From Sphingomonas sp. LHG3406-1 (GTDB taxonomy: Bacteria > Pseudomonadota > Alphaproteobacteria > Sphingomonadales > Sphingomonadaceae): a stretch of 64,000 nt of DNA. Each line of letters opens with the position of its first letter. Within the stretch, counting starts at the first letter, position 1. The notes under the pieces are model-generated. The model made no database searches. It was given only the letters and a program-made list of their open reading frames with translations, and was not told the origin of the DNA. The stretch is from positions 1,364,001 through 1,428,000 of the forward strand of contig NZ_CP069128.1 of assembly GCF_029637485.1 (NCBI RefSeq), in the 5' to 3' direction. The translations under genes were made by a program, and so were the position numbers. Positions 1 through 64,000 of the stretch are shown one piece after another.

Positions 1-2
1 GG

Positions 3-68
3 AAGGTCGAAGCGGCTCTGGCACGCAACGGCGGCTCGGTGCAGCGCCTGTTCGAGGAGTGGCGCTGA
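3..68 (+). CDS. C-terminal end of an unidentified protein (5' truncated)
   Basis: Reading from base 3 gives an open frame of 21 codons ending in KVEAALARNGGSVQRLFEEW plus Arg, then TGA at 66-68. Codon use is GC-rich like the neighbours, and the stop sits 7 bp from the stop of the convergent bpt gene, a typical end-to-end arrangement. The fragment is too short to assign to a family. It is helical and charged. The rest of the gene lies left of the window. Confidence 0.55.
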   Translation, partial: KVEAALARNGGSVQRLFEEWR

Positions 69-75
69 AGCGCCG

Positions 76-906
76 TCAGACTTTCCGCAATCCCGGCTCG
101 AGGACCTTGCCGCTAGGGGTGACGGGCCCGGGCTCAAACCGCCGCCAGCCGTCGCGGCCGAGGCGTTCGATCGGGCGGAACTTGGCCTTGTAGGCCATGC
201 GCTCGGACCCATCGACCCAATAGCCGAGGTAGACGTAGGGCAGACCGGCCCGCGCCGCGCGGAGGATATGGTCGAGGATGATGAAGGTGCCGAGGCCCTT
301 ACGGTCGGCCAGCGTCGGATCGTAGAAGCTGTAGATCATGCTGAGCCCGTCACTCTGCTGATCGCTGAGGCAGGCGCCGACCAGGCGGCCCGGGCGACCG
401 TTGACCGAAGGCTCACGATATTCGACCACATAGGTGCGGACAGGTGTCTGCTCCACCATGTCCGCAAAGTCGTTCTCGTCCATCTCGGCCATGCCGCCGC
501 CCGGATGACGGACGGACAGATAGCGTCGGAGCAGCTCGAACTGCTCCTCCGTCGTCCACGGCTTGCAGGCGGTGACTTCGAGGTCCGCATAGCGGCGGAT
601 GAGCTTGCGCTGCGTGGCCGAGGGCTCGAACTCGTGCGCAGCGACGCGGACCGACACGCAGGCCTGGCAGTCGACGCAGCTGGGGCGATAGGCCACCGAC
701 TGGGAGCGGCGGAAACCGATGCGGCCGAGCGCCTCGTTCAGTTCGCCCGCATGGACGCCCGACAGTTCGGTGAAGACCTTCCGCTCGATCTTGCCCGGAA
801 GGTACGGACAAGGTGCCGGCGAGGTCACGAAGAATTTCGGGAAGCGAAACGGGGCGCTCAACGTGGGTCCTGCCAGCTCTCGGTCTATGGTTACGAAAAG
901 GTTCAT
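76..906 (-). CDS. bpt: aspartate/glutamate leucyltransferase (N-end rule pathway)
   Basis: Transfers leucine from Leu-tRNA to proteins with N-terminal Asp or Glu, marking them for ClpS/ClpAP degradation in the cytoplasm. The 276-residue product has the usual family length. The cysteine cluster CVDCQAC near residue 75, the AYKAKFRP motif and the GYWVDGS stretch near the C-terminus are typical of the ATE/Bpt fold. I chose the ATG at 906 ([11 protein letters not shown]) over an upstream in-frame ATG at 963, because the extra 19 residues do not look like the family and a TAGG sequence lies just upstream of 906. Convergent with the fragment at the left edge. Substrate choice (leucyl rather than arginyl transfer) is inferred from the bacterial family. 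Confidence 0.9.
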
Positions 907-981
907 GCGCCTACCCAACGCGCATGGAAAGGCCTCGCTCCGAAGGAAAATGGTTAAGCACAAAGGCTGTATCTTTTCGGG

Positions 982-2016
982 TCAGAGCCGCCCTTCCCGC
1001 ATCGGCGCCATGACCGTCTCGGCGAAGCGATCCATCTCCTCCGCCTGCGGGCTCATCTGCAGCAGGAGAAGATCCAGGCCGACCGCTTCATAGGCCCGGA
1101 TCCGTTCGGCGATCTGCTCGGGCGTGCCGACCAGATTGGGGCGGAGGCCGCGGTTCGAGACGCTATATTCCTGCAGCTTGAGGGTGCGCTCCAGCTCGGT
1201 CCCCGAGAGCCACTGGTCGAAGTTGGCGAAACCCGGCGGCGGAGTCGCCGGCATGGCGGTGATCCGCTCCAGTTCGGCCTTCGCCGCTGCTTCGGTGTCG
1301 CGGACGATGGCGTAGGCTGCCATGCCGAAGGGCATCGCCGGCCCGCCGACCCCTTCCCGCCGAGCCCTCATGTCAGCGATCTTGGGCGCGATCGCCTCCA
1401 CCGGATCCCCATGCATGACATAGGCGTCGCACTGGGTAGCGATCAGTGTCTTCGCCGCCTCGCTCTCGCCGCCGGCATAGACCACCGGGCGCCGCACCGG
1501 CTTGGGCGCGACGATCGCGTCACGCAGCTTGTAGCGCTCGCCATCGTGCGTGAAGCGCTGCTCGCGCCAGAGGCCGTCGACCACGGTCAGCCATTCGGCG
1601 GTGCGCGCATAGCGATCGTCATGCTGGTCGAAGGCAAGGCCATATTGCTCGGCTTCTTCCTTCCACCAGCTGCTCACCACGTTGAGCGCCAGCCGGCCAT
1701 TCGAGATGCGGTCGATGTTCGCCGCCTGCTTGGCCAGAAGCGCCGGATGGTGGAAGTTGGGCCGCACCGCGACCATCAGCTCGATCCGGCTGGTCACCGC
1801 GGCCAGTGCCGCCGCCGTGCTCCAGGCGTCCAGCGCGGGTTCCTCGACCCCCTTGATGTCGTTGAGGAAGAGCTCGGCGATGAGGCTGAGGTCCCAGCCC
1901 GTCTCTTCCGAGCGGATGGTAAGGTCGCGCACCGCCTCCCAAGTCGCCGACGGGCCTTCGTCGGGATCGTTGCGGAGCCAGCCGCCGAACACCGGCATCC
2001 AGTAACCGAACCTCAT
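982..2016 (-). CDS. LLM-class flavin-dependent monooxygenase (SfnG/SsuD-like)
   Basis: A 344-residue luciferase-like TIM-barrel enzyme that would use reduced FMN and O2. The N-terminal GYWMPVFGGWLRN, the central SNGRLALNVVSSWW stretch, the YAGGESEAA segment and the C-terminal GTPEQIAERIRAYEAVGLD block match the alkanesulfonate/dimethylsulfone monooxygenase branch. The ATG at 2016 has AGGAG five bases upstream and overlaps the stop of the ATP-grasp gene by 4 bp (ATGA), so the two are translationally coupled. No flavin reductase and no sulfonate transporter is nearby, so a role in sulfur scavenging is not supported by context. The substrate is unknown; coupling to a ligase hints at oxidation of an amino-acid or peptide-like compound (inference). 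Confidence 0.8.
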   Translation of the reverse strand: MRFGYWMPVFGGWLRNDPDEGPSATWEAVRDLTIRSEETGWDLSLIAELFLNDIKGVEEPALDAWSTAAALAAVTSRIELMVAVRPNFHHPALLAKQAANIDRISNGRLALNVVSSWWKEEAEQYGLAFDQHDDRYARTAEWLTVVDGLWREQRFTHDGERYKLRDAIVAPKPVRRPVVYAGGESEAAKTLIATQCDAYVMHGDPVEAIAPKIADMRARREGVGGPAMPFGMAAYAIVRDTEAAAKAELERITAMPATPPPGFANFDQWLSGTELERTLKLQEYSVSNRGLRPNLVGTPEQIAERIRAYEAVGLDLLLLQMSPQAEEMDRFAETVMAPMREGRL

Positions 2017-2927
2017 GTGCGTACTCCTGCAATCCTGTCCTTGAGCCACGTCACGAGCCGGTCGTGCGGGTCCCAGCCGAGCACCTCGACCGGCTTCGCG
2101 ACGAAGTTCGACAGGGCATTGATGTCGTAGAATTTAGGCGTGCCGTCGCGATCGTCGACCATCACCTCGACCCCGCCGACGTCCATGTCCATCGCCTCGG
2201 CCACGCGCTCGACCGCGGCGACGATCTCGGCCGGCGGATCGAAGACGCGCATGGCGATCGGGGTGCCCCGATCGTCGTCGCAGGCGTCGGCCGGGCAGAG
2301 GTCAAACTGCCCTGCGCCATCGACCGCGATGGCATAGAGGAAGCGACGATCAAGTGTCTCGAGCCGCCAGATGACGCCGCCCCGCGCCGGCACCGCTTCC
2401 TGCACCAGCAGCACCCGGTCGACCGACGAGGGCGCGTCACCAGCGCCCACCACCGCGGCGACTTCGGCCTCGCTGTCGAAGCGCATGATCCCGGCGCCCG
2501 AGCCGCCGACATTGGCCTTCACCAGCAGGGGATAGCCGATCTCCGCCGCCACCTTCACCAGGTCGGCGGCGCGGTGGACGACGCGGGTTCTTGGAACGGC
2601 GAGCCCAAGTCCGGAAAGCAGCGACAGCTGGCGCGCCTTGTTGCTGTCGATCGCCATCACCTCGGGACCGTTCAGGACGGTGGCGCCCTGCCGGCGCCAG
2701 TGATCAAGGAGGGCCATGGTGTAGTAGAGCGGATGCTCGGGCTCGCGCAGGAAGCTCGACATGGCAACGCGGTTGAAGATCACCTTCGCCGGCGGCGGCG
2801 AGCCTTCAGGATCGAAGGCGTGGTCGCCGACGGGGAGCTTCACATAGTCCACGCCCGCGCGATCGAGGGCGGCGAACAGCGGCTCGAACCACAGGGGGTG
2901 TTCGTAGAGGATGGCAAGCTCGGGCAT
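2013..2927 (-). CDS. ATP-grasp ligase, RimK-like
   Basis: A 304-residue protein with an ATP-grasp fold. After an N-terminal Rossmann-like domain (PELAILYEHPLWFEPLFAAL) comes NGPEVMAIDSNKARQL, then YPLLVKANVGGSGAGIMRF (ATP-binding lysine and Gly-rich loop). The C-terminal part ends with VGGVEVMVDDRDGTPKFYDI followed by NALSNF, holding the metal-binding acidic residues and Asn. Enzymes of this family join a carboxylate to an amine through an acyl phosphate. AAGGA stands five bases before the ATG at 2927. It is the first gene of a coupled pair with the flavin monooxygenase. Acceptor and donor are unknown; it is not one of the common named ligases I can recognise. Confidence 0.8.
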   Translation of the reverse strand: MPELAILYEHPLWFEPLFAALDRAGVDYVKLPVGDHAFDPEGSPPPAKVIFNRVAMSSFLREPEHPLYYTMALLDHWRRQGATVLNGPEVMAIDSNKARQLSLLSGLGLAVPRTRVVHRAADLVKVAAEIGYPLLVKANVGGSGAGIMRFDSEAEVAAVVGAGDAPSSVDRVLLVQEAVPARGGVIWRLETLDRRFLYAIAVDGAGQFDLCPADACDDDRGTPIAMRVFDPPAEIVAAVERVAEAMDMDVGGVEVMVDDRDGTPKFYDINALSNFVAKPVEVLGWDPHDRLVTWLKDRIAGVRT

Positions 2928-2991
2928 TCGCTTCCTTCGATGGTGAAGTGCGGCTGCCCGAGCACGTGGGCGCGGGCGGGTTAGCGGTGGG

Positions 2992-3366
2992 TCAGCCCTC
3001 CCGCAAGGCCTGCCAGGCGAGGAGCAGCCAGCCGGCGATCATGGCGGTGCCGCCAAGCGGGGTGACGGCGCCGAGCCAGCGCGGGGCGCCCAGCGCCATG
3101 GCGAAGAGCGTCGCCGCGAACAGCGCCGCGCCGCCCGCCAGCAGCCATCCGGACAGAGCGAGCGGCGAGCGGGCGGAGAGGCCGATCGCCACCACCGCCA
3201 CGGCATGGGGAAGCAGATAGGTCACCGCCGTCTGCCACCAGCCGAGCGCCTCCGCGTCGAGCCGGCCCTTGAGCGCGTGCGCACCGAAGGCCCCGAACGC
3301 GACCGCCACCGCCGCCAGCAGGGCGCCGGCGGCGATCAGGCTGCGGGTGGCGGCAAGCTCGCTCAC
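2992..3366 (-). CDS. DUF423 family small membrane protein
   Basis: A 124-residue integral membrane protein with four hydrophobic segments (around residues 10-30, 45-63, 68-88 and 95-115). The first helix ends in the family signature GAFGAHALKGRL, which identifies DUF423 (YgdD-like). The start is a GTG at 3366 overlapping the stop of the aldehyde dehydrogenase by 4 bp (GTGA), so it is probably co-translated with that gene. The biochemical role of DUF423 proteins is not established. Confidence 0.85.
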   Translation of the reverse strand: MSELAATRSLIAAGALLAAVAVAFGAFGAHALKGRLDAEALGWWQTAVTYLLPHAVAVVAIGLSARSPLALSGWLLAGGAALFAATLFAMALGAPRWLGAVTPLGGTAMIAGWLLLAWQALREG

Positions 3367-4787
3367 GCCTGGTGGATGGCCTTGGTCACCTGATAGCTCG
3401 CCAGCCCCTCGACGCCGCCCTCGGAGCCGAAACCGCTTTCCTTGATACCGCCGAACGGCGCGTCGGCCACGGAAATGGCGAAGCTGTTGATGCCGACCAT
3501 GCCGCTCTCGATCGCATCGCCGAGGCGATTGGCGCGGCGGCCATTCTCGGTGAAGACGAAGGCGGCGAGGCCGTAGGGCAGGCGGTTGGCGTTATGCAGC
3601 GCCTCTTCCTCGTCGCGGAAGCTGCGCATCAGCGCCACGGGCCCGAACGGCTCGACGTTCATCGCCTGCGCCTCGTCGGGCACGTCGGCGAGCACGGTCG
3701 GCTGGAAGAAATAGCCCCCCTGCCCCGGCTCGCCGCCGGCCAGCACGCGCGCGCCTTTCGCGCGGGCGTCGTCGACCAGGCCCTGGATGGCGGGCAGACG
3801 CCGCTCGTTGGCGAGCGGGCCCATCCTGGTCGCGGCATCGAGGCCATTGCCCATCTTCACGCCAGCCGTCCGCTCGGCAAAGCCGCGCGCGAAGGCGTCA
3901 TAGATTCCCTCCTGCACGAAGAAGCGGGTCGGCGAGACGCACACCTGGCCGGCGTTCCTGAACTTCTGCGGGACCAGCATGTCGAGCGTTCGGTCGAGGT
4001 CGCAATCGTCGAATACCAGCACCGGCGCGTGGCCGCCCAATTCCATGGTGATGCGCTTCATGCCGTCGGCGGCGAGCTTCATCAGATGCTTGCCGACGCC
4101 GGTCGAGCCGGTGAAGCTGATCTTGCGGATGACGCTGCTGCCGATGAGGTGGCGCGAGACCGTGTCGGGAACGCCGTGCACCAGCTGGAACACGCCCTTG
4201 GGAATTCCGGCATCGTCGAGCGCCCGCGCGAGCGCGCCGGTGCAGCCGGGGGTCTCCTCGGGCGGCTTGGAGATGACGGTGCAGCCCGCCGCCAGCGCCG
4301 CGGCGACCTTCTTGGCGAGGAGGTAGATGGGGAAGTTCCACGGCGTGAAGGTCGCGGTCGGCCCGACGGGCTGCGGAATGACGATCGAGCGCTGGCCGGT
4401 CGGGCGGACGAGGACCCGGCCGCCGGCGCGCTTCGCTTCTTCCGCGAAATAGTCGAACATGCTGGCCGAGCCCTGCACCTCGCCGATCGCCTCGACGAGC
4501 GGCTTGCCCTGTTCCTGGGTGAGCAGCCGGCCGATCTGTTCGGACCGCTCGCGCAGCAGGTCGGCGGTCTTGTGGAGGATGGCGGCGCGCTTTTCGACGT
4601 CGGTCGCCCGCCATGCCGGCCAGGCGCGGTTCGCGGCGTCCAGCGCAGCATCGAGGTCGCCCGTGCTCGCCAGCGGCAGTTCGGCGATGGTGTCGCCGGT
4701 CGCCGGATTGATGACGGGCGCATGGTCGCCCTCGCCCTGGCGCCAGGCGCCGTCGATGAAGAGCTTCAGCTCGGCTTCATATCCCAT
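3363..4787 (-). CDS. NAD(P)-dependent aldehyde dehydrogenase, succinate-semialdehyde type
   Basis: A 474-residue aldehyde dehydrogenase, full length for the family. Catalytic residues are visible: Asn151 in TPWNFP, Glu249 in TMELGGHAP and nucleophile Cys283 in GQVCVSPTRFF. The FTGSTGVGK coenzyme loop is intact. Overall sequence looks closest to succinate-semialdehyde dehydrogenases (GabD/YneI type), which oxidise succinic semialdehyde to succinate, but no GABA transaminase or transporter is adjacent, so substrate is tentative. It lies 9 bp after the PepSY gene and overlaps the DUF423 gene, within a minus-strand run from 5.9 kb to 1 kb. Confidence 0.85.
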   Translation of the reverse strand: MGYEAELKLFIDGAWRQGEGDHAPVINPATGDTIAELPLASTGDLDAALDAANRAWPAWRATDVEKRAAILHKTADLLRERSEQIGRLLTQEQGKPLVEAIGEVQGSASMFDYFAEEAKRAGGRVLVRPTGQRSIVIPQPVGPTATFTPWNFPIYLLAKKVAAALAAGCTVISKPPEETPGCTGALARALDDAGIPKGVFQLVHGVPDTVSRHLIGSSVIRKISFTGSTGVGKHLMKLAADGMKRITMELGGHAPVLVFDDCDLDRTLDMLVPQKFRNAGQVCVSPTRFFVQEGIYDAFARGFAERTAGVKMGNGLDAATRMGPLANERRLPAIQGLVDDARAKGARVLAGGEPGQGGYFFQPTVLADVPDEAQAMNVEPFGPVALMRSFRDEEEALHNANRLPYGLAAFVFTENGRRANRLGDAIESGMVGINSFAISVADAPFGGIKESGFGSEGGVEGLASYQVTKAIHQA

Positions 4788-4796
4788 GACCCGTAT

Positions 4797-5477
4797 CTAG
4801 GAGCGCCGGCGGCGGGATACCAGCGGCAGCAGGACGAGGGCGAGCAGGACCGTCAGCAGCGAGAGGGCCGCGAAGCCGACCAGCAACGGGTGATGCGTGT
4901 CCTCGCGGCTGTCGAGGTCCATAATGTGGAGGCCCCACATCCAGTCGTAGATGCGCCACCAGCGGGTGCGGGTGGCGACGATCCCGCCGGTCGCGGCGTC
5001 GACATAGATGCGGGTACCGTCGGTCAGGCTGACCTGCCAGGCCGCGATGTCGCGGCGAAGGTCGAGCGGCGGGTTCGCCGGGTCGGTCCGGCTGACCGAG
5101 ACGATGCGCGCCTGCCCGGTGTAGCGGCGGGCAACCTCTGCCGATGCCTCGGCGGCACTGACGGACGGAAGCAGGCGGCCGGTGACGGGGTCGGCGAGGC
5201 GGGTCGGCCCGTTGCGCACCTCGATGATCCAGCGGGGTCCGGCGGCGCGCTGTTCGAGGCTGACCCTGGCGAGGGGAAGGCCGGCGACGATCGACGGCAT
5301 GACCGGCGGCGCGGCGAGGGTGACGGGATCGGCGGGGCGGAGGAGGTCGCTCCCCCGCACCTCCTCGATCGGCTTCGCCACCATGACGAGGCCGGACAGG
5401 GTCCAGAACAGCAAGGGCAGGCCGACGGCCCAACCGAGCCAGACGTGCCATCGGCGAAGGGTGCGGCGGAGGTTCAT
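4797..5477 (-). CDS. PepSY domain-containing membrane protein
   Basis: A 226-residue protein starting at the ATG at 5477 (MNLRRTLRRWHVWLGWAVGL). It has a positively charged N-terminus, a transmembrane helix at about residues 11-33, a periplasmic part containing a PepSY-like segment (SAAEASAEVARRYTG to TRIYVDAATGGIVATR), a WMWGLHIMDL motif, and a second membrane helix near residues 195-220 ending in arginines. This PepSY-TM arrangement occurs in flavin or iron reductase-like membrane proteins and in proteins affecting peptidases. An upstream extension to 5588 is open but has no family features. The function is not determined by the context. Confidence 0.75.
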   Translation of the reverse strand: MNLRRTLRRWHVWLGWAVGLPLLFWTLSGLVMVAKPIEEVRGSDLLRPADPVTLAAPPVMPSIVAGLPLARVSLEQRAAGPRWIIEVRNGPTRLADPVTGRLLPSVSAAEASAEVARRYTGQARIVSVSRTDPANPPLDLRRDIAAWQVSLTDGTRIYVDAATGGIVATRTRWWRIYDWMWGLHIMDLDSREDTHHPLLVGFAALSLLTVLLALVLLPLVSRRRRS

Positions 5478-5535
5478 GGGTGGGTGGCCGAGAAAATAAC
5501 TTCTGCCTTCAATTTCACTTTGTCCATTTCCCGCC

Positions 5536-5931
5536 TCAGGCCCGCCGTCCCCGGCTCTCCCGCTGCCCGACCCGGCGCACGCCCGCAAGATGCTCGAGGC
5601 GGCTCAGCATCCGCTGCATGAGCCGCGTGTCGGTTTCGCAGAAGGTCCGGAGCACGCGCCCTTCCGCGTCGACGATGACCGTGCGGGTACCGCTGAGCGC
5701 GCGGGAGAGGAGCAGGTCGTCGATCAGCGGCCGCGCGTCGAGCAGCGCCTGGTCCCACTCGGCGCGGAAGGCGGGATCGCGGTTCCTGAGAGCATAGGCG
5801 CCGCTGCGGGCACGCCGCACCGCGGCCAGCGCGGCAACGATCTTGCCGGTGTCCCGGAGCGCTTCGAGGAAGGCGGCACGGACGTCAGGCGTCCAACCGT
5901 CATGGCGGGGCTTGGAGGTGAGGTCGGGCAT
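5536..5931 (-). CDS. small HTH protein resembling phage terminase small subunits
   Basis: A 131-residue basic protein read from the ATG at 5931 (MPDLTSKPRHDGWTPDVRAA). The N-terminal half WTPDVRAAFLEALRDTGKIV then AALAAVRRARSGAYALR has the layout of a helix-turn-helix like that of terminase small subunits. The C-terminal half is charged and helical (TDTRLMQRMLSRLEHL). Similar stand-alone genes recur in sphingomonad chromosomes away from any phage, and nothing else here looks phage-derived. It is the first gene of the minus-strand run, 58 bp before the PepSY gene. It is probably a domesticated DNA-binding protein; the function is unknown. Confidence 0.65.
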   Translation of the reverse strand: MPDLTSKPRHDGWTPDVRAAFLEALRDTGKIVAALAAVRRARSGAYALRNRDPAFRAEWDQALLDARPLIDDLLLSRALSGTRTVIVDAEGRVLRTFCETDTRLMQRMLSRLEHLAGVRRVGQRESRGRRA

Positions 5932-6340
5932 GCGGAAGAGGGTAAGGGAGGCGGAGGGCTGTAGGACAGCGCTTTTTGAGAGGCGGCGGCTTATGTCTGC
6001 TTTCGACCCATCCGGACGTAAGCTCACCGGCTGCTTGGCGCCCCTCGCGGTCGTTCGGAGTTACGCCGCCGGAAGTTGAACCACTCAGCCTTGGCTTAAC
6101 TTACAGCCGAGCCTTGCTGCGATTCTGCCTCTCGTCCGACGATGAGGCGCAACTCAGCTGCAATCTCCAACCCGCGTTGCGGTGTAGCGTCCCTCGGTGA
6201 CGTTCTCCACGGGCTTACCGGAATGCGAAGCCTCTGCCTTCGAAATTGCTGATGAACGACTACAGGCTTCAGCCGCAAGTTGAACCTTTGGCCGGGAACG
6301 TGCCCGAATGTGAATTAGAGCATCAAGATCGCGTGATCCC
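5932..6340. other. 409-bp non-coding stretch before the HTH gene and after lipoprotein gene 1
   Basis: No credible coding frame: the short open frames here lack ribosome binding sites and known motifs. Base composition looks less GC-rich than the genes around it. It holds one palindromic dispersed repeat (5990-6022) and presumably the promoter of the HTH gene. Otherwise I see nothing in it. Confidence 0.5.
5990..6022. repeat. dispersed palindromic repeat, copy 1
   Basis: CTTATGTCTG pairs imperfectly (8 of 10) with CGGACGTAAG across a short loop containing CTTTCGACCCAT. The core (ATGTCTGCTTT-GACCC) matches the better-preserved copy at 7594-7629. Such elements are scattered through alphaproteobacterial genomes and often generate spurious short proteins starting MSA-. 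Confidence 0.6.
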
Positions 6341-6823
6341 TTAGCATTCACCTGTCCGCTTGGCGAAGACCTTGAAGGTCTTGAGGCCCTTCAGCTCCTC
6401 CAGTTTGCCGCTATTCGTGGAGTTCGGGTCGAGCTTGCTCGTGTCCACCTCGAACTTGCCATCGACGCCGTCGGCCGCGATGGTCGCTTCGCCGACGATC
6501 TCCATGGAGCCACCGGACACACCTTCCGGTGGATTGCAGCTTCCCTTGATCGTGATGAGATTGCCCTTGCGGACCGGCTCGTCGACGCGGCAGTCCTTCA
6601 GGGTTTCGAAAGGCAGCCTGATCAGCATCAGGGGAACCCCCTTCTGGTGCAGTCCGGGGTAGACGCATTGCCAACTATTCTGCCTCATCGCTGCAGGAGT
6701 GAGCTCCATCGGCAGGTCGAAGACATATCGGCCCGGCTGTACGTCTACCGGGTTCTCCCGTGCCGCCGAGGGCTCGCAGCCGGCGAGCGGAAAGGCACAG
6801 AGGACGAAAAGCAACTGACGCAT
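6341..6823 (-). CDS. small lipoprotein, paralogue 1 (DUF3617-like)
   Basis: A 160-residue predicted lipoprotein. The ATG at 6823 begins MRQLLFVLCAFPLAGCEP, a signal peptide with lipobox LAGC, so the mature protein would be anchored by Cys15. The mature part has PGRYVFDLPMEL, paired cysteines (QCVYPG, LKDCRVD, KGSCNPP and the C-terminal TGEC) and a beta-rich pattern resembling DUF3617. It is a clear paralogue of the gene at 6899-7372: both share the AREDP/ARENP start of the mature domain, PLVRKGN/PVRKGN, I(K/S)G(S/T)C-PP and the C-terminal RTGEC/RVGDC. The function is unknown; the envelope location is inferred from the lipobox. Confidence 0.7.
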   Translation of the reverse strand: MRQLLFVLCAFPLAGCEPSAARENPVDVQPGRYVFDLPMELTPAAMRQNSWQCVYPGLHQKGVPLMLIRLPFETLKDCRVDEPVRKGNLITIKGSCNPPEGVSGGSMEIVGEATIAADGVDGKFEVDTSKLDPNSTNSGKLEELKGLKTFKVFAKRTGEC

Positions 6824-6898
6824 CACTATACCCCCACGTCGAACAAGATGGGCACCACTATCGGGCAAGGCCTAGCAATCGATGAATATCGGCGGCGC

Positions 6899-7372
6899 TC
6901 AGCAGTCGCCGACCCGGCGGGCCTCGAAGCGGAAGCGGGTGAGCTTGGTCAGGATCGATGCCTTTGTCGCATCACTGCCGGACGCTTCGATGGCGGACAG
7001 GTCGAGCTTGAAGCTGCCGGTGACCGCAGTCGGTTCAACGATCGCCTGACCTTCGACGCCCATCATGCCCTTCGCGACATCGGAGGGCGGGGTGCAGGTG
7101 CCACTGATGGTCAGGAAGTTGCCCTTGCGGACAAGCGGCTGGACCTTGCATTCGACCGCCTCGAAGGGAACGCCGATCAGCCGGTCCGCAAGAATCTTCT
7201 CGGCCCCGTCTTTGACGCAACTAGCCTTCTCCGGAACCGACTTAGACGGGAAGAAGGACGGAAGCTTGATTGCGTACAGGCCGGGCGCCGGACTGATCGG
7301 ATCTTCACGGGCGGCAGGTGGTTCGCAGCCGACCAGCAGCAGCGCGGGCACGACGATCAGCCATTGGCGCAA
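6899..7372 (-). CDS. small lipoprotein, paralogue 2 (DUF3617-like), TTG start
   Basis: A 157-residue predicted lipoprotein. I place the start at a TTG (7372) because AAGGA lies seven bases upstream and the resulting N-terminus MRQWLIVVPALLLVGCEP aligns with paralogue 1 and gives a proper signal peptide with lipobox LVGC. An ATG at 7432 would add 20 residues before the signal peptide. The mature domain has the same cysteine pattern and C-terminal GDC as its neighbour. The two genes are 75 bp apart, same strand, and look like an old tandem duplication. The pair is bracketed by two copies of one palindromic repeat. Function unknown. Confidence 0.7.
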   Translation of the reverse strand: MRQWLIVVPALLLVGCEPPAAREDPISPAPGLYAIKLPSFFPSKSVPEKASCVKDGAEKILADRLIGVPFEAVECKVQPLVRKGNFLTISGTCTPPSDVAKGMMGVEGQAIVEPTAVTGSFKLDLSAIEASGSDATKASILTKLTRFRFEARRVGDC

Positions 7373-7593
7373 GACACGATCCTTGAGGAACAGGAAGGCA
7401 GACGATCTGACTTCGGGTTTTCGAACGGCCACGGAATGGCAGAAATTTCTTAAGGAAATGATTTCCCCATCAGCCGCGCATACAGTTCAATTCGAGACAT
7501 CAGCTAGTTAGCTAGGCGAGCGTCAGGCTTTCGACGCGGTTGCCGAAATCCGGACCAGCTGCAAACGGCCAAAGCGCGCCGTAGACGACACCT

Positions 7594-7629
7594 GCTAATG
7601 TCCGCTTTCCACCCTTGGCAGACATTAGC
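7594..7629. repeat. dispersed palindromic repeat, copy 2
   Basis: GCTAATGTCCGC (7594-7605) pairs with GCAGACATTAGC (7618-7629), 11 of 12 positions, around a 12-nt loop. Same family as 5990-6022; the two copies enclose the lipoprotein pair. Confidence 0.7.
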
Positions 7630-7674
7630 CTTGCGGTGGCTGGCCCCTCCACCACCGCGTGCCGCGGCGGTCCC

Positions 7675-7701
7675 CCTCCCCATTGCTGCGCAACGGGGAG
7701 G
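7675..7701. repeat. dispersed hairpin repeat
   Basis: CCTCCCCATTGC and GCAACGGGGAGG form a 12-bp stem (11 matches) with the 3-nt loop TGC. Highly regular and outside any gene; of the kind repeated between genes in sphingomonads. Confidence 0.65.
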
Positions 7702-7758
7702 TTGAGGAAGCGGGACGCTGGATCGGGTTTGGGGTGACGAGAGCCGGAAGGCACTGGG

Positions 7759-7776
7759 CTCCTGCTTTCGCAGGAG
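7759..7776 (-). repeat. hairpin just after lpdA, possible terminator
   Basis: CTCCTGC and GCAGGAG form a perfect 7-bp stem with a 4-nt loop, 6 bp past the lpdA stop. There is no T-run on the minus strand, so it is more likely a dispersed repeat (CTTTCGCAGGAG type) that may also slow or protect the 3' end of the lpdA transcript. Confidence 0.5.
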
Positions 7777-7781
7777 AACAG

Positions 7782-9173
<1,392 letters not shown>

Positions 9174-9185
9174 TTGCTTTCCTTG

Positions 9186-9268
9186 TTCCCCGGCGAAGGC
9201 AGGGGTCCAGCTTAGATAGGTTCATGGCGCTGCCGCGCCATCCTGGGCCCCGGCCTTCTCCGGGGTGC
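9186..9268. repeat. intergenic repeat pair between sucB and lpdA
   Basis: Two stretches of the CCCCGG...CCGGGG type (TTCCCCGGCGAAGGCAGGGG and CCCCGGCCTTCTCCGGGG) are separated by a palindromic ATGGCGCTGCCGCGCCAT. This resembles the dispersed repeats elsewhere in the window (compare 53355-53427). It fills the sucB-lpdA gap. Confidence 0.5.
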
Positions 9269-9274
9269 AGGCAG

Positions 9275-10507
<1,233 letters not shown>

Positions 10508-10532
10508 GCTTCTCCCTCAGGCCCTTATCGGC

Positions 10533-13352
10533 TCACGCATTCGCCTTGCCGGCGTGGCGGACCGTATCCGTGGCCGCCTTGGTCGCCTCGTCCCGGGCAC
10601 CACCCGTCCCGAGCGCTTCGGCGATCAACGTGCTTTGTTCGGCGACATGCCGCTTGGCAAGGCCGGTCGCCGGCGACGCCGAGGCGGAACGGCCCGCGTA
10701 GGTCGGCCGGAAGCCCTTGCCGGCGGCCCTGAGGCATTCCTCGAGGAACGGCTCGACGAAGAACCAGCTGCCGTTGTTGCGCGGCTCTTCCTGGCACCAG
10801 ACCAGTTGCTCGAGGCCGGTCATGGCGGCGAGGCGCTTGACCAGGGGCTCGGCCGGGAACGGGTAGAGCTGCTCGATGCGGAGGATCTCGACGTCGCCGA
10901 GGCCGGCCTCGTCGCGCGCTTCCATCAGCTCGTAGGCGACCTTGCCCGAGCAGAGGACGACGCGGCGCGTCTGGCTGGGCGGGTTGAGGTCGGACAGGAT
11001 GCGCTTGAAGTGGCTGTCGCCGCTGAAATCGCCGATTGCCGACACCGCCAGCTTGTGGCGAAGCAGGCTCTTGGGCGTCATTACCACCAGCGGCTTGCGG
11101 AAGTCGCGGCGCAGCTGGCGGCGCAGCAGGTGGAAATAGTTGGCCGGGGTGGTCGGGTAAGCGACCTGGATATTGTCCTCGGCGCAGAGCTGCAGGTAGC
11201 GCTCCAGGCGGGCGGACGAATGCTCCGGCCCCTGCCCCTCGAACCCGTGCGGAAGCAGCATGACGAGGCCGCTGGCGCGCAGCCACTTGGCTTCGCCGCT
11301 GGCGATGAACTGGTCGATGATCACCTGCGCGCCATTGGCGAAATCGCCGAACTGGGCTTCCCACAGCACCAGCGTGCGCGGGTCGGCGAGGCTGTAGCCA
11401 TATTCGAAGCCGAGCACGCCGAATTCGGAAAGCGGGCTGTCGCGGACCTCGAAGCGGCCGCCCTCGATGCCGGTCAGGGGCACATATTTGGCGCCGGTCT
11501 GCTGGTCGGTCCAGACCGCGTGGCGGTGGCTGAAGGTGCCGCGGCCGCTGTCCTGGCCCGACAGGCGGACATTCTGGCCCTCGGCGATGAGGGTCCCGAA
11601 CGCCAGCGCTTCGGCGGTCGCCCAGTCGAACCCTGAGCCGCTGTCGAACATCGCCTTCTTAGCATCGAGGATGCGCTGCAGCGTCTTGTGGACGGAGAGG
11701 CCTTCGGGAACGACGGTCAGCTGCTTGCCGAGCGCACGGACCTGGTCCTCTGCGACCGCGGTGCCGATGTTGCGGCGGCCCTCGACCGGCTCGGCCGGAC
11801 GGTTGAGCCCAGCCCAGCGGCCTTCGAACCAGTCGGCCTTGTTCGGAAGGTAGGTGGCGCCGGCGTCGAACTCGGTCTCGAGATGCGCGACGAATTCGGC
11901 GGTCTTGCCGTCGATCCAGGCCTGGTCGACGACGCCCGCCGCGACCAGCCGGTCGCCGTAGAGCTTGCTGACCGGCGGATGCTTGCGGATTGCGTCGTAC
12001 ATCAGCGGCTGGGTGAAGCTCGGCTCGTCGCCCTCGTTGTGGCCGAAGCGGCGATAGCACCACATGTCGATGACGATGTCGCGGTTGAACGCCTGCCGGA
12101 ACTCGGTCGCGAGCTTGCAGGCGAAGGTGACCGCTTCGGGATCGTCGCCGTTGACGTGCAGGATCGGCGCCTGGATGCCCTTGGCCACGTCCGACGGATA
12201 GGGCGACGAACGCGCGAACTGGGGCGAGGTGGTGAAGCCCACCTGGTTGTTGATGACGAAGTGGATGCAGCCGCCGATGCCGTAGCCGGGCAGGCCGGAG
12301 AAGCTGAGGCATTCCCAGACGATGCCCTGGCCGGCGAAGGCGGCGTCGCCGTGCAGCAGGACCGGCAGGACCTTGTCGCCTTCCTCGTCGCCCTTGATCA
12401 CCTGCACCGCGCGCGCCTTGCCGAGCACGACCGGGTTGACGGCTTCGAGGTGCGAGGGATTGGCCTGCAGCGAGAGATGGACCTGAACGCCATCGAATTC
12501 GCGGTCCGACGAGGTGCCGAGGTGATATTTGACGTCGCCCGAACCGCCGACGTCCTTCGGGTTGGCGCTTCCGCCCGCGAATTCGTTGAAGATGGCGCGG
12601 TAGGGCTTGCCCATGACGTTGGCGAGGACGTTGAGCCGGCCGCGATGGGCCATTCCGACGACGATCTCCTCGACCCCCGCCTGCCCGCCATATTTGATCA
12701 CCGCTTCCAGCGCCGGGATCATGCTCTCGCCGCCGTCGAGGCCGAAGCGCTTGGTCCCGACATATTTGCGGGCGAGGAACTTCTCCCACTGCTCGCCGTG
12801 GATCACCTTCTCGAGGATCGCCTGCTTGCCCTCGGGCGTGAAATTCACGCCCTTGTCGCGACCTTCCATCCGTTCCTGCAGGAAGCGCCGCTCCGCAAGA
12901 TCGTTGATGTGCATATATTCGAGGCCGATCTTGCCGCAGTAGTTGGCGCGCAGGATGGCGACGATCTCGCGGACGGAGGCGGACTCGAGCCCGAGATTGC
13001 CGCCGATGAAGATCGGCCGGTCGAGGTCGGCGGCGGTGAAGCCGTGATATTCGGGGGTGAGGTCGGCCGGAAGCTCGCGCTTGGCGAGGCCGAGGGGATC
13101 GAGGTCGGCGGCGAGATGCCCGCGCACCCGGTAGGTGCGGATCAGCATCATCGCGCGGATCGAGTCCTCGGCAGCGCGGCGGACCTCGGCCTCGGAAGCG
13201 CCAGAAGCGGCGGCCTGCGCCTTGGCTCCCTTGGCGACCTTCTCGATCGCGGCCTGGGTGGGATCGAGACCCCCGTTGAGATCGTCGAGATCAGCCAGCG
13301 GCCAGTTCTGCCGCTGCCAGCTCGGTCCTTGCTCGGTCTCGTAAGCGTCCAT
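10533..13352 (-). CDS. sucA: 2-oxoglutarate dehydrogenase E1
   Basis: A 939-residue thiamine-diphosphate enzyme, usual length, decarboxylating 2-oxoglutarate and loading succinyl groups on the E2 lipoyl domain. Recognisable blocks: the N-terminal region ending GLDPTQAAIEKV, HRGRLNVLANVMGKP, LLHGDAAFAGQGIVWE (ThDP site), NNQVGFTT, GHNEGDEP and, in the C-terminal half, DSGRGTFSHRHAVW and WEAQFGDFANGAQ. The ATG at 13352 is preceded by AGAGG at good distance; the in-frame GTG just before it at 13355 is less likely. Follows sucD after a repeat hairpin. Confidence 0.95.
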   Translation of the reverse strand: MDAYETEQGPSWQRQNWPLADLDDLNGGLDPTQAAIEKVAKGAKAQAAASGASEAEVRRAAEDSIRAMMLIRTYRVRGHLAADLDPLGLAKRELPADLTPEYHGFTAADLDRPIFIGGNLGLESASVREIVAILRANYCGKIGLEYMHINDLAERRFLQERMEGRDKGVNFTPEGKQAILEKVIHGEQWEKFLARKYVGTKRFGLDGGESMIPALEAVIKYGGQAGVEEIVVGMAHRGRLNVLANVMGKPYRAIFNEFAGGSANPKDVGGSGDVKYHLGTSSDREFDGVQVHLSLQANPSHLEAVNPVVLGKARAVQVIKGDEEGDKVLPVLLHGDAAFAGQGIVWECLSFSGLPGYGIGGCIHFVINNQVGFTTSPQFARSSPYPSDVAKGIQAPILHVNGDDPEAVTFACKLATEFRQAFNRDIVIDMWCYRRFGHNEGDEPSFTQPLMYDAIRKHPPVSKLYGDRLVAAGVVDQAWIDGKTAEFVAHLETEFDAGATYLPNKADWFEGRWAGLNRPAEPVEGRRNIGTAVAEDQVRALGKQLTVVPEGLSVHKTLQRILDAKKAMFDSGSGFDWATAEALAFGTLIAEGQNVRLSGQDSGRGTFSHRHAVWTDQQTGAKYVPLTGIEGGRFEVRDSPLSEFGVLGFEYGYSLADPRTLVLWEAQFGDFANGAQVIIDQFIASGEAKWLRASGLVMLLPHGFEGQGPEHSSARLERYLQLCAEDNIQVAYPTTPANYFHLLRRQLRRDFRKPLVVMTPKSLLRHKLAVSAIGDFSGDSHFKRILSDLNPPSQTRRVVLCSGKVAYELMEARDEAGLGDVEILRIEQLYPFPAEPLVKRLAAMTGLEQLVWCQEEPRNNGSWFFVEPFLEECLRAAGKGFRPTYAGRSASASPATGLAKRHVAEQSTLIAEALGTGGARDEATKAATDTVRHAGKANA

Positions 13353-13418
13353 CACCGCCTCTTCGTGCTTCGGCCCAAGCCGAAGCGCAGTCCTCTTTGT
13401 CGCGACCCCGAGGGAATT

Positions 13419-13444
13419 CTGACCCCGACCTTCGTCGGGTAGGG

Positions 13445-13448
<4 letters not shown>
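13419..13448. repeat. hairpin repeat at the sucD stop
   Basis: CTGACCCCGAC and GTCGG-GTA-GGGTCAG form a bulged stem around CTTC. The right arm overlaps the sucD stop codon. It could modulate the sucD-sucA boundary by protecting upstream mRNA, or simply be a dispersed repeat. Confidence 0.45.
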
Positions 13449-14325
<877 letters not shown>

Positions 14326-14329
<4 letters not shown>

Positions 14330-14615
14330 TCTGCCTCTTCAACCCTTCTGTTCTCGTAGTAGCGATCGCCACGTCGCTTTAGATATTCGGAAGCAGCAAG
14401 ATAACCAGCGATTCCGCCGAGCAATGCTGCTTGGTCCCAGAACTCGGCCCACCAGCTAGAGTAGCCAACGTCGCGTCCCAGCGCCGGGATGCGGCCGCCA
14501 GAAGCCACAACAGGAACATAGAAGAGCACGAGCAAAGCGCGCGCCAAGCTCTTCGAGAGCAATCTCGCGAGAGCGAAGATGCCGAAGAGGATCAGGGCGC
14601 TCGCAACGATGGCCA

Positions 14616-14616
<1 letters not shown>
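14326..14616 (-). CDS. small membrane protein of unknown function between mdh and sucD
   Basis: A 96-residue protein starting at a GTG (14616) that overlaps the mdh stop by one base and ending in a 4-bp overlap with sucD, so it is translationally locked into the TCA operon. Two hydrophobic helices (about residues 2-18 and 26-40, then a weaker one near 62-76) and a charged C-terminus ([16 protein letters not shown]). I do not recognise the family. It sits where sucC is found in many relatives. The perfect fit between the flanking genes suggests it is real and expressed. Confidence 0.7.
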
Positions 14617-15638
<1,022 letters not shown>

Positions 15639-15745
15639 CTAGCCCGAGGGAGCGAAAGGGGCAACCGCAAGAGCCCTGCTTTCGTTGCAGGATATGAACG
15701 GATGCGTCACAATCGGTTCAGAGCCGAGGCAATAGGAAGGCAGGC

Positions 15746-16153
15746 ATGAAACAGCATCTCCTGATCGGCGGCGCCCTGGCGCTCGCCTTCACCGCGGCGG
15801 CGCCGGCCGCCGCCCAGCCCGACCATGCCGGTCATGGCAAGCATGGGGCCAAGCATCAGCAGGCCCATGGCTACAATCAGCCGGGCTGCCCGCCGGGCCT
15901 GGCCAAGAAGAACAATGGCTGCCTGCCGCCGGGGCAGGCGAAGAAGCTGGGCGTCGGCCAGCGCTACGCCGACAGCTACGGCTATCGCCGCTACCGCTAC
16001 GACGCGCTGCCGTACGAGGTCCGCAACCGCTACTTCGGCGACCGGCCGGACTATTACGACAACTACAATTATTATTACGACCAGGGATCGCTCTACCGGG
16101 TCGATCCGCGCACCCTGGTGGTCGAGCAGATCATCAACGCGATCCTGCGCTGA
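15746..16153 (+). CDS. RcnB-like periplasmic protein
   Basis: A 135-residue secreted protein: signal peptide (MKQHLLIGGALALAFTAAAP, cleavage near AAAQ), a His-rich stretch (DHAGHGKHGAKHQQAHG), the motif CPPGLAKKNNGCLPPGQAKK typical of RcnB/DUF1236-like envelope proteins, then a Tyr/Arg-rich region and a C-terminal VDPRTLVVEQIINAIL. RcnB proteins modulate nickel/cobalt homeostasis, and the histidines are compatible with metal binding, but no metal transporter is adjacent. GGAAGG precedes the ATG. A terminator follows at 16205. Confidence 0.7.
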   Translation: MKQHLLIGGALALAFTAAAPAAAQPDHAGHGKHGAKHQQAHGYNQPGCPPGLAKKNNGCLPPGQAKKLGVGQRYADSYGYRRYRYDALPYEVRNRYFGDRPDYYDNYNYYYDQGSLYRVDPRTLVVEQIINAILR

Positions 16154-16199
16154 GCCGACAGGGCTGAGCCGACGAGGGCTGAGCCGACACGGCTGAACC
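16149..16199. repeat. three tandem copies of a 14-15 bp unit
   Basis: GCTGAGCCGACAGG (16149-16162), GCTGAGCCGACGAGG (16163-16177) and GCTGAGCCGACACG (16178-16191), then a partial GCTGAACC. The RcnB-like stop codon is inside the first unit. Probably produced by slippage. Confidence 0.8.
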
Positions 16200-16204
16200 T
16201 GCGG

Positions 16205-16233
16205 GGGCCGTCCGGGCGACCGGGCGGCCCTTT
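16205..16233 (+). terminator. terminator after the RcnB-like gene
   Basis: GGGCCGTCCGG and CCGGGCGGCCC make an 11-bp stem (10 pairs plus one mismatch) with loop GCGA, followed by TTT. It lies between convergent genes and may also end the M20 peptidase transcript. Confidence 0.65.
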
Positions 16234-16242
16234 CGCGTGGCG

Positions 16243-17622
16243 CTAGCCGGCAACCCTCTTCAGCATCTCGATCCAGATCGGCACCTGGCCGTGAAAGCCT
16301 TCGACGAGCACCCGCTCGTCGAGGCCGTGGGCGTTGGTGTGTTCGCCGACGATGCTCCACAGGCCGCCGAAGCCATAGACCGGAATGCCCGCCGCCCGCA
16401 GATAGGCGCCGTCGGTTGCGCCGGCCGACTGGAAGGGCAGCACCGGCGCATCCTTGAAGCGGGTGGCGACGGCAGCCTTGTAGGCGTCGAGCACATCGGC
16501 GCGGATCGGGCTGGGCGCGGTTTCGGGCGTGGTCGAGTCGGCGATGGTGGTGACGGTGACGTCCGCGCCGGCGAGCTGCTGGAGGTCCCGGCGGGTCTGC
16601 TCGATTCCGACGCCCGGGAAGATGCGGCAGTTGACGTTGGCCTCGGCCTTCTGCGGCAGGGCGTTGGGCGCATGGCCGCCGGACAGCATGGTGGCGACGC
16701 AGCGGGTGCGGGTCTCGCCCGGCTCGGTCGCCTCGAGGAGGTCGGCCGCCTCGCGGTCCCTGGGATCGGCGAGGAAGCGACGGATGAGCTCGCCCTGCCG
16801 GCCGCCGTCCCGCGCCGCGGTCTGTTCGAAGGTGGCGCGGGTGGCGTCGTTGATCATCGGCGCGAAGCGATGCCGCTCGAGCGCGGCCAGCGCATTGGCA
16901 AGCGCATAGATGGCATTGTCGGGGCGCGGACGGCTGCTGTGGCCGCCCCGGTTGACGGCGGTCAGGCGATAGTCGGCATAGGTCTTCTCGGCGATCTGCA
17001 TGCCCCAGGCCTCGACCCGGCCGTCCTTGAACACCGACCCGCCGCCGGCATCGCCGTTCAACGCATATTCGGCATCGATCAGGCTGCGCCATTCGGTCGC
17101 GGCGCGGCGGACGCTGTGCATCGCCGTCTCCTCGTCGCCGGTGAACAGGATGACGATGTCGCGGTTCGGCTGCCAGCCCTGCGCCTTCAGTCCCTGCAGG
17201 GCGAGGACGATCCCGGTCAGCGCCGCCTTGTTGTCGGCGGAGCCGCGGCCGAGATAATAGCCGCCTTCCTCCCGGAACTGGAAAGGCGGGTTCTTCCAGT
17301 CTGACGCCTTGGCCTCGACCACGTCCATGTGGGCGAGGAGCAGGATCGGCTTCCTGCCCGTCGGGCGCGGGCTCTTCCACCGGGCGATCAACGTCTGCGT
17401 ATTGTCATGGTCCTTGACGACCACGTCGCGAATGCCGGCCCTGGCCAGTTCGCCGGTGAGCAGGCGGGTGAGCTTGCGGAACTCGTCCGGGCGGCCGGCC
17501 ACCGTCTGCGCCTCGACGACCTGCCTGAACAAGGCCCGCTCGGCGGCGCGATCGGGCGCCTGAGCGCGGGCCGGCGAAGCGGCGAGCGCGACCAGGGCAA
17601 ACAGACCCAAGGCTTTGGACAC
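16243..17622 (-). CDS. exported M20 family metallopeptidase
   Basis: A 459-residue zinc hydrolase with a signal peptide (MSKALGLFALVALAASPARA). Zinc-ligand motifs of the M20/M25/M40 family are present: LLLAHMDVV, GRGSADNKA and FTGDEETAMHS, with the dimerisation domain between and HTNAHGLDERV near the C-terminus. It should cleave peptides or acylated amino acids outside the cytoplasm. Length and exported nature resemble PM20D1/carboxypeptidase-like members. Transcribed alone, between a terminator and the chemoreceptor gene; specificity is unknown. Confidence 0.85.
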   Translation of the reverse strand: MSKALGLFALVALAASPARAQAPDRAAERALFRQVVEAQTVAGRPDEFRKLTRLLTGELARAGIRDVVVKDHDNTQTLIARWKSPRPTGRKPILLLAHMDVVEAKASDWKNPPFQFREEGGYYLGRGSADNKAALTGIVLALQGLKAQGWQPNRDIVILFTGDEETAMHSVRRAATEWRSLIDAEYALNGDAGGGSVFKDGRVEAWGMQIAEKTYADYRLTAVNRGGHSSRPRPDNAIYALANALAALERHRFAPMINDATRATFEQTAARDGGRQGELIRRFLADPRDREAADLLEATEPGETRTRCVATMLSGGHAPNALPQKAEANVNCRIFPGVGIEQTRRDLQQLAGADVTVTTIADSTTPETAPSPIRADVLDAYKAAVATRFKDAPVLPFQSAGATDGAYLRAAGIPVYGFGGLWSIVGEHTNAHGLDERVLVEGFHGQVPIWIEMLKRVAG

Positions 17623-17709
17623 GGCACTTCCCCCTCCTGAAGAGCGGGCAGGCTAGGCCCTCATGCCGGTCGGACTCAAGAGCGCTTGCGCCCTGCCCTT
17701 CGCTCCCGC

Positions 17710-19497
17710 TCAGGCTGCCGTGGGGAAGACGGACTGCGGCAGGCGACCGCGGCGCTCGTGGTCGATCGGCTGGTTGCGCTCGCGGCGATCCCAGTTGAAC
17801 TGCTCGGCGTTGGCGACCAGCTGGCCGGCACTGCCGAGGAGATTGGCGGCGGCGGCGCTGGTCTGCTCGACCATGGCGGCATTCTGCTGGGTGGCGACGT
17901 CCATCTGGCGCATCGCGGCGGAGATTTCGGCGACGGCCGAGGCCTGCGCCTGGGCGTCGGACGAGAGCTTCTCGACCAGTTCGGTGACCGAAGCGACGTC
18001 GGAAACGATGTCGGTGAACTGCACCTCGACCTCGCACACGCCTTCGACCGCCTGGGCGATCCGCTCGGCGGTGGCAGTGAGCTGCTCGCGGGCGTTGCGC
18101 GCCTCTTCCTCCGCCCGCGCGGCGAGCTGGGAGACGAGATCGGCGACGACCGCAAAGCCCTTGCCGACTTCGCCTGCATGACCGGCTTCGACGGCGGCGT
18201 TCATCGCGAGGACCCGCGTCTGGAACGCGATCTTGTCGAGCGCTTCCATGACGCCGTCGACGCTGGCCGCGGCTTCGCGCACCTCTTCCATGGTCGAGGC
18301 GGCCGTGCGGGCCTTGGCAAGGCCGCGCTCGACGGCGGCCTTGGCCCGCTCCGCCGACTCCGCCGTGCTCTGCGCCGCGTCGCGGGTCGAGGTGACCCGG
18401 CGGTCGACGTCGGTCAGGGCGGCCGTGGTCTGCTCGATGGCGGCGGCGTTGGACTGGGTGCGGTTGGACAGGTCGGACGAGGCGTCGGCGATCTCGCCGG
18501 CAGCCTGGCGGATCGAGCTGGCGCTGGTCACCACCTGCTGCACCATCTCCCGAAGGGAGAGGATGGCCTGGTTCAGATTGGTCCCGATCATGCCATAGTC
18601 GCCGTCGAACTCGGTCTCGAGGACCTTGCGCAGGTCGCCGTCCGACATGCGCATCAGCACGTCCGCCAGCATGTCGACCATCGCCTTCTTCTTGGCGGCA
18701 TCGCGGCGCTCGACCTCGGCGAGATCCTCCACCACCTTGCGGAAGTGAGCGAAGCCGGCGGCGAGCCTGCCGAGCTCATCCTCGCGATCGATGTGCGGAA
18801 TGGTGGCTTGCTTGCCTTCTGCGAGGGCGGCGGTCGCTTCGGTCAATTCGGACAGGGGTTCCACGACCCTGCGGTTGAGGAGAAAGGCGGCAGCCATCGT
18901 CCCGCCGAGCAGCAGCAGCCCGAAGAAGGCAAGCAGGCCGATCTTGATCTGCAGATTCTGGTCCGTGCTTGCGAGCACCTCCTCCTTGTGGACGTTGGCC
19001 GCGGTGACGATCTCATGGATACTGGCCCGGTGATGCTCGAAGGCACGCTCCGCCCGTGAGAAGGAAGCTGCAGCGGAAGCGTCGTCGCCACGGCGGATAG
19101 CCGGCACGACCTCCCCATCGATGATCGTCCAGAATTCTTGGGCGCCCTCGTTTACCGGACCATCGAGCAGCTCTTTGAGCTTGGGGTCGAGCTTTCCGGG
19201 CTGGTCCCAGAATTCCTTGCGTTCACGAAATTCCTTCTGGAGCTTGGCCAACCTGGCGATCCGCTCCTCCCGGCCCTCCGCGTTTTTCAGCAGGCGGGTC
19301 GCCTCCAGCGTCGCTTCCACGAGGAACAGGGGCGGCGGCAGGATGTCGGCCTGGAGATCGCTCGCATATTGCAACTGCTGATCGTTGGCGCCGCCGATGC
19401 GGATGGAATTGATCCCGATGGCGAACACGACCGAGCAGACCAGCAGGGTCGACAGGGCGACTGTCGCAGCGATGCGGATCATGCGCTTGATGGTCAT
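17710..19497 (-). CDS. methyl-accepting chemotaxis protein
   Basis: A 595-residue transmembrane chemoreceptor. From the ATG at 19497 (MTIKRMIRIAATVAL): first membrane helix about residues 10-30, a periplasmic helical sensor domain to about 185, second helix about 188-210, HAMP (RRVVEPLSELTEATAALAEG and following), then the long signalling coiled coil. The hairpin tip, MNAAVEAGHAGEVGKGFAVV then ADLVSQLAARA, is the CheA/CheW contact and is slightly divergent from the usual EVR-LA-RS. There is no C-terminal CheR-binding pentapeptide. No che genes are nearby. The ligand is unknown. Confidence 0.85.
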   Translation of the reverse strand: MTIKRMIRIAATVALSTLLVCSVVFAIGINSIRIGGANDQQLQYASDLQADILPPPLFLVEATLEATRLLKNAEGREERIARLAKLQKEFRERKEFWDQPGKLDPKLKELLDGPVNEGAQEFWTIIDGEVVPAIRRGDDASAAASFSRAERAFEHHRASIHEIVTAANVHKEEVLASTDQNLQIKIGLLAFFGLLLLGGTMAAAFLLNRRVVEPLSELTEATAALAEGKQATIPHIDREDELGRLAAGFAHFRKVVEDLAEVERRDAAKKKAMVDMLADVLMRMSDGDLRKVLETEFDGDYGMIGTNLNQAILSLREMVQQVVTSASSIRQAAGEIADASSDLSNRTQSNAAAIEQTTAALTDVDRRVTSTRDAAQSTAESAERAKAAVERGLAKARTAASTMEEVREAAASVDGVMEALDKIAFQTRVLAMNAAVEAGHAGEVGKGFAVVADLVSQLAARAEEEARNAREQLTATAERIAQAVEGVCEVEVQFTDIVSDVASVTELVEKLSSDAQAQASAVAEISAAMRQMDVATQQNAAMVEQTSAAAANLLGSAGQLVANAEQFNWDRRERNQPIDHERRGRLPQSVFPTAA

Positions 19498-19577
19498 CGG
19501 AACAGGTCTCTCGTGCTGCGGAGTTTCCCTGAACCTATAGAGGCCCGTGCACGCTTTCGGTCGGCGGCGGCGCTTGT

Positions 19578-20690
19578 TCAGGCCGTCAGGCCGTGACCTT
19601 CGGCGAGATAGCCGGCGCTGCGCATCTCCTCGAGGCGGCTGACGGTGCGCTGGAATTCGAAGGCGCCGGTGCCGGCAGGATAAAGGGCGGCGGGCTCCGC
19701 GTCGGCGGCGGCGAGAAGCTTGACCTTGTGTTCGTAGAGCGCGTCGACGAGCGTGACGAACCGCGCCGCCTCGTTGCGTTTCTCGGGTCCCATGACGGGA
19801 ATGCCGACCAGGATCACCGTGTGGAAACGCTGGGCGACGGCGAGAAAGTCGGCGGCGCCGCGCGCTTCCCCGCACAGACGCTTGAAGGAAAAGACGGCGA
19901 CGCCCTTGAGGCTCTTGGGCACGTGCAACGTGCGGCCACCGGGAATCGCCAGATCCTCGCTCGGCACGTTGGCGCGATCCTCGACCGGATAGTCGGTGAG
20001 CTGGAAGAAGGCCTTCGACAGCGCTTCGGTCGCCGCCGGGCCGTTGGGCACGTGCCAGGTTTCCACCCCGTGCAGGCGGTCGAGCCGATAGTCGGTCGGA
20101 CCGTCGAGCGCGATCACCTCGAGCTGGTCCTCGAGCAGGTGGATGAAGGGCATGAACAGGTCGCGGTTGAGGCCGTCCTTGTAGAGATCGCGAGGCGCGC
20201 GGTTGGAGGTGGTGACCACCGCCACGCCTTCTTCGATGAGGGCGGTGAACAGGCGCGACAGGATCATCGCGTCAGCGGGATTGTTGACCACCATCTCGTC
20301 AAAGCAGAGCAGCAGGCTGTCGCGGGCGATGGCCTCGGCGACCGCGGGGATCGGGTCACCCTCCCCCTTCGCCCGCTCCTGGCGGAGCCGGTCGTGCACT
20401 TCGAGCATGAAGGCATGGAAGTGGACGCGGCGCTTCAGGGTCACGTCAATGCGGTCGAAGGCAAGGTCCATCAGCATCGACTTGCCGCGCCCGACGCCGC
20501 CCCAGAGATAGATCCCACAGACATCGCGGCGGCGTCCGAGCAGGCGGGCGAAGAAGCCGCGCCGCATCGCCAGTTCCGCGCCCAGCCGGTCAAGCCTGGC
20601 CACCGCCCGCGCCTGGTCGGGATCGGCCTTGAGCTCGCCCGCTGCGAGCAGCTTGCCGTAGGCGGCGGAAACGGGGCCTGATGCTGTCAT
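19578..20690 (-). CDS. zapE: cell division protein ZapE (AFG1-like ATPase)
   Basis: A 370-residue AFG1-family ATPase that destabilises FtsZ polymers during division in other Proteobacteria. Walker A is in GGVGRGKSMLMD, Walker B in LLLCFDEMVV, followed by the sensor-type TTSNRAPRDLYKDG. I start it at the ATG at 20690 (MTASGPVSAAYGKLL); an upstream GTG at 20714 would read through a repeat. The start codon itself sits in the left end of a dispersed repeat (20686-20753). Confidence 0.88.
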   Translation of the reverse strand: MTASGPVSAAYGKLLAAGELKADPDQARAVARLDRLGAELAMRRGFFARLLGRRRDVCGIYLWGGVGRGKSMLMDLAFDRIDVTLKRRVHFHAFMLEVHDRLRQERAKGEGDPIPAVAEAIARDSLLLCFDEMVVNNPADAMILSRLFTALIEEGVAVVTTSNRAPRDLYKDGLNRDLFMPFIHLLEDQLEVIALDGPTDYRLDRLHGVETWHVPNGPAATEALSKAFFQLTDYPVEDRANVPSEDLAIPGGRTLHVPKSLKGVAVFSFKRLCGEARGAADFLAVAQRFHTVILVGIPVMGPEKRNEAARFVTLVDALYEHKVKLLAAADAEPAALYPAGTGAFEFQRTVSRLEEMRSAGYLAEGHGLTA

Positions 20691-20753
20691 CGCGAGCGCG
20701 GCAAAGCGATCCACTTCGCGCCGTGGATGGCTTCGCCTTCGACCCGCAGTGAC
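20686..20753. repeat. full-length palindromic repeat overlapping the zapE start
   Basis: GTCATCGCGAGCGCGGCAAA continuing to GCGATCCAC is mirrored by GTGGATGGCTTCGCCTTCG and onwards to AGTGAC. This is the widespread GTCATTGCGAGC-AGCGAAGCAATCCA element with its inverted partner. The zapE ATG is read from its left end. Confidence 0.7.
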
Positions 20754-20766
20754 TGGTGGAGGGCGG

Positions 20767-21237
20767 TCACGTATGGTCGCGAAGCTTCTTCAGCGTGCCG
20801 GAAAAGCTGTAGCAGGCCTCGCCGTCCTGGCGGACGACGCCCTGGAGGAAGGCGAGGCTGCGGGTCTGGCGGACCAGTTCGACATGGGCGTCGAGCGGCT
20901 TGCCGGCCTGGCCGCGGCCCATGAACTTGGTGGTGAGGTCGAGCGTGACATAATGCGCCTTGCGCATGCCGGCGCAGCGGCCGCCGCCGAACAGGGCCAT
21001 GTCGATGAAGCTCATCACCATGCCGCCGTGCAACGATCCGCCGAGATTGAGGTGCCGTTCCTCCGGGAACATGCGGACCATCGCGCGGCCGGGGCCGTCG
21101 GGGCGGAAGATCAGCTTGCCCGTCTGGGCGGCGAAGCTGTCGGGGTCGAGCTCGATCCAGCTGTACCAGCCGGGATGATCGGGATCTTCCCGGGCGCCCG
21201 ACGGGCGGTTGTCCATATCCTCTTGAGGTGCGTCCAT
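20767..21237 (-). CDS. PaaI-type hotdog thioesterase
   Basis: A 156-residue hotdog-fold acyl-CoA thioesterase. The family motif is in LGGSLHGGMVMSFIDMALFG (catalytic region of the HGG-x-x-x-x-x-D type), and the strand pattern THYVTLDL-like TTKFMGRG follows. It would hydrolyse an acyl-CoA or aryl-CoA in the cytoplasm; no phenylacetate genes are nearby, so the substrate is open. ATG at 21237. Divergent from the Sel1 gene, with 93 bp between the starts. Confidence 0.8.
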   Translation of the reverse strand: MDAPQEDMDNRPSGAREDPDHPGWYSWIELDPDSFAAQTGKLIFRPDGPGRAMVRMFPEERHLNLGGSLHGGMVMSFIDMALFGGGRCAGMRKAHYVTLDLTTKFMGRGQAGKPLDAHVELVRQTRSLAFLQGVVRQDGEACYSFSGTLKKLRDHT

Positions 21238-21330
21238 GACGGCGCGGTAGGAAATGCGCGCGAAAAGGGCAACTTCCCCGCGGATCCGAGCGATGATAGC
21301 CTGCCCGCCGCTTCAGTCGAGGAGTCCGTG

Positions 21331-21759
21331 ATGCTGATCGCCGCCGCCATCCTCCTTCAATCCGTGAGCCTCGGCCCTCCCTCGCCGCCGACCGGCCAGG
21401 ATTTCCGCTCCGGCGGTCAGGGCAGCTGGGTCGAGATGGGCCAGATCGGCCGTTGCGGACTGCCGCATGCCGACTGCGCCAGGGAAGCGTTCGAGGAGGG
21501 GCGCACCCCGGACGCCATCACCCATCTGCAGGCCGCGGCGAAGAAGGGCGATGCCTGGGCGATGCGGACGATCGGGCTGATCCTGATGCGCGGCGAAGGC
21601 GTTGCTCAGGACCCGGAGACGGGCGCCAGCTGGCTGTTCGAGGCAGCGCTCCACGGCGACAAGCCGGCGATGCGCGCGCTCGGCACCGCCTTCCGGCAGG
21701 GACTCGGCGTCGATCGGGACTCGCGCCTCGCCGATTACTGGACGGCGAAGTCGCGCTAG
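21331..21759 (+). CDS. exported Sel1-repeat protein
   Basis: A 142-residue protein from the ATG at 21331, with GAGGAG six bases upstream. A short hydrophobic N-terminus (MLIAAAILLQSVSLG) may be a signal peptide. Residues 60-135 contain two Sel1-type helical repeats (DAITHLQAAAKKGDAWAMRT and WLFEAALHGDKPAMRALGTA). Two cysteines (CGLPHADC) lie just before. Sel1 proteins are protein-binding scaffolds, often in the envelope. Partner unknown. Confidence 0.75.
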   Translation: MLIAAAILLQSVSLGPPSPPTGQDFRSGGQGSWVEMGQIGRCGLPHADCAREAFEEGRTPDAITHLQAAAKKGDAWAMRTIGLILMRGEGVAQDPETGASWLFEAALHGDKPAMRALGTAFRQGLGVDRDSRLADYWTAKSR

Positions 21760-21788
21760 GCGAGACCTGCTGCAATCGGAAATGGAAG

Positions 21789-21811
21789 CGCCCCTGAACC
21801 GATCAGGGGCG
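21789..21811. terminator. bidirectional terminator between the Sel1 gene and sdhB
   Basis: CGCCCCTGA and TCAGGGGCG form a perfect 9-bp stem with loop ACCGA between two convergent stop codons. Confidence 0.65.
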
Positions 21812-21816
21812 ATTGC

Positions 21817-22602
21817 TCAGGCCGCGCGCTCCGCGATGAGCTTCTTGGTCTCGGCGATGGCCTTGGCCGGGTTGAGCCCCTTGGGGCAGACGTTGGCGCA
21901 GTTCATGATCGTGTGGCAGCGATAGAGGCGGAACGGATCCTCGAGCTGGTCGAGGCGCTCGCCGGTCATCTCGTCGCGGCTGTCGGCCAGCCAGCGATAG
22001 GCCTGGAGCAGGATGGCGGGTCCGAGGAAGCGGTCGCCGTTCCACCAGTAGCTGGGACAGCTGGTCGAGCAGCAGAAGCACATGATGCATTCGTAAAGGC
22101 CGTTCAGCCGCTCACGGTCCTCGGGGCTCTGCAGCCGCTCCTTGCCGCTCGGCTCGGGCGTCGCGGTCTTCAGCCATGGCTGGATCGAGGCATATTGGGC
22201 GTAGAGGTGGGAGAAGTCGGGGACGAGGTCCTTGATGACGTCGCAGTGCGGCAGCGGGGTGACGCGAAGATCGCCCTTCACATCCTCGATTGCGGTGGTG
22301 CAGGCGAGGCCGTTGCGGCCGTCCATGTTCATCGAGCAGGAGCCGCAGATGCCCTCGCGGCAGGAGCGGCGGAAGGTGAGCGTGGGATCGAGTTCGTTCT
22401 TGATCTTGATGAGCGCGTCGAGGACCATCGGCCCGCATTCGTCGAGGTTGACCTCGTAGCTGTCGTAGCGCGGATTTTCGCCCGTGTCGGGGTCGTAGCG
22501 GTAGATCTTGAACGTCTTGACCCGGTTGGCACCGGCTTCCGCCTTGTACTGGCGGCCCTTGCCCTTGATGACACTGTTGGCGGGAAGCGTGAACTCGGCC
22601 AT
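21817..22602 (-). CDS. sdhB: succinate dehydrogenase iron-sulfur subunit
   Basis: A 261-residue SdhB. The ATG at 22602 ([17 protein letters not shown]) is preferred over an upstream open extension. Cluster ligands are complete: [2Fe-2S] [12 protein letters not shown] with a later Cys, [4Fe-4S] [13 protein letters not shown], and [3Fe-4S] [15 protein letters not shown]. It passes electrons from SdhA to quinone at the inner membrane. Neither sdhA nor sdhCD is adjacent; the upstream neighbour is an MgtC-family gene. In many relatives sdhB is close to sdhA, so here it is separated. Confidence 0.95.
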
Positions 22603-22675
22603 TCTCAATCCTCTTGCGCTTGGGCGCGAGATAGTGGGGAGAAGGTCGGAAAGCCAGCCCTTCCAAAGGTCCGTA

Positions 22676-23143
22676 TTACTCGCGTCCGGAGCCCCGGTCG
22701 GGATCATGTTCGACCATCTTCTTGAGCGGCGCGAGCAGGTATAGCGTGATGAAGGCCATGACGGTCAGGACCACCGCGACGTCGATCGCCCCGAGACCGA
22801 CCGCAAGCCCGATGGCACCGGTCACCCACAGGCTGGCAGCGGTGGCCGTTCCCTTGACGCTGTCCCTGACCTTGAGGATCGCGCCGCCGCCGATGAAGCC
22901 CATGCCGGTGATCAGGCCCTCGATGACCCGGGCGGTGGCTTCGGGCGAGTCGCCGACCATGGTCTCCGCCGCCTGGAAGAAGCCGCAGGCGGCCACTGCG
23001 ACCAGCGGAAAGGTCCGCAACCCGGCGCTTCGTTCCTCCCGCTCGCGGTTCCAGCCGATGGGCAGCGCCAGCACATAGGCGAGCAGCAGGGAGGCGAGGT
23101 GCGGCCAGAGATCGAAGCGATCGGTGCCGAAGAGTTCCGTCAT
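22676..23143 (-). CDS. MgtC/SapB family membrane protein
   Basis: A 155-residue membrane protein with four to five helices. The family pattern is clear: [20 protein letters not shown] after the first helix, then [18 protein letters not shown] and [19 protein letters not shown]. MgtC proteins help bacteria cope with low magnesium and modulate ATP synthase in pathogens. Members lacking the large C-terminal domain, like this one, are less well understood. Lies upstream of sdhB on the same strand, 73 bp apart. Confidence 0.85.
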
Positions 23144-23168
23144 GGAACCGTAACAATCGGCCCGGTTC

Positions 23169-23624
23169 TTAGCTCCCCTGCGCCGCCTTCAGCACTTCGG
23201 AGGCATGGCCCGGGACCTTCACCTTGCGCCAGGCCCTGAGCACCGTGCCGTCGGCGCCGATCAGGAACGTGGCGCGCTCCATGCCCATGTACTTGCGGCC
23301 GTACATGCTCTTCTCGACCCAGGTGCCGAAGGCTTCGCTGACCGCGCCATCGTCGACGGCGAGCGGGACCTTGAGCTCGTACTTGGCGATGAACTTGTCG
23401 TGGCTCTTGGCGCTGTCGCGCGAGATGCCGACGATCCTGGTCCCGGCCTCGGCGAAGTCACCGGCGAGCGCCGTGAAGTCCTGCGCTTCCCTAGTGCAGC
23501 CCGACGTGTCGTCCTTGGGGTAGAAATAGAGCACCAGCTTGCCGCCCGGCGCGGCGAGGTCGATGTCCTGCCCGTCCGTGGTCGCAAGCCTGAGCGCCGG
23601 TGCCCGTCCGCCTTCCTCGATCAT
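23169..23624 (-). CDS. bcp: thioredoxin-dependent peroxiredoxin, Bcp type
   Basis: A 151-residue peroxiredoxin reducing hydroperoxides. The peroxidatic Cys is in DDTSGCTREAQDF; the position that carries the resolving cysteine in E. coli Bcp (CTTEAC) is Gln, so this is a 1-Cys-like or alternatively resolved member. The ATG at 23624 overlaps the glnE stop by 4 bp (ATGA), giving a coupled glnE-bcp pair. Confidence 0.9.
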   Translation of the reverse strand: MIEEGGRAPALRLATTDGQDIDLAAPGGKLVLYFYPKDDTSGCTREAQDFTALAGDFAEAGTRIVGISRDSAKSHDKFIAKYELKVPLAVDDGAVSEAFGTWVEKSMYGRKYMGMERATFLIGADGTVLRAWRKVKVPGHASEVLKAAQGS

Positions 23625-26323
23625 TTCTCGCCTTCCCTCACCCGTTGCCAGCGCTCGGCAATGCGTGCCCGCGCCACGTCCAGCGCGGCCAACAGCGCAT
23701 CCCAATCGCCTTGTCCACACAGGCTTGCGACGAGGGTGCGGCTGGCCAGCGGTACCTCGCGCCCGGACCCGGGCGCGACCAGGCGAAATACGACCAGGAA
23801 GCGGCTGAGAAGACGGAGGTCCGAATCGGTCGCCTGGTCGAGGAGCCCGGCCTCGGCAAGGGCCGCGATGGCGACCTCGAGGCGCGGGTCGAGGCCGATG
23901 TGGCTGGTGAGCTGGAGCGTGTGGACGGCGAATTCGAGGTCGACCAGCCCGCCGGGCCCGAGCTTGACGTCGAGGGGACCGGAGGACGGTTTGTGCGCCG
24001 CCATCTCGCGGCGCATGGCGGCAGCATCGGATCGCACGGTGGCGGCGTCGCTGGGCATGGTGAGGATGGCGCGGATGGCCTCCCGCACACGGGCCTGGAA
24101 CCGGGCGCTGCCGGTCAGCGGACGGGCGCGGCAGAGGGCGAGATGCTCCCAGGTCCAGGCATCGGATCGCTGATAGGCATCGAAGGCCGGCAGGCTGACG
24201 GCGAGCATGCCCTGCGCCCCCTGCGGGCGGAGGCGGGTGTCGACCTCGTAGAGCGGGCCCGCCGCGGTGGGCACGGACAGAGCGGCGACGATGCGGCTCG
24301 CCAGCCGGTTAAAATAGTCGGTGGGTCCAAGCGGGCGGCGGCCGTCGGAGCGCGCGCCTTCGGGTGCGTCGAACAGGAAGATGAGGTCGAGGTCGCTGGC
24401 GTTGGTCAGCGCCTGCCCGCCAAACCGGCCAAGGGCGAGCACCGCCAGTTCGCCGCCGTCGATCCTGCCGTGGGTCTCGGCGAAGCTGTCGGTGACCCGG
24501 TCGACCAGGACCCGCACGGCTGCCTCGGCAAGCGCGCTATAGCCTTCGGCGATGGCGATCGGGTCGCGGTGGGCGGCGACGAGCTGGACGCCGAGCGCGA
24601 AGCGGCGCTCGCCGACCAGCCGGCGGATGCGGTCGAGCGCCTGGTCCAGCCCCTCCCCGCGCACGGCGCCGGCGAACAGCTTGGCGAGCATGTCGGCATC
24701 GGGCGGCGCGGCGAAGCTGCTTTCGTCGATCAGCCCGTCGAGCAGGGTTGGCCGTCGGGCGAGCTGGTCGGCGAGCGCCGGCGCCTGGGCGAGGATCAGC
24801 GCCAGCATGTCGGCGAGCGCCGGTCGCGCTTCGAGCAAGCGGAAGAAGTTCACCCCGCTCGACAGACGCTCGATGACGTCGCTCAGCCGGTTGAGCGCAC
24901 GCATGGGGTCGGGCGCGGCGGCGATCCGGGGCAGCAACGCGGGAAGCATGCCCTCGAAGGCGCGGCGGGCGGCGGGGGAGCGGAGGGAACGCGCGCGCGC
25001 GCTCCGCCAGTCGGCGATCCGGCGCGCGGCCTCGGCGGGGTCGGGCCAGCCCATTGCCTGCAGCTCGGCGCGGAGGAGGTCGGGATCGTTGGACAGGGTC
25101 TCGCCGCCAGTCTCGACCAAACTGTCGAAGGCGGCGCCGACCCGCTCGACATGTGGCACGAGGTGGGCGAGCAGGGCGCGGCTGTCGGGCTCGCCGGCGA
25201 GCCGCGCCACGGTCTCGAGCGCCTCGCCTTCGGGCAGGCGATGCTCCTGCCGGTCGTCGATCATCTGGACTCGATGCTCGGCGGTGCGGAGCGCGCGATA
25301 GGCGTCGGCGATGGCGGCCGCCTGCTGCGGGTCGAGCCGGCCGGCCTCGGCCAGCGCGGAGAGGGCATCGAGGGTGGCGGGTGCGCGGAGCGCCGGCTCG
25401 CGGCCGCCATGGACCAGCTGCTGGACCTGGGTGAAGAATTCCGCCTCGCGGATGCCGCCGCGGCCGCGCTTGAGATCGTAGCCGGGTCCGAAGGCCTGTC
25501 CCTGCGCAAAATGATCGCGGATCCGGAGCGAGATGGCGCGAATCTCGTCGATGGCGCCGAAGTCCAGCGCGCGGCGCCAGACGAACGGGCGTATCTCGGC
25601 AAGGAAGCGCTCCCCGAGCGCCTCGTCGCCGGCGCAGCAGCGGGCGCGGATGAAGGCGGCGCGCTCCCACGGCAGGGCGCTGCTCTCGTAATAGGAGATG
25701 GCGGCTTCGACCGGCAGCGCGATGGGGGTGGCTTCGGGCGAGGGGCGCAGGCGGAGGTCGACACGGGCGACATAGCCGTCGGCGTCGCGTTCCTGCAGCA
25801 GCTCGATCAGCCGGCGGCCGAAGCGCACCGCGGCCTGGGCCGGCTCGTCGCGCGGGCGGCGCGGCAGGCTGTCGGGGTCGTAGAGGAGGATCAGGTCGAC
25901 GTCGGAGCTGTAGTTGAGCTCACGGCTGCCGAGCTTGCCGAGCGCGAGCACCGTCATTCCGCCGGGCACCGCATCCGGGAAGCGTTCGCGGATGGCGGCG
26001 GACAGCGCTTCGTCGATCGCATGGTCGGCGAAGTCGGACAAAGCGGCGGTGACGGCTTCGAGCGAAAGCTCACCGGCGAGGTCGCCGAGCGCGGTGGCGA
26101 GCGCCAGTCGCTGCCGCTCGATGCGGAGCCGGCGGCCGGTCGTCGCAGCTGCCGCCCCGCCCACCGTGACGGCCTCGAGCGCCGCCTGGCTGCCGTCCGA
26201 CACGAAGGCGGCGACCAGATCGGGGTGACGTTCGCAGAGGCCGCGGAGGAAGGGCGACCAGCGTTCAGCCCGCTGGACCGCTCCGGCCCGCACCTGTTGC
26301 AGATGGCCCACGCTCACCGCCAT
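23621..26323 (-). CDS. glnE: glutamine synthetase adenylyl-/deadenylyltransferase
   Basis: A roughly 900-residue enzyme with two nucleotidyltransferase modules: the first around GKLGSRELNYSSDVDLILLY (deadenylylation), the second around LGRFGGQALTNASDLDLIFL (adenylylation), each followed by a helical GlnD-like region. It switches glutamine synthetase on or off in response to PII. The start is uncertain: I use the ATG at 26323 (MAVSVGHLQQV); a TTG at 26383 would add 20 residues and abut the divergent small gene. Its antisense strand is open for a long way but is not coding, apart from the small gene at 26384. Confidence 0.9.
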   Translation of the reverse strand: MAVSVGHLQQVRAGAVQRAERWSPFLRGLCERHPDLVAAFVSDGSQAALEAVTVGGAAAATTGRRLRIERQRLALATALGDLAGELSLEAVTAALSDFADHAIDEALSAAIRERFPDAVPGGMTVLALGKLGSRELNYSSDVDLILLYDPDSLPRRPRDEPAQAAVRFGRRLIELLQERDADGYVARVDLRLRPSPEATPIALPVEAAISYYESSALPWERAAFIRARCCAGDEALGERFLAEIRPFVWRRALDFGAIDEIRAISLRIRDHFAQGQAFGPGYDLKRGRGGIREAEFFTQVQQLVHGGREPALRAPATLDALSALAEAGRLDPQQAAAIADAYRALRTAEHRVQMIDDRQEHRLPEGEALETVARLAGEPDSRALLAHLVPHVERVGAAFDSLVETGGETLSNDPDLLRAELQAMGWPDPAEAARRIADWRSARARSLRSPAARRAFEGMLPALLPRIAAAPDPMRALNRLSDVIERLSSGVNFFRLLEARPALADMLALILAQAPALADQLARRPTLLDGLIDESSFAAPPDADMLAKLFAGAVRGEGLDQALDRIRRLVGERRFALGVQLVAAHRDPIAIAEGYSALAEAAVRVLVDRVTDSFAETHGRIDGGELAVLALGRFGGQALTNASDLDLIFLFDAPEGARSDGRRPLGPTDYFNRLASRIVAALSVPTAAGPLYEVDTRLRPQGAQGMLAVSLPAFDAYQRSDAWTWEHLALCRARPLTGSARFQARVREAIRAILTMPSDAATVRSDAAAMRREMAAHKPSSGPLDVKLGPGGLVDLEFAVHTLQLTSHIGLDPRLEVAIAALAEAGLLDQATDSDLRLLSRFLVVFRLVAPGSGREVPLASRTLVASLCGQGDWDALLAALDVARARIAERWQRVREGEK

Positions 26324-26348
26324 CCAATGTCTGCTCCGCAACAGAGGG

Positions 26349-26373
26349 GCAACGATTGGACTGCTTCTGCGTT
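26349..26373 (+). promoter_or_regulatory. possible EcfG-type promoter before the 62-residue gene
   Basis: GCAAC, 16 nt, CGTT: one mismatch from the EcfG consensus GGAAC-N16/17-CGTT. Transcription would begin only a few bases before the ATG at 26384, giving a nearly leaderless mRNA. The neighbouring genes are the stress-response regulators, which makes this plausible but not proven. Confidence 0.4.
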
Positions 26374-26383
26374 GAGCAGCCAA

Positions 26384-26572
26384 ATGAATTCCGCATCCAA
26401 AGAGACGGCGGCGGCGGTAGAAACGAACCAGGACTTGGATCGACGCATCATCAGGGTCGAGCTACCGCCTGCACATGCCGGTGTCACCGCTGCTCTTCGG
26501 CGGGCGTTTGCCTCTGTCCCTCAGGGCGGAAGCGACCGTGCCTTCGACGAGCTGCTCGCAAGACTGGGGTGA
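26384..26572 (+). CDS. 62-residue protein of unknown function
   Basis: ATG at 26384 to TGA at 26570-26572. After a polar N-terminus the sequence RRIIRVELPPAHAGVTAALR is followed by a helix and a C-terminal FDELLARLG. Proteins with the IRVELPPAHAGV-AALR pattern and a terminal LL-RL recur in sphingomonads as small conserved hypotheticals (from memory, not checked). A strong terminator follows 31 bp later, which supports a real transcript. Divergent from glnE and convergent with ecfG. The LL-RL ending vaguely recalls NepR, but the NepR core is missing and the real nepR is at 28623. Confidence 0.6.
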   Translation: MNSASKETAAAVETNQDLDRRIIRVELPPAHAGVTAALRRAFASVPQGGSDRAFDELLARLG

Positions 26573-26603
26573 CACCCTTTCCGGTGAAGGCCGGACGAAA
26601 AGG

Positions 26604-26636
26604 AAAAGGGCTCCGGCGGAAGCTGGAGCCCTTTTT
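26604..26636. terminator. strong bidirectional terminator
   Basis: GGGCTCCGGC and GCTGGAGCCC form a 10-bp stem (one G-U) around the loop GGAA, flanked by AAAA on the left and TTTTT on the right. It serves the 62-residue gene on the plus strand and ecfG on the minus strand. Confidence 0.85.
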
Positions 26637-26670
26637 GTAGCTGCCGGAAGGATGGCGGGAGAAGCCGCGA

Positions 26671-27363
26671 TCAGCCCCGGTGACCGGCCAGTTCGTCGAC
26701 CTCGCCCATGATCTGGGCAAGTGCGGTCGTGTCAGGATCGGTCTTGTGCTGGCGCCGGCTGGGCAGTTTCCCGCCGCTCAGCAATTGCTCGAGCGCGACA
26801 CGGCCGCGCGCGACGCGGCTCTTGATCGTACCGACCGCACAGCCGCAGATCTCGGCCGCTTCCTCATAAGCAAAGCCGCCCGCGCCAACCAGGATCAGCG
26901 CTTCGCGCTGCGGCTGCGGCAGGTGCAACAGCGCCCGCTGCATGTCGCCCAGCTCGACGTGCCGGTCCTGGCTGGCCGGCGCGGCGAGCAGCTTGGAGGC
27001 GGTGATCTCGTCCCACTCGCCCTTGAAGCGGGCGCGCCGCATCTGGCTGAGGAAAAGATTGCGAAGGATGATGAAGGTCCAGGCGCGCATGTTGGTGCCT
27101 GCCTGGAAGCGCTTGCGCGCCGCCCACGCCTTCAGCAAGGTCTCCTGCACCAGATCGTCGGCGAGGTCGCGGCTGCCTGACAGCGAGCGGCCGAAGGCGC
27201 GCAGGTGCGGGATGACCTGCGCCAGCTGAACCTTGAATTCCGGGTCCGAGAGAGGAACGGGCTCCGCCCGTGCCGCTTCTGCCGGCTGATCGTCGATTTC
27301 GTCGCTCACTTGTCCCCGACTGCTTGCCTGATTGTTGACGGCAGCGCCTGCGATGTGCGTCAT
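26671..27363 (-). CDS. ecfG: general stress response sigma factor EcfG
   Basis: A 230-residue ECF sigma factor. Region 2 spans DPEFKVQLAQVIPHLRAFGR to MRAWTFIILRNLFLSQMRR, region 4 spans LHLPQPQREALILVGAGGFA then YEEAAEICGCAVGTIKSRVA. This is the EcfG (ECF15) type, held inactive by NepR and released by phosphorylated PhyR. ATG at 27363 chosen (MTHIAGAAVNNQASS). Located 13 bp after a 46-residue membrane gene and downstream of an EcfG-type promoter at 27552-27577, implying autoregulation. Confidence 0.92.
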   Translation of the reverse strand: MTHIAGAAVNNQASSRGQVSDEIDDQPAEAARAEPVPLSDPEFKVQLAQVIPHLRAFGRSLSGSRDLADDLVQETLLKAWAARKRFQAGTNMRAWTFIILRNLFLSQMRRARFKGEWDEITASKLLAAPASQDRHVELGDMQRALLHLPQPQREALILVGAGGFAYEEAAEICGCAVGTIKSRVARGRVALEQLLSGGKLPSRRQHKTDPDTTALAQIMGEVDELAGHRG

Positions 27364-27376
27364 GCTGCCGCTCCGC

Positions 27377-27517
27377 TCAACCGGCCACGAAATAGATGAT
27401 GGCGAACGCCAGGATGACAAGGCTCAGCCCGCCGATCAGTGCCACCCGCGCGACACCCGGAGTCGTACCGGCGCGCGCTTCGGTTCCGGTGAGATGTTCC
27501 GGTTCATTCTGGTTCAT
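27377..27517 (-). CDS. 46-residue single-pass membrane protein upstream of ecfG
   Basis: ATG at 27517, TGA at 27377-27379. The product starts polar (MNQNEPEHLTGTEARAGTTP) and ends in one clear transmembrane helix (VARVALIGGLSLVILAFAII then YFVAG). It lies between the EcfG promoter at 27552-27577 and ecfG, with a 13-bp gap to the latter, so it is co-transcribed with the sigma factor. No family recognised. The Shine-Dalgarno is weak (GGAG 12 bases away). It may be a small stress-induced membrane protein. Confidence 0.65.
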   Translation of the reverse strand: MNQNEPEHLTGTEARAGTTPGVARVALIGGLSLVILAFAIIYFVAG

Positions 27518-27551
27518 GGAAAATTGGCGCTCCGAGAAGTTTCGAAGCGCC

Positions 27552-27577
27552 AACGCAACGATGGGAACCAGAGTTCC
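27552..27577 (-). promoter_or_regulatory. EcfG-dependent promoter
   Basis: On the minus strand GGAAC (27577-27573), 17 nt, CGTT (27555-27552): exact match to the alphaproteobacterial general stress promoter. It drives the 46-residue gene and ecfG. A second CGTT with 12-nt spacing is probably irrelevant. Confidence 0.8.
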
Positions 27578-27592
27578 CCCGCCGCCGGTGCA

Positions 27593-28396
27593 TCAACCGG
27601 CTGGAACGGTCGCCGCATCGAAGAACAGGGCCTGGGCGATCGCCGCCTTCACCGTCGCCCGCTGGAAAGGCTTGGTGATGAGGAAGGTCGGCTCCGGACG
27701 GGCGCCGGTCAGCAGCCGCTCCGGGAAGGCGGTGATGAAGATCACCGGCACCGAGAATTCTGCCAGGATGTCGCGCACGGCATCGATGCCGCTTGAATCG
27801 TCGGCCAGCTGGATGTCGGCCAGCACCAGCCCCGGCGGGTGGGCACGCGCCTGGGCGACGGCTTCGTCGCGGGTCACGGCGACTCCGGTGACGGTGTGGC
27901 CGAGGTCACGGACGATGGTCTCGATATCCATGGCGATGATCGGTTCGTCCTCGATGATGAGGACGTCGGCGAGGGTCTGCCGCTCGATCTCGGACAGAGC
28001 TTCCTGGACCAGATTGTCGACGTCGCTTGGGCTGGCGGCGATAAGATAGCCGGCATCGGACGAGGAGAAGCCCTCCAGCGCCGTCAGCAGCAGGGCCTGA
28101 CGCGACAGTGGCGTGATCCGGCTGAGGCGGGCCTGGGCGATCGCCTCGGGATTGCCGGACGAGCCCGCGCCGAGATCGCCGCCCTCTTCGATGTTGGCGG
28201 TCGACCAGATGGCGTGAAAGGTCTTGTAGAGGCCGAGCCGCGGCTCGACTTCACGCGGAAAGCTGTCCGGAGCGGCGACGATGGCTTCCAGTGTCGCGCG
28301 AACGAAGGCGTCGCCGTGAGTCTGGCTGCCGGTGAGCGCGCGGGCATAGCGCCGCAGGAATGGCAAATGCGGCGCAAGTTCCTGGCCTAGCGACAT
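27593..28396 (-). CDS. phyR: anti-anti-sigma response regulator PhyR
   Basis: A 267-residue protein with an N-terminal sigma-like domain (residues 1-135, no DNA-binding function in this family) and a C-terminal receiver domain. Receiver acidic pair Glu149-Asp150 (VLIIEDEP), phosphoacceptor Asp194 (VLADIQLADD), the FITAFPE loop characteristic of FAT GUY receivers, and the switch Lys in LITKPF. When phosphorylated its sigma-like domain binds NepR and frees EcfG. Transcribed minus, 226 bp of intergenic space separates its start from nepR. Confidence 0.93.
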   Translation of the reverse strand: MSLGQELAPHLPFLRRYARALTGSQTHGDAFVRATLEAIVAAPDSFPREVEPRLGLYKTFHAIWSTANIEEGGDLGAGSSGNPEAIAQARLSRITPLSRQALLLTALEGFSSSDAGYLIAASPSDVDNLVQEALSEIERQTLADVLIIEDEPIIAMDIETIVRDLGHTVTGVAVTRDEAVAQARAHPPGLVLADIQLADDSSGIDAVRDILAEFSVPVIFITAFPERLLTGARPEPTFLITKPFQRATVKAAIAQALFFDAATVPAG

Positions 28397-28522
28397 CGTG
28401 TCTCTGTGCTCCTATTCTTAATCTCGACGACCCTATTGGAAGCGCCTCGATGAAACTGCAACCCTGACGCGGCCCCGCTTTTCGGCTGCAGGCTGAGGAC
28501 GGCAACGATTGTTACGCCAGCT

Positions 28523-28547
28523 GGAACAAAGTTGTCTCGATTTGGTT
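28523..28547 (+). promoter_or_regulatory. EcfG-type promoter of nepR
   Basis: GGAAC (28523-28527), 16 nt, GGTT (28544-28547): full -35 match and three of four -10 bases. It lies about 75-100 bp before the nepR start, as in other general stress response loci. Confidence 0.65.
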
Positions 28548-28622
28548 TCGTGTGCGGGCAGCCCCTTGTTGGACGAGGCGGCTGCCCGACTTTTACGGGG
28601 GCGGGCCGCAAGAGCTCGTGTC

Positions 28623-28856
28623 ATGAGGAACAGCCATTTGCGCCAAGCGACAATTCGGCGGGAGGGGACCAAGGGGTTGAGTGCAGAGAATAGCAACCAT
28701 GGTCCAGCGGACGACAAGACGTTGAAGAAAACGTCCGCCAAGCGGCGGGGTGCTGGTTCCGACGATGTCGGCAAGGCTCTCCGCAGCGCCTATGACGAGG
28801 CACTGCGAGAGGAAGTTCCCGACGATTTCCTCGACCTCCTCGGCAAGCTGAGCTGA
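28623..28856 (+). CDS. nepR: anti-sigma factor NepR
   Basis: A short protein ending in DVGKALRSAYDEALREEVPD then DFLDLLGKLS, the NepR core that clamps EcfG. From the ATG at 28623 it is 77 residues; a TTG at 28677, preceded by GGAGGGG, would give 59 residues, also within family range. The basic, disordered N-terminus is typical. It is followed after 32 bp by the sensor kinase gene, forming a nepR-kinase operon divergent from phyR. Confidence 0.85.
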   Translation: MRNSHLRQATIRREGTKGLSAENSNHGPADDKTLKKTSAKRRGAGSDDVGKALRSAYDEALREEVPDDFLDLLGKLS

Positions 28857-28888
28857 CCCGGGCGTCGCGAACGCGCCCGCTGCAGACG

Positions 28889-30439
28889 ATGTCCAACGTC
28901 AAAGCCTGGTTCCAGCAGCTCCCCACGGCCGGCAAGCTGCTGCTGCTGCTGTCCGCAGCGATCCTTCCCCTCGGCCTTGTGCTGATCGTTGCGGCGACCA
29001 GCGGGATCAACCAGGCCAATCAGGCGCTGTCGGCCCGCGCCAACGACCAGGGCCGGCTGGCCATCCGTGCCATCGACAGCCTGATCGCCCGCAACGTCCT
29101 TGCCCTCCGCATCGCCGCCAACGGCGCCCTCGACGGCTCCGGCGATCCTTGCGAGGACCTCAGGCGGGCGCTGAGCAGCGCGCCGAGCACGCCTGGCAGC
29201 TTCCTTGTCACCGATCCCGTTGGCACCGTCCTGTGCAACCGAGGAGAGCCGACCGGCGACAGCCGACCGAACCTGCTGGTCGCTCCCGGACAAGCCCGCT
29301 TGTGGCTCTCCCCCGACGGCGGGCGGCTGCATTATCGCGTCGGCGTGCTGGGGGGCTCGGCCACCAGCTCGATCAACCGCGAGGCCTTTCGCGCCGCACT
29401 GGTGGCTGCCCGTGCGGGAACCACCACGCTCAGGATCACCGACGGCGGCAGCGAATTGCGGATCGGATCGGCGCCGGTCCAGGCTCCGGCAATCGGCCTG
29501 GACCATTCCATCGTCACCATCGAGCAAGCGATCGCCGGAGGGCAGCTGCAAGTTCGGGCCGACGTGACGTCGGGCCAGGTGGAATCGATCGACCGTCTGG
29601 TCATCCTGCTGCCGGTGCTCATGTGGATCGTCGCCGCGGTGCTGAGCTGGCTGGTCGTCCGCACCTTCCTTCTGCAACCGCTGCGCCGCATCCAGAAGGC
29701 GATCGGCGCGCATGAGCCGGGCAGCGGTGCACTCGAGCTTCCCGACCGCCTCGGCTCGGCCATCGAGATCCGCGATCTCGGGGCCTCCTTCGCCCGCGCG
29801 GTGGCGCGGATCGAAAGCAGCGAGAAGGACATGGCCGATGCCCTCGAAGGCCAGCGCAAGCTGGTGCGCGAGGTGCACCACCGGGTGAAGAACAACCTGC
29901 AGGTGGTGGCCAGCTTGCTCAACATCCACCGGCGCAGCGCCAAGAGCGAGGATGCCAAGGATGCCTATTCCTCGATCGGCCGCCGGGTCGACGCGCTCGC
30001 GGTCGTGCACCGCAACCATTATGCCGAGCTGGAGGAAAACCGCGGCATCGCGCTCCGGCCGCTGTTGAGCGAACTGGCCGCCAATCTGCGCGGCAGTGCG
30101 CCGGACAGCGCCCGCGGGCTAGACGTGAGGCTGGATCTCGAAAGCCTCAACACGACCCAGGACGTGGCGGTGGCGACGGCCTTCCTGACGACCGAGATCG
30201 TCGAGAATGCGATGATGGCCAGCCCCGAGACGCCGATCACGCTGACCCTTCGCCGGACCGGCGCGCTCACTGCTCGCTTCACCCTCGCCACCGGGACATC
30301 GCCGGAAGCCGCGGAGAACGACCCGGAGAATCAGCAGTTTGAGCGGATCATCTCCGGCCTCGCCAAGCAGCTGCGTTCCACGCTTGAACGCGCTCCGGGC
30401 CATTACAGCGTCGACCTTCCGGTCTTTCCGCCGCGTTGA
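28889..30439 (+). CDS. HWE/HisKA_2 sensor histidine kinase of the general stress response
   Basis: A 516-residue membrane kinase: helix 1 at residues 16-38, periplasmic sensor domain to about 235, helix 2 at 237-258, a HAMP-like linker, then HisKA_2 with LVREVHHRVKNNLQVVASLL (phosphoacceptor probably His331). Its place beside nepR/phyR/ecfG indicates it signals to PhyR. The ATPase domain is unusual: an N-box-like TTEIVENAMMAS (Asn440) is present, but no DxGxG G-box can be found between there and FERIISGLAKQLRSTLE. The protein may bind ATP in an altered way or act mainly as a phosphatase. Confidence 0.85.
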   Translation: MSNVKAWFQQLPTAGKLLLLLSAAILPLGLVLIVAATSGINQANQALSARANDQGRLAIRAIDSLIARNVLALRIAANGALDGSGDPCEDLRRALSSAPSTPGSFLVTDPVGTVLCNRGEPTGDSRPNLLVAPGQARLWLSPDGGRLHYRVGVLGGSATSSINREAFRAALVAARAGTTTLRITDGGSELRIGSAPVQAPAIGLDHSIVTIEQAIAGGQLQVRADVTSGQVESIDRLVILLPVLMWIVAAVLSWLVVRTFLLQPLRRIQKAIGAHEPGSGALELPDRLGSAIEIRDLGASFARAVARIESSEKDMADALEGQRKLVREVHHRVKNNLQVVASLLNIHRRSAKSEDAKDAYSSIGRRVDALAVVHRNHYAELEENRGIALRPLLSELAANLRGSAPDSARGLDVRLDLESLNTTQDVAVATAFLTTEIVENAMMASPETPITLTLRRTGALTARFTLATGTSPEAAENDPENQQFERIISGLAKQLRSTLERAPGHYSVDLPVFPPR

Positions 30440-30494
30440 CGCGCGGCCGGCAGGCCACGAAATCCGGATTCAGAAAAAAAGTGTTGCGCCATTT

Positions 30495-30519
30495 GGAACC
30501 CCAATCCGGATGCACCGTT
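30495..30519 (+). promoter_or_regulatory. EcfG-dependent promoter with no protein gene behind it
   Basis: GGAAC (30495-30499), 16 nt, CGTT (30516-30519): perfect consensus match, 56 bp after the kinase stop. No plus-strand protein gene follows; it points into two hairpins and the 3' end of tatC. Confidence 0.8.
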
Positions 30520-30524
30520 TTCTT

Positions 30525-30627
30525 CTTCGGATAGCGACCTTTTGCCCCCCCGCTCTCGCTGTCCGCTTACACGGGCCCGGAATCGTCAACCCTCCCCCCC
30601 CCCGGTGACGATTTCGGGCCCGCTTTG
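30525..30627 (+). ncRNA. putative stress-induced small RNA with two C-rich loops
   Basis: Starts about 6 bp after the EcfG promoter at 30495-30519 (transcription start inferred). Hairpin 1 (30528-30565): CGGATAGCGA pairs with TCGCTGTCCG, ten pairs with one G-U; its 18-nt loop contains seven consecutive C. Hairpin 2 (30572-30622): CGGGCCCGGAATCGTC pairs with GACGATTTCGGGCCCG, sixteen pairs with one G-U; its loop carries CCCTC and a run of ten C. CTTTG follows, so hairpin 2 may also terminate. Its right part overlaps the 3' end of tatC antisense. C-rich loops are the target-pairing or anti-Shine-Dalgarno elements of several alphaproteobacterial regulatory RNAs, including the sigma-T-dependent GsrN of Caulobacter. 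Homology to these is not shown; the similarity is architectural. Confidence 0.65.
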
Positions 30628-31367
30628 CGTCTGGCGGCCCGCCAATTGGTCACGCGGATGGCGATGATAGCGCTTTCGTAGAGCAGCCACAGGGGCACAG
30701 CGAGCATGAACTGGCTGATGGCATCCGGCGGTGTCAGCACCGCGGCGACCGCGAAGGCGCCGACAATGGCATAGCGGCGCTTGGCCGCCAGTTGCTCGCG
30801 GGTCACCAGCCCGGCCCGCTCCAGCAACATCAGCAGGATCGGAAGCAGGAAGGCGACGCCGAAGCCGAACAGGAAGCGGGTCACGAAACTCAGATAATTG
30901 CCGACGGCCGGCAGGGCTTCCTGGTCGATGCCGCCGACATCGCCCTGGAAGCCGAGCAGGAAGTGCAGCGCCCAGGGCATGGCAAGGAAGTAGGCGAAGC
31001 TGGCGCCGCCCGCGAAGAAGACGGGCGTGAGGAGAAGGAAGGGGAGGACCGCCTTCTTCTCCTTGGCGTAGAGGCCGGGGGCGACGAACCGCCAGCCCTG
31101 GGTCGCGATCACCGGGAAGCAGACCATCAAGGCGGCGAACAGCGCAACCTTCACCTGCACCCAGAAGGCCTCGAACACGTCGGTGTAGATGACCCGCGTC
31201 TCGCCGGCGTCCTTCAGCGGCTGGACCAGCACGGAAAAGATCGGCCGGGCGAAATAATAGCAGATGAAGAAGGCGACCAGCAGGACGGCGACGCAGATGA
31301 GCAACCGCTTCCGCAATTCGACGAGATGGTCGAACAGGGGCGCCTTGGTCTCGTCGATGTCCCTCAC
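30567..31367 (-). CDS. tatC: twin-arginine translocase subunit TatC
   Basis: A 266-residue six-helix membrane protein that binds twin-arginine signal peptides. N-terminal HLVELRKRLL, periplasmic FEAFWVQVKVALFAAL, the FxYF segment GGASFAYFLAMPWALHFLLG and the last helices with LTPPDAISQFMLAVPLWLLY are typical. The ATG at 31367 overlaps the tatB stop by 4 bp. The last residues (PGGGRVDDSGPV) are encoded by the region that on the other strand forms the second hairpin of the putative small RNA, including a 10-G run; they are not conserved TatC sequence. Confidence 0.93.
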   Translation of the reverse strand: MRDIDETKAPLFDHLVELRKRLLICVAVLLVAFFICYYFARPIFSVLVQPLKDAGETRVIYTDVFEAFWVQVKVALFAALMVCFPVIATQGWRFVAPGLYAKEKKAVLPFLLLTPVFFAGGASFAYFLAMPWALHFLLGFQGDVGGIDQEALPAVGNYLSFVTRFLFGFGVAFLLPILLMLLERAGLVTREQLAAKRRYAIVGAFAVAAVLTPPDAISQFMLAVPLWLLYESAIIAIRVTNWRAARRKAGPKSSPGGGRVDDSGPV

Positions 31368-31807
31368 GGGAGTTCCCGCCGGTGGTGCTCGGGCTCGGGC
31401 AGCGGGAGCGGAGGTTCGTCGTCGAGGGTCGGCGCGGGCGGGTTGCGCGCCTCGGCGTCACCCGGCACGAGCGGCGCCGGGGTGTTCTGGTCATCCCCCG
31501 GCTCGTTCGTCCCGAGCATAGTCGAGGAACCGGCGCCAAGCTCCTCGCTCGCGCCGACATAGGGGAGCGCGACCGGATGCTCGCGCATGATCCGCTCATT
31601 TTCCTCCCGCCAGCGCTTCTCCATTTCCTCCAGCTCCGCCTCGCGCATCATGTTCTCGATGCCGGCGGTGAAGTGGCGGGCGTGGGCGCGTGCGCGCCCG
31701 ACCCAGCGGCCGACCGTCCGCATCGCGCCCGGCAATTCCTTGGGCCCGATGAAGATCAGCGCCGCCAGCGCGACGATCAGGAGTTCGGTGGTGTCGACGC
31801 CGAACAT
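31364..31807 (-). CDS. tatB: twin-arginine translocase subunit TatB
   Basis: A 147-residue protein: membrane helix (MFGVDTTELLIVALAALIFI), GPKELPGAMRTVGRWVGRAR amphipathic helix, a charged helical stretch (MMREAELEEMEKRWREENER), then a disordered Pro/Glu-rich tail. TatB with TatC forms the receptor for folded cargo. About ten tail residues (SSTMLGTNEP) derive from a dispersed repeat (31503-31530). Second gene of tatA-tatB-tatC. Confidence 0.92.
   Translation of the reverse strand: MFGVDTTELLIVALAALIFIGPKELPGAMRTVGRWVGRARAHARHFTAGIENMMREAELEEMEKRWREENERIMREHPVALPYVGASEELGAGSSTMLGTNEPGDDQNTPAPLVPGDAEARNPPAPTLDDEPPLPLPEPEHHRRELP
31503..31530. repeat. dispersed repeat inside tatB
   Basis: TCGTTCGTCCCGAGCATAGT followed by CGAGGAAC matches the common intergenic element CGTTCGTCCTGAGC-TAGTCGAAGGAC at nearly every position, here read in frame as the TatB tail. 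Confidence 0.55.
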
Positions 31808-31824
31808 GCGGCGCTAGGATCCGG

Positions 31825-32094
31825 TCAGCGCGGCGTGTGATCGGACGGCGGCGGCGCGACCGGATCGGCAGCCGAGCGGTTCGGCGAGACATCGATCGGG
31901 CGCTCCGGGCTGCCGAGACGACGCGCCTCTTCCGCCTTGCGCTTCTGTTCTTCGTCGTCCTCGCTGAGGCCCTGCTTGAAGCTCTTCAGCCCCTTGGCGA
32001 CGTCGCTCATCATCGCGGAGAAGCGATTGCCGCCGAACAGCAGCAGAATCACGATTCCGAGAATGAGCCAGTGGATCAGGCTGAAGCCGCCCAT
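31825..32094 (-). CDS. tatA: twin-arginine translocase subunit TatA
   Basis: An 89-residue protein with an N-terminal membrane helix (FSLIHWLILGIVILLLFGGN) followed by the FGGNRFSAMMSDVAKGLKSF amphipathic helix and an acidic tail. It polymerises to form the Tat pore. First of the tat genes, 30 bp after scpB. Confidence 0.93.
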   Translation of the reverse strand: MGGFSLIHWLILGIVILLLFGGNRFSAMMSDVAKGLKSFKQGLSEDDEEQKRKAEEARRLGSPERPIDVSPNRSAADPVAPPPSDHTPR

Positions 32095-32124
32095 GATGAA
32101 AAAACTCCGTTGGTTGACGGCTAT

Positions 32125-32694
32125 CTAGTCGTCTTCGCCGCCGCTTTCCAGTTGCAGACTGAGGACGGCCTCGTCGATCGGGTCGAGCAGGCCGGCGGCG
32201 CGCAGGTCCTCGATGCCCGGCAGGTCGCGGCGGCTGGCGAGCCCGAAGTGGGTCAGGAAGTCGGCGGTGGTGGCGTAGAGCAAGGGCCGCCCCGGGCTTT
32301 CGCGGCGACCGGCGGGGCGGATCCAGCCCGCCTCCATCAGCACGTCGAGGGTGCCCTTGGCGGTCTGGACGCCGCGGATGGCCTCGATCTCGGCGCGGCT
32401 GACCGGCTCGTGATAGGCGATGATGCTGAGCGTCTCGGTTGCGGCGCGGCTCAGGCGGCGCGGCTCCTCGCGGGTGCGGCGAAGGAGGTGGGCAAGGTCG
32501 GGTGCCGTCTCGAAGTGCCAGCTGCCGCCGCGCTCGACCAGGCGGATGCCGCGATCGGTGTAGAGGGCCGAGAGTTCGGACAGCGCGGCCGCAACGTCGC
32601 CCTCGCCGGCGTAGGCGGTGATGTCGGAGGCGCCAAGTGGCTCGGCGGCGGCGAACAGCACGGCTTCGACCGCGCGGACGAAGTCGGTGGCCAT
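32125..32694 (-). CDS. scpB: segregation and condensation protein B
   Basis: A 189-residue winged-helix protein of the SMC-ScpA-ScpB condensin. Recognisable: RAVEAVLFAAAEPLG at the N-terminus, LSRAATETLSIIAYHEPVSR then AEIEAIRGV in the middle, and FLTHFGLASRRDLPGIEDLR near the end. The ATG at 32694 shares one base with the scpA stop. A long upstream open extension is antisense-like and was dropped. Confidence 0.93.
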   Translation of the reverse strand: MATDFVRAVEAVLFAAAEPLGASDITAYAGEGDVAAALSELSALYTDRGIRLVERGGSWHFETAPDLAHLLRRTREEPRRLSRAATETLSIIAYHEPVSRAEIEAIRGVQTAKGTLDVLMEAGWIRPAGRRESPGRPLLYATTADFLTHFGLASRRDLPGIEDLRAAGLLDPIDEAVLSLQLESGGEDD

Positions 32695-33434
32695 CAGCCG
32701 GCCCGCCGCAGTTCGAGCGGCGCGAAGGGCTCGGACTGGCGCAATTCCACCCTCCCCTGCCGTGCCAGTTCGAGGGCGGCGACGAAGGAGGAGGCGAGCG
32801 CGGAGCGGGCGAAGACCGGATCGGTGCTGGCGGCGACGAACCGTTCCAGCCGGGTCCAGTCGAGCGCGCTTCCGACCAGCGCCGACACCCGCTCGATGGC
32901 TTCCTCCAGCGTCAGCACCGCGCGGCGGGCGACGACGTGCATGACAGGCGCCGAGCGGGCGCGGACCAGGCCGTAGGCGGCGGCAAGATCGAACAGGGAG
33001 GCCTCCCACTTCGCCTTGCGCACCTGCCGCAGGCCCTCGGGCGCACCACGCAGGAAGACGTCGCGGCCGAGCCGGTCGCGAGCCATCAGCCGCGCACCAG
33101 CCTCGCGCATCGCGTCGAGCCGTTGCAGGCGGAGTTGCAATCGGGCGGCCAGCTCCTCGGGGCTTGGGTCCTGCTCGGGGTCCTTGGGCAGCAGCAGGCA
33201 GGACTTCAGGTAGGCGAGCCAGGCGGCCATCACGAGATAGTCGGCGGCGATCTCAAGCTTCAGCGCCTTCGCGCCCTCGAGGAAGGAGAGATACTGCTCG
33301 ACCAGTTGCAGGATGGAGATGTGCTTGAGGTCCACCTTCTGCGCCCGCGCGAGGCTCAGGAGCAGGTCGAGCGGTCCTTCCCAGGCACCGAGACTGAGCT
33401 GAAGCGGCTCATCGGTCGCCGGGAGCAGGCTCAT
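32694..33434 (-). CDS. scpA: segregation and condensation protein A
   Basis: A 246-residue kleisin: N-terminal SLGAWEGPLDLLLSLARAQK that binds the SMC neck, KVDLKHISILQLVEQYLSFL, DYLVMAAWLAYLKSCLLLP, and a C-terminal winged helix (ALASSFVAALELARQGRVEL). It joins SMC heads in chromosome condensation. Six bp after nagZ. Confidence 0.93.
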   Translation of the reverse strand: MSLLPATDEPLQLSLGAWEGPLDLLLSLARAQKVDLKHISILQLVEQYLSFLEGAKALKLEIAADYLVMAAWLAYLKSCLLLPKDPEQDPSPEELAARLQLRLQRLDAMREAGARLMARDRLGRDVFLRGAPEGLRQVRKAKWEASLFDLAAAYGLVRARSAPVMHVVARRAVLTLEEAIERVSALVGSALDWTRLERFVAASTDPVFARSALASSFVAALELARQGRVELRQSEPFAPLELRRAG

Positions 33435-33440
33435 GCCGCC

Positions 33441-34451
33441 TCAAGCCAGCGCCAGCAGCTCATCGCGGACCGCTACGGCTTCGGCGAAGTCGGGACCGTC
33501 GGCGCCGCCGAGCAGCGCACCCGCCATCGCCCGGGCGAGGCGCGCCTCGGCATCCACGGTCATCGCGCCGACATAAGCGTCGACGTCGACCATCTCGTCG
33601 AACTTGCCGGAGCAGTGGAGCGTCAGGTCACAGCCGGCGGCGAGAGCGGCCGCCGAGCGTTCCCCGGCCGACCCCGACAGCGCCTCCATCCCGATGTCGT
33701 CGGTCATCAGCAGGCCGGCGAAGCCGATGCGTTTGCGGATGATCTCCTCGATAATGAAAGGCGACTGGCTGGAGGGATGCTCCGCGTCCCAGGCCTCGAA
33801 CAGGATGTGCGCGACCATGCCCATCGGCGCGTCGCGAAGCGCCTCGAACGGCTCCAGGTCGACGTCCAGTGCCTCGGCCGATGCGGTGACGCGCGGCAAC
33901 TCCTTGTGGCTGTCGACGGTCGCCCGTCCGTGGCCCGGCATGTGCTTGACGACCCCGATCACCCCGGCCGAGGCGAGGCCGTCGAGCACCGCCCGGCCGA
34001 TCGCCGCCACCTGCATCGGCTCGGTGCCATAGGCACGATCGCCGACGATCTGGTCCGCGTCCGGCTGCCGCACGTCGAGCATGGGCGCGCAATTGACGTT
34101 GATGCCGTGGCTGGCGAGCAGCAGGCCGATGGCGCGGGAGTTGAGCCTTGCGGCCTCGATCGCGCTCGATGGCGCGGTGCGGTAGAGGCGGTCGAACACG
34201 CCGCCAGGCGGCAGTGCCGGCCAGACGGGCGGCTTCATCCGCATCACCCGGCCGCCTTCCTGATCGATCAGGATCGGCAGGTCGGCGCGGCCGTGAAGGT
34301 CGCGCAACGACGCGGTCAGGCCCTTGAGCTGCTCCGGATCGCCGCAGTTGCGGGCGAACAGGATGTAGCCGGCGGGATCGACCTCAAGGAAGAAAGCGCG
34401 CTCCTCGGCGGTGAGCACGAGCCCCGAGAGGCCGTAAATGGCTGCCTGCAT
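33441..34451 (-). CDS. nagZ: beta-N-acetylhexosaminidase (muropeptide recycling)
   Basis: A 336-residue GH3 enzyme removing GlcNAc from anhydro-muropeptides in the cytoplasm. DQEGGRVMRMKPP, the catalytic loop KHMPGHGRATVDSHKELP (His/Asp dyad) and the nucleophile region LLMTDDIGMEALSG are intact. ATG at 34451 (MQAAIYGLSGLVL); the long open upstream frame is the antisense of the SPOR gene. Four bp after SPOR gene 1. Confidence 0.92.
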   Translation of the reverse strand: MQAAIYGLSGLVLTAEERAFFLEVDPAGYILFARNCGDPEQLKGLTASLRDLHGRADLPILIDQEGGRVMRMKPPVWPALPPGGVFDRLYRTAPSSAIEAARLNSRAIGLLLASHGINVNCAPMLDVRQPDADQIVGDRAYGTEPMQVAAIGRAVLDGLASAGVIGVVKHMPGHGRATVDSHKELPRVTASAEALDVDLEPFEALRDAPMGMVAHILFEAWDAEHPSSQSPFIIEEIIRKRIGFAGLLMTDDIGMEALSGSAGERSAAALAAGCDLTLHCSGKFDEMVDVDAYVGAMTVDAEARLARAMAGALLGGADGPDFAEAVAVRDELLALA

Positions 34452-34455
34452 CGCC

Positions 34456-35121
34456 CTAGCGGACCACGAAGCAGGCATCGCCCGCCGCCTTGAGCAGCTG
34501 GCAGGCGGCGCGCGCCTCAGCCGGGCTGGCGAAGCCGGCGCGCAGGCGCTGACCGCGCTGGTAGGGCACCACGATCTTGCTTGCGCCGGCGATTGCCGGG
34601 AAGCGACCGGACAGGGTCGCCCAGGCGGCATTGGCCTCGGCGGCAGTGCCGAAGAAGCCGAGCTGCACGCTGCTTCCGGATGGCACGGCCGCAGCCGCCG
34701 GCGGCGCCGGGTCGGCCGGCTCCGCCTCGGCGGCCGGGGCGGGCTCGGCCGGCCTCGCCTTGGGCAGCGCGACCGGTTCCTCCGGCACGGCATCGAGGTC
34801 GATCTGGCCGTCGACCTTCTCGCCGGCACCGGTGGCAAAGGCGGTCTCGCTGTCGCCGGTGACGTCGATCCCGCCCGGATCGGTGGGCTTGACCTTGACC
34901 GGGCCCGGCTCGGCGCGGATCAGCTCGGGCGGACCGCTGCCTTCAGCCCCCTGCCGCTGGCCGAGCCAGTACAGCGTTCCCGCGACCAAGGCCGCGGCCA
35001 GCAGCACGACGAGGATCGCTGCAAGCATCTTGCGCGCGGACAGAGCGGGCGGCTCATCCTCGTCCTCGACCGGCTCGAGCCATGGCAATGGCTCTCCCTC
35101 AACTCCCCGCGACGTCGCCAT
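34456..35121 (-). CDS. SPOR-domain membrane protein 1
   Basis: A 221-residue protein: cytoplasmic N-terminus (including GEPLPWLEPVEDEDEPP), one membrane helix (about residues 32-54), a Pro/Ala-rich periplasmic linker, and a C-terminal SPOR domain (SSVQLGFFGTAAEANAAWAT to AACQLLKAAGDACFVV). SPOR domains bind denuded glycan strands at division sites. It forms a tandem pair with the next gene: both have WL near the N-terminus, a helix, a linker and a SPOR domain ending in C-x-V-V. Confidence 0.82.
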   Translation of the reverse strand: MATSRGVEGEPLPWLEPVEDEDEPPALSARKMLAAILVVLLAAALVAGTLYWLGQRQGAEGSGPPELIRAEPGPVKVKPTDPGGIDVTGDSETAFATGAGEKVDGQIDLDAVPEEPVALPKARPAEPAPAAEAEPADPAPPAAAAVPSGSSVQLGFFGTAAEANAAWATLSGRFPAIAGASKIVVPYQRGQRLRAGFASPAEARAACQLLKAAGDACFVVR

Positions 35122-35124
35122 GAA

Positions 35125-35868
35125 TCAGTACACCACCACGCAGGACTGCCCCGCTCTTTCAAGCTGCTGGCATATGACAACCGACTGGGCTTGCGAAGAG
35201 GTACCGAGCTGCAATCGATACATGCGGGTCGGACGGCCGCCGCCGAGCCCACGGACGTCGACCGAGTTCACCATCTTGGGCTTGGTGGCGAGATAGGGGT
35301 AGCGGCGGGTGACCCGGCGCCAGGTCTCTTCGGCCTGGGCGCGGTTCGGAAACGCACCGAGCTGGACCACACGGCCGCGATCGGGGTTTGGATTGAAGAC
35401 GATCGCGGGCGAGGCACCGGTCTGTGGCGGCGCTGAAATGGCCGGCTCGTCGGCGGGGAAGACGGGGCGCCGGACCACGCGGGCGTCGCTGCTGGAGCGC
35501 CGCTCCACGCGTAGCTCCGCCTGCCGACGATCGGTCGCCGGGGCACGAGGTGCGGGCTGGGCGGGCAAGGCCTCGACGGGAGCGGTGGCGGCTTCAGCAG
35601 GCGGTGCAGCCGGAGCGATCGGCTCGGCCGGGCGGTTGACGGGAACCGGGATGGCGGTCTCGGCCGGCAGTTCGGGCGGCGCGGCGTCACGCTGGCCGGT
35701 GCTCAGCCACCAGGCGCCGACGGCCACCATGGCGACCAGCAGGAACAGCAGCAGATACCAGGGCCACATGGCGCGGCCGACGGGCTTGGCGCGAACGTCC
35801 GGGCTTGCGGGCGCCGTCACCGGCGGCTCGTCGGGAAGCCACGGCAGGCGCTCGCTCGTCAGCCGCAT
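35125..35868 (-). CDS. SPOR-domain membrane protein 2
   Basis: A 247-residue protein: short cytoplasmic segment (LPWLPDEPP), membrane helix at about residues 35-56, long Pro/Ala/Glu linker, and a SPOR domain from GRVVQLGAFPNRAQAEETWR to ICQQLERAGQSCVVVY. Three bp after argS and three bp before SPOR gene 1, so strictly co-transcribed. The linker is less acidic and the SPOR core closer to consensus than in gene 1. Confidence 0.82.
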   Translation of the reverse strand: MRLTSERLPWLPDEPPVTAPASPDVRAKPVGRAMWPWYLLLFLLVAMVAVGAWWLSTGQRDAAPPELPAETAIPVPVNRPAEPIAPAAPPAEAATAPVEALPAQPAPRAPATDRRQAELRVERRSSSDARVVRRPVFPADEPAISAPPQTGASPAIVFNPNPDRGRVVQLGAFPNRAQAEETWRRVTRRYPYLATKPKMVNSVDVRGLGGGRPTRMYRLQLGTSSQAQSVVICQQLERAGQSCVVVY

Positions 35869-35871
35869 CGC

Positions 35872-37611
35872 TCAGCGCATCTCCTCTGCCGCTTCTACGC
35901 CCATCAGGGTCAGTCCGTTGCGGATCACCTGCGCAATTGCGTCGGCAAGGGCGAGACGTGCGGCACTCAGCGCCGGATCGCCCTCGATCAGGAAACGCCG
36001 GCCCGGATCGTCGTTGCCGCGGTTCCACAAAGCGTGGAAGGCGGCCGCCAGTTCGTAGAGGTAAAAGGCGATGCGGTGCGGCTCGTGCGCCACCGCGGCA
36101 CCCTCGACCACCCGCGGAAACTGGCTGGCGAAGCGCACCAGGCCGAGTTCCTCCGCGTCGAGCAGCGACAGGTCCGCCGCGCCGGTCGCAAGTCCGGCCT
36201 CGGCCGCCTTGCGCTTGAGGCTGGCGACGCGGGCATGGGCATATTGGACGTAGAAGACCGGATTGTCCTTCGACGCCTCGACCACGTGGGCGAAGTCGAA
36301 GTCGAGCATCGTGTCGGGGCGCTTGGTCAGCATGATGAAGCGGACCACGTCCTTGCCGACTTCCTGCACGACATCGGCGAGGGTGACGAAATTGCCCGCC
36401 CGCTTGCTCATCTTGACCGGCTCACCGGCGCGCAGCAGCTGCACCATCTGGACCAGCTTGACGTCGAGCGCGTCGCGCCCGGCCAGCGCCTCGACCGCCG
36501 CGCGGGTGCGCTTCACCGTTCCCGAATGGTCCGCGCCCCAGATGTTGATGAGGCTGTCCGACCGCTCGAGCTTCTGCAGGTGATAGGCGGCATCGACGCC
36601 GAAATAGGTCCAGCTCCCGTCCGACTTCTTCATCGGCCGGTCTTGGTCGTCGCCGAACTGGGTCGAACGGAACAGGGTCAGTTCGACCGGCTCCCAATCC
36701 TCGACCGACTTGCCCTTGGGGGCTTCCAGCACGCCTTCGTAGACGAGTCCCTTGTCGCGCAGCGCCGCCACGGCACGATCGGCCGCGCCGCTCGCCACCA
36801 CCGCGGCTTCGGAGGAGAAGAGGTCGTGCTCGACCCCGAGCAGGGCAAGGTCGTGGCGGATGAGGTCCATCATCGCCGACACCGTCTTCTGCTTGAACGC
36901 CTGCAGCCACTCGGCCTCCGGCTTGCCGACCATGGCGCTGCCGAACTCGGCCGCGAGCAGGGCGCCGACCGGCTTCAGATAGTCGCCCGGGTAGAGGCCC
37001 TCCGGAATGTCGCCGATGTCCTCGCCGAGCGCCTCGCGGTAGCGCAGGTGGGCCGAGCGGGCGAGCGTGTCGACCTGGCTCCCGGCGTCGTTGACGTAAT
37101 ATTCCTTGGTGACCTGGAAGCCCGCCGCCGCGAGCAGCCGGGCAAGCGCGTCGCCGACGACCGCGCCGCGGCAATGGCCCATGTGCATCGGGCCGGTCGG
37201 GTTGGCCGAGACATATTCGACGTTGACGCGCTGGCCCTGGCCGATGTCGCTGAGACCGTAGCGGTCGCCCTCGGCCGCGATGCGCCGGAGCTCCTCGCGC
37301 CAGACGTTCCCGTCCAGCCGCAGGTTGATGAAGCCGGGACCGGCGACCTCGACCGCGACAACGCCCGGAATGGCCTCGAGCTTCGGCACGAGCAGGGCGG
37401 CGAGCGCGCGCGGATTGGTGCCCGCGGGCTTGCCGAGGACCATCGCGGCATTGGTCGCGAGATCGCCGTGCGAGGCGTCGCGCGGCGGCTCGACCGTGAC
37501 ATTGTTGCGCGGCAGGCCGGCCGGCAGGCTGCCGGCTGCGGCAAGCTCGTCGATCGCCCGGTTCACGTGAGCGGTAAAGGTCTGGAAGAGGTTCAAGCTG
37601 GCGGCAATCAT
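35872..37611 (-). CDS. argS: arginyl-tRNA synthetase
   Basis: A class I synthetase of about 579 residues. HIGH-equivalent is in [17 protein letters not shown], the KMSK-equivalent in [11 protein letters not shown], and the N-terminal additional domain contains [20 protein letters not shown]-terminal anticodon-binding domain ends [13 protein letters not shown]. Start is uncertain: ATG at 37611 gives a family-like N-terminus; an ATG at 37635 adds eight residues with AAGGA too close to it. First gene of the argS-SPOR-SPOR-nagZ-scpA-scpB-tatABC operon. Confidence 0.92.
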
Positions 37612-37701
37612 ATGAAATGTGTCAGGAAGAGACATGTCCTTACGCCAAGGCGGGCGCGCCAGTCACCCCCCGTTCAGCCGTTGTGCCGGAGGGGAACGTC
37701 C

Positions 37702-39072
37702 ATGCGACGCCTAGATCCGCTCAGCCGCTGGCTGATGCTCTTTCTCGCTGCCGTCTTTGCCGCAACCCAGCCGGCCGCCGCGCAGACGATCCTGAGGGAC
37801 AGCGAGACGGAGAAGCTCTTCGCCGACATGTCGAAGCCGCTGATCGAGGCGGCCCAGCTCGACCCCAAGAACGTCAAGATCGTCCTCATCAACGATCCCG
37901 AGATCAACGCCTTCGTGACCGCTGGACAGGCGGTCTATATCCATTCGGGCCTGATCACCCAGGCCGACAATGCCAATCAGGTGCAGGGCGTCATCGCCCA
38001 CGAGCTTGGGCACATCGCCGGTGGCCACGCGCTGCGCGGCGCGGAAGGTGCCAAGCAGGCGACCGGTATCAGCATCCTCAGCCTCGTGCTCGGCGGTCTG
38101 GCGATGGCGGCGGGCGCGGGCGACGCGGCGATGGGCGCGATGGCGCTCGGCCAGCAGGTGGCGCTCAGCCAGTTCCTTTCCTTTACCCGCGCGCAGGAGA
38201 CCAGCGCCGACCTCGCGGGCGCCGCCTATCTCGGCAGTGCCGGCATCTCCGGCCAGGGCTCGATCCAGTTCTTCAAGAAGCTGCAGAACCAGGAGTATCG
38301 GCTCGCCGTCTATGCGACCGACAGCTACAACCGCACCCATCCCCTGTCGTCCGAGCGCGTCGCCTCGCTGACCCAGCTCTACCAGAAGGACCCGGCCTGG
38401 AGCCGCCCGACCGACCCGGCGGTCGAGGCCCGGTTCCAGCGCGTGCGGGCCAAGCTGATCGGCTACATCAGCGACAAGGAAGCGGTGCTGCGCACCTATC
38501 CCAAGTCGGACACCAGCATCCCGGCCCATTATGCCCGCGCCTATGCATACCACCGCATGGGCGACCGGGATGCGGCGATCAAGGAAGCCGACGCCCTGCT
38601 CGCCACCGCGCCGCAGGACCCCTTCTATCTGGAGCTCAAGGGCCAGATCCTGCTCGAAAGCGGCCGACCGACGGAAGCGCTTGCGCCGCTGCGGGAGTCG
38701 GTGGCGCGGGCGCCGGACCAGCCGATGATCCAGGCGATGCTGGGGCATGCGCTGCTGGCAACAGAGAAGACCGACAATCTGTCCGAAGCCGAGCGGGTGC
38801 TCAAGGCGTCCATCGGGCGCGACAGCGAGCAGCCCTTCGCCTGGTATCAGCTCGGCATGATCTATTCCGCCAAGGGCGACCTTCCCCGCGCCGCGCTGGC
38901 GACGGCCGAGCGCTACAGCCTGCAGGGCGAACCGAAGCTCGCGCTCGCCAGTGCCGAGCGGGCGCTCAAGGGCATTCCGCAGGGCACCCCCGATTTCCTT
39001 CGCGCCCAGGACATTGCGATGGTATCCCGCGCGGAAGTGGAAAAGGATCGCAAGGGGCGGCGCAAGAAGTGA
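37702..39072 (+). CDS. periplasmic M48 metalloprotease with TPR repeats (BepA-like)
   Basis: A 456-residue exported protease. Signal peptide MRRLDPLSRWLMLFLAAVFA with AAAQ cleavage near 28; zinc site HELGH at 100-104 and a downstream ETSADLAG that supplies the third ligand; then TPR-type repeats over residues 260-440 (HYARAYAYHRMGDRDAAIKE, FAWYQLGMIYSAKGDLPRAA). BepA-like proteins proofread outer-membrane protein assembly. GGAGG precedes the ATG. The next gene starts inside its stop codon (GTGA), so the two are coupled. Confidence 0.88.
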   Translation: MRRLDPLSRWLMLFLAAVFAATQPAAAQTILRDSETEKLFADMSKPLIEAAQLDPKNVKIVLINDPEINAFVTAGQAVYIHSGLITQADNANQVQGVIAHELGHIAGGHALRGAEGAKQATGISILSLVLGGLAMAAGAGDAAMGAMALGQQVALSQFLSFTRAQETSADLAGAAYLGSAGISGQGSIQFFKKLQNQEYRLAVYATDSYNRTHPLSSERVASLTQLYQKDPAWSRPTDPAVEARFQRVRAKLIGYISDKEAVLRTYPKSDTSIPAHYARAYAYHRMGDRDAAIKEADALLATAPQDPFYLELKGQILLESGRPTEALAPLRESVARAPDQPMIQAMLGHALLATEKTDNLSEAERVLKASIGRDSEQPFAWYQLGMIYSAKGDLPRAALATAERYSLQGEPKLALASAERALKGIPQGTPDFLRAQDIAMVSRAEVEKDRKGRRKK

Positions 39073-39785
39073 GCGAGGGCAAAGGGGTAAGTGGCTGGGG
39101 CGCGGCACTGGTCGGCGCCGCCGGCGGTGCGGTGGCGACGGTCCTGCTGGGGATCGGCGCAGTGCAGAGCGGATGGGCCGACCGGCTGGTCCGCCAGGCG
39201 CTGATCGACAATCCGCAGGTGCTGATCGAGACCGCCGACGCGCTGAAGGCGCAGGAGCATGAGCCGGTCCTCGCCGCCAACCGCCAGTTCCTCGAGACGC
39301 CGTTCGGCTCTTCGTGGGAGGGCGCCAGCGACGGCGACGTCACCCTGGTTGAATTCTACGATTATGCCTGCGGCTATTGCAAAGCCTCCCTTCCGGTCAT
39401 CGACCGGCTGGTGAAGGAAGATCCGAAGCTCCGGGTCGTCTACCGCGAATTTCCCATCCTCGGGCCCGACAGCGAAGCGGCCGCCCGGCTCAGCCTGGCA
39501 GCGAGCAAGGCCGGCCGGCACAAGGCTTTCCACGACACGCTCTATGCCGCCGGCCGGCCGAGCCAGACGACGCTCACTCAGGCGGCGCAAGCCGTCGGGC
39601 TGCCCGCCGCCATCCCCACGAGCGCCGAGATCGACGCCGAACTCCGCCGCAACTTCCAGGTCGCGCAACAGCTCGGCGCCAGCGGCACGCCCATGTTCAT
39701 TGTCGGCGACAAGGTGTTCAACGGCGCGGTCGGCTATGACTTGCTCAAGACGGCGATCGAGGAGGCCCGGGCCAAGCGGGGCTGA
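39069..39785 (+). CDS. DsbA-family thiol oxidoreductase/isomerase, membrane anchored
   Basis: A 238-residue protein starting at a GTG (39069). N-terminal membrane anchor (about residues 10-35), a short dimerisation-like segment (LVRQALIDNPQVLIETADAL), then a thioredoxin fold with active site CGYC (Cys101, Cys104) and cis-Pro in SGTPMFIVG. The layout is like ScsC/Com1 proteins in alphaproteobacteria. Coupled to the M48 protease; both work on folding and quality control of envelope proteins. Confidence 0.85.
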   Translation: MSEGKGVSGWGAALVGAAGGAVATVLLGIGAVQSGWADRLVRQALIDNPQVLIETADALKAQEHEPVLAANRQFLETPFGSSWEGASDGDVTLVEFYDYACGYCKASLPVIDRLVKEDPKLRVVYREFPILGPDSEAAARLSLAASKAGRHKAFHDTLYAAGRPSQTTLTQAAQAVGLPAAIPTSAEIDAELRRNFQVAQQLGASGTPMFIVGDKVFNGAVGYDLLKTAIEEARAKRG

Positions 39786-39813
39786 TCCCCGGCTCGCGGC
39801 CCTGGATGGCGCC

Positions 39814-40071
39814 ATGAACCTCGACGACCTTCTGCACCGTACCTTCGGCACCGCCGACCTGTCTGCCATCCCGCCCGATGCCCTGGAAGCCGGGACCGAG
39901 CGGCTGGCGGTAGACCTCGGGCTCGAGACCGATCGCGACCGGCGCTTCGCCCTATGGTCACTGCTCTACATATTGGGACGCGCGCCGGACCTTGACGTGG
40001 CCTTTCCGGATGCGGCGGACCGGGATGCGGCGCGCAACTTCATGAACCTGATCGCGGCCACGCAGGGCTGA
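39814..40071 (+). CDS. 85-residue conserved-looking hypothetical protein
   Basis: ATG at 39814, TGA at 40069-40071, 28 bp after the DsbA-like gene. Acidic, helical (LDDLLHRTFGTADLSAIPPD, RFALWSLLYILGRAPDLDVA, ARNFMNLIAATQG), no membrane segment or signal. Codon use fits the neighbours. I do not recognise the family. Probably the last gene of the protease operon. Confidence 0.6.
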   Translation: MNLDDLLHRTFGTADLSAIPPDALEAGTERLAVDLGLETDRDRRFALWSLLYILGRAPDLDVAFPDAADRDAARNFMNLIAATQG

Positions 40072-40123
40072 GCGGCGACGTCACGAGGTGGAGGCTGTCC
40101 TGCGTGGCGCCCGACGTCGCCGC
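40072..40123. terminator. inverted repeat between convergent genes
   Basis: GCGGCGACGTC (40072-40082) and GACGTCGCCGC (40113-40123) are perfect 11-bp complements around a 30-nt loop, starting one base after the stop codon of the 85-residue gene and ending 31 bp from the ihfB stop. Position suggests termination in both directions, though there is no T-run. Confidence 0.5.
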
Positions 40124-40154
40124 GGGACTGCGCTTGGACGCTGCGGCGGCGTAG

Positions 40155-40451
40155 CTATTCGGCGGTGACTTCGCCGAGGTTCAGCCGTTCGCGCATTTCC
40201 TTGCCCGGCTTGAAGTAAGGCACCTTCTTCGCGTCGACTTCGACCTGCTCGCCGGTACGCGGGTTGCGGCCGGTGCGGGCGTCGCGCTGGCGGGTCGAAA
40301 AGGCGCCGAAGCCGCGCAGCTCGACCCGGCCGCCCTTGGCGAGCTGGGCCGTGATCTCGTTGAAGATGCCGGTGACGACCACTTCGATCTCGCGCTGGGT
40401 GAGATCGGGAAAGTCGTGGCAGAGCTTCTGCACCAATTCCGAACGGATCAT
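40155..40451 (-). CDS. ihfB: integration host factor beta subunit
   Basis: A 98-residue HU/IHF-family DNA-bending protein. [20 protein letters not shown] then [49 protein letters not shown] and [15 protein letters not shown] are classic IhfB. Acts as a heterodimer with IhfA. It follows rpsA, the same order (rpsA-ihfB) as in many Proteobacteria. Confidence 0.95.
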
Positions 40452-40603
40452 CGCGTCCCCGCTTGATTGCTTGACCGGCAGGCCCGCTGGACCCGCTTAC
40501 GCTGTCACTCACGGGCCCCCACCCGCGAAACACAAGCTGTCAGATGTTGAACCCTACCGCAAGTGCCCGCGCACTAAGGTTAAATCCTGCTTGTCGGGAG
40601 AAG

Positions 40604-40653
40604 GCACGGCCCCTCCCCTGCCGTTCGGCCGTGCGGACCGAGGACAGGGGAGG
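40604..40653 (-). other. two interlocking stems in the rpsA 3' region
   Basis: Stem A: GCACGGCC (40604-40611) with GGCCGTGC (40627-40634). Stem B: CCTCCCCTG (40612-40620) with CAGGGGAGG (40645-40653). B's left arm lies in A's loop, so the stems either alternate or form an H-type pseudoknot. The structure begins 10 bp after the rpsA stop on the transcribed strand. Confidence 0.55.
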
Positions 40654-40663
40654 AGCATGGTGC

Positions 40664-42373
40664 TTACTTCTTGTTGGCGCGCTCGAGAGCCGCGCCGAGG
40701 ATGTCGCCGAGCGACGCACCCGAGTCGGACGAGCCGTACTGGGCGACGGCCTGCTTCTCCTCGGCGATCTGCATCGCCTTGATCGAGAAGGTCGGCTTCT
40801 TGCTGCGGTCGGTACCGGTGACCTGGGCGTCGAACTTCTGGCCGACCTGGAAACGCTCCGGACGCTGCTCGTCGCGGTCGCGGCCGAGATCCGAGCGCTT
40901 GATGAAGCCGGTCGGACCATCGTCGCCGACCTGAACGGTGAGACCACCGTCCATGACTTCGAGCACGGTAACGGTCTTGACCTCGCCCTTGCGGGTGCCG
41001 TCGCCACCGGTCGCGCCGGCGGCAACGACGCCGCCACGCTCGAGCTGCTTCATGCCGAGGCTGATGCGCTCCTTTTCGACGTCGACGTCGAGCACGACCG
41101 CCTGGACGGTCTCACCCTTGCGGTGAAGCTGCAGCGCTTCCTCGCCCGACACGCCCCAGGCGATGTCCGACATGTGGACCATGCCGTCGACGTCGCCGTC
41201 GAGACCGATAAACAGGCCGAACTCGGTGGCGTTCTTGACTTCGCCCTCGACCTGGCTGCCGACCGGATGCTTCTCGGCGAAGTCGTTCCACGGGTTGGTC
41301 TGGGCCTGCTTGAGGCCGAGGCTGATGCGGCGCTTCTCGCCGTCGACCTCGAGGACCTTGACCTCGACTTCCTGGCTGGTGCTGACGATCTTGCCCGGGT
41401 GGACGTTCTTCTTGGTCCAGCTCATCTCCGAGACGTGGACGAGGCCCTCGATGCCGGCTTCCAGCTCGACGAAGGCACCATATTCGGTGATGTTCGTCAC
41501 GCGGCCCTGGAACACGCCGCCGACCGGATACTTGGCGGTGGCGCCTTCCCACGGATCGCTCTCGAGCTGCTTCATGCCGAGGCTGATGCGCTGGGTGTCG
41601 CGGTTGATGCGGATGATCTGCACCTTCACGCTGCCACCGATCTCGAGCACCTCGCTCGGGTGGTTGACGCGCTTGTAGCTGATGTCGGTAACGTGCAGCA
41701 GGCCGTCGATGCCGCCGAGGTCGACGAAGGCACCATAATCGGTGATGTTCTTGACCACGCCGTCGATGACCTGACCCTCGGCCAGGCTCTGGATGAGGCC
41801 CGAACGCTGCTCGGCGCGGGTCTCTTCGAGGATGGCCCGACGCGACACGACGATGTTGCCGCGGCGACGATCCATCTTGAGGATCTGGAACGGCTGCGGG
41901 AGATCCATCAGCGGCTGGACGTCGCGGACCGGACGAATGTCCACCTGCGAACCCGGAAGGAAGGCGACGGCGCCGCCGAGGTCGACAGTGAAGCCGCCCT
42001 TGACGCGGCCGAAGATGACACCCTCGACGCGCTTCTCGGCAGCGAACTCGCCCTCGAGCTTGTCCCAGGCGGCTTCGCGGCGGGCGCGGTCGCGGCTGAG
42101 CATCGCTTCGCCCTGCGAATTCTCGACGCGATCAACGAACACTTCGACCTGGTCGCCGACCTTCAGCTCGGCCTTCTGGCCGGGGGCAGCGAACTCGCGC
42201 AGCGGAACGCGGCCCTCGCTCTTGAGGCCGACGTCGATCACCGCGAGGTCGTTTTCGATTCCAGTGACGGTGCCGATGACGACGCGGCCCTCGAAGGCCT
42301 CGTTCTCGCCGCCGAGGCTCTCGTTGAGGAGCGCGGCGAAATCGTCACGGGTGGGATTGGCAACAGTGGCCAT
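40664..42373 (-). CDS. rpsA: 30S ribosomal protein S1
   Basis: A 569-residue protein with six S1 RNA-binding repeats; conserved cores are visible, for example VIDGVVKNITDYGAFVDLGG, GRVTNITEYGAFVELEAGIE, and the recurring RRISLGLKQ/RISLGMKQLE ends. S1 recruits mRNA to the 30S subunit. ATG at 42373 (MATVANPTRDDFAALLNE). The 258-bp gap to sppA should contain its promoter and leader. Confidence 0.95.
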   Translation of the reverse strand: MATVANPTRDDFAALLNESLGGENEAFEGRVVIGTVTGIENDLAVIDVGLKSEGRVPLREFAAPGQKAELKVGDQVEVFVDRVENSQGEAMLSRDRARREAAWDKLEGEFAAEKRVEGVIFGRVKGGFTVDLGGAVAFLPGSQVDIRPVRDVQPLMDLPQPFQILKMDRRRGNIVVSRRAILEETRAEQRSGLIQSLAEGQVIDGVVKNITDYGAFVDLGGIDGLLHVTDISYKRVNHPSEVLEIGGSVKVQIIRINRDTQRISLGMKQLESDPWEGATAKYPVGGVFQGRVTNITEYGAFVELEAGIEGLVHVSEMSWTKKNVHPGKIVSTSQEVEVKVLEVDGEKRRISLGLKQAQTNPWNDFAEKHPVGSQVEGEVKNATEFGLFIGLDGDVDGMVHMSDIAWGVSGEEALQLHRKGETVQAVVLDVDVEKERISLGMKQLERGGVVAAGATGGDGTRKGEVKTVTVLEVMDGGLTVQVGDDGPTGFIKRSDLGRDRDEQRPERFQVGQKFDAQVTGTDRSKKPTFSIKAMQIAEEKQAVAQYGSSDSGASLGDILGAALERANKK

Positions 42374-42631
42374 AAAGTCAGGCAGTCCTTCTCGTGCTCG
42401 GTCAAGTTTGCCGCCAGCCTTCCCGTGTCGGGCAGGCTTTCCATCAGGCGGACCTGGCAAGCGTTGGATTATAACCGTGCCGCCGCCCCATGCGGAGGAC
42501 ACGGGCCTGCCGGGCAAAGTGCCGGGCGCCGCTCGGACCGAGTGCCTGCCTGGTGAAGGACGGTGCAGCTTGACGGGCGACGTCCGGGCGAAGCTCTGCC
42601 CGAAAGACGCCGCGCCCTTAGCGCAAGTGCC

Positions 42632-44500
42632 TCAGGAGAGCAAGGTAAGCAGGCGTGCGAACCAGCCGGACGGAGGGGCCGCGACTACGGGCGCGCTTTC
42701 GACCGGACCGCAGGCAAGGCAGCGGGCCTGGATGGTCGGGCCGGAGACGAGCAGCTCGACCTCGCGCAGGGCGGCGAGCGCGAGCATGTCCGGGCGGGCG
42801 CGCAGGCTGGCGAAGGGATCGTCCTCCTCGGCGCTGTCCTCATCGTCGCGGAGCAGCCCGGCGAGTTCCGAACGCCAGCTCTTCTTGCGCTCAAGATAGG
42901 TGACGCCGCGATTGTCCTGATCGAGCTTGGCCAGCTCGGCCGCCTTAGCGATCGCCTCCTCCATGCCGCCGAACTGGTCGACGAGCCCGACCTGCCGCGC
43001 CTGCCCGCCCGACCACACCCGGCCCTGACCGATGGCGTCCACCTGCTGCGGGGTCTTCCTGCGCGCTTCGGCGACGATACCGAGAAACTTGCCGTAGATG
43101 CTCTCGACGCCGAGCTGGATCAGCTCGCTCGCCTGCGGGCTCGGCCCGTTGAGGAGGTCGGGCTCGCCGGACAGCGGCGTGGTCTTCACGCCGTCGGCTG
43201 CGATGCCGAGCTTCTGGAGCGAGCCCTGGAAGCTCGGAAGGATGCCGAACACGCCGATCGAGCCGGTGATGGTCGAGGGCTCCGCGACGATATGGTTGGC
43301 GGCGGTGGCGACCCAGTAGCCGCCGCTGGCCGCCACGTTGCCCATCGAGGCGACGACGGGGATGTTCTTCTTGCGAGCGGCGAGCAGCGCCTGGCGAATG
43401 CGCTCCGACGCGAGCGCCGAGCCACCGGGCGAGTCGATGCGGACGACCAGCGCCTTGATGCGCTCGTCGCGAAGGCCCTTCTCGATCGACTCCGCGATAC
43501 TGTCGCCGCCCGCAGTACCGAGCGGCGCGCGGCCATCGACGATGTTGCCGGCGACTGTCACCACCCCGATCGGCCCGCCCTCCTTCATCGCCGGGCGGAC
43601 TTCGGCGGCGATGTAGCGATCAAGACGGATGCGCTTGAAGCCGGCGGGCGACCTGTCGTCGGCACCGCCAAGTTCGGCGAGACGGGCCTGGAAGGCCTGG
43701 CGCTCGCCGACCTTGTCGACCAGCCTGGCGGCCTGGGCAGCGGCGGCGAAGTCTCCGCGGGCGGAGCGGACCAGCGCCGCGGGATTGGTGAGCGCGGCAT
43801 TGATGTTCGCCTGTGGACGCGCCTTCACGACGTCGTCGCGCCAGGTCTCGAACAGGGATGAAGCGAGCCCCTGCGCATTCTGACGTGCCTCGGGGCTCAT
43901 GTCGGAACGGGTGAAGGGCTCGACCGCGCTCTTGTAGGTGCCGACCCGGTAGACGTTGGCGGTCACTCCGAGCTTCTCCAGCAGGCCGGCGAAATAAAGG
44001 TTGTTACCGCCGGGGCCGGACAGTTGGACCACCCCCATCGGGTTGAGCCAGATTTCCCCGGCATGGGCGGCGAGCTGATAGCCGTCGTCGCTGTAGCCGG
44101 TCGCATAGGCGAGGACCGGCTTGCCGCTGCGCTTCACCGCATCGAGCGCCTCGCCGAGGTCGGCGATGACGGTCTGTCCGGCGGAGAAACCGTCGAGGTC
44201 GAGCGCAACCGCCTTGACCCGTTCGTCATCCCTGGCCTTGAGCAGCGCCGCGCGGACGTCGCGCAGGGCATGCTGGGTCGGGACGGACCCGCCGCCCGCC
44301 AGCGCGAAGGCGTCCTGCTCGGCCGGCTGCTCGACCACGCCGGCACGCAGGTTGAGGTGGAGCACGCCCTCGGCCACCGTCGGGGCCGGCCGGGCCGACA
44401 GCAGGGCGTAGAGGCCCGCGAAGAAGAGGATCATGAACAGGAGGACGAGCGCGTCCTTGATCCCGACCAGCAGGTTCCAGATCGCCTTCAGCACGCGCAT
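42632..44500 (-). CDS. sppA: signal peptide peptidase SppA, 67-kDa type
   Basis: A 622-residue membrane protease degrading cleaved signal peptides. N-terminal membrane helix at about residues 15-35, then two tandem Clp-like domains. Catalytic Lys190 (RVGTYKSAVEPF) and Ser392 (NVAASGGYWVAT) correspond to Lys209/Ser409 of the E. coli enzyme. Preceded on the same strand by csaA with a hairpin in the gap. Confidence 0.93.
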   Translation of the reverse strand: MRVLKAIWNLLVGIKDALVLLFMILFFAGLYALLSARPAPTVAEGVLHLNLRAGVVEQPAEQDAFALAGGGSVPTQHALRDVRAALLKARDDERVKAVALDLDGFSAGQTVIADLGEALDAVKRSGKPVLAYATGYSDDGYQLAAHAGEIWLNPMGVVQLSGPGGNNLYFAGLLEKLGVTANVYRVGTYKSAVEPFTRSDMSPEARQNAQGLASSLFETWRDDVVKARPQANINAALTNPAALVRSARGDFAAAAQAARLVDKVGERQAFQARLAELGGADDRSPAGFKRIRLDRYIAAEVRPAMKEGGPIGVVTVAGNIVDGRAPLGTAGGDSIAESIEKGLRDERIKALVVRIDSPGGSALASERIRQALLAARKKNIPVVASMGNVAASGGYWVATAANHIVAEPSTITGSIGVFGILPSFQGSLQKLGIAADGVKTTPLSGEPDLLNGPSPQASELIQLGVESIYGKFLGIVAEARRKTPQQVDAIGQGRVWSGGQARQVGLVDQFGGMEEAIAKAAELAKLDQDNRGVTYLERKKSWRSELAGLLRDDEDSAEEDDPFASLRARPDMLALAALREVELLVSGPTIQARCLACGPVESAPVVAAPPSGWFARLLTLLS

Positions 44501-44684
44501 GTTCGTCTCGACCCCGCTTCGTTGCGGTGGTGAGATAGTGGGCCGGAGGGCAGAGGGGAAGCGGCACGCCGTTCACCGCCCCACATGAAGGAGCCGGCGC
44601 GGAAGACGCGTGAGGTACCTTCGTCGCAGGCGTTTCCAGAAGAAGTAGGCGGCAGCCATCCGCCATCCGCAGCGCGTAGGCCAC

Positions 44685-44703
44685 CTCCCCCTTCACGGGG
44701 GAG
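44685..44703 (-). terminator. hairpin after csaA
   Basis: CTCCCCC and GGGGGAG form a 7-bp stem with loop TTCAC, 8 bp after the csaA stop. No T-run on the minus strand, so termination is uncertain; it may equally be a dispersed repeat. Confidence 0.4.
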
Positions 44704-44710
44704 CGAGCCG

Positions 44711-45046
44711 TCAGTGCATCCGCGCGCCGTTCGGCACGTCGTGATCAGGCGACAGCAGGGAGATCCGCCCCTGCGCGTCGCTCACTCCGAGCACCAGCAC
44801 CTCGCTCATGAACGGCCCGATCTGGCGCGGGGCGAAATTGGTGACGGCGACGACCTGCCGGCCGACCAGCTCCTCCGGCGCGTAGAGGGTGGTGATCTGG
44901 GCGGAACTCCGCCGGGTGCCGATGGCGGGGCCGAAGTCGATGGTCAGCTTGATGGCGGGCTCTCGCGCTTCCGGGAAAGGCTCCGCGGCGATGATGGTGC
45001 CGGCGTGGATCTCGACCTTGAGGAAGTCGTCGAAGGGGATGGTCAT
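44711..45046 (-). CDS. csaA: CsaA-type tRNA-binding domain protein
   Basis: A 111-residue OB-fold protein. DFLKVEIHAGTIIAAEPFPE, KLTIDFGPAIGTRRSSAQIT and VVAVTNFAPRQIGPFMSEVL match CsaA, the EMAP-like domain thought to act as an export chaperone or tRNA-binding factor. The ATG at 45046 overlaps the stop of the methyltransferase-like gene by 4 bp. Confidence 0.9.
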   Translation of the reverse strand: MTIPFDDFLKVEIHAGTIIAAEPFPEAREPAIKLTIDFGPAIGTRRSSAQITTLYAPEELVGRQVVAVTNFAPRQIGPFMSEVLVLGVSDAQGRISLLSPDHDVPNGARMH

Positions 45047-45741
45047 GCGGGATCGCGGCAGGGCTTGATCGCCGCTGGCGCCGGCCGCGCCGTGGCGGCT
45101 CGAAAGGCAGCGAAATAGCTGTCGCTGCCCGACAGGCGCTCGAACCGCTCGAGGCTGAGGCCAAGCGCGGCAAGCTCGCACTTGAGGCGGGCGGGCGGGA
45201 TGCCGTGCCGCTTCACCGGCCGATCGGCGTCGACCACGATCACTTCGCCGCCGGGCTTCAACCCGCCCGCAAGATGCCAGAGGAAGGCGTAAGGGTCGGT
45301 GACTTCGTGATACATGTGGACGAGGAAGATGCGGTCGAAGCTCGACGGCGGAAGCTTGGGGTCGGACGGCTCGCCGAGCCGGACGGTGATGTTGTCGAGC
45401 CCCTCGCGCTGGACTCGTTCGGCGAGGCGGTCGCGCACCTCCGGCACGATGTCCTGCGCCAGCACCCGGCCGCGCGGACCGACCAGCGGCGACAGACGGA
45501 CGGTGTAGTAACCCTCGCCCGCCCCGATGTCGGCGACCGACATGCCGGGGCGCACGTCGGCCGACGCGACTACCGCCTCGAACTCGCCCACGCGGTCGCG
45601 GACGTCCTCGGTCGAAAAGGCGTCGGACACGATCGGCGCGACGTCGCGCCCGGCGGCAGGGAAGGTGCTGGCGGAGTCGGAGTCGGCGCGGCAGGCAGCC
45701 AGCAGCAACAGACCCAATGACAGGCTTCCGCCGCGGAGCAT
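45043..45741 (-). CDS. methyltransferase-fold lipoprotein
   Basis: A 232-residue protein with an N-terminal lipoprotein signal (LLLLAACRADS) followed by a class I SAM-methyltransferase fold: motif I VADIGAGEGYYTVRL, RVLAQDIVPEVRDRL, FDRIFLVHMYHEVTD and LKPGGEVIVVD. An exported methyltransferase is odd, because SAM is cytoplasmic. Either the signal is not used, or the fold has another role in the envelope. Start uncertain: ATG at 45741 (one bp after prfB) or ATG at 45753 inside prfB with GGAGG immediately before it. Coupled to csaA by a 4-bp overlap. Confidence 0.72.
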   Translation of the reverse strand: MLRGGSLSLGLLLLAACRADSDSASTFPAAGRDVAPIVSDAFSTEDVRDRVGEFEAVVASADVRPGMSVADIGAGEGYYTVRLSPLVGPRGRVLAQDIVPEVRDRLAERVQREGLDNITVRLGEPSDPKLPPSSFDRIFLVHMYHEVTDPYAFLWHLAGGLKPGGEVIVVDADRPVKRHGIPPARLKCELAALGLSLERFERLSGSDSYFAAFRAATARPAPAAIKPCRDPA

Positions 45742-45742
45742 C

Positions 45743-46870
45743 CTAGTCCACATCCTCCACTTCGACCTGCTCGCCGGTCACGCGCTGGCTGAGCGCTGCG
45801 GCCATGAAGCGGTCGAGGTCGCCGTCGAGGACGTCGCCGGGCGCCGTCGAGGTGACGCCGGTGCGCAGGTCCTTTACCAGTTGATAGGGCTGGAGGACAT
45901 AGGAGCGGATCTGGTGGCCCCAGCCGATGTCGGTCTTGGCCGCCTCGGTCTTGTTGGCTTCCGCCTCGCGGCGCTGCAGCTCGGCCTCGTAGAGCCGGGC
46001 CTTGAGCTGCTTCATCGCCTCGGCCTTGTTCTTGTGCTGCGAGCGCTGGTTCTGGCACTGGACGACGATGTTGGTCGGCAGGTGGGTGATGCGCACCGCG
46101 CTGTCGGTGGTGTTGACGTGCTGCCCACCGGCGCCCGACGCCCGGTAGGTATCGATCTTGAGCTCGCTCTCATTGATCTCGATGTCGATGTCGTCGTCCA
46201 CCTCGGGATAGACCCAGACGGAGGCGAAGCTGGTGTGGCGGCGCGCCGAGCTGTCGTAGGGACTGATCCGGACCAGGCGGTGGACGCCGCTTTCCACCTT
46301 GAGATTGCCATAGGCATTCTCGCCCTTGATCAGCAGCGTGGCGGACTTGATCCCCGCCTGCTCGCCCGAGTGGAAGTCGACCAGTTCGACCTTCATGCCG
46401 TGGCGCTCGGCCCAGCGCGTGTACATGCGCTGGAGCATGCCGGCCCAGTCCTGGCTCTCGGTGCCGCCAGCGCCGCTGTTGACCTCGACATAGCTGTTGT
46501 TGCCGTCCGCCTCGCCCGCGAGAAGGGCGGCGACCTTGTCGCGCTCGGCACGGCTGGCGAGGTCGGCCAGGGCAGTGACCCCGTCGTCGACGAGGCTGTC
46601 GTCGCCCTCGGCCTCGGCCATCTCGATCAGCTCGACCGTGTCGGTCAGTTCGGTCTCGATCTTGCGGGTGGCGGTGATCGCCTCTTCCAGCCGCCGGCGC
46701 TCGCGCATGACTTCCTGCGCGGCCTTCGGATCGTTCCACAGCGAGGGATCCTCGACCTTCTGGTTGAGCTCGTCGAGGCGCCTCAGCGCGCGATCCCAGT
46801 CGAGGAAGCGGCGCAGCAGGGCGGTGGCGGCATTGACCTGGTCGATATGGGCCTGCGCTTCGGCGCGCAT
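45743..46870 (-). CDS. prfB: peptide chain release factor 2
   Basis: A 375-residue RF2 ending translation at UAA/UGA. GGQ is in [13 protein letters not shown]; the stop-recognition tripeptide is SPY ([16 protein letters not shown]) instead of the SPF of E. coli, a form I believe is usual in alphaproteobacteria. The frame is continuous from the ATG, with no in-frame UGA near codon 25, so there is no programmed frameshift autoregulation. Confidence 0.93.
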
Positions 46871-46889
46871 CGGTACGTCCTCTAAAGAT

Positions 46890-46979
46890 CGTCACCCTGA
46901 ACTTGTTTCAGGGTCCATGTCGTCACAGGCGCAAAGGCTCGTGCGGAAGGATGGATGCTGAAACACGTTCAGCATGACG
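46890..46979. repeat. paired palindromic repeat between PBP1A and prfB
   Basis: CCCTGAA/TTCAGGG (46895-46913) and ATGCTGAA/TTCAGCAT (46955-46975) form two hairpins within GTCACCCTGAAC...AGCATGAC. This is the classic sphingomonad repeat in which two inverted elements face each other. It fills almost the whole 127-bp gap. Confidence 0.75.
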
Positions 46980-46997
46980 CTGATTGCTGGGTGGCAG

Positions 46998-49577
46998 TTA
47001 GTAGATTCCGCCCTGCCTTGCCAAGAAGTCGTCGGCGGGCTGGCTCGGTTGGGCAGGACGGGCGGCTTCGGCCGGAGCCTTGCGGGCCGGACGCCGCGGC
47101 GCCGAGGGGCGCGGGGCAGCGGCGGCGAGCGAGGCTTCTTCGTCGCCCCGGCGATAGGTGCGGCGCGGCTCCGTTTCCGGCTTGAATGCTTCCCAGATGA
47201 CCGCCGACTTGGGATCCTCGCGGACCGGGAAGGTCCCGAACACCCGCCGCCCGCTGACCCGGTCGATGCGCACCATGCGGATGTCCTTGGGCGCGACGAA
47301 CGGGCTTGGCGGCACGTCCTTGAAGGCGGCCTGCGCCCATTGCTTGAAGATGGGAGCGGCAATGCGTCCGCCCTGCGCCGCGCCGCCCAGCGAGCGCGGC
47401 TGGTCATAGCCAAGATAGGTTCCGGCGACGACATCCTGGCTGCCGCCGACGAACCACACGTTGGTCGGACCGGAGGTGGTACCGGTCTTGCCGAACAGCG
47501 GACGGCCCAAGTCGCGAAGAACGGTCGCGGTGCCGCGTTCGACCACGCCGGTCAGGATATGGACCATCTGGAAGGCAGCCTGAGCATCGAGCAACTGTCG
47601 GCTGCGGCTCGGCGGGCGGGGCATGGCGCCGCCATCCCAGTCGGGCGCGTTGCAGCGGCCATCCATCACCGCGCAGCGATTGTCGGTACGGTAGATGACC
47701 TTGCCGTCGCGGTCCTGGACGAAGTCGATCAGGGTCGGGCTGACCGCCCGGCCATGGTTCGCCAGGATCGCGTAGGCAGTGGTAAGCTTCAGAACCGTGG
47801 TGTCGCCGGCGCCAAGCGCGATCGAAAGATAGTTCGGATAGTCGCCCACGCCCAGCCGCTTGGCGGTGTCGGTGATCCGCGCCATGCCGGTCTGCGAAGC
47901 GGCACGCACCGTCATCAGGTTGCGCGACTGTTCCACGCCCCAGCGCATGGTCTTGGCGCCGGCATAGTCGCCGTCGAAGTTGCGGAAGCATTTGTTGCCG
48001 AGCCCGGCGCCCTGCCAGACGCAGAAGGGCGCGTCGTCGATCAGGGTCGCGGGGGTCATGCCGTTGGCGAGCGCGGCATAATAGACGATCGGCTTGAAGG
48101 TGGAGCCGGGCTGCCGCTGGGCCTGGGTCGCGCGATTGTAGCTGGCGCCGATGCTGTCGAACCCGCCCTGCATGGCGAGCACGCGGCCGGTCCGCACTTC
48201 CTGCGCGACGAAGCCGCCCCCGATCTCAGGGATGGAACGGATCGCATAAGTGTCGCCCGCCACCGCCTTGACGATGACGATCATGCCTACCTTGAGGTTG
48301 GAGAAGGCGGTTCCGCCTCCGCCCCGCCGAGGCATCTGGGCATTTCCGGCTGGCAGCGTGCCGGTCGAGCCATCGCTGAAGCCGAGGCGGGCGCTTGCCG
48401 GGCTCTTGTCCAGCACGACCGCCTTGCGCCAGTCGGGGAAGCCGGTGCCGACCGCCGCCCGGTCGAGCTGGCCACGCCAATCACCGCCGACGTCGATGTT
48501 GAGGCCGGTATCGCGCCAGCCGCGGCCGCCGTCGAACTTGGCCAGTCCCTCGCGCAGCGCTTCGGCGGCGGCGTCCTGCATGACGGGGTTCATCGACGTG
48601 CGGACCCACAGGCCGCCGGCATAGACGCTGTTGGTGCCGTCGCCGGCATCCTCGCCGTAGCGCTTCAGCAGCTCGCGGCGGACTTCCTCCGTGAAATAGC
48701 CGCCGACTTCACGGAACTTGGCGTTAGAGCCGAGGCGGATGGTGCCGAGCGGCGCGGCGCCCGCGGTCGCGGCCTGGGCCTGGGTGACGTAGCCGTTGTT
48801 GACCATCTCGCGCAGCACATAGTTGCGGCGGTCAAGCGCGCGCTGGGTCTGGCGGACGGGGTCGTAGTTGCTCGGCGCCTTGGGGAGGATCGCGAGATAG
48901 GCGGCCTCGGGCAGGGTCAGGTCGGCGACGTCCTTGTCGTAATAGGCCCGTGCCGCCGCCTGCACGCCATAGGCGTTCCGGCCGAGAAAGATCTGGTTGA
49001 GGTAGAGCTCGAGGATCTGCTCCTTGGTCAGCGTATTCTCGAGCCGGAAGGCAAGGATCGCTTCCCGGATCTTGCGGCTGACGGCATATTCGTCGTCCTG
49101 CAGAAGCGCCTTGGCGACCTGCTGGGTGATGGTCGAGCCGCCGCGGGCACGGGCCCCGCCGGTGGCCGACTTGACCGCGAAGTCGCCAACCGCGCCGACC
49201 AGGCCGGGATAGTCGATTCCGCCATGGCTGAAGAAGGTCTTGTCCTCGGCCGACAGGAAGGCCTGGATGACCATCGGCGGATATTCGTCGTAGCTGAGCT
49301 CGACCCGCCGCTCGCGGGCAAAGGTGCCGACCGGCTGGCCGTCGACGCCGCGAATATTGCTGGGCAGCGGCGGTTGGTAGGCGAGCAGCTTCTCGCTCGA
49401 CGGCAGGCCGGCGGCGAAGAACAGCCAGACAAGCACGAACAGGAAATAGCCGCCGAGCGCCGTCCAGCCGGCGAGGCGAAGCAGTCGGCTCCGGCTCCAG
49501 GCGGCGCGAAGGCGGTCCGCGGCCCGGTAGTGACGATCGAGCCAGCCGGACGGCATGGGGGTCGCAACGGCGTCCAT
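46998..49577 (-). CDS. mrcA: penicillin-binding protein 1A
   Basis: An 859-residue bifunctional peptidoglycan synthase. Cytoplasmic tail, membrane helix at about residues 36-60, GT51 transglycosylase (AFLSAEDKTFFSHGG, RGGSTITQQVAKALL, EILELYLNQIFLGRNAYGVQ), an intervening OB-like region, and a transpeptidase with GSTFKPIVYYAAL (active Ser), SRNLMTVRAAS and FGKTGTTSGPTN. ATG at 49577. Downstream of the amidase gene on the same strand, so cell-wall cutting and synthesis are co-transcribed. Confidence 0.93.
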   Translation of the reverse strand: MDAVATPMPSGWLDRHYRAADRLRAAWSRSRLLRLAGWTALGGYFLFVLVWLFFAAGLPSSEKLLAYQPPLPSNIRGVDGQPVGTFARERRVELSYDEYPPMVIQAFLSAEDKTFFSHGGIDYPGLVGAVGDFAVKSATGGARARGGSTITQQVAKALLQDDEYAVSRKIREAILAFRLENTLTKEQILELYLNQIFLGRNAYGVQAAARAYYDKDVADLTLPEAAYLAILPKAPSNYDPVRQTQRALDRRNYVLREMVNNGYVTQAQAATAGAAPLGTIRLGSNAKFREVGGYFTEEVRRELLKRYGEDAGDGTNSVYAGGLWVRTSMNPVMQDAAAEALREGLAKFDGGRGWRDTGLNIDVGGDWRGQLDRAAVGTGFPDWRKAVVLDKSPASARLGFSDGSTGTLPAGNAQMPRRGGGGTAFSNLKVGMIVIVKAVAGDTYAIRSIPEIGGGFVAQEVRTGRVLAMQGGFDSIGASYNRATQAQRQPGSTFKPIVYYAALANGMTPATLIDDAPFCVWQGAGLGNKCFRNFDGDYAGAKTMRWGVEQSRNLMTVRAASQTGMARITDTAKRLGVGDYPNYLSIALGAGDTTVLKLTTAYAILANHGRAVSPTLIDFVQDRDGKVIYRTDNRCAVMDGRCNAPDWDGGAMPRPPSRSRQLLDAQAAFQMVHILTGVVERGTATVLRDLGRPLFGKTGTTSGPTNVWFVGGSQDVVAGTYLGYDQPRSLGGAAQGGRIAAPIFKQWAQAAFKDVPPSPFVAPKDIRMVRIDRVSGRRVFGTFPVREDPKSAVIWEAFKPETEPRRTYRRGDEEASLAAAAPRPSAPRRPARKAPAEAARPAQPSQPADDFLARQGGIY

Positions 49578-49629
49578 CGGCTCGCCTCTACAAGCTTGGA
49601 ACAGCGGGGGAAAGGAGGTTCGCGCGTCG

Positions 49630-50505
49630 TCAGCGCCGAGTTGCGGCCTGTGCCTCGATCGCGCGGGCGAGTGCCTCCACCATGCGGCGACGCTGGATGG
49701 GGTCGAGGAGCATCGCCTCGTCCGCCGCATTGCTGAGATAGCCCGCCTCGAACAGCACGGCCGGGGCGTCCGATCGGCGGAGAACGCGGAAGGCGGCGAA
49801 TCGGTGCGGCTCGGGTCGCAGCGGCACCGATCCCTCGGCGGCCCTGATCACCCGGATGGCAAAGTCGGCGGACGCCGCCATTTCGTCGCGGGCAGCAAGG
49901 TCCGACAGCAGTGCCCGCACCGAGCCGTCGCGTTCGGTGGCGACCGCTCCCTCGCCATTCTCGCGCGCGGCGAGCATGGCGGCGTCGGCGTCGCTGGCGA
50001 CTTCGGACAGGGAGTAAGCGGTGGCGCCCCGAGCGCCCGGGTTGGGCGCACTGTCGGCGTGGATGGCGAGGAACAGGTTGGCGCCGAGCCGGCGGGCGAT
50101 CGCCGCGCGATCGTCGAGCGTCAGGGTCCCGTCGCCGTCGCGAGTAAGCGCGATCCGCACCCGTCCCCGCCGAGCGAGTTCGTCACGAAGCTCACGCGCG
50201 ATGAGCAGGGTGACGTCCTTCTCGACACTCCGGCCGCTCGCGCCTGGAGCGCCGGGGTCACGGCCGCCATGGCCGGGATCGATCACGATCAGCGGGCGGC
50301 CGGGCACCTTCGCCTCGACGATGCGCACGGCGGCGACGGCGGGGGCGAGCGACAGGCTGAGGCCCCCTTCCCGAGCTTCGCCCGCGACCGCGGTTTGCAG
50401 CGTGCCGCCTTCCCGCCCCCGAACGACCCACAGCGCGGCCGCCCCGGCGAGCAGAAGCCCGCCAAGCCCGATCAGTGCCAGTCTGAGCGCCGTTCGCCTG
50501 GTCAT
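49630..50505 (-). CDS. N-acetylmuramoyl-L-alanine amidase (Amidase_3)
   Basis: A 291-residue exported amidase: membrane/signal segment at about residues 8-28, then the catalytic domain with VIDPGHGGRDPGAPG (zinc His), SVEKDVTLLIA (Glu), LFLAIHADSAPNP (zinc His) and the catalytic VLFEAGYLSNAADE. Removes stem peptides from peptidoglycan during division. Lacks the N-terminal AMIN domain of E. coli AmiC. ATG at 50505; 52 bp upstream of PBP1A. Confidence 0.9.
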   Translation of the reverse strand: MTRRTALRLALIGLGGLLLAGAAALWVVRGREGGTLQTAVAGEAREGGLSLSLAPAVAAVRIVEAKVPGRPLIVIDPGHGGRDPGAPGASGRSVEKDVTLLIARELRDELARRGRVRIALTRDGDGTLTLDDRAAIARRLGANLFLAIHADSAPNPGARGATAYSLSEVASDADAAMLAARENGEGAVATERDGSVRALLSDLAARDEMAASADFAIRVIRAAEGSVPLRPEPHRFAAFRVLRRSDAPAVLFEAGYLSNAADEAMLLDPIQRRRMVEALARAIEAQAATRR

Positions 50506-50856
50506 CCGAAACGACCCTAGCGTGCCGTTGCCTGCCGGCAAGGAGGCTGCTACGAAGATACCCGTCCGCCCGAATTTCTTCCGAGATTTGGCGCCGGATC
50601 AAGGCCAGGGGGCCGGTGACAGGGCGGTACCCCAGGCGTCGTACAGGTTGATGCTGATCCATGACGTTCAAGTACGCGCAAGTCGATCCTGCTGAGCTCG
50701 GCAGTGACGCGCGTTCGCCGGCGGATGCCGGAGAGCCTCAGGCAGCAGACGCACCCCTTTTGATCGCCATTTCCGCCGGCCCGATTGCGCCGGCGATGGC
50801 CGCAACACGCGCGCGCCGCCTGACCCTGTTCAGGGCGCGCGCTCGGAGACTATTCA
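50506..50856. other. 351-bp divergent promoter/leader region of rne and the amidase gene
   Basis: No convincing gene: the open frame at 50661-50942 runs into rne in another frame and lacks motifs. The long space in front of rne suggests an extended 5' leader, as rne mRNAs usually have. A strong hairpin ends just before the rne ribosome binding site (50809-50842). Confidence 0.5.
50809..50842 (+). promoter_or_regulatory. GC hairpin in the rne leader
   Basis: GCGCGCGCC (50809-50817) pairs perfectly with GGCGCGCGC (50834-50842); CCTGA/TCAGG inside can extend or compete. It ends 2 bases before the Shine-Dalgarno GGAG (50845-50848). A likely site for RNase E autoregulation. Confidence 0.55.
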
Positions 50857-53346
50857 ATGACCACGCGCATGCTGATCGACGCGCGCCACCCGGAAGAGAC
50901 CCGGGTCGCCGTCGTCCAGGGGAACCGGATCGAGGAGTTTGACTTCGAATCCGCCGAGCACAAGCAGCTCAAGGGTAATATCTATCTCGCCAAGGTGACT
51001 CGCGTCGAACCGTCGCTCCAGGCGGCGTTCGTCGACTATGGCGGAAACCGCCACGGCTTCCTCGCCTTCAGCGAAATCCATCCCGATTATTATCAGATTC
51101 CGAAGGCCGATCGCGAAGCCCTGCTCCGCGAGGAGGCGGAGCATGCCGCCGAGGAAGAGCGCCTGCGCGCCGAAGCCGAGGACGAGCCGCTCGACCCGCA
51201 CCACGAGGATGACGGTACGGACGACCGGCCCGAGGAGCCGGAGGACGAGGGCGAGAGCCAGGGCGATCCGGAAGACGGCGAGCGCCAGCCCCGCGGCCGT
51301 CGCAGCCGCAAGGACGAGGCCGCCGACGAGGTCCGCCGCAAGCGCCTGAATCTCCGCCGCCGCTACAAGATCCAGGACGTCATCCAGCGCCGTCAGGTAC
51401 TGCTGGTGCAGGTCGTCAAGGAAGAGCGCGGCAACAAGGGCGCGGCGCTGACCACCTACCTCAGCCTTGCCGGCCGCTATTGCGTGCTGATGCCCAACAC
51501 GAGCCATGGCGGCGGCATCAGCCGGAAGATCTCCAACGGCTCCGACCGCAAGCGGCTGAAGTCGATCATCGCCGACCTGAAGCTTCCGGGCACGATGGGC
51601 CTGATTGTCCGCACCGCCGGGCTCGAGCGGAGCAAGGTCGAGATCAAGCGCGACTTCGATTATCTCGCCCGCCTGTGGGACGAAGTGCGCGAGAAGACGC
51701 TGTCTTCGTCGGCCCCGGCCCTCATCTATCGCGACAGCGACCTGGTGAAGCGGGCGATCCGCGACCTCTACCACAAGGACATCGACGAGGTGCTGGTCGA
51801 GGGCGAGGACGGCTACAAGGCGGCCCGCGGCTACATGAAGCTGCTGATGCCGAGCCATGTGAAGCGGGTGCAGTCGCACAGCGAGGCGACCCCCCTCTTC
51901 CAGCGCTATGGCGTCGAGGACCAGCTGGCGGCCATGTACCACCCGCTCGTCCAGCTGAAGAGCGGCGGCTACATCGTGATCAACCCGACCGAGGCCCTGG
52001 TCTCGATCGACATCAACTCGGGCCGCTCGACGCGCGAGCACAATATTGAGCAGACGGCCTATGCGACCAACCTCGAGGCGGCACAGGAGATTGCCCGTCA
52101 GCTACGGCTGCGCGACATGGCCGGCCTCGTCGTCATCGACTTCATCGACATGGAACAGAACAGCCATGTCCGAAAGGTCGAGAAGGCGATGAAGGAGGCG
52201 CTGAAGAACGATCGCGCCCGCATCCAGGTCGGCCGGATATCGAGCTTCGGGCTGATGGAGATGAGCCGCCAGCGCCTGCGCACCGGCGTGCTCGAGGCCT
52301 CGACCAAGAGCTGCCCCCATTGCGACGGCACCGGCCTGATGCGCACCGCCTCGTCGGCGGGCCTCAGCGCGCTGCGCATGATCGAGGACGAAGCGGCCCG
52401 CGGTCGCGGCGAGAAGGTCTGCCTTCGCGCCGGCACCGAGGCGGCGGTCTATGTGCTGAACAAGAAGCGCGCTGAACTGGCCGACATCGAGGCGCGCTAT
52501 GGCGTCGTGATCGAAGTGCTGGTCGATCCGACGCTCGAGGGCGCGCGGATGACGGTCGAGAGCAGCGGTCCCCGCCCCGTTGCCCCGGTTCGCGCCATGC
52601 CTGCTCCGCAGCCGATCGAGGGCGACGAGCCGGAGATCGACGAAGAGGAATACGAGGACGAGGGCTCCGAGGAAGAGCGCGAGGATCGCGAGGAGCGCGG
52701 CGAGGGAGAGGACCGCAACGGCCGCCGCCGTCGCCGCCGTCGTCGGGGCGGCCGCAACCGTCGCCGCGATGAAGAGGCGGGCGAAGGCTCGGAAGAGACC
52801 GATGGCGCCGACCAGGAAGGCTCGGAAGACGAGCAGCAGGAAGAGGTCGAGGCTGCATCCGGCGAGGACGAGGGCGGCAGCGAAGAGGAGCGCCGCAAGC
52901 GTCGTGGCCGCCGTGGCGGTCGCCGCAGGGGCGGTCGTGGCCGGGACCGCGAAGAGGGTCAGCACGAGGAGGGTGCCGAAGAGCTCGCCCCCGAGCCTGG
53001 CGAGGCCCCGATGGTCGAGCCGGTCCCGAGCGAGGATCCCGCACCGGTGACGGTTGAGGCCGCTCCCGAGGCGGAACCGGTCGCGGAGGAGAAGCCCAAG
53101 GCTCGTCGCCGTCCGCGTGCCCGCAAGGCCGATGCTGCCGCCGAGGCCGCCGCGCCCGCACCGGCAATCGAGGAGATCGCGCCCGAGGCTCCGGCCGACG
53201 TCGCTGCCGAGGAAGCCGCAGCGGCCGAAGAGAAGCCGAAGCCCAAGCGGCGTTCGCGCGCCAAGAAGGCCGAAGCGCCGGTCGAGGCCGCCGACGGTTC
53301 GGCCCAGCCCACCCGCAAGGGCTGGTGGTCGCGCACCTTCGGCTGA
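50857..53346 (+). CDS. rne: ribonuclease E
   Basis: An 829-residue endonuclease organising mRNA decay. N-terminal RNase H-like/S1 part (LKGNIYLAKVTRVEPSLQAA FVDYG split by a long acidic insert at residues about 85-165, EEAEHAAEEERLRAEAEDEP onward), the 5'-sensor, DNase I-like domain with IDINSGRST and IDFIDME (Mg-binding Asp), the zinc link CPHCDGTG, then a disordered tail of alternating acidic and Arg-rich blocks (RRRRRRGGRNRRR, KRRGRRGGRRRGGRGRDR) ending RKGWWSRTFG. Acid insert and RG-rich tail are typical of Alphaproteobacteria. Confidence 0.94.
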   Translation: MTTRMLIDARHPEETRVAVVQGNRIEEFDFESAEHKQLKGNIYLAKVTRVEPSLQAAFVDYGGNRHGFLAFSEIHPDYYQIPKADREALLREEAEHAAEEERLRAEAEDEPLDPHHEDDGTDDRPEEPEDEGESQGDPEDGERQPRGRRSRKDEAADEVRRKRLNLRRRYKIQDVIQRRQVLLVQVVKEERGNKGAALTTYLSLAGRYCVLMPNTSHGGGISRKISNGSDRKRLKSIIADLKLPGTMGLIVRTAGLERSKVEIKRDFDYLARLWDEVREKTLSSSAPALIYRDSDLVKRAIRDLYHKDIDEVLVEGEDGYKAARGYMKLLMPSHVKRVQSHSEATPLFQRYGVEDQLAAMYHPLVQLKSGGYIVINPTEALVSIDINSGRSTREHNIEQTAYATNLEAAQEIARQLRLRDMAGLVVIDFIDMEQNSHVRKVEKAMKEALKNDRARIQVGRISSFGLMEMSRQRLRTGVLEASTKSCPHCDGTGLMRTASSAGLSALRMIEDEAARGRGEKVCLRAGTEAAVYVLNKKRAELADIEARYGVVIEVLVDPTLEGARMTVESSGPRPVAPVRAMPAPQPIEGDEPEIDEEEYEDEGSEEEREDREERGEGEDRNGRRRRRRRRGGRNRRRDEEAGEGSEETDGADQEGSEDEQQEEVEAASGEDEGGSEEERRKRRGRRGGRRRGGRGRDREEGQHEEGAEELAPEPGEAPMVEPVPSEDPAPVTVEAAPEAEPVAEEKPKARRRPRARKADAAAEAAAPAPAIEEIAPEAPADVAAEEAAAAEEKPKPKRRSRAKKAEAPVEAADGSAQPTRKGWWSRTFG

Positions 53347-53354
53347 TCGATTGT

Positions 53355-53379
53355 GCCCCGGCGAAAGCCGGGGCCCTTT
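53355..53379 (+). terminator. rne terminator
   Basis: GCCCCGGC and GCCGGGGC form a perfect 8-bp stem with the stable loop GAAA, followed by CCTTT, 8 bp after the rne stop. Confidence 0.65.
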
Positions 53380-53409
53380 CGACTTGAGGCGATGCAAGCC
53401 GTTACTGGA

Positions 53410-53427
53410 CCCCGGCCATGGCCGGGG
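53410..53427. repeat. perfect 18-bp palindrome after the NAD(P)-binding gene
   Basis: CCCCGGCCATGGCCGGGG reads the same on both strands, 5 bp past the stop of the gene on the minus strand. With 53355-53379 it forms the facing pair typical of the CTGGACCCCGGC dispersed repeat. Confidence 0.6.
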
Positions 53428-53432
53428 AACAG

Positions 53433-54065
53433 TCAGGCCGCCAGCGCCCTGATCTCGCGATTGTGGTGCCGGAACAGTCCGGGCTCCCGCCGCTCCACCA
53501 GCGCCGCCATGGCCGTCGCGACCAGCCCCGCATCTATCCCGGCGTAACGGTCGAGCGAGCCGACCAGGAGCCGGTTGAGCAGGGGCGAGAGCAATTGGCC
53601 GACGCCCTCGCCGATCCTCCGCTCGCTGCGCTGCCCGAGCAGGAGCCCCGGCCGCAGCACGTCCACCCGCTCGAAGCCGAGCGCGGCGATCGCCTCCTCG
53701 ACCTCACCCTTCAGACGCAGGTAGGCATTGCGGCTGCCCGCATCGGCACCGCTCGACGAGACGATCAGAAATTGATGCCCGCCCGCTTTCCGCGCGGCGG
53801 CGGCAAAGGCGAGGACGGCGTGTCGGTCCACCGCCTCGAACGCCGCCCAGCTTCCCGCCGCCTTGCGGGTCGTGCCGAGGGTGGAGATGGCGACATCGAC
53901 CGCGTGCCCGGCCAGCAGGCCCGGCCAGTCCGCCATCGCCCCGAGCTTTTCCTGCACCGCACCGCTCGGGCGACGGCCCAAGACCAGCAGGTCATGCCTG
54001 CGCTCCAGAAGCGGCCAGAGCTGGCGTCCGATCAGCCCCGTGGCTCCGATCATGGCGACGCGCAT
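53433..54065 (-). CDS. NAD(P)-binding Rossmann protein (NmrA/HTATIP2-like)
   Basis: A 210-residue atypical short-chain dehydrogenase. Nucleotide-binding MRVAMIGATGLIGRQLWPLL, VDVAISTLGTTRKAAGSW, FLIVSSSGADAGSRNAYLRL and KGEVEEAIAALGFERVDVLR, with PG-L as in the family. YLRLKGE retains the Tyr-x3-Lys active-site spacing. Substrate unknown. Its start shares one base with the dgt stop. Confidence 0.8.
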   Translation of the reverse strand: MRVAMIGATGLIGRQLWPLLERRHDLLVLGRRPSGAVQEKLGAMADWPGLLAGHAVDVAISTLGTTRKAAGSWAAFEAVDRHAVLAFAAAARKAGGHQFLIVSSSGADAGSRNAYLRLKGEVEEAIAALGFERVDVLRPGLLLGQRSERRIGEGVGQLLSPLLNRLLVGSLDRYAGIDAGLVATAMAALVERREPGLFRHHNREIRALAA

Positions 54066-55225
54066 CAGAACTTCTCCGGAAGCTCCACCGGGCCGATCAG
54101 GGCTTCGTGGCGCTTGATGGCGAAGGGGTCGGTCATGCCGGCGACATAGTCGGCAACATTGCGGGCGATCGCCTGCGGTCCGTCACCGCGGTGCCAGGCA
54201 TCGGGCAGGAGCCGCGGGTCGTCGAGGTAGGCGCGGGCAAGATTGCCGACGACCCGCTGCGCCTCGATCCGCACCGGCTGCAGGGCAGGCGCATTGTAGA
54301 GGTTGGCGTAGAGGCACTTCTTGAGTGCCCTCTCCTCCCCCGCGAGCCCAGACGAGAAGCCGGCGAGCGGGCCGGCATGGGCGCGGACATCCGCCAGCGT
54401 TTCCACCCCAGCCTCGGATACCCGGCGACGCGTTTCGGCTAGGAGATCGCCGACCATGGTGCCGATCTGGTCGCGGACCAGCGCCTTGATCTTCCGCTCG
54501 GGAGAGAGATCCGGCCAGCGCTTCCCGATCGCCTCCCAGTGGCGGGCAACCAAGGGCAATTCGAGCAACGCCTCCAGCGGAAGCACGCCCGAACGCAGCC
54601 CATCGTCGATGTCGTGATTGTCGTAGGCAATGTCATCTGCGAGTGCTGCGACCTGCGCTTCGAGGCTCGGCCAGCGGTCGAGCTCCAGCCCGATCCTCGC
54701 ATCCACCTCGGCGAGCGCCCATTGCGGCGCAGCGACCGGGCCATTGTGCTTGGCCAGTCCCTCCAGCATCTCGAAGGTGAGATTGAGCCCGTCAAAGTCC
54801 GGATAGGGCGTTTCGAGGCAGGTGACGAGGCGCAGGCTGTGTCCGTTGTGATCGAAGCCGCCATGCCCGGCCACTGCCGCGTCCAGCGCATCCTCCCCGG
54901 CATGGCCGAAGGGCGGATGGCCAAGGTCGTGAGCGAGGCACAGCGCCTCCGTCAAATCCTCGTTGAGACCGAGCACGCGGGCGATGGTCCGCCCGATCTG
55001 CGCGACTTCGAGACTATGGGTGAGGCGGACCCGGAAATGGTCGCCGTCGGGTGCGACGAACACCTGCGTCTTGTGGCGCAGCCGGCGGAAAGCGACCGAA
55101 TGGACGATCCGGTCACGGTCGCGCTGGAAGGCGTCGCGTGGGCCCCGCGGCCCGCTATCGGGTTCGGCGAAGTGCCGTCCGCGACTGAGCGCCGGGCGGG
55201 CGGCAATGCCGGGAGGAAGGCTCAC
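54065..55225 (-). CDS. dgt: dGTP triphosphohydrolase-like protein
   Basis: A 386-residue HD-domain enzyme hydrolysing dNTPs to deoxynucleoside and triphosphate. Signature residues: FRRLRHKTQVF, RLTHSLEVAQIGRTIA (first His), LAHDLGHPPFGHAGEDALD (HD pair), and DDIAYDNHDIDDGLRSG with the last Asp. This is the short type-2 Dgt found outside enterobacteria. The start overlaps the SPOR gene stop by 4 bp. Confidence 0.9.
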   Translation of the reverse strand: MSLPPGIAARPALSRGRHFAEPDSGPRGPRDAFQRDRDRIVHSVAFRRLRHKTQVFVAPDGDHFRVRLTHSLEVAQIGRTIARVLGLNEDLTEALCLAHDLGHPPFGHAGEDALDAAVAGHGGFDHNGHSLRLVTCLETPYPDFDGLNLTFEMLEGLAKHNGPVAAPQWALAEVDARIGLELDRWPSLEAQVAALADDIAYDNHDIDDGLRSGVLPLEALLELPLVARHWEAIGKRWPDLSPERKIKALVRDQIGTMVGDLLAETRRRVSEAGVETLADVRAHAGPLAGFSSGLAGEERALKKCLYANLYNAPALQPVRIEAQRVVGNLARAYLDDPRLLPDAWHRGDGPQAIARNVADYVAGMTDPFAIKRHEALIGPVELPEKF

Positions 55226-56880
55226 TTCGATGCGAGCTTCTCGAGCTTGGTGCCGCGCGGAGCCGTCCAGGCAAAGCCCTCGAGCTTGGCGGCGTGGAGG
55301 TCGTTGACGAAATCCTGCGCGTCCGCATCGTCCTTGAACGGGCCGACCAGCAGGCGTGACCAGCCGCGCACTTCGGAAACGAGCGGCTGCCGATTGCGGA
55401 AGAGCGCGGCCTTTCGGGCGCGGATCCGGGCATATTCCTTCTGCATCATGTCCGCATTAGCGCCGCCGGCGAGCTGGACATAGATGCGCGACGCGGTGGT
55501 GGTGGTGACCGCGGAGCGGGTGGCCTTGCCCTTTTCCTCGTCCGCCTTGCAGCGCGCGATTGCCGTCTTGCTCCTGCCCTTCACGTTACAGGTGTCGGCG
55601 GCGGCCAGCTTCAGCTTCTTTTCCTCGTCCGCCTTGCAGCGCGCGATTGCCGTCTTGCTCCTGCCCTTGACGTCACAGGTGTCGGCGGCGGCCAGCTTCA
55701 CCTTCTTTTCCTCGTCCGCCTTGCAGCGCGCGATTGCCGTCTTGCTCCTGCCCTTCACGTCGCAGGTGTCGGCGGCGGCGAGCTTGACCGGTTTCGCCTC
55801 CTCCGTCTTGCGGCGCGACGACGAACCACGCGCCGGCGGATCGGGCTCGTCGCTGGCCGGGCGGCTGGCAAGGGTGCGCTCGGGCGCCGCGCTGCGGGAC
55901 GGCGATTTGCGCTCGACGATCGGCCTGGGCGCGGGCGGCGGAGGCGTGGAGGGGAGCGTGACGATCGCGCTCTCGATCGACGCCAGGCGATCCGGCCCGG
56001 GCCTGGGCTTGGCAGCGGCCGGGCGCGGCGTGGACACTCGGGCGGCGGCGACCCGCGCCGGCGGAGTCACGACGGGCGCGGGCGCCGGCTCTTCGAGGGC
56101 GGCGAGCGCGGCGCCTTCCGCGGGCATCATGCCAAGGTGGACCGCGGCCGCTTTCTGGGCGGGGCCTAGCGTCGGCAGTCGGCGCAGGAAGGGATCGAAT
56201 CCGTTGCCGGCCCCCGGCATCATCGCCGCGATCGCCTGGCGGGCACCTTCCACGTCGCCGCCGAGCGCAAGAATGAAGGCGCGGGCGCGGCGGGCTCCAG
56301 CATCACGGCGGGCGAGCAGGGGATCGAGCGTCGACAGGGCTTCGGCCTTGCGACCGGAGATGGCGATGCTGAGGGCAAGGCGGCGGCGGGCCTCGGCCTC
56401 GTCGGCGCCGCTCAGCACCGCACGATAGTCGCTCTGCGCTTCGGCCTGACGTGCGAGGAGGTCGAAGGCGAGGCCACGGTCGAGCGCGATCAGGGTCTGC
56501 GTGGCGCCGAGCGCCTGCGCCTGTTCGAACATGCCGAGCGCCGCCAGACCCTCGCCCATCTGCGCCAGCGCCGAGCCCTGCCCTGCCTTGGGCGCCCAAT
56601 GGTTGGCGTTGATCTCCTCGGCGCGGCCGAAGAAGCCGATCGCCGCCTGTGCGTCGCCGAGCCGAAGGGCGGCCCGGCCGGCTCCGAGCAAGGCAGCATA
56701 ATCCCGCGGGTTGATCGCCAGGAGGCGGACGTTGCGGGCGAGCGCCGCTTCGGGCGATTCGATCGTGCCCGCGAGCGGCGCGGCGGGCGGCTCGGGCGGG
56801 CGGCCGCCGATATATTGCGCGGCCGCCGGCACCGGCAGCAGCGCCGCCGCCAAGACAAAAGCGGTAAGTCTCATCCCCAT
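55222..56880 (-). CDS. exported TPR and SPOR protein with three Cys-containing tandem repeats
   Basis: A 552-residue protein. Signal peptide MGMRLTAFVLAAALLPVPAA; TPR-like helical repeats about residues 40-200 (ALLGAGRAALRLGDAQAAIG, GQGSALAQMGEGLAALGMFE); a Pro/Ala-rich linker with SRSAAPERTLASRP; then three near-identical 29-residue repeats, each with the core KLAAADTCDVKGRSKTAIA and a second Cys, over roughly residues 363-450; finally a SPOR domain (IYVQLAGGANADMMQKEYAR to LLVGPFKDDADAQDFVNDLH). It probably binds septal peptidoglycan. GGAG stands six bases before the ATG at 56880. Coupled to dgt by a 4-bp overlap, although the jobs look unrelated. Confidence 0.82.
   Translation of the reverse strand: MGMRLTAFVLAAALLPVPAAAQYIGGRPPEPPAAPLAGTIESPEAALARNVRLLAINPRDYAALLGAGRAALRLGDAQAAIGFFGRAEEINANHWAPKAGQGSALAQMGEGLAALGMFEQAQALGATQTLIALDRGLAFDLLARQAEAQSDYRAVLSGADEAEARRRLALSIAISGRKAEALSTLDPLLARRDAGARRARAFILALGGDVEGARQAIAAMMPGAGNGFDPFLRRLPTLGPAQKAAAVHLGMMPAEGAALAALEEPAPAPVVTPPARVAAARVSTPRPAAAKPRPGPDRLASIESAIVTLPSTPPPPAPRPIVERKSPSRSAAPERTLASRPASDEPDPPARGSSSRRKTEEAKPVKLAAADTCDVKGRSKTAIARCKADEEKKVKLAAADTCDVKGRSKTAIARCKADEEKKLKLAAADTCNVKGRSKTAIARCKADEEKGKATRSAVTTTTASRIYVQLAGGANADMMQKEYARIRARKAALFRNRQPLVSEVRGWSRLLVGPFKDDADAQDFVNDLHAAKLEGFAWTAPRGTKLEKLASK
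55532..55792. repeat. three tandem 87-bp repeats in the TPR/SPOR gene
   Basis: Units at 55532-55618, 55619-55705 and 55706-55792 begin TTTTCCTCGTCCGCCTTGCA and differ at only a few positions. Each encodes 29 residues with two cysteines (DTCDVKG and AIARC). The near identity at DNA level points to recent duplication. Confidence 0.9.
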
Positions 56881-57007
56881 CCCGTGCTCCGGTCTAGCTG
56901 AGCCGCCGCTGACCGGAAGGGTGCCGGGCGATGAGGCGTGGGGTGGAGGGGACGAGTTGAAACAGCTTCCTCCCTGCGAACGGGAGGTGGCATGCCGCAG
57001 GCACGAC

Positions 57008-57039
57008 GAAGGGGCCTGGTAACTGGACCAGGCCCCTTC
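57008..57039 (-). terminator. ftsZ terminator
   Basis: GAAGGGGCCTGGT and ACCAGGCCCCTTC form a perfect 13-bp stem with a 6-nt loop, 48 bp after the ftsZ stop. No long T-run follows on the minus strand (TTCG only). Confidence 0.75.
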
Positions 57040-57087
57040 TGCCGGCTGCCCTGCAGCCGTCGCTTCCCCCGGCGGGGGGAAACCAGC

Positions 57088-58458
57088 TTACTGATTACCC
57101 TGGCGGTTGAGGAAGCGCGGGATGTCGAGCGGCTCGCGGCGGAGGCTCGGCGTCGGCTCTTCCTCGATCTTGCCGCCGGCGCGGGCCATCGAGCTCATGC
57201 GTTCGAACAGGGTACCCGATGCGGTGGCCGTCCTGGCGGGCGCGACATCCTCGTCGACCGGCGGAGCGATCGGCGGAGTGCCGACCGGGCTGGTCAGGAT
57301 GTCCTCGCTGTCGAGCAGAAGCTCGTCGGAATCGCCAAGGTCGAGCGGCTCGGGCGCCTTGGCGACCGGAGCGATCGGAGTCGCGGTGGTCGCGGCCGGG
57401 GTCGCCGTGGCGGTGGTCCGCGGGAAGGCGAACACCTTGCTCGACGCGGTCGAGGCCGAGGCCGAGGCCGAGGTGACCGGCTTGGTCGCCTCTTCCGCCT
57501 CGATGCCGGTGGCGACGACCGAGACGCGGATCTTGCCGTCGAGGTCGTTGTTGAAGGCCGAACCCCAGATGATGTTGGCGTCGGGGTCGACCAGCTCCTT
57601 GATGTGGCTGGCGGCCTCGTCGACCTCCATCAGGCGCATGTCCTCGCCGCCGGTGATGGAGATGATGACGCCCTTGGCGCCCTTCATGCTGACGCCGTCG
57701 AGCAGCGGGTTCGAAATAGCCTTCTCGGCCGCCTCGATCGCGCGATTGTCGCCCGACGCTTCGCCGGTGCCCATCATCGCCTTGCCCATCTCACCCATCA
57801 CCGAGCGAACGTCGGCGAAGTCGAGGTTGATGAGGCCGGGCATGACCATCAGGTCGGTGATCCCGCGGACGCCCTGCTGGAGGACCTCGTCCGCCATCTG
57901 GAACGCTTCCTTGAAGGTCGTGTCCGAATTGGCGAGCCGGAACAGATTCTGGTTCGGGATGACGATCAGCGTGTCGACATGCTGCTGAAGCTCGGCAATG
58001 CCGGCCTCCGCGGCGCGGGTACGGCGATTGCCCTCGAACGCAAACGGCTTGGTCACCACGCCAACAGTCAGGATGCCCTTGTCGCGGGCGGCCTTGGCCA
58101 TCACCGGAGCGGCGCCGGTGCCGGTGCCGCCGCCCATGCCGGCGGCGATGAAGCACATGTGTGCCCCTTCGAGCGCCCGCTCGATATCCTCCATCGCCTC
58201 TTCGGCGGCGGCGCGGCCGATCTCCGGACGCGCACCGGCCCCGAGGCCCTGCGTGATCTTGGAGCCGAGCTGGATGCGGCGATCGGCGAGCGAGGCGTTG
58301 AGCGCCTGCGCGTCGGTGTTGGCGACCAGGAAGTCGACGCCCTGGACGTCGGCCCTGATCATGTTGGCGATGGCATTGCCGCCGGCGCCGCCGACACCGA
58401 TGACGGTGATGCGCGGCTTCAGCTCGTCGACTGCCGGCCGGACGAAATCGATGCTCAT
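57088..58458 (-). CDS. ftsZ: cell division GTPase FtsZ
   Basis: A 456-residue tubulin homologue. Nucleotide-binding [13 protein letters not shown], tubulin signature [11 protein letters not shown], the T7 catalytic region ([16 protein letters not shown]), a long Ala/Val/Asp-rich linker, and the C-terminal peptide [10 protein letters not shown] that binds FtsA. ATG at 58458 ([15 protein letters not shown]). A 346-bp gap separates it from ftsA, with its own presumptive promoter region and GANTC sites. Confidence 0.96.
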
Positions 58459-58501
58459 GTGGCTGGGACCCCCGCTCATCAACGCGTTGAACTTGTAAGG
58501 A

Positions 58502-58524
58502 TGAATCTATGATTCACCCGACTC
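58502..58524. promoter_or_regulatory. cluster of GANTC methylation sites before ftsZ
   Basis: GAATC (58503-58507), GATTC (58511-58515) and GACTC (58520-58524) in 22 bp; the first two form the inverted repeat TGAATC-TAT-GATTCA. A fourth site is at 58585-58589. GANTC is the CcrM target, and in Caulobacter methylation of such sites activates ftsZ. Confidence 0.6.
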
Positions 58525-58535
58525 CGCGGCACAAG

Positions 58536-58566
58536 CGGAAAAGTTAATATCGGTGCATCTTTTCCG
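58536..58566. promoter_or_regulatory. 8-bp inverted repeat upstream of ftsZ
   Basis: CGGAAAAG and CTTTTCCG are perfect complements separated by 15 nt (TTAATATCGGTGCAT), about 80-110 bp before the ftsZ start. A possible operator; the binding protein is unknown. Confidence 0.45.
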
Positions 58567-58804
58567 ATGAGACGTGGCGGGAGGGACTCATGCGTCCCGC
58601 AGTGGGACGGTGCAGGCCCGCAAAAAAGGCATAGCGTCCACTTCGTCCAGTTCCGCGCCGGGCGGGCCGGAACGGCGGCGGTCCGAGGCGGCGAGGGAGA
58701 GGGGTGCGGTCCGGGCACCTGCGGCACCACAACATGCCAGATCCTACTTATCAAGGAGCAAGGGCGTCATGTGCGCGGCGCGGCCCGAGCGGCGTCGCCG
58801 ACCG

Positions 58805-60064
58805 TCAGGCCCGCCCGCGGATCGCCGACATGAAGCGGCCGAACAGCCCGCCCGCCTGCGGCCCCGCCTTGCGTGTCGGCAAGGCAAGGTCGCGGATGTC
58901 GCCGCCCTGCCCCGACGAGGCCAGCATGGCGAGGCCGACCAGCGACGCGAAGGCCGGGCCGCTGTGCGCATCGGGAAGGCCGGTGATCGCGCGCGGACGC
59001 CCGACCCGGACGGCGCGGCCGAGCACGCCCTGCATGTAGTCGGCGATGTTCTTGAGGTCGGCGCCGCCGCCGGTCAGCACCACCTGCCCGCCGACCGGCT
59101 TGACGAAGCCCATGTCCTTGAGCGCGTTCTCCACCTCGGCGGTGGTCCGCTCGACCCGCTGCCGGATGACGGTCATCAGCTGCGCGCGGCTGATGCGCAG
59201 CGGCTCGGCGCCATCCTCCGAACCGATCGGGAGCGCCTCGACCACCTCGTGATTGTCGCGCGGGCTCGTCATCGCCGAACCGTGAAAGCATTTGATCCGC
59301 TCGGCATCGCGGCGGCGGACCCCGAAGGCGGCGGCGATGTCGTCGGTGATGTCCTTGGCGCCGAGCGGGATGGAGCGCAGCCCGACCAGCATGCCGCCGG
59401 CATGGAGCGACACGTTGGTGACTTCCGCGCCCAGTTCGATCAGCGCCACCCCGAGGTCGCGCTCTTCGGGCGACAGGCAGGCGAGCGCCGCCGCGACCGG
59501 CGAAGCGACGATGGCGTGGACTCCGAGATGGGCCTGGCGAATGGTGAGGTCGACGTTGCGCAGCGGCGCCTCGTCGGCAGCGATGACATGGATGTCGACG
59601 CCCAGCCGGCTGGCGTGCATGCCGATCGGCGAGCGGACGCCCTCGATGTCGTCGATGGTGTAGAGCGCCGGATTGGCGTGGAGCACCACCTGCCCCGGCC
59701 GATCGACCGCCTGACGGCCCGAATGCAGCAGCTCCTCGACGTCCGACGGTTCGACCTGGTGGCCGCCGATCTCGACCTCGACGGTGGCAAGGTCGCTGCT
59801 GAGACCGCCCGCGCCATAGCTGGCCCACACGTCGTCGATGGTCTGGCCGCTCATCCGCTCGGCCTGCTCGACCGCCTCGCGGACCGCGACCTCGGTCGCC
59901 TCCATATCGGTCACGAAACCGCGCTTCACGCCCCGGCTCTGGCGCTGGCCGGTGCCGAGGACGCGCGGACGGCCCTCCTCGTCCAGCGTGCAGACGAGCG
60001 CCGAAACCTTGGAGGAACCGATGTCGAGGGCGCCGATCAGCTGCGGCGCGTCGCGCGTGGCCAT
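58805..60064 (-). CDS. ftsA: cell division protein FtsA
   Basis: A 419-residue actin-like ATPase tethering FtsZ to the membrane. LIGALDIGSSKVSALVC (phosphate 1), the SHS2/1C insertion, ALIELGAEVTNVSLHAGGML (phosphate 2) and VVLTGGGADLKNIADYMQ (adenosine) are visible, with an amphipathic C-terminal helix (GGLFGRFMSAIRGRA) for membrane binding. Shares one base with the ftsQ stop. Confidence 0.95.
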   Translation of the reverse strand: MATRDAPQLIGALDIGSSKVSALVCTLDEEGRPRVLGTGQRQSRGVKRGFVTDMEATEVAVREAVEQAERMSGQTIDDVWASYGAGGLSSDLATVEVEIGGHQVEPSDVEELLHSGRQAVDRPGQVVLHANPALYTIDDIEGVRSPIGMHASRLGVDIHVIAADEAPLRNVDLTIRQAHLGVHAIVASPVAAALACLSPEERDLGVALIELGAEVTNVSLHAGGMLVGLRSIPLGAKDITDDIAAAFGVRRRDAERIKCFHGSAMTSPRDNHEVVEALPIGSEDGAEPLRISRAQLMTVIRQRVERTTAEVENALKDMGFVKPVGGQVVLTGGGADLKNIADYMQGVLGRAVRVGRPRAITGLPDAHSGPAFASLVGLAMLASSGQGGDIRDLALPTRKAGPQAGGLFGRFMSAIRGRA

Positions 60065-60978
60065 CAGTTGGTGGCCTCGGGGGTGAGGCCGGCGGGCGGC
60101 GGGGTGGCGCCGGGCGGCACCCGCACGATCATCTTGCCCGGCACGCGCAAATCGAAGCGGATCATGTCACGGCCAAGCAGGCCGACCGAGCGGTCCATCT
60201 TGGCGAAGCGCTGAAGCGCCTTCGCCGCGGCGGCCTCCCCCTCGGGCAGCGATACATTCTCGCCGGTCGCGAAGGTCAGGTCCCAGCGCCGGCCGCCGAT
60301 CCAGGTGGCGGAGGCGAGCTGGGGCTTCAGGGTGGGCACGCTGTCGATCATGCGCTTGAGCTGGACGGCCTGCCGGTTGGCGCCCGGCCCGATCAGCAAG
60401 GGCAGGTCGGGCATCCTGTCGACCCGGACCGCGTCGAGCACCACGCCGTCGCCGTCGATCAGGCTGAGCCGGCCCTGCTGCTGCCAGACGGCGGCGGGAG
60501 TGCGTTCGATGATGTCGACGACCAGCCCGTCGGGCAGGCGGCGCGACACGCGGGCGTCCTTGACCCAGCCGAACTGCAACAGGTTCTCGCGGATGAGGTC
60601 GAGATCGACGAGGGCCTGCGCCGGCTCGTCGATGCCGACCGGGGCTTCCTCGGCGGCGCGGCGAAGCTCGTCGGTGACCACCGCATCCACCTTGCGGCGA
60701 TCCATGTTGCGGAGCCCTTCGATCTGGTAGCTGGCGACCTTGAAGCCGGCTTCGCCGGTGGCGGCGCCGGTGGCGCGGAGCGCCTTGGCGGGAAGGTCGA
60801 GCGCGATCAGCGCGACGATGACCATCACGGCGACCAGCGCCAGGAAGGCATAACGCGCCAGTCGGCCGCTGCCCTCGGGCCACGGCGAGGCGGCGCGCGC
60901 CGGCGCCTTGCGCGACGAGGCCTTGCCCCTGCCCCTCCCCTTGGCCGCCGTCGGCCGCCGGATCGCCTGTGCGTTCAA
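60064..60978 (-). CDS. ftsQ: cell division protein FtsQ
   Basis: A 304-residue bitopic protein. I start it at a TTG (60978) that overlaps the ddl stop (TTGA) with GGAAGG four bases upstream; no in-frame ATG gives a sensible N-terminus. Basic cytoplasmic tail (RGRGKASSRKAPARA), membrane helix about residues 37-57, POTRA domain (FKVASYQIEGLRNMDRRKVD), then the FtsQ domain (RLPDGLVVDIIERTPAAVWQ, LLGRDMIRFDLRVPGKMIVR) and a Pro-rich end. Links FtsL/FtsB to the divisome. Confidence 0.92.
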   Translation of the reverse strand: MNAQAIRRPTAAKGRGRGKASSRKAPARAASPWPEGSGRLARYAFLALVAVMVIVALIALDLPAKALRATGAATGEAGFKVASYQIEGLRNMDRRKVDAVVTDELRRAAEEAPVGIDEPAQALVDLDLIRENLLQFGWVKDARVSRRLPDGLVVDIIERTPAAVWQQQGRLSLIDGDGVVLDAVRVDRMPDLPLLIGPGANRQAVQLKRMIDSVPTLKPQLASATWIGGRRWDLTFATGENVSLPEGEAAAAKALQRFAKMDRSVGLLGRDMIRFDLRVPGKMIVRVPPGATPPPAGLTPEATN

Positions 60979-61931
60979 GGCGCCTTCCCGTCCACCAGAG
61001 CTTCCGCGATCAGACGCTCGACCAGTTCGCCATAGGAGATTCCGCGCTGCCGTGCCTGCTCCGGCACCAGGCTGAGCGGTGTCATGCCGGGCTGGGTGTT
61101 GACCTCGAGCAGGTAGAGGCCCGCCTCGCCCTGCTCGTCGTCCCAGCGGAAGTCGGACCGGCTGGCGCCCTTGCAGCCGAGCGCCCGATGGGCGGTCAGC
61201 GCCATGTCGAGCATCGCCTGCGCGATGTCGTCGGGCACTTGCGCCGGGCAGATATGCTGGGTCACGCCGTCGGTATATTTGGCTTCGAAGTCGTAGAAGT
61301 CGTTGTGGGGCTTGAGTTCGGTAACGCAGAGCGCCTCGTCGCCGAGCACCGCGACGGTCAGCTCGCGTCCGCGGATGAACGGCTCGGCGAGCAATTCGTC
61401 GAAGTCGTTCCAAGGGCCCTTCGTGTCGCGGCCGATCGGGTTGCCGTAATTGCTGCCGTCGGTGACGATGGCGACACCGACCGACGAGCCTTCGTTGACC
61501 GGCTTCAGCACATAGGGTCGCGCGATCGGGTCGCCCGAGAACAGGCTTTCGGACCGGACCATCGTGCCCTTGGGCATGCGCACGCCGGCGGGGACCAGCA
61601 GCAGCTTGGTCAGCTCCTTGTCGATGGCGATGGCCGAGGTGGTCACGCCCGAATGGGTGTAGCGGATGCCCATCAGGTCGAGCATGCCCTGCACCGTGCC
61701 GTCCTCGCCGGGATGGCCGTGGAGCGCGTTGAAGACGATGTCGGGGCGAAGCTCCTCGATCACGCGGCCGACGTTGCGGTCCATGTCGACCTCGGTCACG
61801 TTCGACCAGCCACGCTCGCGCAGCGCCCCCGCCACGCCCTTGCCGCTCATCAGCGACACTTCGCGTTCCGACGACCAGCCGCCCATCAGGACGACGACAT
61901 GGATGTCGCGGTTCAGATTCTCAGCGCTCAA
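60975..61931 (-). CDS. ddl: D-alanine-D-alanine ligase
   Basis: A 318-residue ATP-grasp ligase making D-Ala-D-Ala. VVVLMGGWSSEREVSLMSG, FNALHGHPGEDGTVQGMLDL, YVLKPVNEGSSVGVAIV, and RSDFRWDD with LLEVNTQPGMTPLSLVPEQA are diagnostic. Start preferred at a TTG (61931) overlapping the murB stop (TTGA) with GGGAG seven bases upstream; an ATG at 61961 would add ten residues and a 34-bp overlap. Confidence 0.94.
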   Translation of the reverse strand: MSAENLNRDIHVVVLMGGWSSEREVSLMSGKGVAGALRERGWSNVTEVDMDRNVGRVIEELRPDIVFNALHGHPGEDGTVQGMLDLMGIRYTHSGVTTSAIAIDKELTKLLLVPAGVRMPKGTMVRSESLFSGDPIARPYVLKPVNEGSSVGVAIVTDGSNYGNPIGRDTKGPWNDFDELLAEPFIRGRELTVAVLGDEALCVTELKPHNDFYDFEAKYTDGVTQHICPAQVPDDIAQAMLDMALTAHRALGCKGASRSDFRWDDEQGEAGLYLLEVNTQPGMTPLSLVPEQARQRGISYGELVERLIAEALVDGKAP

Positions 61932-62848
61932 CGCCCTACTCCCACGCGCTGGATTTCCCATTCGAGCTCGGTCCCACTGTGCGCGCGGACCCGGCTGCGG
62001 ACTTCCTCGCCCAACGCCTCGATGTCCGCGCTGGTCGCGCTACCGAGGTTGAGGAGGAAGTTGCAATGTTTCTCGCTGACCTGCGCGTCGCCGATGGTCA
62101 GGCCACGGCAGCCGGCGGCGTCGATCACTTCCCACGCCTTCTTCGGAAGCGGGTTCTTGAAGGTCGATCCGCCGGTCTTGGAACGCAGCGGCTGCGAGGC
62201 TTCGCGGGCGGCGGCGATGCGGTCCATTTCGGCCTGCACGGCATCGGGTTCGGCCGGTGTACCGCGGAAGGTGGCGGAGACCACGGTGGCGCCGGCGGGC
62301 AGTGCGCTGTGGCGGTAGGTGTAGCCGAGTTCGGCATTGGTGAGGGTGACCAGTTCGCCCGAGCGGAGGACGACGTCCGCCTCGACGAGGATGTCCTTGA
62401 CCTCGCGGCCGTAGGCGCCGCCGTTCATGCGGACGAAGCCGCCGACGGTGCCGGGGATGGAGCGAAGGAACTCGATCCCGCCGATACCAGCGTCCCGGGC
62501 CGAAGAGGAAACGAGGATGCCGGACGCGCCGCCACCGCATCTCAGCGTGACCTCGTCCAGCCGCTCGACGCTGGCGAACGGCTTGCCGAGGCGGATCACC
62601 GCGCCGGGCACGCCGCCGTCGCGGACGATGAGGTTGGAGCCGAGACCGAGCGCCATCACCGGCGCCGCCGGGTCGAGTGCGCTCAGGAAAGCCTGGAGGT
62701 CGGCGACGTCGGCGGGCTCGAACAGGGTCTCGGCCGGTCCGCCGGACTTGAACCAGACGAGCGGCGCGAGGGGAGCGCGCGAGGTGAGGCGGCCGCGGAT
62801 GGGCTCCGCTCCCGTTTGCGGGAGGAGGGAATATGTGGACGTGCTCAT
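61928..62848 (-). CDS. murB: UDP-N-acetylenolpyruvoylglucosamine reductase
   Basis: A 306-residue FAD enzyme completing UDP-MurNAc synthesis. [50 protein letters not shown], and [11 protein letters not shown] with catalytic Ser are present. The N-terminus ([14 protein letters not shown]) is partly encoded by a dispersed repeat hairpin at 62809-62824. The ATG overlaps the murC stop by 4 bp. Confidence 0.95.
62809..62824. repeat. repeat hairpin inside the murB N-terminus
   Basis: CTCCCG and CGGGAG around TTTG. Flanking bases (GCTCCGCTCCCGTTTGCGGG) match the common CTCCCGCTTGCGGGAG dispersed element, here read in frame as SLLPQTGAE. Confidence 0.5.
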
Positions 62849-64000
62849 GCAGGCCCTCCCCCGACTTCTCCCGCACGCGGGAGGGGAGAGGATTTCCCGT
62901 TCCGTTCCTGCCGGATCGCGTCGGCGAGGCCCGCCGCCCATTTGGTGATGTCGCCCGCGCCCATGCAGATGACGAGGTCGCCGTCGGCGGCAAGGTCGCG
63001 GAGCGTCCGGGCGAGGTCGCCGGCACCGCTGACGGTCTGGACCATGCGGTGGCCGTGCGCGCGGATGCCCTCGGCCAGCGCGGCGGCGTCGACGCCCTCG
63101 ATCGGCTCCTCGCCGGCGGCATAGACGGGCGCGACCAGCACCGCGTCGGCCTCGACGAAGGCGTTGGCGAAATCCTCCATCAGGTCGCGCAGGCGGGTGA
63201 AGCGGTGCGGCTGGACGACGGCGACGACGCGGCCCGCACTGGCGTCGCGGGCGGCGGAGAGGACGGCGCGGATCTCGACCGGATGGTGGGCATAATCGTC
63301 GATGATGATCGTGCCACCCACGTCGCCGACCCGGGTGAAGCGGCGCTTGACCCCGCCGAACCGCTCGAAGCCGCGGGCGATCACCTCGTCGGCAAGGCCG
63401 AGCTCCAGGCCGACCGCGACGGCCGCCAGCGCATTCTGGACATTGTGCCGACCGGGCATCGGAAGGCTGATCCCCTCGATCCGCCGCCGCTCGCCCGAGC
63501 GCTCCAGCACCAGCGCGTCGAACCGGACCATGCCGGCTTCCGTCACCACATTCTCGGCGCGGAGGTCGGCGGCGGCGGAGAAGCCGTAGGTGACGACCCG
63601 CCGGTCCTTGATCCGGCTCAAGAGGTTGGCGACCTCGGGATGGTCGATGCACATGACGGCGAGGCCGTAGAAGGGCACGTTCTCGACGAATTCGACGAAT
63701 GCGTCCTTGGCCCGGTCGAAGCTGCCGTAATGGTCGAGATGCTCGGGATCGATGTTGGTGACGACCGCGATGGTGCCGTCGAGGCGGAGGAAGCTGCCGT
63801 CGCTCTCGTCGGCCTCGACCACCATCCAGTCGCCCTTGCCGAGGCGGGCGTTGGAGCCATAGGCGTTGATGATCCCGCCGTTGATGACGGTCGGGTCGAG
63901 CCCGCCGGCATCGAGCAGCGCCGCGATCATCGAGGTCGTGGTCGTCTTGCCGTGGGTGCCGGCGACCGCGACCGTATTCTGCATCCGCATCAGCTCGGCG
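62845..64000 (-). CDS. murC: UDP-N-acetylmuramate-L-alanine ligase (5' end beyond the window)
   Basis: The C-terminal 385 codons of MurC, running off the right edge. The ATP-binding [17 protein letters not shown] is just inside the window, followed by [71 protein letters not shown] and [14 protein letters not shown]. The N-terminal UDP-binding domain is missing here. The last about 14 residues come from a dispersed repeat. Start of the visible division-gene cluster murC-murB-ddl-ftsQ-ftsA-ftsZ. Confidence 0.95.
62850..62885. repeat. repeat hairpin forming the murC C-terminal tail
   Basis: CTCCCGC/GCGGGAG (62868-62883) lies inside a longer C-rich/G-rich arm pair (CCCTCCCCCGA and GGGGAG). It encodes the terminal residues [14 protein letters not shown] of MurC, which are not family sequence. 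Confidence 0.6.

Follow-up and report, generated by a model that had tools for sequence, protein, structure and literature searches.

A small RNA gene that is conserved in sphingomonads and absent from Rfam lies near the switch of the alphaproteobacterial general stress response (GSR), and its product may tune this switch by blocking nepR translation. The RNA is most probably an EcfG-dependent, trans-acting small regulatory RNA of ~100 nt. It was found in a 64,000-nucleotide stretch of the genome of Sphingomonas sp. LHG3406-1 (the whole stretch analysed, hereafter the window), where a first-pass annotation had proposed a stress-induced small RNA with two C-rich hairpin loops. This observation is real and extends wider than the window alone reveals, since homologues occur in 23 of the 24 other genus genomes compared and in ~72 of 199 Sphingomonadaceae genomes. 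Sphingomonads are models for the alphaproteobacterial GSR, and a conserved EcfG-type RNA adjoining the kinase gene would fill the small-RNA gap in the sphingomonad response, offering a defined loop together with a defined candidate target.

The small RNA gene and its locus

The window holds the core of the alphaproteobacterial GSR, comprising ecfG, phyR, nepR and an HWE/HisKA_2 kinase identified by Pfam. The features discussed are the following:

26671..27303, minus strand: ecfG sigma factor (PF04542, PF08281; scanned from 27303, the listed ORF reaching 27420)
27593..28396, minus strand: phyR (PF22029, PF22233, PF00072)
28523..28547, plus strand: EcfG-like site GGAAC-N16-GGTT before nepR (relaxed motif, possibly chance)
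28657..28676, plus strand: nepR translation start region, GGCGGG-A-GGGG-AC-CAAGGGG, complementary to loop 1 (predicted duplex -27.2 kcal/mol)
28677..28856, plus strand: nepR, anti-sigma factor and candidate target, TTG start proposed (PF18557)
28889..30439, plus strand: HWE/HisKA_2 family histidine kinase of the GSR locus (PF07568, PF07536)
30495..30519, plus strand: EcfG-type promoter GGAAC-N16-CGTT of the small RNA (motif, conserved in genus and family)
30526..30627, plus strand: small RNA, ~100 nt (conserved block, alignments and fold; putative ends, the start 7 nt past CGTT and the end past hairpin 2)
30528..30565, plus strand: hairpin 1, 10 pairs (fold, covariation)
30538..30555, plus strand: loop 1, CCUUUUGCCCCCCCGCUC, nearly fixed, proposed pairing site (column identity, 68 members)
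30572..30622, plus strand: hairpin 2, C-rich loop, likely intrinsic terminator (fold, covariation, U-tract counts)
30567..31367, minus strand: tatC, convergent, its 3' end overlapping the RNA (ORF; name read from the translation)

We take the convergent gene to be tatC and those adjacent to it to be tatB and tatA, names given on reading the translations. A further EcfG-like site precedes ecfG (27577-27552, minus strand); as the relaxed motif occurs at five sites in the window against 2.69 expected from shuffles, the sites before nepR and ecfG are possibly due to chance. Just upstream of ecfG, an ORF of 58 aa (27377-27553, minus strand) includes a transmembrane-like segment; its listed TTG start is overlapped by the site at 27577-27552.

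The perfect EcfG promoter claimed at 30495-30519 is the single exact GGAAC-N16-CGTT match in the whole window. Shuffled windows are expected to hold 0.32 such matches and 29 of 100 carried at least one, so the motif by itself is weak evidence; its conservation across relatives, by comparison, is strong evidence. GGAAC-N16/17-CGTT is present at all 25 genus loci, and GGAAC-N15-18-N[GA]TT stands ahead of 91 of 92 family members (the 98 loci examined minus L110-L115), 73 of them with CGTT at spacing 16 or 17. A search pattern covering hairpin 1 alone, promoter excluded, was run over genome contigs and returned at least 120 stretches; among the matches listed, a promoter was found at 120 of 120 loci, 105 with CGTT at 16 or 17. 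EcfG promoters of Sphingopyxis granuli are likewise reported, in the part of the article available, to include the -10 variants TGTT, GGTT and CATT (PMC7083833). The combination of an EcfG promoter with two C-runs occurred in 38 of 99 family genomes, compared with two of 99 for a control with a decoy -35 element and none of the 99 when the pattern was read backwards; two of the 38 (G100 and G106) match by apparent chance stretches only. The RNA is thus preceded, at a near-fixed distance, by the GGAAC-N16/17-CGTT type of promoter that characterises the EcfG (GSR) regulon. Based on this promoter, the RNA would be expressed and induced by stress.

Both hairpins had been described before, and their outlines hold. 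Hairpin 1 pairs arms 30528-30537 and 30556-30565 (10 pairs) around a loop containing C7. Hairpin 2, for which 16 pairs with one G-U and a loop of CCCTC and 10 C had been claimed, has 17 outer pairs including one G-U, plus two inner pairs, with the loop CCCUC...C10. Directly 3' of it the window has CUUUG, as also noted earlier, and no run of four U; such a run follows hairpin 2 in 53 of the 137 loci compared. Hairpin 2 probably doubles as a terminator, the U-tract being short in the window. The fold is far more stable than that of shuffled sequences, with z of -5.2 for 30520-30640 and -8.4 for 30526-30627, where none of 200 shuffles was as stable.

Mean column identity across 68 aligned members is 0.92 in loop 1, 0.90 in stem 1, 0.85 in loop 2, 0.73 in stem 2 and 0.60 in the spacer, and 12 of the 18 loop-1 columns reach at least 0.9. 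Hairpin 1 is therefore held in sequence, its loop included, and stem 2 varies freely while pairing. A C-run of at least six, as part of a C-rich loop in the 5' hairpin, is found in 91 of 92 members. The loop C-runs of 25 genus loci measure 6-8 and 8-11 C and differ in length between close relatives, which would shift any reading frame, and a coding sequence was ruled out on this ground.

Covariation, synteny and spread

Compensatory changes of the kind that mark a structured RNA are frequent in both stems among related genomes, so that the RNA passed the covariation check suggested in the first-pass annotation. In the genus alignment (25 loci), 95.6% of cells pair and both sides have changed at nine of 27 pairs, a result equalled by none of 500 shuffles. 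In the family alignment, whose 68 members were picked from 98 loci with near relatives and weak matches excluded, both-side changes occur at 25 of 27 stem pairs and no shuffle of 500 was as good; the both-side-changed cells number 247, against 59 in shuffles, and 93.6% of cells are paired, a share that drops to 26-45% if one arm is shifted out of register. Because the structure guided the family alignment, its pairing figures are favoured; the genus alignment was made without such fitting.

The position of the gene is also conserved. Among the pattern-fetched matches listed, 90 of 100 loci with enough sequence have the kinase upstream, 94 of 100 have tatC downstream and 69 of 90 have nepR further up, and the arrangement kinase-RNA-tatC recurs in most of the other loci inspected. 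The placement at the GSR locus given in the first-pass annotation is supported.

BLASTN with 30440-30680 as query, which yielded the genus homologues counted above, matched none of 16 genomes of other genera, and its matches mostly span the RNA and not the flanks. The sole genus genome without a match, G005, is 77% complete. G003, an assembly of 160 contigs, has two copies; the second sits on a contig of 3 kb and is possibly contamination. A covariance model built from the 25 genus loci (R1) matched 64 of 199 Sphingomonadaceae genomes and, in a draw from the order whose out-of-family share is not given, 35 of 196 genomes, all matches falling in Sphingomonadaceae. A second model (R2) matched 78 of the 199 family genomes, representing 42 of 96 genera, and ~72 of these 78 are convincing upon inspection of one locus each. 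Among the R2 matches, those of G072, G219 and G178 look like plain terminators or coding stretches and were set aside, as were those of G043, G137 and G199, which belong to one genus and are without the promoter. By locus, the weak model matches include L110-L112, L114, L115 and L132, which resemble coding stretches or ordinary terminators, and L128, L130 and L131, from one genus, where two hairpins adjoin tatC but no GGAAC promoter is in place; L113 is EcfG-type, yet a different RNA.

The filters applied in the large model searches sacrifice weak matches. The tatC flank was inspected in 40 model-negative genomes, most of them selected for the highest tatC scores though not strictly by rank, and it carried an EcfG-type C-loop RNA in two, both of one genus. 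A draw of 385 genomes from the class gave three R2 matches, namely the genome of the window itself, one family member and a single match outside Sphingomonadaceae (G485, of another alphaproteobacterial family). The latter locus (L117:1500-1600) has two C-loop hairpins and a terminator and no GGAAC promoter, and is perhaps a convergent instance of a similar design. The 80 hairpin-1-pattern matches listed, of at least 120, come from Sphingomonas, Sphingomicrobium, Sphingosinicella, Stakelama and Hephaestia, and include records titled Sphingomonadaceae, Sphingomonadales, Alphaproteobacteria, Proteobacteria and uncultured bacterium. As loci are related, and the pattern-fetched and model-found sets share genomes, locus counts are not independent.

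In keeping with the claim that the RNA is unannotated, an Rfam 15 search returned no match in the window above the gathering threshold, and relaxing the cut-off to E 5 gave a single lncRNA match, at chance level and on the opposite strand (E 1.9).

Candidate target and proposed mechanism

The best candidate target is nepR, although this assignment is tentative, since the results on rank, G-runs and shuffled loops are mixed across relatives. In the window, loop 1 is predicted to pair with 28657-28676 in three blocks totalling 17 pairs, and at -27.2 kcal/mol this site ranks first of 46, the next reaching -23.0 kcal/mol; the sites derive from 45 heuristically called genes, each scored at the best of three starts, and start codons were guessed in all target analyses. 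Among the matches listed, 56 of 72 pattern-fetched loci have a run of at least five G ahead of a nepR start, and 25 of 72 have one of at least six. The corresponding figures for background ORFs are 26 and seven of 1080, the background being six-frame ORFs of at least 200 aa that are not all real genes and the pattern-fetched loci being mutually related. Runs of at least five G are rarer before the other genes of the loci listed, with 0 of 87 for phyR, eight of 80 for ecfG, one of 87 for the kinase, three of 95 for tatC and 0 of 90 for tatB.

In a wider draw, from which L373 was set aside, a nepR G-run of at least five was seen in 10 of 36 model-positive and six of 33 model-negative genomes, and one of at least four in 22 of 36 and eight of 33, respectively (Fisher p 0.003, kinship uncorrected). 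Across 21 genus loci, each compared over 8 to 12 genes, nepR took first place in 10, with 2.0 expected, and was not the best site in the other 11, falling as low as eighth of 10. At two genus loci the best nepR site is other than the G-rich one before the TTG, and in only four of the 21 did 5% or fewer of 200 shuffled loops pair with nepR equally well. An earlier pairing test, with poorly placed starts, gave a mean of -22.9 against -22.0 for shuffled loops at the 72 pattern-fetched loci listed. Searching the genome of the window for AGCGGGGGG returned 14 sites, including the antisense of the RNA itself, against 16 for a reversed control, with no clear target at a start site; one site lies ~28 nt into an ORF that, on our own reading, presumably encodes a J-domain protein.

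The nepR start regions of L133-L252 have unusual Shine-Dalgarno runs of five to six G, often with TTG or GTG starts. NepR itself splits into groups with higher and lower PF18557 scores, and most RNA-bearing genomes fall in the lower group.

From the promoter and the loops we infer that the RNA is transcribed, that its transcription depends on EcfG and that it acts by base pairing. Stress would free EcfG from NepR, upon which the RNA would be made from its own promoter and its two very stable stems would display the C-rich loops. Pairing of these loops with Shine-Dalgarno sequences is plausible, and by engaging G-rich ribosome-binding regions they would repress or otherwise alter the translation of selected mRNAs, nepR being the concrete candidate. 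If loop 1 paired with the nepR start region, less anti-sigma factor would be made and the response would be sustained. Should the EcfG-like sites before nepR and ecfG be real, the circuit would already feed back on itself, and the RNA would extend it by a post-transcriptional branch. In its complete form the proposal is speculative, though possible: EcfG would make the RNA, loop 1 would mask the nepR ribosome-binding site and the drop in NepR would sustain EcfG, a post-transcriptional positive loop offsetting any EcfG-driven renewal of nepR, with sibling copies of the RNA extending the regulon.

Alternative readings and related RNAs

At 86 of 111 pattern-fetched loci among the matches listed, a set with some loci of the genus, and at 54 of 66 other loci outside the genus, the RNA is followed on the same strand by an ORF that we take to encode an entericidin-like lipoprotein. 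With this neighbour, and with a hairpin 2 that resembles a terminator, the RNA could, instead of being free, serve an EcfG gene downstream of it as 5' leader or attenuator. This is very improbable and was rejected, since the ORF has its own EcfG-type promoter between it and the RNA in 128 of 140 loci (81 + 47, the 81 among the matches listed), and the RNA is kept in the genus in the absence of such an ORF (0 of 23 and 0 of 21 loci, in overlapping sets). That the ORF was not found in genus loci and is mostly separated by its own promoter elsewhere points to the RNA being a separate unit, one that outlived, or never had, an entericidin-like neighbour in the genus. An example of the gene is seen at L136, ~+192 from hairpin 1, between the RNA and tatC.

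That the RNA is a cis-antisense of tatC, or a mere bidirectional terminator between kinase and tatC, is similarly hard to credit, despite the synteny with tatC. The antisense overlap with the tatC 3' end noted in the first-pass annotation stands for the window, where the tatC stop (30567) falls inside the RNA, and for 17 of 21 genus loci (taking the RNA as hairpin-1 start to +97). It does not stand as a general feature, being seen in 18 of 105 pattern-fetched loci among the matches listed, some of them from the genus, with a median distance of 401 nt between tatC stop and hairpin 1. The overlap is thus largely confined to the genus of the window, and a main role as tatC antisense was rejected because it is unconserved beyond it; a terminator, for its part, could do without an EcfG promoter and without fixed C-rich loops. 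Action through protein binding, for instance by a C-preferring RNA-binding protein in place of mRNA pairing, is unlikely, although loop 1 is nearly fixed with no target clear across the family, and sibling candidates in some genomes have a loop in common rather than a stem. Hairpins with C-rich loops are, in the available parts of the respective reports, the pairing design of GsrN and alpha-r14, and the G-run start sites of nepR also argue for pairing.

No description of the RNA was found in the literature searched, mostly papers open without subscription and exclusive of supplements, and the loop letters were absent from these texts. For Sphingomonas melonis Fr1 and Sphingopyxis granuli TFA, a search of the main texts of the respective regulon papers by RNA terms likewise yielded no GSR-regulated small RNA. 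The earlier comparison with GsrN of Caulobacter crescentus holds as an analogy, drawn by description from the promoter type and the C-rich 5' loop. According to the accessible part of its report, GsrN activates katG, BLASTn matches to it occur in Caulobacteraceae only, with no apparent gsrN-like gene in Erythrobacter litoralis, and its homologues are predicted in Caulobacteraceae, typically near ecfG-nepR-phyR though not in C. crescentus (PMC5869019). The present RNA differs in belonging to the sphingomonad family, in carrying a C-rich loop in the terminator hairpin too, in lying between kinase and tatC, and in having nepR as its candidate target. Unpaired C-rich anti-Shine-Dalgarno motifs on hairpins are also a feature of the Cuckoo RNAs, including alpha-r14, and of CcsR, as far as the available descriptions go. 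For alpha-r14 (NfeR1), a conserved motif on varying stems, a trait in common with the present RNA, and a sigma-70 promoter signature are reported in the part of the article available (PMC10746234). Unlike alpha-r14, the present RNA has two hairpins, not three, and an EcfG-type promoter; the cuckoo/alpha-r14 motif CCUCCUCCC is found in none of 92 members and none of 120 pattern-fetched loci among the matches listed, so that by motif it is not one of these RNAs. The SuhB small RNA of Sphingopyxis granuli TFA resembles it as a sphingomonad RNA that lowers translation of a regulator in trans, a role that is proposed here; SuhB is described as 61 nt long, trans-acting on thnR translation, conserved in Sphingopyxis and tied in its expression to growth rate, and is set apart by size and regulation, the accessible text mentioning no link to EcfG (PMC6563040).

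Some genomes hold further candidates with an EcfG-type promoter and a C-loop hairpin away from the GSR locus, which are possible sibling RNAs. One extra candidate each was seen in G045 (C1:940706), G062 (C307:1175), G074 (C12:13391), G071 (C22:198682), G121 (C24:146233), G130 (C36:57358) and G095. G052 has four C-loop candidates in all, the extra ones at C7:129080, C7:148307 and C46:33739, and its sibling candidates have the loop GCCCCCCGCUC in common, not the stem.
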